Below, piece by piece: positions 1-64,000 of a stretch of 64,000 nucleotides of DNA (within the stretch, counting starts at the first letter, position 1; every line of letters begins with the position of its first letter). Source of the DNA: Primulina eburnea (lineage: Eukaryota > Streptophyta > Magnoliopsida > Lamiales > Gesneriaceae); the NCBI RefSeq assembly GCF_022965805.1, contig NC_133114.1:11428261-11492260 (forward strand), read 5' to 3'. The position numbers and the translations under genes are program-made. The notes beneath the pieces were generated by a model. It made no database searches, had not been told where the DNA came from, and saw only the letters and a program-made list of their open reading frames with translations.

Positions 1-213
1 TAGAGCTAGGGTTTAAACACTTGATAGTAGTTGTTGAACCTGAGTATGTATGTTTGTATATTTTATCAGATCTATACTTTTATACTGATATGTATAGGAG
101 TTTAATTCCATTGCCTTCCCCATTTTAAAAGAAAAAAAAATTAGACCCTGATTATTATAATTGATTTAGTCCCAATGACGATTAAGAACATGATTAGCGT
201 CCGGGTCCCCACA
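1..213 (+). repeat. 3' end of the left LTR of element A
   Basis: This stretch aligns with 18114-18321, the end of the right LTR, with several substitutions. It ends in GGGTCCCCACA followed 5 bp later by a primer binding site. The right copy lacks six bases (CCGGGT) just before its end. The visible divergence makes this element older than the Athila-type element nested in it. Confidence 0.93.
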
Positions 214-218
214 ACAGG

Positions 219-230
219 TGGTATCAGAGC
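219..230 (+). promoter_or_regulatory. Primer binding site of element A (initiator Met tRNA type)
   Basis: TGGTATCAGAGC, the common plant primer site complementary to the 3' end of initiator methionine tRNA, lies 5 bp after the LTR end. Confidence 0.92.
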
Positions 231-381
231 GATAGATCCTTTAGATTGAGATAGAAGAGTCTAGTGAGCGGGGTAGATTGAGGTTTTCTTTCCTGCTTTT
301 GAATGCTAGCATGTCTTACTGCTTTGTTACATGTTACTTGTTTATCTGATTTGATATAGTAATATGTTTTATTGAGATTGG
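231..381 (+). other. Leader of element A, first part
   Basis: This is untranslated leader between the primer binding site and gag. Similar leaders with the GAGCGGGGTAGA motif occur after the primer sites of C, D and E. It is broken at 381 by the Athila-type insertion and resumes at 11815. No reading frame is seen. Confidence 0.75.
377..381. repeat. Target-site duplication (left), ATTGG
   Basis: ATTGG directly precedes the LTR that starts with TGATAAAC and is repeated at 11810-11814 after the second LTR. Confidence 0.95.
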
Positions 382-942
382 TGATAAACATAAAAATTGT
401 ACATTAATTAAATGTTTTATAATATAAATATATAGTTTTTGTTTTATTAAATGTTTAAATATTATATGTTTTATAATAAATTGTATAAAATATAAGTTGT
501 TGTGTAATTATAAGTTTTTACTATTTTTACAGGTTCGATAAAAGAAGAATAAACTTGGCATTGCAAATGGGATTAAGATGATTCTTGGACCTGTAGAAAG
601 TTGATGTTAATATCTACAATATTGATGGCAAGCATGAGATAAAAATCCTTTCACAATTGTGATCAAATTAAGCAACAATTAAAGTTACCAAAGGAGTGGC
701 AGTTTTACCATGCTCTAGTATTTTGACCATATCTCTCAAATTACTTGGTCAAATATTCTGAAAAAAATACCACAACTAGACAACTCAATTATCCACATGT
801 TTCATTTTATGTGAAGAAGCAAATTCGAAGAAGAAGACCTTCAAAAGTGATGTGTAATATAATAATAATTTCTTGGAACACCAATGAAGACTTTTGTGTA
901 AAAAAATAATATTTTATTTGTGGTTGTCTCCCCAAATTTGGC

Positions 943-950
943 TATAAATA
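943..950 (+). promoter_or_regulatory. TATA box of the Athila-type 5' LTR
   Basis: TATAAATA followed by GGGG lies 561 bp into the LTR. The same element sits at 10794-10801 in the 3' LTR. A transcript start about 30 bp downstream would leave roughly 1 kb of R-U5 and leader before gag. Confidence 0.7.
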
Positions 951-1165
951 GGGGTGTATTGTAATGTATGGAGATATCCCTCATTCTATGAACAAATCTT
1001 TGAGTTCATAATATTTCTCTCTATTTTTTTCTTTTATTTCTTCATTTAAATATAATTAGCATGTTAATTTCAAATTCAAAGTTTTACACTTTGAATAATG
1101 AATAGCTAACTTCCTAAAGTTGAGATGATAAGGTGAAACTCTTGGCATGATAATAAGGTTATTAT

Positions 1166-1174
1166 AAGGTAAGA
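1166..1174 (+). promoter_or_regulatory. Candidate 5' splice site in the LTR (R-U5)
   Basis: AAG|GTAAGA at 1168/1169 is a near-perfect plant donor. It lies about 220 bp downstream of the TATA box, so it would be in the transcript. Partner acceptors are proposed at 7445, 8233 and 8306. Confidence 0.5.
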
Positions 1175-1292
1175 ATCTATGTTTTATATTATTTAATCAT
1201 TATTTATTGTTTATGTTATATTTATTTCTTTAAGTATTTTTATACCCTACTTATAAGTGGGAGTTTTGATTTATTGTTGCTATATGTTACAC

Positions 1293-1560
1293 TAAATTCT
1301 TGGAACCATTTAAATGTTAGTTTGGTATTACCAACCATTTAAAGTGGATGCCTTGAGTTATTATATATAAATATATTATAATATTAAATTCTTGGAACCA
1401 TTTAAATGTTAGTTTGGTTTTACCAACCATTTAACTTGGATTCCTTGATTTACTATATATAAATATATCATAATAATATTTTCTTGGTACCATTTAAATG
1501 TTAGTTTGGTTTTACCAACCATTTAAAGTGGGAACCTTGATTTAGTGTTTACAAATATAT
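1293..1560 (+). repeat. Three tandem copies of a ~93-bp repeat in the LTR
   Basis: Each unit starts near TTCTTGGAACCATTTAAATG and contains ACCAACCATTTAA. Starts are near 1296, 1389 and 1481. The same block is present in the 3' LTR (about 11144-11411). Confidence 0.85.
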
Positions 1561-1971
1561 ATATAGCACAATAAATACTTGACCACATTTATAAGTTTTG
1601 GTATATATTATATACTTATAAGATAATAATATATAACATAATATAAATATGATTATTTAATATATTGGAACCATTTTATTAAGTGATTTCAATATTGTTC
1701 ATTAATGTTAATTTTATTAAAATGCCAAGAGTGGATCCTTTAATCTCAACTACTTAAATTAAAATTTGAACAATTAAAATTTACCCATTAAAGATTCAAT
1801 TAAAATTAAAAAGAAACAAAAACAAAAACAAAAACAAAAACAAAAAGACATTATAGTGGACTTGTAATTACCTTTGCTTCCCTGTGGATACGATATTCGT
1901 ACTCACCGAATTATATTACTTGTGGACAACCTGCTCTTGGGAGTGCAACAATCAAAGTCGCAACAAGTTTT

Positions 1972-1987
1972 TGGCGCCGTTGCCGGG
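1972..1987 (+). promoter_or_regulatory. Primer binding site of the Athila-type element
   Basis: TGGCGCCGTTGCCGGG lies 6 bp after the LTR end. This is the primer site type known from Athila/Tat-lineage elements (tRNA-Asp or tRNA-Arg has been reported as primer; I did not check which). It differs from the TGGTATCAGAGC sites of every other element here. Confidence 0.85.
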
Positions 1988-2095
1988 AAAGTATAATTTA
2001 ATTTCAAGTCTATTTAATTTTGTTTATAGTTTATTTTTATTTATTTGAATATTTATTGCTTTTGTGTGTTTTTATTCTTTTGCATTTGCATTTGC

Positions 2096-5000
2096 ATGAG
2101 CATTTGGTCACGTACACTTAGTGGTCGACTCATTCGAAATAACCCTTTATTTTTACAAAACATGGCGGAAGAACCCATCCAAGAAAATGAAGATGAAATT
2201 CAATCTCAACATGATCATGATAGACGAAGAACACTTAGAGATCACATGAATCCTACACGTACTAGTGCACCTTCATGTCTAGTTTTTCCCCCTGATGCAT
2301 CTCATTTCAATTTTAAGCCTGGTATTATCCAACTTTTACCCAACTTTCATGGCTTAGATTCTGAAAATCCATACATGCATTTACGAGAGTTTGAAGAAGT
2401 GTGCAACACATATAATGATCTAAATTGTAGCATGAACACCATTCGACTTAAGCTTTTTCCTTTTTCTTTAAAAGATAAAGCTAAAACTTGGCTACAAAAT
2501 CTTAGATCGGGATCCATTCGAACTTGGGATGAATTGCAACAACAATTTTTGAAAAAGTTTTTTCCATCTCATAGAACAAATTCTTTCAAAAGGCAAATCA
2601 TCACTTTCACTCAAAAACAAGGAGAAACTTTTTATCAGTGTTGGGATAGATACAAAGAATTGCTTAATCTTTGTCCACATCATGGTTTTGAAATTTGGAG
2701 AGTTGTTTCTCAATTTTATGAAGGCTTAACACCTAAAGATAGGCAAATGGTTGAATTTATGTGTAATGGAACATTTGAAGATAAAGATCCAAACGAGGCA
2801 ATTGAGTATCTCGATTCATTAGCTGAAAATGCTCAAAATTGGGACACTATAGGTACAATCGAACCATCAAACAAGATTCAATCTCCTACATCTGGTGGAG
2901 GTATGTACACTCTCAAAGATGAACATGATCTTCAAGCTAGATTTACCTCTTTGGCAAGAAAAGTTGAGGCACTTGAATTGAAAAAGAACGGTCAATTAAA
3001 ATCTGTTCAAGAAATTGCGTGTCACATCTGTGATACAAGTGATCATTTTACAAAAGATTGTCCCACTTTGCCGTCTTTTAAAGAATGTCTCCATGAACAA
3101 GCCAATGTTTTGAACAATTTCAAAAGGCCAAATTTTGAACCATTTTCTCAAAATTACAATCCAGGTTGGCGAAACCATCCAAATTTTAGTTGGAGGAATG
3201 ATAATGCTGCACAATATCCGCAACCACATTTTCAAAATCAACAAAATTTCCAAAATTATGCACCTTATGTTCCTCCGCCGAAAAGAAATTTGAAAGATAC
3301 ATTGAATTCTTTCATTGCAAAGCAAGAGTCTATCAATACTCAAACTGCTCAAACCATGACAGATTTGAAAGATACTCTTGCTAAATTTGCATCTGCACTT
3401 AATGTTCATGAAAAAGGTAAATTTCCTTCACAACCTTTGCCTAATCCCAAGGATCATCATACACAAACTGGAACTTCTGCAACTCAACCGATGGATCAGG
3501 TAAAATCTGTTATTACCCTTCGAAGTGGTAAGGTTGTGGAAAAATCCATTCTTGAACCTTGTGAAGATGATGATAAATCAACTCCAAAGGGTAAGGAAGT
3601 GGAACCCATAACTTGCGAAGAGGAGGTTCAACAGACAGTGTCACCACCATTCCCTCATGCATTGAAAAATACAAAAAAATCAAATTTGAATTCTGATATA
3701 TATGATATTTTTAAACAAGTAAAAGTTAATATTCCTTTATTAGATGCAATAAAACAGGTACCATCATATGCTAAATTTTTGAAAGACTTGTGCACTATGA
3801 AAAGAAAATTGAATGTGAAAAAGAAAGCATTTTTAGCAGAACAAGTAAGTGCAATCATTCAAAATAATAATGCTTTGAAATACAAAGACCCTGGTTGTCC
3901 TACTATTTCTTGTATTATTGGAGAACGAAAGATTAAAAAAGCCTTGCTTGATCTTGGAGCAAGTGTTAATTTACTTCCATATTCAGTTTATCAAGAACTC
4001 AATCTAGGCGAGTTAAAACCTACTTCGGTAACACTTTTACTTGCTGATAGATCTGTTAAAGTGCCAAGAGGTATGGTAGAAGACGTGTTGGTCCAAGTTG
4101 ATAACTTTGTATATCCTGTCGATTTCATAGTTTTAGATACACAACCTATCGAAGCTTGTAATGCAATTCCTGTAATTTTGGGTCGTCCATTTTTAGCAAC
4201 TTCTAATGCTCTTATAAATTGCAGGAATGGAATAATGAAGTTGTCATTTGGTAACATGACCTTGGAGCTCAATGTTTTTAATCTTTGTAAGCAACCACAT
4301 GACAAAGGAGATGAAAGTGAAGATGAAAATCTTATTGAAACTCTTGTGGAAGAAAACATTCAAGAAGGGAGTACTCGTGATCAATTAGATATTTGTTCAA
4401 TTGAAACTGTTAAAGAAAATATTGAAATTGATCTTGATGATTTTATCAGGTATCACTCGTTACCAGGATCAGAGAAAGAATTTGAGGCGAAATATGAGAA
4501 CAAAGACGAACCACCCATATTGGAGTTAAAACCCTTGCCAGAAGAATTGAAGTATGCATTTCTTGGAGAAGATGAAACATATCCAGTGGTAATTTCTTCC
4601 AAACTAGAAAGTGATCAAGAAAGTAAATTAGTTGATATGCTTAAAAGACATAAAAATGCAATTGGTTGGACACTGAAAGATCTCAAGGGCATTAATCCAC
4701 TAATTTGCACACACAAAATTCATTTAGAAGAAAATGCTAAAACATCTCAACAACCACAAAGGAGATTAAATCCACACATGAAAGATGTTGTGAAAACTGA
4801 AGTTCTCAAACTACTTGATGTTGGGATTATCTACCCTATTTCTGATAGTAAGTGGGTAAGTCCAACACAAGTAGTTCCAAAAAAATCTGGCATCACAGTG
4901 ATAAAAAATGAAAAAGGTGAATTGTTAACAAGTAGAGTCCCATCTAGTTGGCGGATGTGTATTGACTATAGAAAATTAAATGATGCCACTAGAAAAGATC

Positions 5001-7405
5001 ATTTTTCATTACCATTTTTGGATCAAATTTTAGAAAGAGTAGCTGGTCATCCCTACTACTGTTTTCTTGACGAATATTCAGGCTATTATCAAATTCCCAT
5101 TGCACTCGAAGATCAAGATAAAACTACATTCACATGTCCTTTTGGAACATTTGCATTTAGAAGGATGCCATTTGGATTATGCAATGCCCCAGCAACATTT
5201 CAAAGATGTATGCTAAGCATTTTTTGCGACATGGTTGAAAATTGTTTGGAAATTTTCATGGATGATTTAACTGTCTTTGGGAATACATTTGATAATTGTC
5301 TTGAAAATTTGGAAAAAGTTTTAAAAAGATGCGAGGAAAAAGGTCTTATTTTAAATTGGGAAAAATGTCATTACATGATTACTTCTGGAATTGTTTTGGG
5401 ACATGTCGTGTCATCTCATGGAATTGAAGTTGATAAAGCAAAAGTTGATGTCATTGCCAATTTACCCCCTCCAAAAACCATTAAAGAAATTCGATCATTT
5501 TTGGGACATGCTGGATTTTATAGGAGGTTTATAAAGGACTTTAGTTTAATCTCTAAACCCATTTGTAACCTCTTAACAAAAGACACTGCATTTGAGTGGA
5601 CTCAAGAATGTCAAAATGCTTTTGATAAAATCATTCGACATTTAACATTAGCTCCTATCATGCAACCTCCTGACTGGTCTTTACCATTTGAAATCATGTG
5701 CGATGCGAGTGATTATGCAGTCGGTGCATTACTGGGTCAAAGAAGAAACGGTAAGCCTTATGTGATATATTATGCAAGTAGAACTTTAAACAATGCTCAA
5801 ATGAATTACTCCACAACTGAAAAAGAACTACTTGCTGTAATATTTGCATTAGATAAATTTCGTTCTTATTTGATTGGATCAACGACTTTTGTGTTTACTG
5901 ATCATTCTGCTATTAGATATTTGTTGACGAAACAGGATGCAAAGCCACGACTGATACGATGGATTTTGTTGCTCCAAGAATTTGACATTGTGATCAAAGA
6001 TAAAAAAGGAACCGAGAATGTCGTAGCCGATCATTTATCGAGACTAGTAACAGGATCATCTTGTGAAATGACACCAATTAATGATAATTTTCCTGATGAA
6101 CATCTATTTTCAGTTACTACTACACCTTGGTTTGCTAATATAGTAAATTTTCTTGTGACAGGAAAAATGCCACCTCAATGGAGTTCCCAAGATAAGAGAA
6201 AATTTTTGAATGAGGTAAAAAACTTTTATTGGGATGATCCGTATCTGTTCAAGTACTGTCCAGATCAAATTTTTCGACGTTGCATACCCGACAATGAGGT
6301 AAGTAGTGTCATTAAATTTTGTCATTCAGAAGCATGCGGAGGACATTTTTCTTCAAAGAAAACGGCTGCAAAAATTTTGCAGTGTGGATTTTATTGGCCC
6401 ACTTTGTTTAAAGACACCCACGAAATCTGCAAGATCTGTGAAAATTGTCAAAAATTGGGTTCAATTTCAAAAAGAAACATGATGCCTTTAAATCCTATCA
6501 TTGAAATTGAAATCTTTGACTGTTGGGGAATTGATTTTATGGGACCTTTTCCACCGTCGTTTGGATACTTGTATATTTTAGTTGTAGTTGATTATGTTTC
6601 CAAATGGATAGAGGCAATTCCATGTCGAACAAATGATCATAAAATCGTCATCATATTTTTGAAAGAAAATATTTTTAGTAGATTCGGAATTCCTCGAGCT
6701 ATGATAAGTGATGGGGGAACTCACTTTGTTAATAAACCATTTGCTTCATTAATGAAAAAATATGGTATTACTCACAAAGTAACAACTCCTTATCATCCTC
6801 AAACAAATGGACAAGTTGAATTAGCTAATAGGGAGATAAAGCAAATTTTGGAAAAAACTGTTAACTCAAATAGAAAAGATTGGTCTCTGCGACTTAATGA
6901 TGCACTGTGGGCATATCGAACAGCTTTTAAAACATCATTGAATATGTCTCCCTATAGGTTGGTTTATGGAAAACATTGTCATTTGCCTGTGGAATTGGAA
7001 CATAAAGCTTATTGGGCGATCAAAACTTTAAATTCAAGCATGGACGATGCCAACAAATTGCGTAAATTGCAACTTAATGAACTTGATGAACTCAGAAATG
7101 ACGCATATGAGAATTCGAGGATTTATAAAGCAAAAATAAAATCATTTCATGATAAAACAATTCTTAGAAAATCTTTTGAGATTGGTAAAAAAGTTTTGCT
7201 TTATAATTCTCGACTTCACATATTCCCAGAATTACGATCAAGATGGACAGGCCCATATGTTGTAAAGCATGTGTATCCTTATGGAGCTGTAGATATTGAA
7301 AATACTAAAAATGGTGATGTTTTCAAAGTGAATGGACAAAGGCTTAAACCATTTTTGGAAAATGAAATCTTTCAAGAAGAGTTTATTTCCCTTTCTGATC
7401 CTTAA
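2096..7405 (+). CDS. gag-pol: Athila-type gag-pol polyprotein (intact)
   Basis: This 1769-residue frame encodes every protein needed for reverse transcription and integration. The gag core spans about residues 83-211. A zinc knuckle CX2CX4HX4C uses C309, C312, H317 and C322. The protease active site is D619-LGAS. RT spans about 920-1110 with FMDD at 1054-1057. RNase H starts near D1203 and ends near 1312. The integrase zinc-binding part has H1410, H1417, C1448 and C1451; the catalytic triad is D1480, D1539 and E1575 with a 35-residue D-E spacing; a C-terminal tail follows. I chose the first ATG (2096); a second in-frame ATG at 2162 (MAEEP) is a plausible alternative. There is no stop or frameshift. 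Codon use is AT-rich, like the rest of the element. Confidence 0.95.
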
Positions 7406-7424
7406 ATTTTTATGTTGCATTTAA

Positions 7425-7445
7425 TTTTGTTTGTTTTTATTTCAG
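7425..7445 (+). promoter_or_regulatory. Candidate 3' splice site after pol
   Basis: A T-rich tract ending TTTTTATTTCAG|GT lies 40 bp after the gag-pol stop and 127 bp before the next ORF. This is where an env-type acceptor would be expected. Its best donor in the LTR is at 1169. Confidence 0.5.
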
Positions 7446-7572
7446 GTTTCCCTAATCTTTTTATTTTCCCGGTTAAATGGCGGATAACGGTACTCCGTGA
7501 CTCTCATAGTCGGTTAAATCAGTTTCCCACAATTGCTGATACAAAAATAAAAAAAAATCATTTCTTTTCAAA

Positions 7573-8118
7573 ATGGATGAAATTCTCTCAAAAATTTGTA
7601 AATATTTTCCCTCTGTTTCTGAAAATGTTCTAAGAAAAATTTATGCAGGAAGGTGTGAAAGATTGAGATTGCTAATGCAAAAAGGAATTCCAGAAGATAT
7701 TCGTCTTGTAATTGAAGCTAAGGTCCGATTAGGAGGAGAAGTTCCACAATCATTGCTCATTCGGTATTTGCCTGGATTAGGAAAAAGCACTTATGCGAAA
7801 AAACGAAGGGCAAAAAGTTTAGGGGTTTGTCATAAGTGTGCAAGATGGACTTGTGACAAACGATGCAGATCTTTGGGATGTGTTTCCAATAACAGAGAAG
7901 ATAAAATTGATTTCATTAAGAATGGGCTGAGTAAGGAGTCTTTAGATAACATCTTATTGACTCTTGAGACGCATTCTAGTGGACATGTGCATATTGAACT
8001 TCTCCGTTTATGGAAACAATTCCAAGGTGAGCGTCATAGTCTTGGGAATCTGACTAAAAAAGACCATGTTTGCCAATTTATAAGAAAATTGGATGGGAAG
8101 CATATCCTCGACTCATAG
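7573..8118 (+). CDS. Virus-like cysteine-rich nucleic-acid-binding protein (carlavirus NABP-like), retrotransposon cargo
   Basis: This 181-residue frame has no stop or frameshift. Residues 70-81 form a basic motif, GKSTYAKKRRAK. It is followed by cysteines C86, C89, C94, C98 and C103, giving C-X2-C-X8-C-X4-C with one extra Cys, then a hydrophobic-acidic stretch near 110-120. A basic block directly before such a finger is the layout of the small cysteine-rich proteins of carlaviruses and relatives (viral NABP family). In those viruses they bind nucleic acid, suppress RNA silencing and, in at least one case, enter the nucleus and activate a host gene that drives cell proliferation. That assignment is from memory of the family, not a search. 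The C-terminal third (about 120-181) is unlike anything I recognise. No membrane segment is seen, which argues against an env protein. Expression probably needs splicing or reinitiation. Confidence 0.62.
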   Translation: MDEILSKICKYFPSVSENVLRKIYAGRCERLRLLMQKGIPEDIRLVIEAKVRLGGEVPQSLLIRYLPGLGKSTYAKKRRAKSLGVCHKCARWTCDKRCRSLGCVSNNREDKIDFIKNGLSKESLDNILLTLETHSSGHVHIELLRLWKQFQGERHSLGNLTKKDHVCQFIRKLDGKHILDS

Positions 8119-8233
8119 AAGGCGTTGAAGCCGTTTCTGGACGTAAAACCAGAGGAAAATTGTGAGCCACAATCACACTACTGTTTATATGCATGTGTGT
8201 CATTATTGTTTTTACTATTTATTCTGTTTACAG
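8027..8233 (+). other. Candidate intron linking the virus-like and LOG-like frames
   Basis: The donor AAG|GTGAGC at 8026/8027 and the acceptor TTCTGTTTACAG at 8233 are both good matches. The interval is 207 nt, a multiple of three, and contains the only stop (TAG, 8116-8118) between the two ORFs, which share one frame. Removing it would leave a single continuous frame. Inference only. Confidence 0.35.
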
Positions 8234-8286
8234 CTGTGACCCATAGTTTTGTCATGATAACATATTACCCCTATAAAATCTCTCAT

Positions 8287-8306
8287 CTTTCTCTCTATTT
8301 TCGCAG
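8287..8306 (+). promoter_or_regulatory. Candidate 3' splice site before the LOG-like ORF
   Basis: A CT-rich tract ending TATTTTCGCAG lies 22 bp before the LOG ATG (8329). It could give a separate spliced message starting with the LOG-like ORF. Confidence 0.4.
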
Positions 8307-8328
8307 AAAAAAAAAAGAAAGTAAAAAC

Positions 8329-8967
8329 ATGGCTGGATCCTCTGCACAAACATTGAAAAATATTTGTGTATTTTGTGGGTCGAGTCCTGGAAAAAATGAA
8401 GTGTTTGTAGAAGCAGCGAATAATCTTGGAAATATATTGGCTGAGAGAAAAATTCACTTGGTATATGGGGGAGGTAATATTGGGTTAATGGGATCTGTTT
8501 CAACATCTGCTCATCTTGGAGGTAGTCAGGTTTTGGGTATTATTCCTATAGCTTTAGCTGAAGGAAATATTACAGGTGTTACGATTGGGGAGGAATTAAA
8601 AGTTTCTTCTATGTATGAAAGAATCACTCAAATGATTGAAAATTCTGATGCTTTTATCGCACTACCAGGTGGTTTTGGTACATTAGAAGAAATTTTTCAC
8701 ACTGTTTCTTGGGCACAACTTAATATCCATAATAAACCTGTGGGCTTGTTGAATATCAATAATTATTATGACAGTTTGTTGAAATTTCTTGATAAAGCTG
8801 TGGAACAGAATTTCATTTCAGAAAATTCACGACGGATGCTCATCTGTGCTTCGACTGCCGATCAATTAATTGATGATTTGGAAGCTTTTGTTCATAAGCC
8901 TGATCCGATGATAACAAAGATTAATTGGTCGCAATCAAACAGTAAGAAAAGGAAGTTGGATCATTGA
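8329..8967 (+). CDS. LOG-like: LOG-like cytokinin riboside 5'-monophosphate phosphoribohydrolase, retrotransposon cargo
   Basis: This is a 212-residue Rossmann-fold protein of the LONELY GUY family, close to the usual length of plant LOGs. The family cleaves cytokinin riboside monophosphate to the active free base and ribose 5-phosphate, in cytosol and nucleus. Visible signatures are VFCGSS near 14-19, GGGNIGLMG at 47-55, the arginine of MYER (R98), PGGFGTLEE at 113-121 with the catalytic-type glutamate E121, and WAQLNIHNKPVGLLN near 128-142. Most plant LOGs have RK at the R98 position; here the Lys is Ile99. The C-terminus is basic (SKKRKL, 205-210) and could act as a nuclear signal. Plant LOG genes normally have several introns; this frame has none, as expected for capture through RNA. 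I chose ATG 8329 because homology begins there. The frame stays open upstream but has no ATG near the end of the previous ORF. Confidence 0.93.
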   Translation: MAGSSAQTLKNICVFCGSSPGKNEVFVEAANNLGNILAERKIHLVYGGGNIGLMGSVSTSAHLGGSQVLGIIPIALAEGNITGVTIGEELKVSSMYERITQMIENSDAFIALPGGFGTLEEIFHTVSWAQLNIHNKPVGLLNINNYYDSLLKFLDKAVEQNFISENSRRMLICASTADQLIDDLEAFVHKPDPMITKINWSQSNSKKRKLDH

Positions 8968-10218
8968 TTCAAAAGTCGTGGATTGGTTTGCATTTGTTTC
9001 AGTTTGTTATCTTCAATAAAATTCCAGGTGATATCTCTTTCATTATGCACTCTTTATTACTAGTTATTTTGACATTAGGGACAATGTCATATTCTGATTG
9101 GGGGGAGAACAAACTTATATAAAAAAAATTTAAAAAAAAATTAAAAAATTAAAAAATATATATATTATTTTAAAATAAAATCATGTTTATTGTTTGTATC
9201 TTAGTAATTTTTGCAAAAATGTTATACATTACATGTTTGAAAGATTTAAATTAGAATATGCATTAATCTATTTAAGAATGTTTAAATTTTTATTTGAAAA
9301 AAAAAATGTCAATTTTAATATTCTGATCAATATAAAAATATGATTTATGAAATCTTTTTGAGTGATTAACCATTGTGATAAAATCAGGTATTAAAGTATA
9401 TGGCCCAAGATATACCTTATAAGAGTGCCTAAAATTTTAAACTCACACATATTTTGTGAGTGAGTGGAGAGGACTGAGAAAACAGCTTTCGAGCCTTTAT
9501 TGATCATGAGAGAGACTATCTATTGTTTAGATCTTGAGTTCTTATTTTGAAAAAAAAATGATATTTCCTGAAAAAAAAAAAAAAGAAAAAAAAAGAGAAA
9601 AATACAAAAAGAAAGATGTTGAAGATCTATGTAATTTTTAAGTTATATGCTGCGACCCATTTTTCTCTCATAAGAATAAAAAAAAAAAAAAGAAAAAAAA
9701 GAAAGAGAGAAATACATTGTACAAATTAAATAAATATGTGGTCAAAAAGCATAAACTTAGTCTGATTTCATGATGTAAAAAAAAAAAAAAATCAGGAAAA
9801 AAAAAATATAATAAGAACAACTGGATTTTAAATCAATGGATTTTCTATCTTTTGATTAGTTTGGCTCGTTTGTCTGTCTGCATTCTGTAAACCATTTTCC
9901 TGAGTATTCATCTGTATTCCAACTCCATGAGAGAAATCGTTGCCATAAATAGAAACATTTATTAACCTGTGAGGATATGGAGTTGAGACTCTTACTAGGA
10001 ATTTCTGAAGGCCGTGTACACTTAACTACCTGAAATAAGCTTTGAATTAATCATCTCAAATTATTTCATAAATTATAATTATGATGATCTTGATATAACT
10101 TTGACAGTTTTCAAATTTAATTTAAACACTTAGATAGTTTTGATTACATTTCTATTTAAATTAATCAATATGTTTTGTATTGCTATTAACGCTTAAATTG
10201 CTAGGGACTAGCAATAAG
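8968..10218 (+). other. 3' noncoding region of the Athila-type element
   Basis: About 1.25 kb without a supported ORF. It contains several A-rich runs (for example 9549-9600, 9678-9705 and 9776-9808) separated by AT-rich sequence, as in other Athila elements. I see no tRNA-like or other known RNA fold. Confidence 0.8.
9096..9110 (+). promoter_or_regulatory. Internal polypurine-tract-like element
   Basis: GATTGGGGGGAGAAC occurs just after a GGGACAATGTC motif. The motif resembles sequence found at the end of coding regions of Athila-type elements. It could prime a second plus-strand start, but this is untested. Confidence 0.4.
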
Positions 10219-10232
10219 CTGGTTGGGAGGTG
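10219..10232 (+). promoter_or_regulatory. Polypurine tract of the Athila-type element
   Basis: A G-rich purine stretch, CTGGTTGGGAGGTG, directly precedes the 3' LTR. Confidence 0.75.
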
Positions 10233-11809
10233 TGATAAACATAAAAATTGTACATTAATTAAATGTTTTATAATATAAATATATAGTTTTTGTTTTATTA
10301 AATGTTTAAATATTATATGTTTTATAATAAATTGTATAAAATATAAGTTGTTGTGTAATTATAAGTTTTTACTATTTTTACAGGTTCGATAAAAGAAGAA
10401 TAAACTTGGCATTGCAAATGGGATTAAGATGATTCTTGGACCTGTAGAAAGTTGATGTTAATATCTACAATATTGATGGCAAGCATGAGATAAAAATCCT
10501 TTCACAATTGTGATCAAATTAAGCAACAATTAAAGTTACCAAAGGAGTGGCAGTTTTACCATGCTCTAGTATTTTGACCATATCTCTCAAATTACTTGGT
10601 CAAATATTCTGAAAAAAATACCACAACTAGACAACTCAATTATCCACATGTTTCATTTTATGTGAAGAAGCAAATTCGAAGAAGAAGACCTTCAAAAGTG
10701 ATGTGTAATATAATAATAATTTCTTGGAACACCAATGAAGACTTTTGTGTAAAAAAATAATATTTTATTTGTGGTTGTCTCCCCAAATTTGGCTATAAAT
10801 AGGGGTGTATTGTAATGTATGGAGATATCCCTCATTCTATGAACAAATCTTTGAGTTCATAATATTTCTCTCTATTTTTTTCTTTTATTTCTTCATTTAA
10901 ATATAATTAGCATGTTAATTTCAAATTCAAAGTTTTACACTTTGAATAATGAATAGCTAACTTCCTAAAGTTGAGATGATAAGGTGAAACTCTTGGCATG
11001 ATAATAAGGTTATTATAAGGTAAGAATCTATGTTTTATATTATTTAATCATTATTTATTGTTTATGTTATATTTATTTCTTTAAGTATTTTTATACCCTA
11101 CTTATAAGTGGGAGTTTTGATTTATTGTTGCTATATGTTACACTAAATTCTTGGAACCATTTAAATGTTAGTTTGGTATTACCAACCATTTAAAGTGGAT
11201 GCCTTGAGTTATTATATATAAATATATTATAATATTAAATTCTTGGAACCATTTAAATGTTAGTTTGGTTTTACCAACCATTTAACTTGGATTCCTTGAT
11301 TTACTATATATAAATATATCATAATAATATTTTCTTGGTACCATTTAAATGTTAGTTTGGTTTTACCAACCATTTAAAGTGGGAACCTTGATTTAGTGTT
11401 TACAAATATATATATAGCACAATAAATACTTGACCACATTTATAAGTTTTGGTATATATTATATACTTATAAGATAATAATATATAACATAATATAAATA
11501 TGATTATTTAATATATTGGAACCATTTTATTAAGTGATTTCAATATTGTTCATTAATGTTAATTTTATTAAAATGCCAAGAGTGGATCCTTTAATCTCAA
11601 CTACTTAAATTAAAATTTGAACAATTAAAATTTACCCATTAAAGATTCAATTAAAATTAAAAAGAAACAAAAACAAAAACAAAACAAAAAGACATTATAG
11701 TGGACTTGTAATTACCTTTGCTTCCCTGTGGATACGATATTCGTACTCACCGAATTATATTACTTGTGGACAACCTGCTCTTGGGAGTGCAACAATCAAA
11801 GTCGCAACA
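10233..11809 (+). repeat. 3' LTR of the Athila-type element
   Basis: 1577 bp, nearly identical to 382-1965. The 7-bp length difference lies in the CAAAAA repeat. It carries the same TATA box (10794-10801) and 93-bp repeats. Confidence 0.96.
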
Positions 11810-11814
11810 ATTGG
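11810..11814. repeat. Target-site duplication (right), ATTGG
   Basis: This is an exact copy of 377-381. Removing 382-11814 restores the leader of element A. Confidence 0.95.
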
Positions 11815-11906
11815 ATCAGTATTGATTCTAGATCAGCAGTAAGATGATCAGAGGAGGATTGAAACAGAATTGTGGTATTTGTTACTAATCTATTTGATTA
11901 TTAGAT

Positions 11907-13430
11907 ATGCCTCCGAGACGAGTACCAGAACAGGGAAGTACATCCAATCCTCCAATGGATGTCACACCGACTCCAATGGAAACATTATTGAAACGATTTC
12001 AATCATTTCATCCGCCAACCTTGAAAGGCACAGAGAACGCTGTAGAGTGTGAGAGTTGGCTTGATGATATTGAGATGCTGTTCGAATCCTTGGAGTATAC
12101 AGATGAGAAGAGAGTGAAATTGATTGGACATCAGCTGCACGATGTTGCCAAGGACTGGTGGATCACGAGGAAGAGAGCCATGGAGCATAGAGGTACGATT
12201 ATCACCTGGAATATATTCAGAACTGAATTTTATCAACGATTTTTCCCAGTGTCGTACCGGAAGGATAAGGGGGCGGAGTTTGCCAACCTCAAGCAGGGAC
12301 AGATGAATATAGAGGAGTACGTGTCAAAGTTCTCCTCCTTGCTGAAATTTGCTCCACATGTGGCTGACAGCGAAGAAGCTACTGCTGACCAGTTCATCAA
12401 TGGCCTGAACCCCGACATTTTCACATTGGTGAACACAGGGCGACCGGATAATTTTACTGATGCCCTGAACAGAGCTAAGGGAGCAGAAGCCGGTCTGATG
12501 AGACAGAAAGGGGCTTCATTTGTGCCTCCAGCACCGAGACCACAGCAACCACCTCCCAGATTCGAGGGTGGCAGCAGTAGTGGAGGAAAGAAAGAATTTT
12601 TGAAAGCCGGGGGAAAGCAATTCAAGAAATCTGGCAGTAGTTCTTCCAGCTCCGGTGGTTCCAGATTGAGCCAGAGTTACACTGGAGTTTATTGCAAGAC
12701 TTGCGGAGGAAGACATGCTACTGAGCAATGCCAGGGAGTGACTGGTAGTTGCAATTTCTGTAAACAGCCGGGACACTTTTCTAAAGTGTGTCCCCTGAGA
12801 GGTTCCCAAAGATCGCAGGGGGCCGAGTCATCGGGATCAGCAGCACAGACTGAGAGACGATCAGCTACTGTTCATACATTCCAGCCAGTGCCAGCTCAGT
12901 CACAGCAGAGGCCAAGAGGAAGCCAGACAGTTGGTCAGCCTCCTAGACAGCAGGCCAGAGTCTTCGCTTTGACAGAGGAGCAGGCCCAGGAAGCACCAGA
13001 TGGCGTTGTGGCAGGTAACTGTTCTTTATGTGGTTATTCTGCTTACGTATTAATTGATACCGGTGCTTCACACACATTTATTTCTGAACGATTTGCATTG
13101 AGTCATGCATTGCCTGTAGAGTCTTTAGCTACTGTAGTGTCGGTATCTTCGCCTTTGGGGATAGGTTTGATATCTGTAAATTCTGTTAAGCGTTGTGTAC
13201 TACAGTATGACGGGCATGAGATTGAGTTAGATTGCATCGTACTTGGATTGTCTGACTTTGACTGTATTATCGGTATTGATATGCTGACCAAGTACAGAGC
13301 GACAGTTGACTGTTTCCACAAGAGAGTGAGATTCAGACCAGATATGGCTGAAGAGTGGAAATTTTACTGGAAGGGTTCTAGATCGAGAATTCCTTTAGTA
13401 TCCGTATTATCTATGACTCGATTGTTATAG
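11907..13430 (+). CDS. gag: Element A gag-protease frame (ends at an in-frame TAG)
   Basis: 507 residues of Tekay/Del-type gag followed by protease. It starts at an ATG with MPPRR, the usual start in this group (compare C at 42515). The gag core spans about 30-200. Two zinc knuckles follow: C263-X2-C-X4-H-X4-C and C282-X2-C-X4-H-X4-C. The aspartic protease motif is D384-TGAS. The frame ends at TAG 13428-13430, where element C has CAG, so it is a truncated gag-pol rather than a natural gag end. It begins 92 bp after the Athila insertion. Confidence 0.88.
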   Translation: MPPRRVPEQGSTSNPPMDVTPTPMETLLKRFQSFHPPTLKGTENAVECESWLDDIEMLFESLEYTDEKRVKLIGHQLHDVAKDWWITRKRAMEHRGTIITWNIFRTEFYQRFFPVSYRKDKGAEFANLKQGQMNIEEYVSKFSSLLKFAPHVADSEEATADQFINGLNPDIFTLVNTGRPDNFTDALNRAKGAEAGLMRQKGASFVPPAPRPQQPPPRFEGGSSSGGKKEFLKAGGKQFKKSGSSSSSSGGSRLSQSYTGVYCKTCGGRHATEQCQGVTGSCNFCKQPGHFSKVCPLRGSQRSQGAESSGSAAQTERRSATVHTFQPVPAQSQQRPRGSQTVGQPPRQQARVFALTEEQAQEAPDGVVAGNCSLCGYSAYVLIDTGASHTFISERFALSHALPVESLATVVSVSSPLGIGLISVNSVKRCVLQYDGHEIELDCIVLGLSDFDCIIGIDMLTKYRATVDCFHKRVRFRPDMAEEWKFYWKGSRSRIPLVSVLSMTRLL

Positions 13431-16388
13431 AATGGAGCAGAAGGGTTCCTTGTATATTTAGTAGACTTACTGAAGTCGAGTCCAGCATTGGAAGATCTGC
13501 CAGTGGTACGTGAGTTTGCTGACGTCTTCTCAGATGAGATTCCGGGATTACCTCCAGTTAGAGAAATAGACTTCAGCATTGAACTGATGCCAGGTACAGT
13601 ACCGATTTCTAGAGCTCCGTACAGAATGGCACCACTTGAACTGAAAGAATTGAAAGATCAGTTGGAAGATTTACTGGCCAAGGGGTACATCAGACCAAGT
13701 GTGTCTCCTTGAGGTGCTCCAGTACTGTTTGTAAGAAAGAAAGATGGTTCGATGAGACTCTGCATCGACTATCGGCAACTGAACAAGGCAACGATAAAGA
13801 ATAAATATCCTTTGCCTCGTATTGATGATTTATTCGATCAGTTGCAGGGTTCTTCGGTATATTCCAAGATCGATTTGAGATCGGGATATCATCAGCTGAG
13901 AGTCAGAGATTCTGATATCTCAAAAACGGCATTCAGAACCAGGTATGGACACTATGAATTTATTGTCATGCCGTTTGGTCTGACGAATGCTCCAGCTGTG
14001 TTCATGGGATTGATGAACCGTATCTTACAGAGATATCTCGATGATTTTGTGATTATTTTCATCGATGATATTTTGATTTATTCAAAGAATATGAGTGAGC
14101 ATGCTTAGCATTTAAGAACTGTGTTGCGAATTCTAAGGGCTGAGAAGTTATATGCTAAACTGTCGAAATGTGAGTTTTGGCTAAAACAGGTAGTATTTTT
14201 GGGTCATATTATATCTGGAGATGGTATATCAGTTGATCCCAGTAAAGTGGAAGCCGTGATTTCTTGGCCAAGACCGACATCAGTACCCGAAATTCGCAGT
14301 TTTATGGGTTTAGCGGGATACTACCGTCGTTTTATTAAAGATTTCTCGAGTATAGCTAAACCAATTACTCAGCTGACTCAGAAGAATGCTCCATTTGTTT
14401 GGTCTAAAGAATGTGAGACCAGTTTTCTGGAGTTGAAGAAGAGGTTGACCAGTGCACCGGTGTTGACTATTCCATCCGGTACTGGTGATTTTGTGGTTTA
14501 TTGCGACGCTTCTCACTGAGGGTTGGGATGTGTGTTGATGCAACGAGGGCATGTTATTGCTTATCCCTCAAGACAGCTTAAACCACATGAGACCCGTTAT
14601 CCAATTCATGATCTAGAATTGGCAGCCATTGTCTTTGCATTAAAGATATGGCGACACTATCTTTACGGTGAGAAGTTTGAGATATATTCTGATCATAAGA
14701 GTTTGAAATATCTGTTTTCACAATCTGAATTGAATATGAGGCAACGAAGATGGCTTGATTTGCTTAAAGATTTTGATTGTGAAATCAAATACTATCCAGG
14801 AAAGTCTAATGCAGCGGCTGATGCACTAAGTCGAAAGGTATGTTCTTTATCCTTATCGACGATTGGTGTTTCAAATTTGATAGAAGACTGCTGTTTGTCT
14901 GGATTAGAATTTGAAACAGATTATAAACCGTTGAGACTTTATACGGTGCAAGTAGAACCAGAGCTGATTATGAGAATTAAGGCAGCTCAGAAAGTTGATC
15001 AGAATGTACAGAAATCAGTATCGATGGTTAGAGCAGGACATCGATCAGAATATTAGGTACGTGATAATGTTTTATAAGTGAATAATCGTCTAGTTGTGCC
15101 GAATATTTCAGAGTTGAGACGACAGATATTGTCAGAAGCGCATAACAGTCGATTCAGTATTCATCCTGGTGGCCGAAAGATGTGCAATGATTTGAAAAGA
15201 TAGTTCTGGTGGAAACAAATGAAGACTGATATCGCCGAATTTGTTTCCAAATGTCTGAATTGCCAACAGGTGAAAGCAGAAAGAAAGAAACCAGGAGGTT
15301 TATTACAGAGCTTGTCCATTCCTGAATGGAAATGGGATCACATTTCCATGGACTTTGTGACGCAGTTGCCGTGTTCCTCCCGAGGTTGTGATGCGATTTG
15401 GGTCGTGATTGACAGATTGACCAAATCCGCATGTTTTATACCGTACAAGATGACGTACAGATTTGACCAGATGGCAGAGATCTATGTCAGAGAAGTGGTC
15501 AGATTGCATGGAGTGCCGAAGTCGATTGTATCAGATCGTGATCCTCGATTTACTTCGCACTTCTGGCAGAGTTTGCAGCAAGCTCTCGGTACGAAGTTAC
15601 ATCTGAGTACCGCATATCATCCACAGACCAACGGACAGTCAGAGCGGACTATCCAGACACTGGAGGATATGCTGAGAGCAGTAGTGCTAGATTTCAGCAC
15701 CAATTGGCAAGATGCATTGCCTCTTTGTGAGTTTTCGTACAACAACAGCTATCAGATGAGTATTGAGATGGCACCATTTGAAGCATTGTATGGAAAGAAG
15801 TGCAGATCCCCTCTTTATTGGGATGATATCTCTGAAGTACCTAAGATTGGACCAGATATGATCAGAGATATGACAGAAAAAGTGAAGCTAATTCGAAAGA
15901 AAATGAAGGCAACGCAAGACAGACAGGCCAAATATGCCAATGTTTGACGCAGACCGTTGGTATTCGAGGTAGGAGACCGAGTATTTTTAAAGATTTCACC
16001 TTTCAGAGGAGTTTTCAGATTTGGCAAGAAAGGAAAACTGTCTCCACGATATATTGGGCCTTATGAGATTCTCGAGAAGATAGGAGATCGTGCCTATCGA
16101 CTCGCTTTACCGCCTTCATTATCTGGGATACATGATGTCTATCATGTATCATTATTAAGGAAATACCTTCCTGATGCTTCACATGCTATTCAACCAGACG
16201 AGGCCGAACTAGATGAGACGTTGAGCTATGTCGAGAAACCGATTCAGATTATTGATCGTAAAGAAAAACAGCTCAGAACGAAAATGATTCCACTTGTGAA
16301 AGTTCAATGGACTCGTCATGGTACTGAAGAAGCAACCTGGGAAACTGAATCAGATATGAGACAAGAGTTCCCAGAGTTATTTAGATGA
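13431..16388 (+). pseudogene. pol: Element A pol (RT, RNase H, integrase, chromodomain-like tail), broken by stops
   Basis: The frame continues from gag without frameshift but is broken at 13710 (TGA), 14106 (TAG), 14517 (TGA), 15054 (TAG), 15075 (TAA), 15201 (TAG) and 15945 (TGA). RT runs from about 13500 with FIDD near 14058-14069. RNase H runs from about 14500 to 14840. Integrase follows from about 15085 (CX2C at NCQQ) through the catalytic core to about 15700, and a chromodomain-like end lies near 16290-16385. Element C provides an intact comparison for most stops. Most fit single C-to-T or G-to-A changes. It cannot make active enzymes. Confidence 0.9.
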
Positions 16389-16473
16389 TGTAAATTTCTT
16401 ATACAGTTTTGTATATATACTCCTTGTTGATACGAATGAAATGTTTGTGATTTCGAGGACAAAATCGTATCTT

Positions 16474-16486
16474 AGGAGGGGAGAAA
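16474..16486 (+). promoter_or_regulatory. Polypurine tract of element A
   Basis: AGGAGGGGAGAAA lies directly before the LTR start TGTAATGCCC. Confidence 0.9.
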
Positions 16487-16617
16487 TGTAATGCCCGAGA
16501 TTTTTCATCGTGTTAAATTATGATTATAGATTTTTAATCAAGACGATTATGAAAGGGCTAACCGAAACACGAGAGGAGATCACGTGTGAAAATTGATGTG
16601 CAAGGACAGTAGCATCG

Positions 16618-16887
16618 GCGCACATGCGCGAGTATACGCGCGCACATGCGCGAGAGGTCCAGAGGGGTTGGCGCACATGCGTGACTGAATGCGCGCACAT
16701 GCGCCAAACAGGCAGAAGACCTCACGCATATGCGCGGAAGATGTCGCGCATATGCGCGAGCCTATGCAAGTGATGTCCAGAAGACATCGCGCATATGCGC
16801 GGAACTAAGTCGCGCATATGCGCGAGTTGCCTAGATCGAGACCAGTAGGTCTCGCGCATATGCGCCAGAAATGTCGCGCATATGCGG
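16618..16887 (+). repeat. CpG-rich palindrome array in the U3 of element A
   Basis: About ten copies of GCGCAYATGCGC, a 12-bp palindrome with slight variants, are spaced by 10-35 bp of other sequence. The last copy ends 49 bp before the TA-run. The same motif fills the U3 of element D. Confidence 0.9.
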
Positions 16888-16934
16888 GAGACATGCAGAA
16901 TGAAGAAGTGACATTTGGCGTTTTCATGTACGTT

Positions 16935-16936
<2 letters not shown>

Positions 16937-16988
<52 letters not shown>
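16937..16988 (+). promoter_or_regulatory. TA dinucleotide repeat at the TATA position of the A LTR
   Basis: An uninterrupted run of about 26 TA units. In the other LTRs a short TATATATA lies at the same distance from the palindrome array, so this looks like an expanded TATA box. Confidence 0.6.
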
Positions 16989-16991
<3 letters not shown>

Positions 16992-18326
16992 GCAAAGCTT
17001 CTTCAGAAAAGAAGGAAACGGAAGCTTCGGGGGAAAAGTGCTTTTGATTCTAAAATTCGATTTTATGATCAATCCGTCCGTTAGATTTTAAATCCGACTT
17101 CGGTACTGTGTTCCTAGCAACGCAAGCTACAACTGGACGTAAGTTTTACTACGTTTTGACATGTTTGGGAATTATGATGTTGTTAGAATTGAATACACGT
17201 CATATATGTTGTTCTTGACATGTTAGACAACGTAGAATCGAAGTCAGATTGAGAAACGGATATCATATGGAATTGTTATGAATTTCAGAATGAAATTGAC
17301 CAGAATTGATATCAGATTGGTACAGTGGTTGATTGTAAATTATTGGAATTGATATAGAATGATATAGTATTATCAGTATCGCAAGATTGTACTGTTGTAC
17401 TATCAGAATTTGATAAAACAGAGATGTGGTGATTTGATTAGAATATTGATACAGAATATATTGATATTGTCATTGCCAGATTGAACAGTGACAGACTTTG
17501 AATCAAGACTTTGATTGTATCAGATCGACAGTAAGAAAGGTATAAATAAATGTTGATTCGGGATTGTACAACTCGAGTTAGGTTTGACTTGAGTTTCCCT
17601 AAATCACATACTTTATTTTATTGCATTGATATTTGCAGATTATCAGATTGATATGTTACTGTATTGACTTAGAACAGAGTCAGAGTCCGAGTCTAGGGCA
17701 GATCAGCCTAGCTAGGGCAGAACCGCCGAGTCTTTCTCAGAACCGATAAGACTCTAGACTTACGGTGTATCGAAGAGCCTTAGATGTAGATCGACGTCTA
17801 TCTCAGACACTCGATACAGAATGCCAAAGTCTAAATTAGATTGGGATCCCTAGATTTGAGATAAGATAAGATTAGATCACGAGTCATTGATTCATGTAGT
17901 CAGACTAGATACATGTTTTGATGTTTGTTTATGCTTTTATATATGTGTTATATGATTGCATTTAATACATTGTTTATACTGGGATATTTATATCTCACCG
18001 GAGTTATCCGGCTGTTGTCTTGTTTGTATGTGTGCATGGCAACAGGTGGGACAGGTACAAGGTCACAGAGGTGAAGACAGATCGAGATTAGATTGGTGAT
18101 ACCGGACTTGGACTAGAGCTAGGGTTTAAACACTTGATAGTAGTTGTTGAACCTGATTATGTATGTTTGTATATTTTATCAGATCTACACTTTTATACTG
18201 ATATGTATAGGAGTTTAATTCAATTGCCTTCCGCATTTTAAAAGAAAAAAAAAATTAGACCCTGATTATTATAATTGATTTAGTCCCAATGACGATTAAG
18301 AACATGATTAGCGTCCCCACAACATT

Positions 18327-18515
18327 GCTATACTAGTTTGTATTTAAGTGTTGAAACAAGACATGTTTGTATGTATGTTTGTTAAAATAAAATAGAGACA
18401 TCTTGCTTTACTTATACATTTGATTTAATGTTAAAAGCAAAAAATTTGACCCACATTTTCTAGAAAATATCCAATTAATCCCAAAAAGAATTGAGTTAGA
18501 GCCCGGGTCCCCACA
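18327..18515 (+). repeat. 3' end fragment of a C-type LTR (+ strand)
   Basis: It ends GAGCCCGGGTCCCCACA and matches the end of the element C LTRs in divergent form. Element A appears to have inserted into this LTR, since ACATT (18322-18326) lies at the junction. The rest of the host element is outside the window. Confidence 0.7.
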
Positions 18516-20359
18516 TGCATTGACATTTCTATGGACTTTATTTTGGGGTTGCCTAGGAATAAGGAGGGGAGGGATTCTATGCACTTGTGAGGACTGTAGA
18601 GATGTGGCAACATTACTTGAGGCCTAAGGAGTTTGTGATCCATACAGATCATGAGTCTCTAAAGCACCTTAAGGGTCAACATAAGTTGAACAAGCGGTAT
18701 GCCAAGTGGGTGGCATTCTTTGAAATATTTTGTGGCAAGTTTAGCCCATAAAGTCTTCCAAAAGTAACTCAAGAATTTAACATCGCGATCAGAAACAATA
18801 GTCCTAGGCATGCCATGCAACCTAACGACTTCTCTAAAGAACAAATCCGCAATTTTTGAAACATCATCGGTTTTATGAGGATGTACTTCCGGAGGAGTTG
18901 CCTCAAGGATTACCACCATTGAGGGGAATCGAGCAACAAATCGATTTCGTGCCTGGGAGTGCATTGCCAAATCGTCCAGCCTATAGGAGCAATCCGGAGG
19001 AGACTAAGGAGCTTCAACGGCAGGTAAGTGAGTTGTTAGATAGGGGTTTTGTGCGTGAGTCCATGTCTCCTTGTGTTGTACCTGTTTTATTAGTTTCTAA
19101 GAAAGATGGCTCATGGCGTATGTGTGTAGATTGTAGGGCAATCAATAACATAACCATTAAGTATACGCATCCCATACCTAGACTAGATGATATGTTAGAT
19201 GAGTTGCATGGTGCATGTATTTTTAGCAAAATTGACTTGAAAAGTGGTTATCACCAAATTAGGATGAGGGAAGGTGATGAGTGGAAAACAGCTTTTAAAA
19301 ACAAGTACGGATTGTATGAGTGGATGGTTATGCCATTTGGTTTAACTAACGCTCCTAGCACCTTTATGAGGTTAATGAATCATGTCTTGCATGCACACAT
19401 AGGATGACAAGTAGTAGAAAACAACAATTTTGTGCCATGTTTAGCCCATAAAGTCATCCAAAAGTAACTCATGAATTTAACATCGCGATCAGAAACAATA
19501 GTCCTAGGCATGCCATGCAACCTAACGACTTCTCTAAAGAACAAATCCGCAATGTTTGAAGCATCATCGGTTTTATGATGATGTACTTCTGGAGAAGTTG
19601 CCTCAAGGATTTCCACCATTAAGGGGAATCAAGCACCAAATCTATTTCGTGGCTGGGAGTGCATTGCCAAATCGTCCAGCCTATAGGAGCAATCCGGAGG
19701 AGACTAAGGAGCTTCAACGACAGGTAAGTGAGTTGTTAGATAGGGGTTTTGTGCGTGAGTCCATGTCTCCTTGTGCTGTACCTGTTTTATTAGTTCCTAA
19801 GAATGATGGCTCATGGCGTATGTGTGTAGATTGTAGGGCAATCAATAACATAACCATTAAGTATAGGCATCCCATACCATCTTAGAGAATTTATGATCAC
19901 GATGCTTCAAGTATGGGCAAAACTTGGCACAAAATGTTTCAATGAATTCCACCCACTTGTCATGCCGCTTGTTCAACTTCTGTTGACCCTTAAGGTGCTT
20001 TAGAGACTCATGATCCGTATGGATCACAAATTCCTTAGGCCTCAAGTTATGTTGCCACATCTCTAGAGTCCTCACAAGTGCATAGAGCTCCTTGTCGTAT
20101 GTTGGATAGTTAAGCGCTGCTCTATTAAGCTTTTCACTAAAATATGCCACCGGCCGTCCTCCTTGCATCAGCACTCCACCAATACCTATACATGAAGCAT
20201 CGTCTAGGCATGCCATGAAACCTAACGACTTCTCTAAAGAACAAATCCGCAATGTTTGAAGCATCATCGGTTTTATGACAAGCTATAAAATGTGCCATCT
20301 TAGAGAATCTATCCACAACAACAAAAATAGAATCCCTCCCCTTCTTAGTCCTAGGCAAC
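18516..20359. repeat. Mosaic of alternately inverted CRM-type pol fragments
   Basis: In order: integrase (+, 18516-18585), RNase H (+, 18590-18725), integrase (-, 18727-18875), RT (+, 18876-19402), integrase (-, 19403-19570), RT (+, 19571-19880), RNase H (-, 19890-20190) and integrase (-, 20200-20359). The integrase(-)/RT(+) pair occurs twice with a 700-bp period (18741 versus 19441), and both copies switch strand near the same TTTTATGA. No fragment is a complete gene. Confidence 0.8.
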
Positions 20360-21145
20360 TGATGTGAATCTTTGTACGAACGAATAGCAAACACGATTAA
20401 AATCAAATCGCGCTCTCAATTCAATAACGAACAAAGAATCGTTGGTGTCCCGATCTTTTGAATATAATTGAATGTGTATTATTCACCTCTAAATTTTAAA
20501 AACTTAGCAATAAATATTCACGAGAATAAACAACCGAAATTATAACGAACCTTCAAAGAACAAGCCCTTGAAAATCCGCACAAGAACGATCGACAAACGC
20601 CACAAAGTTTAAAACTTTGATAAGTTTGATTTTTGAAGCACAAAGCAAAAAGCCTTGAAAGTTTGAGAGAAAAATCTCAAAAGTTTGTATAAACTCAATA
20701 ATAATCTGAATTGTGTTCCAAAATTTCGTGCAAACATGTTTTAATAATAAAAAGATATCACAAATCTAGACTCCAAAATAATTAAAACTCTAGAAAAGAA
20801 AATTTTCCCGCCAAGCCGTCAAGGACACGGACCCCGTGTAGGCCTCCGTGTGTAGGTCCGTGTACACTCGGGAAACCAATCTTCAGTTGGAAACAATGGA
20901 CACGGACCCCGTGTCCACATCCGTGTATGGGTCCGTGTACACTCGGTCTTCGCGAATGTCATAGGACACGGACCCCGTGTACTGGTCCGTGCTCAGGTCC
21001 GTGTAGAATCTGGAATTCTTCATCGTCGGCTGTAAAGGGCACGGACCCCGTGTGTAGGTCCGTGTGCAGGTCCGTGGAGTCTCGGCCGTCTCCAACAATG
21101 CTTGAATGATGTTCCCTTGGCCTCCCAACGTACTCCCATGCATCA
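20360..21145 (-). repeat. 3' LTR of element F
   Basis: About 786 bp; on the - strand it starts TGATGCATGGG after a purine tract and ends TTCACATCA. Matching TGATG/CATCA ends support the boundaries, but no second copy is present to confirm them. Confidence 0.6.
20823..21080 (-). repeat. CACGGACCCCGTG palindrome array in the F LTR
   Basis: Four copies of an inverted-repeat motif (CACGGACCCCGTG), each followed by one or two TCCGTGT words and an ACTCGG-type end (ACTCCACGG variant at 21067-21080). The B LTRs have the same design. Confidence 0.85.
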
Positions 21146-21160
21146 CGACCCCTTCATGCT
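21146..21160 (-). promoter_or_regulatory. Candidate polypurine tract of element F
   Basis: On the - strand AGCATGAAGGGGTCG lies directly before the LTR start. Confidence 0.5.
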
Positions 21161-22152
21161 TGCTCATGACTCCCTGTAGTGCCTCCTTGAACTTCTTTAG
21201 GCGTCCCCTCGTGACTGATCCCTCCGGCAACTGCAAAGGATCCCATGCCTTCCTTGGAGCTTGACCACCCGTGTTCGCATCATCCTCCCATTCTTGAAAA
21301 TGATTTGTCCTCAAATCTTGCTCATCACCTACATCAAACAACGACAAGTCACTAACGTTAAAAGTAAAACTCAAGTTATACTCACCTGGTAAATCGAGTC
21401 TGTAGGCGTTGTCATTAATCCTTTCAAGGACTTGAAATGGTCCATCACCCCTAGGTAATAGCTTTGAACGTCTCTTCTCGGGAAACCTTTCCTTCCTCAA
21501 GTGTAGCCACACCCAATCTCCCTTCTCAAATATCACCTTCTTCTTCCCTTTGTTGGCTTGCTTGGAATATTGCTCATTTCTCTTCTCAATGTTGGCCTTG
21601 ACCTTTTCATGCAAGTTCATAACAAATTCAGCTTTCTTTTTCTCATCCATGTTTAACCTTTCACTCACAGGTAAAGAAATAAAATCCAACGGAGTTAAAG
21701 GATTAAAACCATAGAAAATTCCAAACGGCGAATAATTGGTAGTAGAATGCACGCATCGATTGTAAGCAAACTCAACAAATGGAAACAATTCTCCCAATTC
21801 TTTAAGTTTTTTTAATAATAGCACGCAAAAGTGTCGCTAAAGTTCTATTGACAACTTCAGTTTGTCCATCCATTTGAGGATGACAAGTAGTAGAAAACAA
21901 CAATTTTGTGCCAAGTTTAACATCACGATCCGAAACAATAGTCCTAGGCATGCCATGCAACCTAACGACTTCTCTAAAGAACAAATCCGCAATGTTTGAA
22001 GCATCATCTATTTTGTGACAAGAAATGAAATGTGCCATCTTAGAAAATCTATCAACAACAACAAATATTGAATCCCTCCCCTTCTTAGTCCTAGGCAACC
22101 CCAAAACAAAATTCATGGAGATGTCAACCCAAGGCTCACTAGGGACAAGAAG
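21161..22152 (-). pseudogene. pol: Element F integrase core and CRM C-terminal motif
   Basis: The integrase core (from [11 protein letters not shown]) and C-terminus of a CRM element. The frame breaks near 21802-21824, where a T-run seems one base out of step. About 12 residues are missing after SDRDVK compared with the copies at 18.7 and 61.8 kb. Downstream, NVSDLSLFD and DLRTNHFQE form the CR-type tail linked in CRM elements to centromere targeting. The open frame then runs on into the 3' LTR to 20883. Element E interrupts integrase between its zinc finger and core. Confidence 0.82.
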
Positions 22153-23838
22153 TGTGGGGACCCGGACACTAATCAAGTTCTTAATCATCGTTGGGATTTA
22201 ATTATCTGTTCTGATAAACAAGGTCTAAAATTTTTCTTTTTATATTATATAACTGCTGAAGGTAATGGAATCTAAATACTATACATGTCTATATATAAAA
22301 TACAATTCAGTATTAAAAATACAATAATGTACAACATTCTAATCTAAGGTTCACTACTAAAATTCTAGTAGTAAAATCCAATCTACTGTAAGTCCGGAAT
22401 CACCACGCTAAACTCGTCTTCTCTCATCATCTTCGTGACCCCGATCCTGCCTCCCCTGATGTCATGCACACATACAAACAAGACACCAGCCGCATAACTC
22501 CGGTGAGAATAAATCCCAGTATAAAACATGGTAAGCATGTATATAAACAAACTAATTCATAAAACATGCGATCCTGTATAAACCAATATATTTCATGATC
22601 TATGAAATAAATCAAATAAGCATGTAACTCTAATCAGATAAACATGCATATAAACGATCTAAATCATAAAAACATGCTAGCACAACTGGAAGCAATAACG
22701 ATGGGTCCCATGATCTAGGAGCCACATCCATATAAGCGTGAAGTCCTAATCAAATCATGTCTAGACTTGACTCGATCTATAACTCTAGGGATCCCGGTGT
22801 GAATAAGACGATCTATCACCTACCCTACCACTCGGGGTGATTGTACGTCTTATTCCTAGACTTCGGTCTGATCTGTATCCACATCTACAATAGGAGAGGT
22901 GATATTCTCCTAAGCTGTGATATCACCGAACGTCAAGCAGTCTGGCTGATCTCCAAACTGTCCTATCTTAAATGCATGAATACAATCAGTAAACAAAGCA
23001 TAATCATATAAAACATAAACAAGAATATATTATGTGATTTATTGGGCAACTCAAGTAGTGATCTCAATTGAGTTGTTTCTTTCCCGAATATCACATGAAT
23101 TATACCTTTGTCGTCCCCGTCTGAGGAAGACAAAGTCTCGAAGTCCAGTCTGTCCATATCCGATCTGAAATGACAAAATCAAATACACTGTATCAATGTG
23201 TAGCTCAATTCACAATCTGTTATGATCAATACTCAACTCAGTACATAATCTGATCAATCTGAACAAAACAAAATCTGATCATATCAACAATATCACGATA
23301 TAATCTAAATCATATCTGAATCTGATCACTCTATTCCAGCATATGAATATCTAACAAATACATCTTCCGAGATGCTGAAATACAAAACACAGACATACGA
23401 TATTCTTTCTTCGATCTGACTTCACATATCTACTGAATAATCTAGCCAGACATACAAGAATTCTCATCTATTCATTCTTCAATCAAGAATACTACCATTT
23501 AGTGTGAATTCTCAGTCAATATCTTCTAAAATTCATACCAATTGTATAATCAACTTATTCTTAAATCTGTCTTCGATTATACAATGTCTATAGTAGTAGA
23601 AACACCATATCTGAATCATATATAGTTCTGACAACATCATATTTCCAAAACATCTCAAAACGTAACAAGACTTACGTCTTTGTGTAGCTCTAATCAAGAG
23701 GAGTTCAGAACTAAAGTCGGATTCGAATTCTGATGCACGGATTCTTCGTAAATCAAATTCTAAATTCAAAAAGTGAAATTCTCTCTCCAAGCTCTCGATT
23801 TCCTCTGAAAATCTGAATAAGACACGTTTGGACACATG

Positions 23839-23846
23839 TATATATA
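23839..23846 (-). promoter_or_regulatory. TATA-like run, E 3' LTR
   Basis: TATATATA lies 48 bp downstream (on the - strand) of the nearest ACCGCGGGTGCGGT palindrome. The partner LTR has it at 29780-29787 with the same spacing. Confidence 0.6.
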
Positions 23847-23894
23847 CAACATGCAAGTTAAGCAACGTGTCACATCTTCCTTGCTGCACGCATG

Positions 23895-24123
23895 ACCGCG
23901 GGTGCGGTCATGTACTGCACCGCGGGTGCGCTCGTGCAATATTTATCATTCCATTTCTCGAAAATCAAGACCGCGAGTGCGGTACATTCCAGACCGCGGG
24001 TGCGGTGTCTTGACCGCAGGTGCGGTGTATGCAAGACCGCGGGTGCGGTCTTGCTTCGCCCAAAATCCCTACCCTACTGGACTTACACCGCGGGTGCGGT
24101 GTCTCCCAGACCGCGGGTGCAGT
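23895..24123 (-). repeat. ACCGCGGGTGCGGT palindrome array, E 3' LTR
   Basis: Seven or eight copies of a motif with ACCGC/GCGGT arms, some degenerate, separated by 5-45 bp. Confidence 0.9.
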
Positions 24124-24254
24124 CCTGCATTTTCTAAAAATCCACAGTTTTAATCCTTGTAACATCTCATAATCTTATCTGATTAATTCTACAAGTCTTG
24201 GGGCATTACATTAATCTTGTCTGATTAATTCTACGACAATTCTTGGGCATTACA

Positions 24255-24270
24255 TTTCTCCCCCTCTTAG
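24255..24270 (-). promoter_or_regulatory. Polypurine tract of element E
   Basis: On the - strand CTAAGAGGGGGAGAAA lies directly before the LTR start. Confidence 0.88.
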
Positions 24271-26863
24271 ATCTGAGTTCGTCCTCGAACTCGCAACCAA
24301 TCAATCCCAATCTAATAGAGGAAATGTATAACAGAGTTTACCATCCAAACTCCTTTTAATAACATCATTCGGCAATATCTCCCTTGTATCCATCCTTGAT
24401 TCTAATCAGGAATACAAAGTCAAGAAGTATCCTATCACAATACTTCTCACAATCCTTCTGACTGAATTCATCTCACAATATTGGTTATACAACATCCGTA
24501 TATACCAACCTATAAGTTATAACAAAACAATACTACCTGTAGTTGTTATCATATTTGCTTATCCCAATCCAGGACATATTCAGTCTTTATCTTCAAATAC
24601 CAATCGTCATTATCCGACGTTGGTTTCTTAAATCTATTCATTCTGAACTATCTTGATAGCTACTGTCATAGATTCAATCATATCATGACAATAGTCACAA
24701 CAACTAGTGCTAACGTCCAGTACTAAAGCTCTACCAATATCTTCCAATATCTGAATAATACACTCTGACTACTTGTCAATCTGTGAACAATCTGCCATAG
24801 AAAGCTTATGAAATATTCTATCACAAGTACAACTCCATCAAAATCACAATCCGATATCATCTAATTCCTGCATTCTAGTCAATCTGACCATTTCTTTGAC
24901 ATCGATCTCTGTCATCTGGTTCTGTTTGTACGTAATCTGGTACAAACTGATAGATATAGATTAAGTGATCTGTCAATCATAATCATATCATATCATACTA
25001 TAAAGAAAATGGCGATAATTTTTATTACAAAAGCTATAGAAATGTACTCCCATTTCTATTCAGAAATATACAAATTCTGTAATAATCTTCTGATTTCTAT
25101 ATTTCTGGCTTCTTCTGTTAGCAATTCAGACTTATCAGTACAATTTCTGCCAACATTTCTATACAAATTCTGTGACAACTGATCTAATCTGTCTATATCA
25201 CCACTATCTGTTCGAATATTATACATTCTCAAACATCTGAATGAAAACTGAATCTATAACTGTGCGGTTCTGACGTTATCTGTGAATAACATAAATTAAA
25301 GAAGAAATACCTACCTGGTATTCAGCTCTGACTATCAATATCAAAATCTGTAAACAATTCTGAAACATTTTGATATCATAAAATAATCAGTCCCATCCAA
25401 CAGAAAATCATAGATCTGTTAATTCTGATTGATGTTCTGTTCTGATTAGCAAAATACAATTCTGAACCCTCTGATTCCTGAACTGATGTACACTCAACTG
25501 GTTACAAGAAACTGTACCAACACTGATCCACAATAACAGTAATATTACATCAGATTTAGAATGGAAAGAACCTATACAGATCTAGTGAGTTTAGGAAAAC
25601 TCATAAAATAACAAAATCAAGCAACTGTAAATTCTGGCTATCTGACCAATCCTCATACTGCCCAGATCAACTGCTCTATCTCATCTGCAAATAACATATG
25701 CTCCCAACAATATAAGATATCACAAATACTGATTTAGAACAATAACAATACACAAGCAGATATAAAGCAATAATCGAATAAGATAATCTGTCAAATCAGA
25801 CAATATAAATTTCTGACATTTCTGACATTTTTGAAATTTTTGATCTTTCTGATATCGGTATCTTATCAATAACCGATCACCATCTCAACTGTATCAAAAT
25901 CAATCTGTATACTAACTTCAGATATCGCATATTCTGAATACAATCTGTTTCAAGCAAGTTTCTTATCTGAATAATTTCTGTATACAATCATCACAATTCT
26001 CAAAATATTCAACACAATCTTCAGATATTCGATTCAATCAATCAAAGGCTACAATTATATCAAAATCTCATAGATATAACAAGCATAGAATCATCAGAAC
26101 ATCTCTGACTATACTGACACATGCCAAAGAGAAACACTAAATCATATGTAACTCCTGGTCGATATTCTTCTACTGATCTTTCAATTCATTCTGTATCATT
26201 CTGTACACTCAATATCATTCTGTACTGAATTCGAAACCACAATCATTATCTGACCTGAATTCAATTCTGAAATCTATCTTTCTGATATAAAGCAATTCTA
26301 AAATATTATCTGGCAACATCAGCCACTTCACATTTCATTGGCAAATCTGCCAATGCTAGGCTCGATTTCATTGGATCTACTGAATACATAAGGATGCAAT
26401 CTGCTCATTTCTGTATTAATCGAGTCATAAACAATACAGATATCAAAGGAATTCTAAATCTAGAATCCTTATCGTGGTGTCTCCACAGATCAGTCATCTC
26501 TGGTCTGACTCTTGCCATTTCTGGAAAATTTCTACAATATGTCTGTACTTGTTCAGCATATATATATCAATAATGCGGTCAAATCAGAAAACACAAGTAC
26601 ATCATAATCTATTTCTATTTCATGCTCATCTTACTGCAGTATACAATATATACAGAAATCTCTGATATCAATATTTCCTCAACAAGCAAGGACATCAATA
26701 CTACAATACATACAAACCCAACAGATACAACATATCTCCATGCACTCAGTCAAAGATATTCTTAACAAATGCATTAGTATATATCAATACATATGCAATA
26801 GAATCATAAAGAATAGTACCTGTTGTGAATTCTAGATCTGTGTTTTCAACTGAACTCTGTTCC
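24271..26863 (-). pseudogene. Element E decayed pol-derived region
   Basis: About 2.6 kb with no long frame. The part next to gag (about 26480-26820) aligns with 50364-50645 of element D, including words such as GATATATACTAATGCATT. Both descend from one ancestral decayed region. At this position A and C have protease-RT-RNase H-integrase. Confidence 0.65.
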
Positions 26864-27763
26864 CTACAATCTTCGGGAACGCTTCTGGGGACATACTTTA
26901 GCAAAGTGTCCCGGCTGTCTGCAGATATGACAACTACCAGTCACTCCCTGGCATTGCTCGGTGGAATGCCTCCCTCCGCAACTCCTGCAATACACTTCAG
27001 TATGGCTTGGACCGGAAACGCTAGAGCTAGATGAACCACCTCCCATCTTCTTGAATGGCTTCTTCCGAGCTTTCAGCAAATCTTGCTTTTCACTCGTACT
27101 GCCTCGATCAAATCAAAGAGGGGATTGCTGTGTCTGGGGTTGTTTCACACACAACCTCCCTAGCTGTCTAATCAGACTCGCCTCCGCTCTCTTTGCTCTA
27201 CTCAGGATGTCAGCAAAATGATAAGGTCGCTGCAAATTCATCAATGCAACTACCTCTGAATTCAATCCTCTGATGAACTGATTCACTACAGCTTCATCAT
27301 TCCCAGCTAAATGAGGAACAAAATGCAATAAAGTAGAGAATTTCGCAGAATATTCATCAATATTCAATTGACCTTGTCTCAAATTCTCAAATTCTGCTCT
27401 TTTGTCCTCCCGGTATGAAACTGGGAAAAATCTTTGGTAGAATTCAGCTTTGAAGACTTCCCATGTGATCACAATACCACGTTGTGCTAATACTCCGTTA
27501 ATTGTAATCCACCAACTTCTGGCAACCTCTCGTAACTGGTGGAATACCAGTTTAACTTTCTGTTCATCTGTACAATCAAGGAAATCAAACAATATTTCTA
27601 TGTCATCCAACCAGTTCTGACAGTCTTCAGATGTCTCGATACCACTCAAAATCGGTGGCTGGAATAACTGTAATTCTACCAACTTTATTTCTATCTAAGT
27701 TTTTGATGCATCTATCTGTTCAGACGAAGTACTACCCCTTTTTGGAAATCTCCGATGCGGTAT
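26864..27763 (-). pseudogene. gag: Element E gag, start codon lost and two stops
   Basis: Tekay-type gag core (from FQPPILSGIETSEDCQNWL) with two zinc knuckles, CRSCGGRHSTEQC and CHICRQPGHFAKVC. The codon matching the MPPRR start of A and C is ATA (27763-27761), not ATG. A TAG lies near 27695 and a TGA at 27113-27115, both in frame. The open part between them (27682-27116) covers the whole capsid-like core. This copy would make only a fragment unless another ATG is used. Confidence 0.8.
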
Positions 27764-28076
27764 ATCTGGATATCAAACAAATCAATGTACAATCTGTATA
27801 ATCTGTCTCAGCCCTCCTCTGATCATATACCTCTAATTCAGACTAGGTTTTTATCCAGGCTTAGTAATTACATGCTGCAATCAACTCAGATACAAACAAC
27901 ATGTAATAGGGAAAACAGTAAATCATGCTAGCACCCATAATGTAATTCAACATTATAATAAATCTCATGCTAGCAATCACATGCAAGGAAGAAAATTCAT
28001 TCTACCCCGCTCATTCTCTACTATCTCAGTCTCAAAGATCTATCAATTCTGACTATCTCAATCTAAAGGATCTACG
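27764..28076 (-). other. Leader of element E
   Basis: Untranslated leader between primer site and gag. It includes the GAGCGGGGTAGA motif found in A, C and D. No ORF is seen. Confidence 0.7.
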
Positions 28077-28088
28077 GCTCTGATACCA
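28077..28088 (-). promoter_or_regulatory. Primer binding site of element E
   Basis: On the - strand TGGTATCAGAGC, 5 bp from the LTR end; initiator Met tRNA type. Confidence 0.92.
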
Positions 28089-28093
28089 CCTGT

Positions 28094-30195
28094 TGTGGGG
28101 ACCCGGACACTAATCAAGTTCTTAATCATCGTTGGGATTTAATTATCTGTTCTGATAAACAGGGTCTAAAATTTTTCTTTTTAAATTATATAACTGCGGA
28201 AGGTAATGGAATCTAAATACTATACATGTCTATATATAAAATACAATTCAGTATTAAAAATACAATAATGTACAACATTCTAATCTAAGGTTCACTACTA
28301 AAATTCTAGTAGTAAAATCCAATCTACTGTCAGTCCGGAATCACCACGCTAAACTCGTCTTCTCTCATCATCTTCGTGACCCCGATCCTGCCTCCCCTGA
28401 TGTCATGCACACATACAAACAAGACACCAGCCGCATAACTCCGGTGAGAATAAATCCCAGTATAAAACATGGTAAGCATGTATATAAACAAACTAATTCA
28501 TAAAACATGCGATCCTGTATAAACCAATATATTTCATGATCTATGAAATAAATCAAATAAGCATGTAACTCAAATCAGATAAACATGCATATAAACGATC
28601 TAAATCATAAAAACATGCTAGCACAACCGGAAGCAATAACGATGGGTCACATGATCTAGGAGCCATATCCATATAAGCATGAAGTCCTAATCAAATCATG
28701 TCTAGACTTGACTCGATCTATGACTCTAGGGATCCCGGTGTGAATAAGACGATCTATCACCTATCCTACCACTCGGGGTGACTGTACATCTTATTCCTAG
28801 ACTTCGGTCTGATCTGTATCCACATCTACAATAGGAGAGGTGATCTTCTCCTAAGCTGTGATATCACCGAACGTCTAGCAGTCTGGCTGATCTCCAAACT
28901 GTCTTATCTTAAATGCATGAATACAATCAGTAAACAAAGCATAATCATATAAAACATAAACAAGAATATAGTATGTGATTTATTGGGCAACTCAAGTAGT
29001 GATCTCAATTGAGTTGTTTCTTTCCCGAATATCACATGAATTATACATTTGTCGTCCCCGTCTGAGGAAGACGAAGTCTCGAAGTCTAGTCTGTCCATAT
29101 CCGATCTGAAATGACAAAATCAAATACACTGTATCAATGCGTAGCTCAATTCACAATCTCTTCTGATCAATACTCAACTCAGTATATAATCTGATCAATC
29201 TGAACAAAACACAATCTGATCATATCAACAATATCACGATATAATCTAAATCATATCTGAATCTGATCACTCTATTCCAGCATATGAATATCTAACAAAT
29301 ACATCTTCCGAGATGCTGAAATACAAAACACAGACATACGATATTCTTTCTTCGATCTGACTTCACATATCTACTGAATAATCTAGCCAGACATACAAGA
29401 ATTCTCATCTATTCATTCTTCAATCAAGAATACTACCATTTAGTGTGAATTCTCAGTCAATATCTTCTAAAATTCATACCAATTGTATAATCAACTTATT
29501 CTTAAATCTGTCTTCGATTATACAATGTCTATAGTAGTAGAAACACCATATCTGAATCATATATAGTTCTGACAACATCATATTTCCAAAACATCTCAAA
29601 ACGTAACAAGACTTACGTCTTTGTGTAGCTCTAATCAAGAGGAGTTCAGAACTAAAGTCGGATTCGAATTCTGATGCACGGATTCTTTGTAAATCAAATT
29701 CTAAATTCAAAAAGTGAAATTCTCTCTCCAAGCTCTCGATTTCCTCTGAAAATCTGAATAAGACACGTTTGGACACATGTATATATACAACATGCAAGTT
29801 AAGCAACGTGTCACATCTTCCTTGCTGCACGCATGACCGCGGGTGCGGTCATGTACTGCACCGCGGGTGCGCTCGTGCAATATTTATCATTCCATTTCTC
29901 GAAAATCAAGACCGCGAGTGCGGTACATTCCAGACCGCGGGTGCGGTGTCTTGACCGCAGGTGCGGTGTATGCAAGACCGCGGGTGCGGTCTTGCTTCGC
30001 CCAAAATCCCTACCCTACTGGACTTACACCGCGGGTGCGGTGTCTCCCAGACCGCGGGTGCAGTCCTGCATTTTCTAAAAATCCACATTTTTAATCCTTG
30101 TAACATCTCATAATCTTATCTGATTAATTCTACAAGTCTTGGGGCATTACATTAATCTTGTCTGATTAATTCTACGACAATTCTTGGGCATTACA
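28094..30195 (-). repeat. 5' LTR of element E
   Basis: 2102 bp with scattered substitutions against 22153-24254. It carries the same terminal duplication, palindrome array and TATA. Confidence 0.93.
29836..30064 (-). repeat. ACCGCGGGTGCGGT palindrome array, E 5' LTR
   Basis: Same array as 23895-24123. Confidence 0.9.
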
Positions 30196-32174
30196 GGAAG
30201 TGGCGTATACAATCCATGTGGTTGTGTTCTAGACTTAGCTTGCCTACAAGTTATGCACTTATCACAAAATCGTTCAACATCACGTTTCATATAAGGCCAA
30301 TAAAAATGTTCATGCGAAGCACTCAACGTTTTCTTCACACCAAAGTGTCCCATCAAACCACCCCCATGTGCCTCCCTAACAAGTAGTTCACGAATGGATG
30401 ATTTAGGGATGCATAATCTATCTTCTCTAAACAAGAAACCATGATGCAAGTAGAATTTCTCATGTGGACCATGCATACAAGTTTCAAACAAACTCTTAAA
30501 ATCCTTATCTAGCACATACAATTCCTTCACATGCTCAAACCCCAAAATTTTTGACTCCAAGGTAGAGATTAGTACGTACCTTCGTGATAGTGCGTCGGCC
30601 ACTACATTTTCCTTACCTTGCTTGTACTTGATGATGTAGGGGAATGTCTCTATGAAGGCCACCCACTTGGCATGCCGCTTGTTCAACTTCTGTTGAACCT
30701 TAAGGTGCTTTAGAGACTCATGGTCCGTATGGATCACAAACTCCTTAGGTCTCAAGTAGTGTTACCACGTCTCTAGAGTCCTCACAAGTGCTTAGAACTC
30801 CTTATCATATGTTGGGTAATTCAACGCTGCTCCATTAAGTTTCTCACTAACGTATGCCACCGGCCGTCCGCCTTGCATTAAAACCCCACCAATACCTACA
30901 CCTGAAGCATCACATTCAATCTCAAAGTGTTAGAAAAATCAGGTAAAAAAAGTAAAGGTTCATTAATCAATTTTTTCTTAATAAGATTAAAAGAATTCTC
31001 TTGCTCCTCGCCCCAATGGAATGTAACATTTTTCTTGATCACCGCCATCATTGGTGCTGCCAATGTGCTAAAATCATTTACAAACCTCCTATAGAAGCTT
31101 TCAAAACCATGAAAACTTCGAACTTGACCAACAGTAGTAGGCGTTGGCCAATCTCGATTAGCACTTACCTTGTCCTCATCAACTTGTATCCCCTGTGAGC
31201 TTACCACAAAACCAAGAAAGACAAGTTTGTTTGTACAAAAATCACATTTCTTAAAGTTAGCATATAAATTTTCAGCCCTTAATGTGATTAGTACAAATCT
31301 CAAGTGATTAACATGCTCATCCAAGTCCTTGCTATACACTAGAATATCATCAAAGTAACCACAACAAATTTTCCTATGTACGCACGCAAGACATGGTTCA
31401 TTAACCTCATAAAGGTGCTAGGAGTGTTAGTTAAGCCAAAAGGCATGACCATCCACTCATACAACCCATATTTGGTATTAAATGCAGTTTTCCACTCATC
31501 AACTTCCCTCATCCTATTTTGGTTATAACCACTCTTCAAGTAAATTTTGCTAAAGATACAAGCACTATGCAATTCATCTAACATATCATCTAGTCTAGGT
31601 ATGGGATGCCAAGACTTAATGGTAATGTTATTAATTGCCCTACAATCTACACACATACGCCATGAGCCATCCTTCTTAGGAACTGGTAAAACAGGTACAG
31701 TACAAGGAGACATGGACTCACGCACAAAACCCCTATCTAACAACTCACTTACCTTCCGTTCAAGCTCATTTGCCTCCTCTGGATTGCTCCTATAAGCTGG
31801 ATGATTTGGCAATGCACTCCCGGGCACCAAATCAATTTGGTGCTCAATTCCCCTCAATGCCCTTGGGGTAGCTCCTCCGGAAATATATCATCAAATTCCT
31901 GCAAAAGTGAAACAACATTGCTCGGAAGGGACCCGGCTATATCACTTGTGTTAAAGAGGATCTCTTTATAAAGATTCAACACAAGTGGCTCATGTGTGTG
32001 CATCAAGTGTTTCAACTCACCCTTTTGGGCCATATATGATTTCTTTTTGGCCTCTTTCCTCTCATTTTCTTTTCTCTCGATTTCTTTCCTCTCATTTTTC
32101 TTTTGTATGGCTATCTCACTCTTTTGATCACTCTTTTTTTCAGCCATTTCGTTTTTATTTTCTAAGGCCATCTC
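30196..32174 (-). pseudogene. pol: Element F RT, RNase H and integrase zinc finger
   Basis: CRM-type pol. A charged linker with KNERKE-like repeats (32171-31990) is followed by RT (about 31860-31340), RNase H (about 30960-30560) and the integrase HHCC region (about 30440-30230). It is frameshifted near 31345 (one base lost before the YFDD site) and near 30910, with a TAA in RNase H near 30763. The sequence stops at the E insertion (30195/30196) and resumes at 22152. Confidence 0.85.
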
Positions 32175-34818
32175 TGTAACGTACCGTACTTTTTACTACT
32201 TAAAATTTGCGGAAGAATTAAAAATTTTCTTAAATATAAACATCCATACGGTCGTCACTCAACATACATAACAATAAATCTCAAAATCATCCGTCAACAA
32301 TAAAATTTTGCTAAAAGAAACTGTCTCAAAATATTTCGCATCCAGATATTTAAAAAATTCAGAGTATTTTGAAAATATGCATAAAATGTAAACATTGCGG
32401 TCCTCGGGTCTAGCCTGCCACTCAGTCCAAGCCTGCCCCTTGGTCACCACCTCCTGTCTCCTCAACATAGTCACCTACATCGATCAAGTCTAGTGAGTCT
32501 AAAGACTCAACACGTATAAACTGGAATAACGAGTACTACATAATAAAATCGCATGCAAATAACTAATACATAACTTGAAAATAGAACTTGCATAATAACT
32601 TGAACATACGTACATACGTAACCAGACGTGCCATCAACATAAACTTTCATAAAAATACTGCATACTTGAACATACATAGCTTCATCATTTTGCGTAGAGG
32701 CATGTTTCAATGCAAGTGACCTGTAATATAATAAATGCCTGATCAGACAAACCACAGTACTGGGCTGACAGGGACGTATCCACTGCCACATACATGAGAT
32801 CCCCGTTCATAATTTAACGGGCTGGTTGGTCTCCTTTCATAATTTAACGCTTTCCAACCTCGATCTAACCCGTTCATAATTTAACGGGCGGATTGGTCCC
32901 CGTTCATAATTTAACGCTTTCCAATCCTAAACATAATTTGGTCACAAGACATTTAGCATAACTCAAAACTTAAAATATTTTCTTGCACGTCAACATACTT
33001 ACTTGGTGTTGAGGGCTTCGTTGGACTTCGATTGGGACCGTCTCTGCACATACTATTATGAATTCACTTACTTAAGTTGCATAACTTAGACGTAGATAAT
33101 CATGCTTACTTACGAGTTCGTTCAATTCCTTAGGACATTCTAAAATTCCCATGACTCGACCTTGTGCATCCTTGCACTAAACCATGACGTCGAACCTCAA
33201 AGCATACTAAATTATTTTTCCCAAAAACGAAGGACACGGACCCCGTGCCTGGGTCCGTGTATGGGTCCGTCTAGACTCTGTAAAAAGACATCGAAAAGGA
33301 GGAGGGGCACGGACCCCGTGCCTAGGTCCGTGTGAGGGTCCGTGTAGCCTCGGGAATTTGGCACCGCGAAAGAAACAAAGGCACGTACCCTGTGCCTTGG
33401 TCCGTGAGGGGGTCCGTGTACCTACTGGAAATGCAAACTCACGAAATTTCCATACACGCGATACTTATCCCTCTAGACTCGATTGTCCGGACCATAAACC
33501 GACACCCCGAGACCCACCTTAGCATGCCATAACATCAACCAAATTCGTACAAACACCCAAAGCAATGACTTTCACCCTTCAAAACATACAATTCAAAGCA
33601 TATCAATTGACACCAATTCGTTTCCTACGACTTCTAACGCATTTGAGTGCCTATCGACACTATACGACGTATAAAATAACATCCCAACATCATACTAATC
33701 ATACTTAGACGCGGAAACGATCACCCGTCGATCCCCAACGAAGCCTGCAACAATAAACTTCAAGAACACAAATTTTCGTAAAAGTCGCAGTTTGAGCGGT
33801 CCCACGAAAAACGTCATAACTCACTCAATTTTCATCCAAAAATCTCGAAATTTATATCAAATCAAAGGCATAAAAAATTTATACAATTTTATAGTTGAAA
33901 ATTTTCTCAAAATCCCGACAGAAAAATCGCAGTTTTCAACAGAACAGTAAGTTACGAGATTTCAGATCTAAAAGTATTTCAAAACGCATTCAAACCATTT
34001 TCTGCTCAAATGACGAACATCACACATGAATTTACACGCATAAAAATAACACAATGCATAATATGACAAGATCGATGCAGAAAGAACAGAATATACGTGC
34101 CTTTTGATAATAAACGTTACCGAACCGGCGATATCGAAGCGGAGATGGAAGCGAGGTTGATCCTGAACAATCGTGCAACGATTTATTTGAAGAAACTCGA
34201 CAAAATACTGCTGGAAATAATCAGAGAAAGGGGCGGCTGCTCTTGGGGAAGGAGAACCCTAGGTTTTTCTTGTAAAAATCTGAAAATAAACTTGTAGGTG
34301 TGTGTTGTGTGTTTTAGTGTGTGTAAAAATGTGTAAGTGTGTGTGAGTGTAGAAAACGTGTGTGTGTGTTTTAATTAGGAGAAATTCTAGCTAAATTAAC
34401 TATTTAAAATACTAATTAAAGGTTAACACCTAATAATTTACTCAAAACTTCTCAATTAAAATGATTACACACCAATTTTAAAAGTTTAAACTCTTAAATC
34501 ACTCAATACATAAATAATGCTTTAAAATACTAAAACTCTATAATTTATTTAAAATTCCTCATCCTAAATCTTAAAATAAAATACCACATTCTAAATTTCC
34601 AAAATCGTCACCGGTCTTTTCCTCGATCCCGCCTCGAATAATCGCCTGAAACATGAAACTCGAAAAACATTTTAACGTGCATGACATAAACGTAATTAAT
34701 TCCAAACAATGCATTCAAATAAATCATGTATGGCTTAAAACTCATTTTCAAATTAATTAAATGATTTACTAGTTAAATAAATGCATGGGTTATACGTGTA
34801 ATGAATTTGGGCACTACA
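32175..34818 (-). repeat. 3' LTR of element B
   Basis: 2644 bp; on the - strand from TGTAGTGCCC to GTACGTTACA. It is about 80 bp longer than the other copy, mostly within the palindrome array. A CCCGTTCATAATTTAACGG inverted/tandem block lies at 32812-32925 (57852-57965 in the partner). Confidence 0.93.
33231..33425 (-). repeat. CACGGACCCCGTG palindrome array, B 3' LTR
   Basis: Three units of CACGGACCCCGTG-type palindrome plus GTCCGTG words. The design matches element F, which is in a different clade. Confidence 0.85.
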
Positions 34819-34833
34819 GTTCCTCCCCTACTT
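34819..34833 (-). promoter_or_regulatory. Polypurine tract of element B
   Basis: On the - strand AAGTAGGGGAGGAAC directly precedes the LTR. Confidence 0.85.
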
Positions 34834-34854
34834 ATAAAAATTCCGTCCTCGAAA

Positions 34855-36100
34855 TTAAATCTTACCGAACAACTCCGGGTAGCGAAGTCTCATATCTGCT
34901 TCGGACTCCCAAGTGGCCTCTTCCACCGATTGGTTCAGCCACTGGACTTTGACTAGCTTAGTCACTTTGTTCCGGAGCTTACCCTCTTGCCTGTCTAGGA
35001 TTTGGACTGGTTTTTCCTCATACGACAAGTCTGGAGTCAACTGGAACGGCTCATAACTCAGAATGTGCGAAAGATTAGCCAGATATTTCCTCAGCATCGA
35101 GACGTGGAACACATTGTGTACCCCGGCAAGATCCGGCGGAAGGGCTACACGATAGGCTAATGTCCCGACTCTGTCCAAAATCTCGAACGGTCCAATAAAC
35201 CTCGGACTCAATTTGCCTCTTTTTCCAAATCTCATAACACCCTTCATGGGTGCTATCTTTATAAAAACGTGATATCCTACGGCAAACTCGAGATCTCTTC
35301 TCCTTTTATCGGCATAGCTCTTTCGACGGCTTTGGGCAGTCTTCATTCTGTCACGAATCTTGACCACCACGTCTGCAGTCTGCTGAACTATCTCTGGACC
35401 GAGTTCCGCTCTCTCACCAACTTCATCCCAATGAACTGGTGATCTGCACTTCCTCCCGTACAATGCCTCATAGGGAGCCATACCAATAGATGCTAGGAAG
35501 CTGTTGTTATATGTGAACTCCACGAAAGGTAGTCTAGACTCCCAAGTTCCTTGAAAATCAATAATGCAGGCTCTCAGAAAATCCTCTAAAATCTGAATCA
35601 CTCGCTCAGACTGACCATCTGTCTGCGGGTGAAAAGCTGTACTGAAAAGCAACTTTATCCCCATGGCTGCATGTAAGCTCTTCCAGAAGGACGACGTAAA
35701 CCTTGGGTCCCTGTCGGGCACAATTGAAACTGGGAATCCATGGAAACGAACGATCTCCCTGAGATAAAGCTCCGCATACTGCGTCATGGAGAAATTCGTC
35801 TTCACTGGTAGAAAATGCGCTGATTTAGTGAGTCGGTCCACTATAACCCAAATTGAATTCGATCCTTTGACTGATCTCGGCAACCCAACCACAAAATCCA
35901 TAGTAATGTTCTCCCACTTCCACTCGGGAATGGGGAGTGGCATAACCAATCCTGCTGGCCTCTGATGTTCAGATTTTACTTGCTGGCAGGTGAGACATTC
36001 TGATACAAATCTACGGATGTCTCTCTTCATCCCTGGCCACCAATACAATAACTGTAGGTCTTTGTAAATCTTGGTGCCTCCTGGGTGAATGGAATACGGA
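34855..36100 (-). pseudogene. pol: Element B integrase and chromodomain-like tail
   Basis: An open frame of about 397 residues (36048-34855) from YWWPGMKRDIRRF. It has the integrase CX2C (CLTCQQ), the catalytic core (VDRLTKSAHF, then PDRDPRF where SDRDPRF is usual, then HPQTDGQSE) and a tail ending EEATWESEADMR. This is the best-preserved part of B. Element C cut the frame at 36100/44727, so it lacks its upstream pol and cannot be made as a polyprotein. Confidence 0.88.
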
Positions 36101-38003
36101 TGTGGGGACCCGGGCTCTAACTTTTTCTTTGGGATTCAATGGATCGTTAATATAAAAGTAGGTCAAATTTTCGCTTTTCAACATTAAATCTAATGTATAT
36201 AAACAAACATAAATTCTTTATTTAAATTACAAACATAATGTACAAACATAACGTACAACATGTCTTGTCCATCCATACTCAACAAACTAGTAATTAAATA
36301 CAGTACATGCCAAAGGTACAACTACTAGTCCTTCTGCTAAGCCCGAGATCACCACGCTATGTCCACCTCTCATCCTCTGCGTGACCCAGATCCTGCCCCA
36401 CCTGTTGTTATGCACACATATAGACATAACAACAGCCGGAAACTCCGGTGAGAACAAATCCCAGTATAAACATGTATACATGCATATAATCAATTAAACA
36501 TGAAACATGCTATCATGAATGACATCATATGCACATGCAATGCAATGCGAATCAAACCATGTCTGGACTCGACTCGACTAGAACTCTAGGGATCCCGGTG
36601 TGAATAAGACATCAATGGCTGTCACCTACCCTCCACTCGGGGTGACTGTACGTCTTATTCCTAGACTTCGGTCTGAGCTGTATCAACGGCTGCAATAGGA
36701 GTCGTAGCTGCTCCTAAGCTGAGATACACCGAACATCTAGATATTTGACAATGGCTGTCAAAGACTCTCCTATCTTAGATGCAATGAACATCAATCTGTA
36801 AACAAAGTATAATCATATTCATATCTGAATATCACGATGATCATACATGCTTGAATACAATTCTGAAATCACAGCATAAACATGTTACAAGATTGAATAT
36901 AATTCTATAAACAATTCATAAATATGTTACAATACATACAACAATTCTAGTATGTGGTTTTGGTTGGGAACTCAAATAATATCTTATTTGAGTTGTGGCT
37001 TCCCAAACAAACATGGCTTATACCTTTCTTGTCGTAGGAATCAATCGAAGTCTCGAAGTTGATATCAAGTCTGTCAATCAAATCTGAAAGAGATACATTG
37101 ATACATTTTCTATCAATCTCTAATCTCAATCAACACATATTCAATTAAATACTTGATCTCGGTATCATTTCAACTGCACAATCTCCATATTAAACAATCT
37201 ACATCAATTCCCCCGATTCATAACTGATAATGGTATAAATCTGATACCATATCCCAGTCAATTCAATTCTGAAATTCATAATAATTCTATACAATGTCCG
37301 TTCTTAAATCCGCTTACAATTATACGATGTCTCACATGTCAGAAACAACATATATGAATCATATCTGATTCTTTCAACATCATAATTTCAAGACATGATA
37401 AAACATAGTAAAACTTACGTCCACGTGTAGCCTACAACGATAGGAACACGGTACCGAAGTCGGATTTTAAATCTAACGGACGGATTGCAAAATACCGGCG
37501 CAAGGATTCCCAAAAACCTTCGGAGCTTTTCCCTTTTCTGATTCTTATCAATTTCTGAGGGAAAATCGTTTATATATACTCCACTTGCAAGTATAAGAAA
37601 CGTGGCTCATTCTTGCCAAATCTCGCTGGCGCTCGGGCGGTCGAAACTTACCGCCCGGGCGCGAGCTCGGCGCTCGGGCGGTCAAGTTCTACCGCCCGGG
37701 CGCGGAAAGTTCTGCCCGCGCCACACTTTCTGCCCGAACATAATTGTATTGAGCATTGGCGCTCGGGCGGTCACTTTCTACCGCTCGGGCGCCACTAGCT
37801 CTGCCCGAAACTTGTGTAATGCAAAAGCTTTGCCCACTCTGGTCTCAATATGGTCCGATTAAAATCACATCAATTAAAATTCCATAATTCCGGATTAATA
37901 GAGTCAAAATCTTGGCATTTCATAGTGCTTTTCATGACATGATATGCATTCTCATATTTTCGAATATCGCGTCAATGAGGATTATGAATTCTCAGGCCTT
38001 ACA
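36101..38003 (-). repeat. 3' LTR of element C
   Basis: 1903 bp; on the - strand TGTAAGGCCTGAG to CCCCACA. It has a TATA-like run at 37571-37578 and a palindrome array at 37629-37792. Confidence 0.94.
37629..37792 (-). repeat. GCGCTCGGGCGGT/ACCGCCCGGGCGC hairpin array, C 3' LTR
   Basis: Three inverted-repeat units, each with 13-bp arms and a loop of about 8 bp. The array edge is 50 bp from the TATATATA at 37571-37578. Confidence 0.9.
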
Positions 38004-38018
38004 TTTCTCCCCCTCTAA
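38004..38018 (-). promoter_or_regulatory. Polypurine tract of element C
   Basis: On the - strand TTAGAGGGGGAGAAA directly precedes the LTR. Confidence 0.9.
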
Positions 38019-38103
38019 GAAATGATTTCGCCCTCGAAATCTCGGACAATCACTCAAATCATGCATAAGAAGTAATATAATCAAGACTGAAAAATTACTT
38101 ACA

Positions 38104-41100
38104 TTAAGTAAATAACTCGGGATGTTTCTGTCGCATATCTGCCTCTGTTTCCCAAGTCGCTTCTTCTATTCCATGTCGACTCCATTGGACTTTCACAAGA
38201 GGAATAATCTTTGTTCTGAGCTTCTTTTCCTTCCGATCAAGAATCTGTATCGGTTGTTCAACATAGCTCAAGGTCTGATCAAGCTCCGCTTCGTCAGGCT
38301 GAATGACATGAGAAATATCTGGCATGTATCTACGCAACATTGATACATGAAAAACGTCATGTATTCCAGATAGAGAAGGAGGAAGAGCCAGTCGATATGC
38401 TCGATCGCCAATCTTCTCTAGGATCTCGTAAGGACCGACGTATCTAGGAGACAACTTTCCACGCTTGCCAAATCTGACAACGCCTCTGAATGGAGAAATC
38501 TTTAAAAATACTCTGTCTCCTTGCCCGAATACCAACGGTCTACGTCTGACATTGGCGTATTTGGCTTGCTTATCTTGTGTCGTCTTCATTCTTTTCTGAA
38601 TGACTTTTACCTTCTCAGTCATGTCACGAATCATATCCGGCCCAAGTTCTGGTACCTCGGAGATGTCATCCCAGTATAGCGGAGATCTGCACTTCTTGCC
38701 ATATAACGCTTCAAACGGTGCCATCTCAATGCTCGTCTGGTAGCTATTATTGTAAGAGAATTCGCAAAGAGGTAGAGAATCTTGCCAACTAGTGCCAAAA
38801 TCTAGCACTACTGCTCTCAACATATCCTCTAAAGTCTGGATAGTCCGCTCTGATTGTCCGTCTGTCTGAGGATGGTAAGCAGTACTCAGGTGTAATGTCG
38901 TACCTAAAGCCTGCTGTAGACTGTGCCAAAAGTGAGAAGTGAATCGTGCATCACGATCTGATACGATAGACTTCGGCACACCATGCAATCTGACTACTTC
39001 TCGAACATATATCTCCGCCATCTGATCATGTCGATATGTCATTCTGTACGGGATGAAACAAGCTGATTTGGTCAATCTGTCAATAACGACCCAAACCGCA
39101 TCACAACCACGGGAAGATCGGGGTAACTTTGTCACAAAATCCTTGGAAATGTGGTCCCATTTCCATTCTGGAATTGCTAAACTCTGAAGTAACCCTCCGG
39201 GCTTCTTCCTCTCGGCCTTCACCTGTTGGCAGTTCAAGCATTTAGACACATATTCTGCGATGTCTGACTTCATCTGCTTTCACCTGTTGGCGTACAAAAC
39301 ATGATCACGCACCTGATATTCTGACAAATGCCCTACTCTGACCATCTGAATTGATCTTTTTACATTCTGATCGGTTCTTTGTGCTTCTTTAATCTTCATG
39401 ATCAAATCTGGCTCAACTTGAATAGCAGCAAGTCGTAGTGGCCTTCTATCTGTATAAAATTCTAATCCAGAGAAACAGCAATTCTCAACTAGCTTTGTAA
39501 CACCCATCGTTGATAAGGATAAGGAGCAAACCTTTCGACTTAAGGCGTCTGCTGCATTTGACTTCCCTGGATAATATTTGATCTCACAATCAAAGTCTTT
39601 TAACAGATCAAGCCATCTACGCTGCCTCATGTTCAACTCTGACTGAGAAAACAAGTATTTTATGCTTTTATGGTCTGAATAGATCTCAAATTTCTCGCCA
39701 TAAAGATAATGACGCCAGATCTTTAGTGCAAATACGATAGCCGCCAATTCAAGATCATGAATGGGGTATCGAGTCTCGTGAGTCTTCAGCTGTCTTGAGG
39801 CATATGCGACCACATGACCTCGCTGCATAAGAACACATCCCAACCCTCTGTGAGAGGCATCACAATATACAACGAAATCACCCGTACCTGAAAGAATCAT
39901 CAAGACAGGTGCACTGGTCAGCCTCTTCTTCAATTCTAGAAAGCTAGACTCACACTCCTCAGACCATAAGAATGGCGCATTCTTCTGTGTCAATTGTGTG
40001 ATTGGCTTGGCAATACGGGAGAAGTCTTGGATGAATCATCTATAGTATCCTGCTAGACCCATGAAACTGCGTATTTCTGGCACAGAAGTCGGTCTCGGCC
40101 AATTGATCACAGCTTCCACTTTACTCGGATCTACCGAAATACCATCTCCAGATATGATATGTCCCAAAAAGACAACTCGATTCAACCAAAACTCACACTT
40201 TGACAATTTGGCATACAATCTCTCATTTCTCAGTGTCTGCAACACAATTCTGAGATGTTCTGCATGCTCAATCCTATTCTTAGAATACACCAGAATATCA
40301 TCGATAAAGACAATAACAAAATCATCCAAATACCTCTGAAAGATTTGATTCATCAAGCCCATAAATACCGCCGGAGCATTTGTTAAACCAAAAGTCATGA
40401 CAATAAATTCGTAATGCCCATACCTGGTTCGAAATGCTGTCTTTGGTATGTCTACATCTCGAACTCTGAGCTGATGATATCCGGATTGCAAATCAATCTT
40501 GGAATAAACAAAGGATCCCTGCAACTGATCAAATAAATCATCAATTCTAGGCAAAGGATACTTATTCTTTATTGTTGCCTTATTCAGTTGCCTGTAATCG
40601 ATACATAACCGCATCGACCCATCTTTCTTCCGCACAAAAAGTACCGGAGCGCCCCAAGGAGATACACTAGGTCTGATATATCCCTTGGCTAGAAGATCTT
40701 CCAACTGTGTTTTTAATTCTTTCAACTCTATCGGCGCCATCCTATTCGGAGCTCTCGAAATAGGAGTGGTACCTGGAATCAAATCAATACTAAAATCGAC
40801 CTCTCGCAATGGAGGTAACCCTGGAATCTCCTCTGGAAACACATCTGCAAATTCCCGTACTACTGGAAAATCTGCCAATGTAGGGCTAGATTTCTGAACA
40901 TCTACAGCATACACAAGGAATCCATCTGCTCCTTTCTGCAACAACTTATTCATAGACAAAGCCGAAATCAAGGGAATCTGAGATCTGGAACCCTTACCGT
41001 AGAATTTCCACTCTTCTACCATTTCTGGTCTGAATCTGACAATCTTGTGGAAACAATCCACGGTAGCTCTGTACTTTGTTAACATATCAATTCCAACAAT

Positions 41101-42515
41101 ACAATCAAAGTCAGCTAGCCCAAGTACAATGCAATCTAGATCAAGTTCATGACCCTCAAACTGTAAGATGCAATGTCTAACCGTAGTCACCGATATCAAA
41201 CCACTTCCTAACGGAGAAGTAATCGACACGACATCTAACAACGACTCAACAGGCAAAGAATGCAATAATGCAAATTGTTCCGAAATGAATGTATGCGATG
41301 CACCCGTATCTATCAATATATAAGCAGGATAACCGCAAAGGAAACAGTTACCTGCAATGACATCATCTGGGGCATCCTGTGCTTGCTCCTCTGTCAACGC
41401 AAACACTTGAGCCTGTTGTCGGGTCGGCTGGCTCCCGGTCTGACCACCTCTGGCTCGAGGCTGAGTCTCTGCAGGTGGCGGCTGAAAAGAGTGAACAGAT
41501 GAAGCTTGCCTCTCAGGCTGAGTCACTGAGGCAGACGACCCTGCAGCCTGAAATCTCGATGTACCACTTCTCTGAGGACAGACCTTGGCATAATGCCCCG
41601 GTTGCTTGCATATGTTACATCTGCCCACTACACCCTGGCACTGTTCTGTGGCATGCTTACCTCCACACGTACTGCAATATCCACTCATCGCTTCTAAACT
41701 CTGGCCAAGACCTCTCTGTGTTGACCCGCTGGAGCTCGATGAACTGCTCCCTGCCCTCTTAAACTGCTTCCCTTTCGCCTTCAGCTGATCCTTTCGCCCA
41801 CTACTGCTACCACCGCTCTCAAATCGAGGAGGAGGAGTTTGGGATGGAGGTAATGGCGGTCTCGGACTCGGAGCAACATACGGAACACTCCGTTGCCTAA
41901 GCAATCCTGCTTCTGCTCCTTTGGCACAGTTCAATGCTTCAGCGAAATTATTGGGTCTCCCAGTATTAACCAATGTAAAGACATCAGGATTTAAGCCGTT
42001 TATAAACTGATCTGCCACGGCCTCATCATTACCTGAAACGTGAGGTGCAAAGCGAAGCAAAGAAGAAAATTTAGCAACGTACTCTTCAATGTTCAATTGC
42101 CCTTGCCTCAGGTTTGCAAATTCAGCGCCTTTATCTTTACGGTGGATACAGGAAAGAATCGCTGATAGAACTCCGTCTTGAATGCTTTCCATGTAACCTC
42201 GGTGCCACGTTGTTCTAGTGCTCTCCTTATATTCACCCACCAATACTTAGCCACGTCTTGCAGTTGATGGCCAATGAGTTTCACTCGCTTCTCGTCACTA
42301 TATTCCAGAGACTCGAATAACATCTCGATATCCTCCAACCAACTTTCACATTCAATTGCATGTTCTGTACCTTTTAAGGTTGGTGGTCGGAATGACTGGA
42401 ATCGCTTTAATAGAGTCTCCATGGGCGTAGCAGTGACATCCATCGTATCACCAGATGTGCTACCCTGTTCTGGTACTGGTGGTCGTAAAGGAACGGCTGC
42501 TCTTCTAGGAGGCAT
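38104..42515 (-). pseudogene. gag-pol: Element C gag-pol, lightly damaged
   Basis: It starts at ATG 42515 (MPPRR). The gag core is followed by a frameshift near 42140 (one base lost after FFPVS). Two zinc knuckles follow ([27 protein letters not shown]), then protease (LIDTGAS near 41310), RT with FIDD near 40305, a TGA at 40033-40035 just after LAGYYR, RNase H, and a deletion of roughly 120 bp near 39280 that removes the integrase N-terminus. Integrase core and EEATWE tail are intact to the stop at 38104. Three lesions against near-identical LTRs suggest that it was moved in trans or broken soon after insertion. Confidence 0.9.
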
Positions 42516-42758
42516 GAATCTGCTATACAAACAGTTTAGTATACAATCTATACTATTGTCTCAGCCCTCCTCTGATCATTTACCTCTGATCCAGAATCGG
42601 TTCTGATTCAGTCTTAACCAATACATGCTGCAATCAACTCACATAACATAACACGTAATAGAGAAAGCAACAAATCATGATATGCTAGCATGATATAAAC
42701 AAGGAAGATGACTCGATCTACCCCGCTCATTCTACTCTATCTCAATCTACAAAACCTG
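42516..42758 (-). other. Leader of element C
   Basis: Noncoding leader between primer site and gag, with the shared GAGCGGGGTAGA motif. Confidence 0.7.
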
Positions 42759-42770
42759 GCTCTGATACCA
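42759..42770 (-). promoter_or_regulatory. Primer binding site of element C
   Basis: On the - strand TGGTATCAGAGC, 5 bp from the LTR. Confidence 0.92.
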
Positions 42771-42775
42771 CCTGT

Positions 42776-44721
42776 TGTGGGGACCCGGGCTCTAACTTTT
42801 TCTTTGGGATTCAATGGATCGTTAATATAAAAGTGGGTCAAATTTTCGCTTTTCAACATTAAATCTAATGTATATAAACAAACATAAATTATTTATTTAA
42901 ATTACAAACATAATGTACAAATATAACGTACAACATGTCTTGTCCATCCATACTCAACAAACTAGTAATTAAATGCAGTACATGCCAAAGGTACAACTAC
43001 TAGTCCTTCTGCTAAGCCCGAGATCACCACGCTATGTCCACCTCTCATCCTCTGTGTGACCCAGATCCTGCCCCACCTGTTATGCACACATACAGACATA
43101 ACAACAGCCGGAAACTCCGGTGAGAACAAATCCCAGTATAAACATGTATACATGCATATAATAAATTAAACATGAAACATGCTATCATGAATGACATCAT
43201 ATGCACATGCAATGCAATGCGAATCAAACCATGTCTGGACTCGACTCGACTAGAACTCTAGGGATCCCGGTGTGAATAAGACATCAATGGCTGTCACCTA
43301 CCCTCCACTCGGGGTGACTGTACGTCTTATTCCTAGACTTCGGTCTGAGCTGTATCAACGGCTGCAATAGGAGTCGAAGCTGCTCCTAAGCTGAGATACA
43401 CCGAACATCTAGATATTTGACAATGGCTGTCAAAGACTCTCCTATCTTAGATGCAATGAACATCAATCTGTAAACAAAGTATAATCATATTCATATCTGA
43501 ATATCACGATGATCATACATGCTTGAATACAATTCTGAAATCACAGCATAAACATGTTACAAGATTGAATATAATTCTATAAACAATTCATAAATATGTT
43601 ACAATACATACAACAATTCTAGTATGTGGTTTTGGTTGGGAACTCAAATAATATCTTATTTGAGTTGTGGCTTCCCAAACAAACATGGCTTATACCTTTC
43701 TTGTCGTAGGAATCAATCGAAGTCTCGAAGTTGATATCAAGTCTGTCAATCAAATCTGAAAGAGATACATTGATACATTTTCTATCAATCTCTAATCTCA
43801 ATCAACACATATTCAATTAAATACTTGATCTCGGTATCATTTCAACTGCACAATCTCCATATTAAACAATCTACATCAATTCCCCCGATTCATAACTGAT
43901 AATGGTATAAATCTGATACCATATCCCAGTCAATTCAATTCTGAAATTCATAATAATTCTATACAGTGTCCGTTCTTAAATCCGCTTACAATTATACGAT
44001 GTCTCACATGTCAGAAACAACATATATGAATCATATCTGATTCTTTCAACATCATAATTTCAAGACATGACAAAACATAGTAATACTTACGTCCACGTGT
44101 AGCCTACAATGATAGGAACACGGTACCGAAGTCGGATTTTAAATCTAACGGACGGATTGCAAAATACCGGCGCAAGGATTCCCAAAAACCTTCGGAGCTT
44201 TTCCCTTTTCTGATTCTTATCAATTTCTGAGGGAAAATCGTTTATATATACTCCACTTGCATGTATAAGAAACGTGGCTCATTCTTGCCAAATCTCGCTG
44301 GCGCTCGGGCGGTCGAAACTTACCGCCCGGGCGCGAGCTCGACGCTCGGGCGGTCAAATTCTACCGCCCGGGCGCGGAAAGTTCTGCCCGCGATGTTTGA
44401 TTCTGGCGCTCGGGCGGTCATAAATTACCGCCTGGGCGCCACACTTTCTGCCCTAACATAATTGTATTGAGCATTGGCGCTCGGGCGGTCACTTTCTACC
44501 ACTCGGGCGCCACTAGCTCTGCCCGAAACTTGTGTAATGCAAAAGCTTTGCCCACTCTGGTCTCAATATGGTCCGATTAAAATCACATCAATTAAAATTC
44601 CATAATTCCGGATTAATAGAGTCAAAATCTTGGCATTTCATAGTGCTTTTCATGACATGATATGCATTCTCATATTTTCGAATATCGCGTCAATGAGGAT
44701 TATGAATTCTCAGGCCTTACA
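42776..44721 (-). repeat. 5' LTR of element C
   Basis: 1946 bp. It is 43 bp longer overall than the 3' copy, mainly through one extra palindrome unit near 44390-44450. Confidence 0.94.
44301..44511 (-). repeat. GCGCTCGGGCGGT/ACCGCCCGGGCGC hairpin array, C 5' LTR
   Basis: Four units. The edge is 50 bp from the TATATATA at 44243-44250. Confidence 0.9.
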
Positions 44722-44726
44722 ACGGA

Positions 44727-46456
44727 GATGCGTGTGCCTCTGTCAAAATATCATGTTTGATCGAATCAGCACTAGGCACCCACATTCTATCTCTGTACCT
44801 CACAATACCATCTGACACGGTGTAGAGAACACTGCCCTTAGCTTCATCTTTCAGTCTCCATTTCTGTAACTGCTCATCTGAAGACTGACCTGCTCGGATA
44901 CTGTCTAGCAAACCAGATTTGACTGTCAAATTAGACAGTCTAGGAGCTCTGCCCTCACGATAAATCTCTAGGTCAAACTTCTGAATCTCCGACTGAACCG
45001 GTCCCTGAGCTGACAACTGCGCAACAACTGCCACTTTTCTGCTCAGAGCGTTCGCGACAACATTAGCCTTCCCCGGATGGTAGCTAATTTCGCAATCGTA
45101 ATCTTTCACAAGTTCCAACCACCGTCTCTATCTCATATTCAACTCTTTCTACGTGAATAAATATTTGAGACTCTTATGATCGGTGAAAATCTGGCATTTC
45201 TCGCCGTATAGATAGTGTCTCCAAATTTTCAGTGCGAAGACAACGGCGGCTAACTCAAGATCGTGCGTCGGGTAGTTCTTCTCGTGCACTTTCAACTGCC
45301 TGGAGGCATAAGCTATGACCCGACCTTGCTGCATCAATACTGCGCCTAACCCGAGCTTAGATGCATCGGTATATAACACAAATTCTCCTTGCCCGGACGA
45401 CATGGCTAGCACTGGCGCTGAAATAAGAGCTTGCTTCAAGGTGTCAAAGCTCTTCTGGCATTCCTCACTCTACACAAACTTATTATTTTTCTTGGTCAGT
45501 GAAGTGAGTGGCACTGCTATGGACGAAAATCCCTTAATGAACTTACCGTAGTAGCCTGCTAAACCCAAAAAGTTGTGGATTTCTGATGCATTATTTGGCT
45601 CAACCCATTCCTTAACGGCTGCTACCTTCACTGGGCTCACCTCAACACCACTACTTGATACTATATGCCCCAAAAATGCAACTTTCTGCAACCAAAACTC
45701 GCACTTACTAAACTTTGCAAACAACTTCCGGTTCTACAAGGTCTGTAAAACTGTCTTTAGGTGCTGGTTGTGCTCCTCATGGCTCTTCGAGTATACAAGA
45801 ATATCGTCAATGAACACTATGACGAACTTGTCGAGGAACGGCTGAAATACTCGGTTCATGAGGTCCATGAAAATAGATGGAGCATTTGTCAATCCAAATG
45901 GCATTACTAAGAACTCGTAATGCCCATATCTGGTTCTGAAGGCTGTCTTGTGAACATCTGCATCATATACCTTCAGCTGGTGATATCCTGATCGAAGATC
46001 TATATTAGAGAACACTGTAGATCCCTGCAATTGATCAAACAAGTCTTCGATCCTAGGAAGCGGGTACTTGTTCTTTACTGTTACCTTGTTCAGCTCACGG
46101 TAATCGATGCACAGTCTCATGCTCCCGTCTTTCTTTTTCACAAACAGTACTGGTGCGCCCCACGTTGAGAAACTAGGGCGAATGAATTCCTTGTCGAGAA
46201 GCTCCTGAATCTACTGTTTGAGTTCTAACATCTCAACTGGAGCTAATCGGTATGGTGCCTTAGAGATTGGCACTGTGCCTGGCACGAGATCAATCGCAAA
46301 CTCCACCTCTCTATCTGGTGGAAGGCCTGTGACGTCATCTGGAAAGACGTCTGGAAATTATTTGACTACAGGTACCTCTGATATATAGAAGGAGTGGGCA
46401 CGACAGGTGCTGAGATAACACTGGCCAAGAAAGCCTGACACCCCTTAGAAATTATC
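44727..46456 (-). pseudogene. pol: Element B RT and RNase H
   Basis: Tekay-type RT ([17 protein letters not shown] near 46140-46090, FIDD near 45806) and RNase H (about 45420-45040, ending DY-type SYHPGKANVVANALSRK). In-frame stops lie near 46374, 46213, 45734, 45466, 45146 and 45128; several are TAG where relatives have CAG or TGG. The piece ends at the D insertion (46456) and at the C insertion (44727). Confidence 0.85.
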
Positions 46457-46621
46457 TGTAATGCCCAAGAATTTGATTATAGTAATCTGAAATGATTTGG
46501 GTATGATTACCGTAATCTGGAATTAATCTGAAATGATTTATTAATTAATTACGGTAAATATAGACGGAATGGATCGGACCAAAACACATGAGAAAGGTGT
46601 GGATTGTGTGTGCAAAGAAAT

Positions 46622-46900
46622 GAGTTGGCGCACATGCGCGATGGAATGGAGCGCACATGCGCGAGCAGGGCAGAAGCCTGCGCGCACATGCGCGACTTCA
46701 CAGCGCGCACATGCGCGGAACGTCCAGAACCCTCGGCGCACATGCGCGGACGAATGGCGCGCATATGCGCGGAAATTCCAGAGCCCTCGACGCACATGCG
46801 CGGTAGAGTGTCGCGCATTTGCGCGAGGGAGTGCCGAGACACACGCGCTGAAGAATTGTGTCTTGCGCATATGCGCGAGACACAATCCGCGCATATGCGC
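46622..46900 (+). repeat. GCGCAYATGCGC palindrome array, D 5' LTR
   Basis: About ten copies of the 12-bp palindrome, the same motif as element A. The last copy ends 50 bp before TATATATA at 46951. Confidence 0.9.
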
Positions 46901-46950
46901 GAGACGTGCTGCATCAAGGAGCGGGACACGTTGCCTTATTCATGCATGGA

Positions 46951-46965
46951 TATATATATATATAT
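46951..46965 (+). promoter_or_regulatory. TATA-like run, D 5' LTR
   Basis: A TATATATATATATAT run at the standard distance from the palindromes; the partner copy is at 53291-53304. Confidence 0.6.
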
Positions 46966-48049
46966 GTATAGACATACGATAATTCTCAGAAAAAGAAAAA
47001 AAAAAGAACCGAGGAAGGAGCTCAAAGTTTTCTTTGAAAATTTCTATCGTGATTTACGAGCGATCAGTCCGTCAGATTTTAAATCCGACTTCGGTACCGA
47101 GTTCCTATCAACGTTTACTACAACTGGACGTAAGTTTTGCTACGTTTAGACATGTTTTGAATTTATGATATTGTCTAAATTGAATAGGATTTAGATATGA
47201 TGCTCTTGACATAGTAGACATCGTATATCTGAAGTCAGATTGAAGAACGGACTGTGTATGGAATTGTTATGAATTTTTAGAGTTTATTCGATTGTAATAT
47301 ACTGAATTGATATCAGAATCATGGTATTATTGATTTTGTGATACTGGGATTGATATCTGATTTGTACTGTATCACTGGATATATTGATATTAACCAGATT
47401 GGGAACGGATGAGTTGTTGACTTGTTGTATCAAGATTTTATTGCCGGGATTGCGGGATTGTACAGAATGGATATAGAATTTTGTGTTGATATTGATATTG
47501 ATTATGAATTTCTGTATTATATCTGTGATGTTGGGATTGACGGGGTTACTGAAATTGTATTGTCATACCGTCGAAACATCAGCGAATTGATATTGATCAG
47601 ACTCAATATTGATTGTGATTATATCGTGATATTGTCGATATGAATTGGATTGTGTCTTGATTCGATATTAATCAGAACAGGCTTTGAATTGAGCTGTAGA
47701 TTGACACAATCTATTCGATATTGTGAATTCAGATTGACATGGACAGACGTGAAATGGAGTCTTCGTCTTCGTCAGACCATGAAGACAAAGGTATAAGTCA
47801 ATGTGGTATTGGGAGATGGACTTGAGTCGGTTTAGACTCGGGTTTCCCGAAATCACATACTTTACTTTATTGCATTGATATTTGCATTGATTGATTGATA
47901 TACTTGTTTTCTTGAGTTATAGATTACAGGTATTAGAAGAGTAATCTTATGACAGAAGTGCCGTTAGTGGGGGGATTACCACGGGCACATTGCACGATGT
48001 CATAAGATGGTGTATTGGCGGATGTGCCAAAGACGGTCACTGGATGTTG

Positions 48050-48460
48050 GTTATCGATGTGGATAGATTGATAGCTTCTTCTATTACTGTTGGTTGATAT
48101 TATATCGATGTGGATAGATGTATTGCTTATTCTATTACTGTTGATTGATATTATATCGATGTGGATAGATTCATCGTTCCTTCTATTACTGTTAATCGAT
48201 GGTATATCGATGTGGATAGAATCGGACTTTGTTCTATTACTGGTAATCGATATCCTATCAATGTGGATAGAATCAAGGCTTGCTCTATTACTGTTAATCG
48301 ATAATATATCAATGTGGATAGAATCAGGGCTTCGTCTATTACTGTTAATCGATACTGTATCGGTGTGGATAGAACTGGAGTCTTTTCTATTACTGTTAAT
48401 CGATATTATATCGGCGTGGATAGAACTGGAGTCTTTTCTATTACTGTTAGTCGATATATG
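48050..48460 (+). repeat. 51-bp minisatellite, D 5' LTR
   Basis: About eight units of CTATTACTGTTAATCGATA-type sequence followed by ATCGATGTGGATAGA. The period of 51 leaves all three frames in phase and creates long leucine-rich shadow frames. Confidence 0.9.
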
Positions 48461-48990
48461 CGTACCAACTTCTGGAATCGGGATCCCTAGACTAGGATTG
48501 AGTCTAGTCTGAATTATGTAGCTACGAGTATAGTTGACAGTGGGTCATTGATTATGTTTCAGATTCGTTACATATTGTTGATACCTGATTACATGCTTAT
48601 ATTTGTTTATATGATTGCATGTTTCATTGATTTATACTGGGAGTTATTCTCACCGGTTTATCCGGCTGTTGTCTTGTCTGTATGTGTACTTGACAACAGG
48701 TGGGACAGGTTCAAGGTTGAGGAGATGAGGAGAGATCGAGTTAGAGTGGAGACTTCGGACTTTGATCTGAGATAGGGTTTGAACACTTGACATTAGTTGT
48801 TAAACTCTAGTTTGAATAAATGTTTTGTAATACAGGATTTGTATTTTATATACTGAGATGTATATATGTTTTATTTCACTACGTTCCGCAATTTAAAAAG
48901 AAAAAAAAATTTTAGACCCTGTTTTATAGTTGATTAATTAGTCCCAATGATGATTAAGAACTTGATTAGCGTCCGGGTCCCCACAACAGG

Positions 48991-49002
48991 TGGTATCAGA
49001 GC
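48991..49002 (+). promoter_or_regulatory. Primer binding site of element D
   Basis: TGGTATCAGAGC, 5 bp after the LTR. Confidence 0.93.
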
Positions 49003-49387
49003 CGTAGGTCCTTGAATTGTAGGTTCCTTAGCACTGAGATAAAAGTTAGTGAGCGGGGTAGATTGAGTTTCTTTCCCTGCATGTGATTGTTAGCATGTGA
49101 TTTTATATACTAGTGATTTATATGTATGCTAGCATGATATTATGTTTTATTGCCTGGATTTATATGGCATAGAAATGCATATAATGTTGAAATAACATTG
49201 TATCTGCTAAGATTTCAGTATGTTGTTACTGTGTCTTAAACTACATGTTACCTGGATATCGGAGATGATTTGGTAATATGTATTATATGAAACGGGATCA
49301 GAACCAATTCTTGATCAGAGGTAAGCTGATCGGGATTGGGATTGAGACGGATTTGTCTCTTGTTACTACTAACGTCTGTGATTATCA
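49003..49387 (+). other. Leader of element D
   Basis: Noncoding leader with the GAGCGGGGTAGA motif (about 49032); no ORF. Confidence 0.7.
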
Positions 49388-49438
49388 GATATTCCTCCTA
49401 GAAGGATTCCAGAACGGGGTAGTACATCGTATGATCAG

Positions 49439-50353
49439 ATGGATGTGTCTGAAACTCTGATGGAAACACAGATGATAAGATTTCAGTCGTTTCAACCACC
49501 GATTTTGAGGGGTGTCGAGACACCAGCTGATTGTGAGACTTGGCTGGAGGAGATCGAAATGCTGTTTGAATTTCTTGGATTCACAGACGAGTGCAGAATT
49601 AGACTGGTTGGGAATCAACTACGGGAAGTCGCTAGGAGTTGGTGGCTGGTAAACCGGGAAGCCATAGTACAGCGTGGTTTCACGATTACATGGAATCTTT
49701 TCAAAGTTGAATTTTATCAAAGATTTGTACCTTTATCATATCGAGAGGACAAAAGTGCAGAATTTGCAACTTTGAGGCAAGGTTCATTGAAGATCGATGA
49801 ATATTTGGCCCATTTCTTCACCTTGTTACAGTTCGGTCCGCTAGTGGCTAGAAATGATACAGCTGTAGCTGATCAGTTTATCAAGGGCTTGAATCCGGAA
49901 ATACGCACCTTGGTGACTGTGAAACAACCGAGTAATTTTGCGGATACTCTGAATCGAGCCAGAAGAGCAGAAACCGTTCTAATGAGACAAAAAGAAGCTT
50001 CATATGTTCTTCCAACACCGATACCACAACAACTGCCTTCCAGAATCGAGATGGGCAGATATAGTGGAGGAAAGAAAGAGATGTTGAAAGTTCAAAAGAA
50101 GCAATTTAAGAAATTTGGGAGCGGTTCATCTAGCTCCAGTGGCTCTAGTCCGAATTATACTGGAATTTATTGCAGGAATTGCGGTGGAAGACATTCCCCG
50201 GAGCTATGCCACGGAGTGACTGGTCGGTGCAACTTCTGTAAACAGCAAGGACACTTTGCTAGAGTCTGTCCACAAAAAAGTGCCCGAAGATTTCAGGGAG
50301 CAGGATCATCTGGGGGTGGTGATCGAGAAACAGACCCAGGACATACTGAATGA
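49439..50353 (+). CDS. gag: Element D gag (start codon shifted)
   Basis: 304 residues if the ATG at 49439 is used. The gag core runs from FQSFQPPILRGVETPADCETWL to about residue 180. Two zinc knuckles follow, CRNCGGRHSPELC and CNFCKQQGHFARVC. The frame is open upstream to 49391, but the codon matching the usual MPPRR start is ATT (49391-49393), so the first 16 codons are probably lost or unused. The frame ends at a TGA where A and C continue into protease. The gag core has no stops, in contrast to the ruined pol that follows, which fits selection on gag. Confidence 0.8.
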   Translation: MDVSETLMETQMIRFQSFQPPILRGVETPADCETWLEEIEMLFEFLGFTDECRIRLVGNQLREVARSWWLVNREAIVQRGFTITWNLFKVEFYQRFVPLSYREDKSAEFATLRQGSLKIDEYLAHFFTLLQFGPLVARNDTAVADQFIKGLNPEIRTLVTVKQPSNFADTLNRARRAETVLMRQKEASYVLPTPIPQQLPSRIEMGRYSGGKKEMLKVQKKQFKKFGSGSSSSSGSSPNYTGIYCRNCGGRHSPELCHGVTGRCNFCKQQGHFARVCPQKSARRFQGAGSSGGGDRETDPGHTE

Positions 50354-52786
50354 TATAGTGACAGGTACTGATCTGTTATGATTAGATTGCATATGTATTG
50401 ATATATACTAATGCATTCTTTACGATTATCTTTGACTGAGTTGCATTGATATACATTGTACCTGTTGGGTCTGTGTATACTGTAGTATTGAGTGTTGTTT
50501 TAATCTTTTGGAGGAAAATATTGTTATTAGTGAACTCTGTAAATATCATATACTGCAGTAAAATGAGAATGAGATGGAATTAGATGATGTTGTACTTGTG
50601 TTGTTTGATTTTAACTATATTATTGATATATAATAACAAGTACAGAGTGAGTATAGATTCTTGCCAGGAGATGGTAAGATTTTGACCTGAAATGGCCAAA
50701 GAATAAATAATGTACGGTAAGAATTCTCGATTTTGAATTCCTTGATATCCGTACTATATGACTTGATGATTATCGAAAGGAATGGAGTAATTCCTTATAT
50801 ATTCAGTTGATTTCTGAAATTGAGCATATCAGGAGCTGATTTGTCGATAGCAGGAGATTTGCTATAGTCTCGCAGATTTAGATTTTAGATTTGCTTTGTA
50901 TCAGGGAAATGGATTACAGCCTTGATTCTATACCAGGTACTGGTGTTATTTTAGAATTATGTATAGAATAATACTGAATGAATTAAAAGAATTGAGATAT
51001 CAGTTTGATGAGTTATGGCTTGAGAGTTAGAGTTATATCTGAATATGTATTTCTCTATGAGATATCTCAGTTCTGTTATGGATAGATGAATCCTGTATTC
51101 AGAGGTATTCTGATTATTTTATATCGGGTAACTATGATGCGTTGATATACTCGTGATATAAGATTGATTGAATTGAATATCTTATATGGAATAATCTGGG
51201 AGTTCAGATTATTGAATACAAAATGGTTTGGATATAAAGATAGTTGAGGACAGTGATTACTGATTGAAACAACAGCAATATCAGATAGTTATAATTGCTG
51301 GAGTTTGGTAGGTTATTATATCTGATTGTTGTTTTGAAATTGCTTGCGAATTGTTATTGTTCTGAACAGTATTGAGACAGACTATATTGTTTGGGGGACA
51401 TTACATTCGAAGAAGATATAGCAGTTAATCTAAACGATTTGAAGATGTGATCAGTTAGCCAGCATTATCAGATATTGATTTATACTCGAATTGGAGTCGA
51501 TATTGATATTATTCAGAATCCGTATATGATACCGATTGTGATATATTATTGTGATTATATACAGTGCAACCGAATCTGAGCGTCGATCAGAGCATCAGGT
51601 AGGTATTACTGTTATATATATATATCTGGTTTGTGCCGAATATTCCGAATCTGAAATGACAGACAGGGTCAGAAGTGTACAATGATCGATTCAGTATTCT
51701 TTTCGGTAACAGAACATGTATGAAATTTGAAAGGATGGTTTTGATATAAACAAATGCGATCAGTTGTGGCAGAGTATGTATTGAAATATGTGAATTGCCA
51801 ACAATTGAAGACAGAAAGAGGGAAACCAAGAGATTGATTATCTTGATTGACGATTTTTAAATAGAAATGGGAGTACATTTCTAAGAATTGTGTGATAACA
51901 CTACTGAATTCTTGTTTTTATTGTACTGTGAGGTGATTATGAATGACAGATTTATCGAATCTGCCTCTGTTATATTGTACAGGATGACGTACAAATATGA
52001 CTAGCTGAATGAGAGGTATGTTAGAAACGGAGATCAGATTGTATTGAATGCCAAAGTTAATGATGTCAGACTGTGATTTTCGTTTGATTTTATACTTTTG
52101 GCTGAGTGCATGAGATGATACCTTATCTATGAATTATAGATTGACAGATAGTCGGAGTGAACTATCCTGATACTGGAGGATATTCAGTAGTTGTAGTGCG
52201 TGATTTTAGCACTAGTTGAAATAACTGAATGTTATTTATGAATTTTCATACGACGATAGCTATAAAATGCGTAGTGAGATAGCATTCTTAGAGATTTTGG
52301 TACAGAGAGAACTGTTAATTTCCGTTGTATGAAGGATCTCTGAGATTTGATTTGATAGAATCAGGAATATGATTCAGAAGAAAAAAAAAATGAAAACAGC
52401 TCGGAAATTTATTTTGACATAGGCCAATGTCGGATGATGATGATTGGTAATTGGAGCTGGAAATTGAATATATCCTTGACTAGGATTGATAAATGATGAT
52501 ACTGTTCGTTATAGAACTATTGATTGGCATATACGGATGCTGTATAGCCAATATTTTACGATTGATTATGTCACGAATCATTTCAAGTAGTATTATGACA
52601 TTATATTTCTTGAATGAGTGTTTTCTGTTTGGAGTCAAGATCCGGGAAAAGAAAGATACCTTAGAAATGATGTTAATGAAATGAGTTTGGATATTAAACT
52701 CTGTTATACATTTCTTCTGATAGATTTGAATTAATTTAGTGAGAGTTTTATTAATTTAGTGAGAGTTCGAGGACGAACTCAGATCT
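50354..52786 (+). pseudogene. Element D decayed pol-derived region
   Basis: About 2.4 kb without a long frame. Traces remain: an integrase NCQQ-like stretch near 51793-51835 and an SDRDPRFTSHFW-like stretch near 52065-52105, both full of stops and indels. The first 300 bp match element E (about 26820-26480, -). It encodes no enzyme. Confidence 0.7.
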
Positions 52787-52787
52787 A

Positions 52788-52800
52788 AGAGGGGGAGAAA
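52788..52800 (+). promoter_or_regulatory. Polypurine tract of element D
   Basis: AAGAGGGGGAGAAA directly precedes the 3' LTR. Confidence 0.9.
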
Positions 52801-52971
52801 TGTAATGCCCAAGAATTTGATTATAGTAATCTGAAATGATTTGGGTATGATTACCGTAATCTGGAATTAATCTGAAATGATTTATTAATTAATTACGGTA
52901 AATATAGACGGAACGGATCGGACCAAAACACATGAGAAAGGTGTGGATTGTGTGTGCAAAGAAATGAGTTG

Positions 52972-53242
52972 GCGCACATGCGCGATGGAATGGAGCGCAC
53001 ATGCGCGAGCAGGGCAGAAGCCTGCGCGCACATGCGCGACTTCACAGCGCGCACATGCGCGGAACGTCCAGAACCCTCGGCGCACATGCGCGGACGAATG
53101 GCGCGCATATGCGCGGAAATTCCAGAGCCCTCGACGCACATGCGCGGTAGAGTGTCGCGCATTTGCGCGAGGGAGTGCCGAGACACACGCGCTGAAGAAT
53201 TGTGTCTCGCGCATATTCGCGAGTGATGCCGCGCATATGCGC
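52972..53242 (+). repeat. GCGCAYATGCGC palindrome array, D 3' LTR
   Basis: Same array. The last copy ends 48 bp before the TATA run at 53291; the region around 53208-53230 differs from the partner LTR. Confidence 0.9.
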
Positions 53243-54389
53243 GAGACGTGCTGCATCAAGGAGCGGGACACGTTGCCTTATTCATGCATGTATATATATA
53301 TATATGTATAGACATACGATAATTCTCAGAAAAAGAAAAAAAAAAGAACCGAGGAAGGAGCTCAAAGTTTTCTTTGAAAATTTCTATCGTGATTTACGAG
53401 CGATCAGTCCGTCAAATTTTAAATCCGACTTCAGTACCGAGTTTCTATCAACGTAGACTACAACTGGACGTAAGTTTTGCTACGTTTAGACATGTTTTGA
53501 ATTTATGATATTGTCTAAATTGAATAGGAGTTAGATATGATGCTCTTGACATAGTAGACATCGTATATCTGAAGTCAGATTGAAGAACGGACTGTGTATG
53601 GAATTGTTATGAATTTTTAAAGTTTATTCGATTGTAATATACTGAATTGATATCAGAATCATGGTATTATTGATTTTGTGATACTGGGATTGATATCTGA
53701 TTTGTACTGTATCACTGGATATATTGATATTAACCAGATTGGGAACAGATGAGTTGTTGACTTGTTGTATCAAGATTTTATTGCCGGGATTGCGGGATTG
53801 TACAGAATGGATATAGAATTTGGTGTTGATATTGATATTGATTATGAATTTCTGTATTATATCTGTGATGTTGGGATTGACGGGGTTACTGAAATTGTAT
53901 TGTCATACCGTCGAAACATCAGCGAATTGATATTGATCAGACTCAATATTGATTGTGATTATATCGTGATATTGTCGATATGAATTGGATTGTGTCTTGA
54001 TTCGATATTAATCAGAACAGGCTTTGAATTGAGCTGTAGATTGACACAATCTATTCGATATTGTGAATTCAGATTGACATGGACAGACGTGAAATGGAGT
54101 CTTCGTCTTCGTCAGACCATGAAGACAAACGTATAAGTCAATGTGGTATTGGGAGATGGACTTGAGTCGGTTTAGACTCGGGTTTCCCTAAATCACATAC
54201 TTTACTTTATTGCATTGATATTTGCATTGATTGATTGATATACTTGTTTTCTTGAGTTATAGATTACAGGTATTAGAAGAGTAATCTTATGACAGAACTG
54301 CCGTTAGTGGGGGGATTACCACGGGCACATTGCACGATGTCATAAGATGGTGTATTGGCGGATGTGCCAAAGACGATCACTGGATGTTG

Positions 54390-54800
54390 GTTATCGATGT
54401 GGATAGATTGATAGCTTCTTCTATTACTGTTGGTTGATATTATATCGATGTGGATAGATGTATAGCTTATTCTATTACTGTTGATTGATATTATATCGAT
54501 GTGGATAGATTCATCGTTCCTTCTATTACTGTTAATCGATGGTATATCGATGTGGATAGAATCGGACTTTGTTCTATTACTGGTAATCGATATCCTATCA
54601 ATGTGGATAGAATCAAGGCTTGCTCTATTACTGTTAATCGATAATATATCAATGTGGATAGAATCATGGCTTCGTCTATTACTGTTAATCGATACTGTAT
54701 CGGTGTGGATAGAACTGGAGTCTTTTCTATTACTGTTAATCGATACTATATCGGCGTGGATAGAACTGGAGTCTTTTCTATTACTGTTAGTCGATATATG
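54390..54800 (+). repeat. 51-bp minisatellite, D 3' LTR
   Basis: Same block with the same apparent number of units as 48050-48460. Confidence 0.9.
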
Positions 54801-55330
54801 CATACCAACTTCTGGAATCGGGATCCCTAGACTAGGATTGAGTCTAGTTTGAATTATGTAGCTACGAGTATAGTTGACAGTGGGTCATTGATTATGTTTC
54901 AGATTCGTTACATATTGTTGATACCTGATTACATGCTTATATTTGTTTATATGATTGCATGTTTCATTGATTTATACTGGGAGTTATTCTCACCGGTTTA
55001 TCCGGCTGTTGTCTTGTCTGTATGTGTACTTGACAACAGGTGGGACAGGTTCAGGGTCGAGGAGATGAGGAGAGATCGAGTTAGAGTGGAGACTTCGGAC
55101 TTTGATCTGAGATAGGGTTTGAACACTTGACATTAGTTGTTAAACTCTAGTTTGAATAAATGTTTTGTAATACAGGATTTGTATTTTATATACTGAGATG
55201 TATATATGTTTTATTTCACTACGTTCCGCAAATTAAAAAGAAAAAAAATTTTTAGACCCTGTTTTATAGTGGATTAATTAGTCTCAATGATGATTAAGAA
55301 CTTGATTAGCGTCCGGGTCCCCACATTATC

Positions 55331-56990
55331 CTCCTCGCCTGCATGCACGAAATCATGCGAGGGAAACTCCTCCATCTAGCTGGCTCAAATAGAAACTGCT
55401 CCATGCCCAATGGTCTGACCAACACAGATATCTTCTGAAAATCTATCAGGACTCTGTTCTTAGTCAGCCAGTCCATGCCCAAGATAATGTCGAATTCTGG
55501 CATCGGCAACAGGATTAAATCTGCATATACTAGGTGGCCATGCAGTTCTAGATCAATATCACTGATCACACTGGTAGCCAACAGCTCTTCCCCTGATGGA
55601 ACTGTCACTGAGAAGTTCACGTCTAGGTAAATGGACTTGAGGTCCAAACGATTAGCAAAAGTCTCCGATATGAAGGATTGAGTGGCTCCTGAGTCTATCA
55701 GTGCAGTTGTGGATAATCTCTTAATAAAAATGTTTCCTGAGATGCGTTAGCACAACACAACTTATATTCCCAAAATTACTAACATAAACCTCAAGCATAA
55801 TAGAACTCAGTATTCTAAGTCACTCAAAATTATTACTAGCACCCTAATGATCCCACATAAAACTCCACATGCAAGGTAAAATAATACTGAGCTTAGGTAG
55901 AAAAATTTACCTGTCAGTAGGGTAGTGTCTGGGTTCGCCTCATGTGCATGCATGGCGAATACCCTGCCTTGGGTTGGCTGCTTCCACTGCGGGCACTCTT
56001 TCAGTATGTGGTCGCTAGATCCACACTTGAAGCACTTGCCTGATCCATATAAGCACTGCCCCGGGTGCTGGCGGTTGCATTTAGGACACAATGGGTAAGC
56101 AACAGGCTTCTGAGGCGCCCCCTGCTGCTGAATTGGACCCTTGCCCTTTGGTGGTCCATGATACGGCTTCTTCCCTGGCGGCCCCTGATACGGTTTCTTG
56201 AACTGGGGCCTCTGATGCTGCTGCTGCTGGTGTTGCGGCATTTGATAGGGCCTCTTGCCATGTCTGTCCGCCTCTATATCCCTCAGATCCTGTTCTGCCG
56301 CCAATACTCTAGATACGGCGACCGCATAGCTAGTAGGCCAGCTACTCTCACATCGCGGCACAAGATCGGCCGCAACCCATTCAGAAAATGCCTCAACTTT
56401 GCCTGTACATCATTTGCAATGAGGGGCACAAAGTGACACCCTCTCTCAAACTTCCTAACAAATTCTGCCACGCTACTGTCTCCCTGTTGCAGCGTCATAA
56501 ACTCGCTGGTGAGTTTGGATCGTACCTCCTCAGTGAAGTACTTAGAGTAAAAGACCTCCTTGAAACCATTCCATGGCAGTACCTGCAAGTTAACTGCCAC
56601 TGACGCACTCTCCCACCATAATCTGGCGTCCCCTGTCAGAAGGAACGTGGCACATCTGACCCTATCTACGTCGGTCAGTTCCATAAAGTCAAAGATTACC
56701 TCTATGGACTTAATCCATCCCTCTGCTACCATCGGGTCAGTGGTACTCGAAAACTCCTTAGGACTCATGCTCCTAAACCTTTCATATACTGCCTCTGGTT
56801 GAGGCCTCGCCCCTGCAACTACCGCTGCAACCTGGTTCCCCGCAAACTGTGCGAAGAACTGCGTCATACCCGCAAGCATCTGCGCCTGCATATCTGGAGG
56901 TGGTGGTGGTGGAGGATTGGCCTTCTCCTCAACTCGAGGCTCTCTGTCCTCCTCCCTTGTTTCACGGTCGATCACTCGTCTAGGAGGCAT
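55331..56990 (-). pseudogene. gag: Element B gag and protease, with a probable intron
   Basis: It starts at ATG 56990 (MPPRRV). A proline-rich patch (about 56925) precedes the Tekay gag core. A frameshift near 56340 moves the frame. A Q/H/P-rich stretch and two knuckles follow, CPKCNRQHPGQC and CFKCGSSDHILKEC. The frame is then interrupted at 55910-55737 by a GT-AG interval; beyond it lies the protease with a LIDSGATQSF active site near 55706-55676. The reading goes on to 55331, where D is inserted. In A and C the gag/protease junction has no such interval. Confidence 0.85.
55737..55910 (-). other. Probable spliceosomal intron at the gag/protease junction of B
   Basis: On the - strand the donor is ACAG|GTAAATTT, the acceptor is CGCATCTCAG|GAAAC, and a TGCTAAC branch-like word lies shortly before the acceptor. 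The interval is 174 nt, T-rich, and contains stops. Joining the flanks gives TGNIFI, the expected family sequence before protease. Confidence 0.65.
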
Positions 56991-57201
56991 ACTGTTCCAA
57001 GTAACACGTAAACCCAATATGCATGAACATATATCAACATTTAATGATGCACGTAAATCAAACTTAAAACATGCACATACTGAAATCATAACTTAATGCT
57101 TACTACATAACATAATGCAAAACTTTAAACTTACAGACTTGAGGTGTGACTTCGTGAGCTTCTTGCGACTGGCAGTAGGCGTGACCCTTTACAAGAACAC
57201 C
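56991..57201 (-). other. Leader of element B
   Basis: Noncoding leader between primer site and gag; no ORF. Confidence 0.7.
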
Positions 57202-57213
57202 GCTCTGATACCA
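57202..57213 (-). promoter_or_regulatory. Primer binding site of element B
   Basis: On the - strand TGGTATCAGAGC, 2 bp from the LTR end. Confidence 0.92.
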
Positions 57214-57215
57214 AC

Positions 57216-59779
57216 TGTAACGTACCGTACTTTTTACTACTTAAAATTTGCGGAAGAATTAAAAATTTTCTAAAATGTAAACATTCATACGGTCGTCACT
57301 CAACATACATAACAATAAATCTCAAAATCATATGTCACCAATAAAATTTTGCTAAAAGAAACTGTCTCAAAATATTTCGCATCCAGATATTTAAAAAAAT
57401 CAGAGTATTTTGAAACTTTGCATAAAACGTAAATATTGCGGTCCTCGGGTCTAGCCTACCACTCAGTCCAAGCCTGCCCCTTGGTCACCACCTCCTGTCT
57501 CCTCAACATAGTCACCTGCATCGATCAAGTCTAGTGAGTCTAAAGACTCAACACGTATAAACTGGAATAACGAGTACTACGTAATAAAATCGAATGCAAC
57601 TTTAAAATAGGACATACATAACTTGAAAATAGAACTTGCATAATAACTTGAACATACGTACATACGTAACCAGACGTGCCATCAACATAAACTTTCATAA
57701 ACATACTGCATACTTGAACATACATAGCTTCATCATTTTGCGTAGAGGCATGTTTCAAAGCAAGTGACCCATAACATAATAAATGTCTGATCAGACAAAC
57801 CACAGTACTGGGCTGACAGGGACGTATCCACTGCCACATACATGAGATCCCCGTTCATAATTTAACGGGCTGGTTGGTCCCCGTTCATAATTTAACGCTT
57901 TACAAACTCGATCTGACCCGTTCATAATTTAACGGGCGGATTGGTCCCCGTTTATAATTTAACGCTTTCCAATCCTAAACATAATTTGGTCACAAGAAAT
58001 TTAGCATACCTCAAAAATTAAAATATTTTCTTGCACGTCAACATACTTACTTGGTGTTGAGGGCTTCGTTGGACTTTGATCAGGACCGTCGCTGCACATA
58101 CTATTATGAATTCACTTACTTAAGTTGCATAACTTAGACGTAGATAATCATGCTTACTTACGAGTTCGTTCAATTCCTTAGGACATTCTAAAATTCCCAT
58201 GACTCGACCTTGTGCATCCTTGCACTAAACCATGACGTCGAACCTCAAAGCATACTAAATTATTTTTCCCAAAAACGAAGGACACGGACCCCGTGCCTGG
58301 GTCCGTGTATTGGTCCGTCTAGACTCTGCAAAAAGACATCGAAAAGGAGGAGGGGCACGGATCCCGTGCCTAGGTCTGTGTAGCCTCGGAAATTTGGCAC
58401 CGCGAAAGAAACAAAGGCACGGACCCCGATCACTCTAGACTCGATTGTCCGAACCATAAACCGACACCCCGAGACCCACCTTAGCATGCCATAACATCAA
58501 CCAAATTCGTACAAACACCCAAAGCAATGACGTTCACCCTACAACACATACAATTCAAAGCATAGCAATTGACACCAATTCGTTTCCTACGACTTCTAAC
58601 GCATTCGAGTGCCTATCGACACTATACGACGTATCAAATAACATCCCAACATCATACTAATCATACATAGACGCGGAAACGATCACCCGTCGATCCCCAA
58701 CGAAGCCTGCAACAATAAACTTCAAGAACACAAATTTTCGTAAAAGTCGCAGTTTGAGCGGTCCCACGAAAAACGTCATAACTCACTCAATTGTCATCCA
58801 AAAATCTCGAATTTTATATCAAATCAAGGCATCAAAAAGTTCTACAATTTTCTAGTTGAAAGTTTTCTCAAATTCCCGACAGAAAAATCGCAGTTTTCAA
58901 CAGAACAGTAAGTTACGAAATTTCAGATCTAAAAGTATTTCAAAACGCATTCAAACCATTTTCTGCTCAAACGACGAACGTCACACATGAATTTACACGC
59001 ATAAAAATAACACAACGCATAATATGACAAGATCGATGCAGAAAGAACAGAATATACGTGCCTTTTGATAATAAACGTTACCGAACAGGCGATATCGAAG
59101 CGGAGATGGAAGCGAGGTTGACCCGGAACGATCGTGCAACGATTTCTTTGAAGAAACTCGATAAAATACTGCTGGAAATAATCATAGAAAGGGGCGGCTG
59201 CTCTTGGGGAAGGAGAACCCTAGGTTTGTCTTGTAAAAATCTGAAAATAAACTTGTAGGTGTGTGTTGTGTGTTTTAGTGTGTGTAAAAACGTGTAAGTG
59301 TGTGTGAGTGTAGAAAACGTGTGTGTGTGTTTTAATTAGGAGAAATTCTAGCTAAATTAACTATTTAAAATACTAATTAAAGGTTAACACCTTATAATTT
59401 ACTCAAAACTCTTCAATTAAAATGATTACACACCAATTTTAATAGTTTAAACTCTTAAATCACTCAATACATAAATAATGCTTTAAAATACTAAAACTCT
59501 ATAATTTATTTAAAATGCCACATCCTAAATCTTAAAATAAAATACCACATTCTAAATTGCCAAAATCGTCACCGGTCTTTTCCTCGATCCCGCCTCGAAT
59601 AATCGCCTGAAACAGGAAACTCGAAAAACATTTTAACGTGCATCACATAAATGTAAATAATTTAAAACAATGCATTCAAATAAATCATGCATGGCTTAAA
59701 ACTCATTTTAAAATTAATTAAATGATTTACTAGTTAAATAAATGCATGGGTTATACGTGTACTGAGTTTGGGCACTACA
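57216..59779 (-). repeat. 5' LTR of element B
   Basis: 2564 bp, same ends as 32175-34818 with scattered substitutions; part of the palindrome array is deleted. Confidence 0.93.
58280..58430 (-). repeat. CACGGACCCCGTG palindrome array, B 5' LTR
   Basis: Same array as 33231-33425 with the third unit truncated and part of the second lost. Confidence 0.83.
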
Positions 59780-60160
59780 ATCTCACTTTTTAATTCACTC
59801 TTCTTTTCGGCCTCATCTCTCTTCTTTTTTTTCAATTGGTCCTCCAACACTTGTTTTGGTGACAAAGGAAGTAATACAATGGTTTCCTTCTTCAATACAA
59901 AGGAGTACTTATTCTTGAATCCATTATGTGCCACCCTCCTATCATATTGCCAAGGTCTACCCAACAAGATATGACATGCATGCATGGGCACCACATCACA
60001 CAAAACCTCATCCACATACATCCCAATAGAAAAAGGCACTAGCACTTGTTTTGTTCCCTTCAATTCCGCACAATCATTCAACCATTGAAGCCTATATGGT
60101 CGAGGGTGTTTTAGTTTAGGCAAACCCAATTTCTCCACCATTTCAACACTAGCCACATTA
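59780..60160 (-). pseudogene. pol: Element F protease-RT linker fragment
   Basis: An open stretch on the - strand from MASVEMVEKLGL (60156) through CHILLGRPWQYDRR, a protease-end motif of this group, into a K/E-rich linker. It continues at 32174 after removal of B. Upstream it is cut at about 60160, where scrambled RNase H sequence begins, so the protease active site and gag are missing. Confidence 0.8.
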
Positions 60161-62183
60161 GGTCAACTTCTTTTGACCCTTAAGGTGCTTTAGAGACTCA
60201 TGATCCATATGGATCGCAAACTCCTTAGGCCTTAAGTATTGTTGCCACATCTCTAGAGTCCTCACAAGTGCATAAAGCTCCTTGTCGTATGTTGGATAGT
60301 TAAGCGCTGCTCCATTAAGCTTTTCACTAAAATATGCCACCGGCCGTCCTCCTTGCATCAGCACTCCACCAATACCTACACCTAAAGCATCGCATTCAAT
60401 TTAAAATGTATTAGAAAAATCAGGTAAAACAAGTAAAGTAGCATTAATGAAAACTACTTCTTTAGAGAAGTCCGTGCCAACTATCATCTGGCACCCACCG
60501 AAATGAAAGAGTTGAAGGATCAAATTCAAGAATTGCTGGACAAGGGTTTCATTCGCCCTAGTTGTTCTCCGTGAGGCGCACCAGTGTTATTTGTTAAGAA
60601 AAAGGATGGTAGTATACGACTTTGTATCTACAAAGTAACTCAAGAATTTTGGGGTATGAGCATGTCAAGGAGTTGTATGTGCTAGATGATGATTTCAAAG
60701 GTGTATTTGAAAGGAGCTCTATGCACTTGTGAGGACTCTAGAGATGTGGCAACATGACTTGAGGCCTAAGGAGTTTGTGATCCATACGGATCATGAATCT
60801 CTAAAGCACCTTAAGGGTCAACAGAAGTTGAACAAGCGGCATGCCAAGTGGGTATTGGTGGAGTGCTGATGCAAGGAGGACGGCCGGTGGCATATTTTAG
60901 TGAAAAGCATAATGGAGCAGCGCTTAACTATCCAACATACGACAAGGAGCTCTATGCACCTGTGAGGACTCTAGAGATGTGACAACATGACTTGAGGCCT
61001 AAGGAGTTTGTGCGTGAGTCCATGTCTCCTTGTGCTGTACCTGTTTTATTAGTTCCTAAGAAAGATGGCTCAAGGCGTATGTGTGTAGATTGTAGGGCAA
61101 TCAATAACATAACCATTAAGTATAGGCATCCCATATTATCTTAGAGAATTTATGATCACGATGCTTCAGGTGTAGGTATTGGTGGAGTGTTGATGCAAGG
61201 AGGACGGCCGGTGGCATATTTTAGTGAAAACCTTAATGGAGCAGCACAATTTATCTTCTTTGAACAAGAAACCATGATGCAAATAAAATTTGTCATGTGG
61301 ACCATGTATACAAGTTTCAAATACACCTTTGAAATCATCATCTAGCACATACAACTCCTTGACATGCTCAAACCCCAAAATTCTTGAGTTACTTTGTAGA
61401 TACAAAGTCGCATACTACCATCCTTTTTCTTAACAAATAACACTGGTGCGCCTCACGGAGAACAACTAGGGCGAATGAAGTGGTGTATACAATCCATGCA
61501 TATATAACGACTTCTCTAAAGAACAAATCCGCAATGTTTGAAGCATTATCGGTTTTATGACAAGCTATAAAATGTGTCATCTTAGAGAATCTATCCACAA
61601 CAACAAAAATAGAATCCCTCCCCTTCTTAGTCCTAGGCAACCCCAAAATAAAGTCCTTAGAAATTTCAATCCAAGTTCTTTTTAAGAATAGCACGCAAAA
61701 GTGTTCCCAAAGTTCTATTGACAACTTCAGTTTGTCCATTCGTTTGAGGATGACAAGTAGTAGAAAAAACAATTTTGTGCCAAGTTTAGCCCATAAAGTC
61801 TTCCAAAATTAACTCAAGAATTTAACATCGCGATCAGAAACAATAGTCCTAGGCATGCCATGCAACCTAACGACTTCTCTAAAGAACAAATCCGCAATGT
61901 TTGAAGCATCATTGGTTTTATGACAAGCTATAAAATGTGCCATCTTAGAGAATCTATCCACAACAACAAAAATAGAATCCCTCCCCTTCTTAGTCCTAGG
62001 CAACCCAAAAATAAAGTCCAGAGAAATGTCAATCCAAGGCTCACTAGGAACAGGAAGTGGTGTATACAATCCATGTGGTTGTGTTCTGGACAAGGGTTTC
62101 ATTCGCCCTAGTTGTTCTCCGTGAGGCGCACCAATGTTATTTGTTAAGGAAAAAAGGATGGTAGTATGCGACTTTGTATCTAC

Positions 62184-62898
62184 TGATATGAATCCACCTA
62201 ACTCCACCTCAAAAGCTAGCTCATGAGAGGAGGATTGTGAATTCACATATATTTTGCCCAAGACAACTCTTGCTAACCAAGGTGGGACACATCATTCCCG
62301 ACCCCTTTAGATTGCACGTCCTCGTGCCAACTCCTTCGTTAACCCGCACTCCAGGGCACTTCCAGGCATTCCCGACCCCTTTAGACTGTACGTCCTCGTT
62401 CCAACTCCTTCGTTAACCCGCACTCCAGGGCACTTCCAGGAATTCCCGACCCCTTTAGACTGTACGTCCTCGTGCCAACTCCTTCGTTAACCCGCACTCC
62501 AGGGTACTTCCAGGAACATGCACCCACACGACCAGTCAAGAGTATGGCTCTGATACCATATGATATGAATCCACCTAACTCCACCTCAAAAGCTAGCTCA
62601 TGAGAGGAGGATTGTGAATTCATATATATTTTGCCCAAGACAACTCTTGCTAACCGATGTGGGACACATCATTCCCGACCCTTTAGATTGCACGTCCTCG
62701 TTCCAACTCCTTTGTTAACCCGCACTCCAGGGCACTACGTGCCAACTCCTTCGTTAACCCGCACTCCAGGGCACTCCCAGGCATTAATGATGTGTCCCAC
62801 ATCGGTTAGCAAGAGTTGTTTTGGGAAAAATATATATGAATTCACAATCCTCCTCTCATGAGCTAGTTTTTGAGGTGGAGTTAGGTAGATTCATATCA
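62184..62898 (-). mobile_element. TRIM-like miniature LTR element with an inverted third LTR
   Basis: Three 111-bp LTRs: 62184-62294 (-), 62561-62671 (-) and 62788-62898 (+). The primer site TGGTATCAGAGC lies at 62547-62558 (-), next to the middle LTR. A purine tract (AAAGGGGTCGGGAA on -) adjoins the first. TSD TCTAC is at 62179-62183 and 62899-62903. It has no coding capacity. Confidence 0.82.
62295..62516 (-). repeat. Three 74-bp tandem repeats inside the TRIM
   Basis: Units start at 62295, 62369 and 62443 with TTCCCGACCCC and end near CCAGGGCACTTCCAGG. Shortened copies lie at 62672-62787. Confidence 0.88.
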
Positions 62899-64000
62899 TC
62901 TACTATTGAGAGCTAAATAAAGTCACCATTAAGAAAAAGTATCCCTTGGCTAAAATTTAAGATTATTTGATCAATTCATATCCTAGTATTCCTTCAAGGA
63001 ATGCCACCCACTTGGCATGCCGTTTGTTCAACTTCTGTTGACCCTTAAGGTGCCTTAGAGACTCATGATCCGTATGGATCACAAACTCCTTAGGGCTCAA
63101 GTCATGTTGCCACATCTCTAGAGTCCTCACAAGTTCATAGAGCTCCTTGTCGTATGTTGGATAGTTAAGCGCTGCTCCATTAAGCTTTTAACTAAAATAT
63201 GCCACCAGCCGTCCTCCTTGCATCAGCACTCCACCAATACATGCATCTGAAGCATCGCCTAGGCATGCCATGCAACCTAATGACTTCTCTAAAGAAAAAT
63301 CCACAATGTTTGAAGCATCATCGGTTTTATGACAAGCTATAAAATGTGCCATCTTAGAGAATCTATCCACAACAACAAAAATAGAATCCATCCCATTCTT
63401 AGTCCTAGGCAACCCCAAAATAAATTCCATAGAAATGTCAATCCAAGGCTCACTAGGAACAGAAAGTGGTGTATACAATCCATGCGGTTGTGTTCTGGAC
63501 AATGGTTTCATTCGCCCTAGTTGTTCTCCGTGAGGCGCACCAGTTTTGTTAAGAAAAAAGATGGTAGTATGTGACTTTGTATCTACTATTGAGAGCTGAA
63601 TAAAGTCACCATTAAGAAAAAGTATCCCTTGGCTAAAATTTAAGACTTATTTGATCAATTCATATCCTAGTATTCCTTCAATGAATGCCACCCACTTGTC
63701 ATGCCGCTTGTTCAACTTCTGTTGACTCTTAAGCTGCTTTAGAGACTCATGATCCGTATGGATCACAAACTCCTTAGGTCTCAAGTTATGTTGCCACATC
63801 TTTAGAGTCCTCACAAGTGCATAGAGCTCCTTGTCGTATGTTGGATAGCTAAGCGCTACTCCATTAAGCTTTTCACTAAAATATGCCACCGGCCGTCCTC
63901 CTTGCATCAGCACTCCACCAAGACATGCATCTGAAGCATCGCCTAGGCATGCCATGCAACCTAATGACTTCTCTAAAGAAAAATCCGCAATGTTTGAAGC

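Follow-up and report, generated by a model that had tools for sequence, protein, structure and literature searches.

The question raised by this locus is what two genes of different kinds are doing between pol and the 3′ LTR of a plant retrotransposon: one (ORF A) for a protein that resembles carlavirus NABPs, the other (ORF B) for a homologue of the cytokinin-activating enzyme LOG. To our knowledge, the roles of extra ORFs in plant retrotransposons are largely unknown. ORF A ties a plant element to a viral silencing-suppressor family, and ORF B to a hormone enzyme that is easily assayed; the role of such ORFs thus becomes directly testable here. We analyzed the whole 64,000-nucleotide stretch of Primulina eburnea DNA in which the locus lies, referred to below as the window.

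A complete, young element of putative Athila type

Positions 377-11814, target-site duplications included, make up one complete LTR retrotransposon of the Ty3 group, which we assign to the Athila type. The duplication, ATTGG, stands at 377-381 and again, letter for letter, at 11810-11814. Alignment of the LTRs places the 5′ copy at 382-1965 and the 3′ copy at 10233-11809, both on the forward strand; they show no substitution at 1578 aligned sites and a single 7-bp gap. The gag-pol frame (2045-7405, forward strand) runs through 1786 codons without a stop, from a TTG taken as the start by the ORF lister to the stop codon at 7403-7405, and profile searches found RT, RNase H and integrase within this one ORF, in Ty3-type order. 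Both ORF A and ORF B are intact between the gag-pol stop and the 3′ LTR. The first-pass annotation had proposed a young element with two intact frames 3′ of pol, and the LTRs, the intact gag-pol and the two frames agree with it on both points. No second copy of ORF A or ORF B was found within the 64-kb window.

The sequence TGGCGCCGTTGCCGGG at 1972-1987 (forward strand) reads as the primer-binding site (PBS), presumably of the Athila tRNA-Asp type. The Athila-type assignment is our own. As described in the accessible text of PMC1142308, Athila4, Calypso and Diaspora have long LTRs and one gag-pol ORF, as here, and a tRNA-Asp-type PBS, as is presumed here; the putative PBS type is in line with that of Diaspora. 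Athila relatives have an env-like 3′ ORF or none, whereas this element has two unrelated accessory genes instead.

ORF A resembles carlavirus proteins

ORF A (7573-8118, forward strand) encodes a basic, Cys-rich protein of 181 aa. It matched the Pfam family Carla_C4 at E=2.4e-7 (31 bits, above the cut-off of 20.9) and Viral_NABP at E=2.1e-4 (21.8 bits, below the cut-off of 23). Within the aligned ORF A family, 109 of 121 members matched Carla_C4 and 114 of 121 matched Viral_NABP (E<=0.01). When ten family members were reversed as a control, none matched the two viral families. Eight of the ten gave hits at E<=1 in an unrelated Cys-rich family, seven of these at E<0.05, and one reversed ORF A decoy stood just above the cut-off of that unrelated family (2.6e-5, 25.2 vs 25 bits). 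Cys-rich make-up alone can thus yield matches near 1e-5, and a single profile match needs care.

Like carlavirus CRPs (NABP/CRP, for example p12 of chrysanthemum virus B), ORF A has a Cys-rich finger that comes after a basic stretch. The finger takes the form CX2CX4CX3C in 102 of the 121 family members, and a basic run is present in 108. The viral CRP spacing, given as CX2CX12CX4(C/H) in the accessible text of PMC10141686, occurs in 0/121, and ORF A is therefore filed as CRP-like, not as a CRP member. Unlike carlavirus CRPs, ORF A proteins are also longer (about 182 aa) and have a conserved C-terminal region, and their home is a retrotransposon, that of the CRPs an RNA virus.

The AlphaFold model of ORF A is weak (pLDDT 67.8, pTM 0.35). 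It gave five matches to PDB folds, none significant (best E 2.4), and 14 weak matches to viral folds, again none significant. Ranks 1, 2 and 6 of the viral matches (E 0.4, 1.6 and 4.8) are taken by silencing suppressors or NABPs, which come from Fig latent virus 1, chrysanthemum virus B and garlic virus A. The best E in a PDB sequence search was 0.44, PHROGs yielded no match, and viral contigs scanned with ORF A, the ORF A family and the LOG family returned 55, 161 and 98 pattern matches, of which none was confirmed. The carlavirus NABP-like identity proposed in the first-pass annotation is upheld by the profile search, with Carla_C4 above its cut-off, and we consider a distant relationship to carlavirus proteins, with a different finger spacing, likely if not proven. 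Carlavirus CRPs suppress silencing, and chrysanthemum virus B p12 (CVB p12) also induces hyperplasia, according to the accessible part of PMC12172455; by analogy, ORF A may suppress silencing as well.

ORF B is a predicted LOG enzyme

ORF B (8329-8967, forward strand, 212 aa from its ATG) can be firmly identified, from profiles and predicted fold, as a homologue of LOG (cytokinin riboside 5′-monophosphate phosphoribohydrolase). It matched Lysine_decarbox at E=7.6e-38 and TIGR00730 at E=1.1e-52, and the closest PDB entry is 2a33 (At2g37210; E=2.4e-64). The NCBIfam equivalog CtkRMPhLog was matched below its cut-off (124 vs 300 bits). The AlphaFold model has a mean pLDDT of 89.4, and its best PDB fold match is again 2a33, with 54% identity in the best structural alignment. 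The active-site motif PGGxGTxxE appears as PGGFGTLEE at residues 113-121 and is preceded by R98; R98 and E121 are presumably catalytic. R98 is kept in 96% and E121 in 97% of 114 LOG relatives (residues were counted in 114 of the 120 relatives and in as many of the 120 hosts). ORF B thus has the fold and active-site motif of plant LOG enzymes such as At2g37210, in accord with the earlier identification of the second frame as LOG, and is predicted to be enzymatically active.

ORF A is conserved in a second element

A database search returned 314 relatives of ORF A, and among the best 120 of these the named sources are Xanthoceras, Populus, Rhamnella, Orobanche and Acer. In a Rhamnella protein, ORF A is fused to the end of an integrase, which is 63% identical across 133 aa. 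One of 108 pattern matches, the 3330-bp contig L001, is Athila-like DNA in which pol (75% amino-acid identity) is directly followed by ORF A (71%), as in the window. No LOG follows ORF A on this 3330-bp contig, which shows that the two genes are separable. L001 (1-3330) is plant retroelement DNA filed within a Candidatus Nomurabacteria MAG, apparently by contamination.

In a copy this young, an absence of stop codons does not prove selection, and the evidence for selection comes from the comparison with L001. Between these two sequences ORF A has a dN/dS of 0.27 (bootstrap 0.17-0.43), not near 1, which indicates that it is under purifying selection between the two elements. In pol, where synonymous sites approach saturation, dN/dS is 0.11. 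The first-pass annotation had argued from stop-free frames that both ORFs were kept until recent transposition. In so young a copy such frames do not prove selection; for ORF A it is supported by dN/dS.

Conservation extends to the nucleotide level. Over the final 40 codons of the ORF A gene, synonymous divergence between the window and L001 is 0.13, compared with a minimum of 0.41 across 486 pol windows of 40 codons. Two noncoding blocks on the forward strand flank the gene, one before it (7465-7509, with 39 of 45 bases identical to those of L001) and one after its stop (8119-8151, 28 of 33 bases identical). The blocks and the low synonymous divergence over these final codons fit a cis-acting element; with two sequences compared, the blocks may instead reflect recombination. 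When four segments from around these blocks were folded as RNA, the z-scores were 0.16, -1.18, -0.83 and -1.93, and no clear structure emerged.

Candidate splice signals upstream of each gene

Splice sites were scored with a simple matrix based on general plant splice-site frequencies, which covered 429 AG sites in 1966-10230. The best-scoring candidate acceptor of the 429, at 7445-7446 (forward strand), lies between pol and ORF A and scores 9.8, against 6.8 for the next; an acceptor-like tract is found at the same place in L001. Ranks 2-4 fall within gag-pol. Ranks 5 and 6, also on the forward strand, precede the LOG ATG, at 8233-8234 and 8306-8307, the latter 23 nt before it. A candidate donor in the LTR at 1168-1169 (forward strand) has the second-best score between 1000 and 7400; the best-scoring donor, 6298, lies in pol and not in the LTR, which counts against splicing from the LTR donor. 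Position 1168 is 225 nt downstream of TATAAATA at 943-950 (forward strand), a putative TATA box that was chosen among five matches in the 5′ LTR for its setting, GGCTATAAATAGGGG. The layout of these candidate sites is that expected of spliced subgenomic mRNAs, which are plausible here.

ORF A and LOG lie in one frame, separated by a single TAG at 8116-8118 and an open linker, and the sequence past the ORF A stop is conserved in L001 and can also be seen in relatives P0055 and P0070, as it might be if readthrough of the TAG produced one fusion protein. This we judge very improbable and reject. The L001 frame closes 22 codons past the ORF A stop, with no LOG there, and the frames of P0055 and P0070 also end shortly after the stop. 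In the 33 bases after the stop, four of the five base changes between the window and L001 alter a residue, so that nucleotides, rather than a peptide, are conserved. The common frame is open across 8119-8328 and would encode a hydrophobic segment, perhaps as a by-product of pyrimidine-rich splice signals.

The LOG relatives form a separate clade with a distinctive ending

The search with LOG found 7982 relatives, and the best 120 include proteins of Populus, Reevesia, Diplodiscus, Xanthoceras and Primulina. They are about 58-79% identical to the window copy, with intact frames and active-site residues kept. Together with the window copy, the sampled relatives group in a single clade, separate from host LOG1/3/4-type proteins and supported at 100/99, in a length-filtered tree of 45 of the 120 relatives plus the window copy, 13 of 120 hosts, 2a33, one LOG8 and two bacterial LOGs. 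Another length-filtered tree, of 60 vs 29 rows (59 of 120 relatives plus the window copy; 29 of 120 hosts) gave the same separation. The host sample (best 120 of 7941) is LOG1/3/4-like, other host groups being represented by the one LOG8. The clade has members from Populus, Reevesia, Diplodiscus and Primulina, and so from at least three plant families, Salicaceae, Malvaceae and Gesneriaceae. Rooted on the two bacterial LOGs, the clade falls outside host LOG1/3/4 and LOG8; in view of a long-branch warning, we do not claim a pre-plant origin of the element LOGs.

Three Xanthoceras LOG proteins (P0122, P0123 and P0156) were too long for both trees. One Xanthoceras protein absent from the trees combines LOG pieces with part of a gag-pol, which matches at 50% identity across 50 aa (E 4e-11). 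Element sequence is directly attached in two cases, the window and P0122; for most of the 120 relatives the label 'element LOG' stands for clade, ending and copy number, from which we infer that most of them reside in elements.

LxLxL occurs within the last 8 residues of 103 of the 120 relatives and of 0/120 host LOGs. Within the last 28 residues, LxLxL accompanies a basic run in 100 of 120 relatives; the basic run is present in 1 of 120 hosts. The combination recalls, to us, an EAR motif beside a nuclear localisation signal. Unlike host LOG1/3/4-type enzymes, the element LOGs are thus a distinct, long-branched clade, most of whose members have the basic and LxLxL ending. The window LOG ends in SKKRKLDH, without LxLxL, and its nearest relatives, P0121, P0124, P0130 and P0144, likewise lack it.

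The two genes as a pair

Both genes have relatives in several further plant families. Contig sizes shared by the two lists of relatives, 8723 (P0033 for ORF A, P0126 for LOG) and 4511 (P0017 and P0190), suggest, without proving it, that ORF A and LOG lie on one contig elsewhere; a third common size is that of a Xanthoceras chromosome and is uninformative on linkage. In the ORF A tree (105 rows), P0033, inferred to be LOG-bearing, is nearer the window and P0017, likewise, is nearer the LOG-free L001; supports are weak, and the known cases are too few for gains or losses to be counted. We regard the recurring accessory module in an Athila-type lineage as real.

Possible roles of the two genes

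The reading that we favor, tentatively and at slightly less than an even chance, is that of a young Athila-type element with a virus-like nucleic-acid-binding gene and a LOG, each probably made from its own spliced mRNA, which likely blunt silencing and raise cytokinin. Splicing from the LTR donor at 1168 would supply a separate mRNA for each gene. ORF A would bind nucleic acid, whereby host RNA silencing would be blunted, and ORF B would activate cytokinin, so that host cells kept dividing. The element would then copy itself in dividing cells, to its own benefit. We infer the nucleic-acid binding, the splicing from 1168 and the benefit; a cell-division effect of the pair is suggested by analogy to carlavirus proteins and LOG biology.

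ORF A might instead serve the element's own RNA, as a chaperone or in packaging or nuclear export, and not act as a suppressor; its viral likeness would then be a common basic, Cys-rich design, and LOG would be kept for another purpose such as nucleotide metabolism. The finger spacing, the want of a significant structural match and the nucleotide-level conservation beside ORF A, which could be a cis-acting RNA element, speak for this explanation. It accounts less readily for matches to two viral families across 109 and 114 of 121 members, and for plant-virus silencing suppressors or NABPs at ranks 1, 2 and 6 of the 14 weak viral folds, and we see it as possible but on the unlikely side. The LOG could also be a passenger, a host gene that was picked up and is drifting, intact here only through the youth of this copy. 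LTRs without substitution, the LOG-free L001 and a window copy without the LxLxL ending are compatible with such drift, whereas relatives at some 58-79% identity have retained frame and active-site residues and form one clade whose ending is absent from 120 host LOGs. Databases favor intact proteins, so intact LOG relatives are an incomplete test, and we hold a passenger LOG to be improbable.

A wider proposal, which we rate as unlikely, is that of a widespread lineage of plant Athila elements equipped with regulators of their own. One would share its origin with the silencing suppressors that filamentous RNA viruses encode; the other would be a captured LOG that gained a nuclear, corepressor-binding (EAR-type) ending. 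With these the elements would disarm silencing and reprogramme cytokinin signalling in the cells that harbour them. Such a lineage may be the source of the viral suppressor gene, or the reverse. A common origin of element gene and viral suppressors, if true, would inform the question of how RNA viruses come by genes of this kind.

Relation to described elements

Two Athila-like elements with likeness to LOGL4 were reportedly described by Steinbauerova et al. in 2011. The YgdH elements of Citrus and Populus are, we assume, like this one in being Athila elements with a LOG-type gene 3′ of pol. In these Gypsy LTR elements, known as consensus sequences, a LOG-type (YgdH) domain lies inside a plant Ty3 element, as here (PMC9289625, in its accessible part, which cites Steinbauerova 2011 as the earlier report). 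The same part of that paper mentions no carlavirus-type protein, pair, LxLxL ending or splice signals in them. The first-pass annotation knew of no described retrotransposon with the pair. Its LOG half is already in print (PMC9289625); as far as our literature searches reach, novelty stands for the virus-like gene, for its pairing with LOG and for the ending. Full-text searches over main texts, for the most part of openly accessible papers, turned up no report of any of the three in plant LTR retrotransposons, the virus-like gene being understood as one for a protein of carlavirus type; they included the accessible parts of PMC7264820, PMC6317226, PMC11728184, PMC6338049, PMC10219291 and PMC3136472. 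A parallel is offered by retrotransposons of insects that contain an SF1 helicase domain of viral type: this virus-related accessory domain has weak silencing suppression and is proposed to help the element. These elements differ in their hosts, in the domain and in its place inside the polyprotein (PMC6338049, accessible text).

Setting of the element and other features of the window

When the flanks of the element are joined, they match three places in the window (49242-50313, 42804-41366 and 28265-26854), each as one alignment spanning the junction, which indicates that the element is nested in another retrotransposon, upstream of the gag of that host element. Tandem copies with a 92-bp period lie within both LTRs, at 1201-1560 and 11052-11411. 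Rfam gave no match at gathering level in the window or in L001; a snoR71 match at 2580-2688 on the minus strand, antisense within gag, scored slightly below the gathering score of 40 (38.4 bits, E 6.7e-5). At 46604-47149, the window also contains a 181-aa frame built of AHMRGRMARICAE-like repeats.
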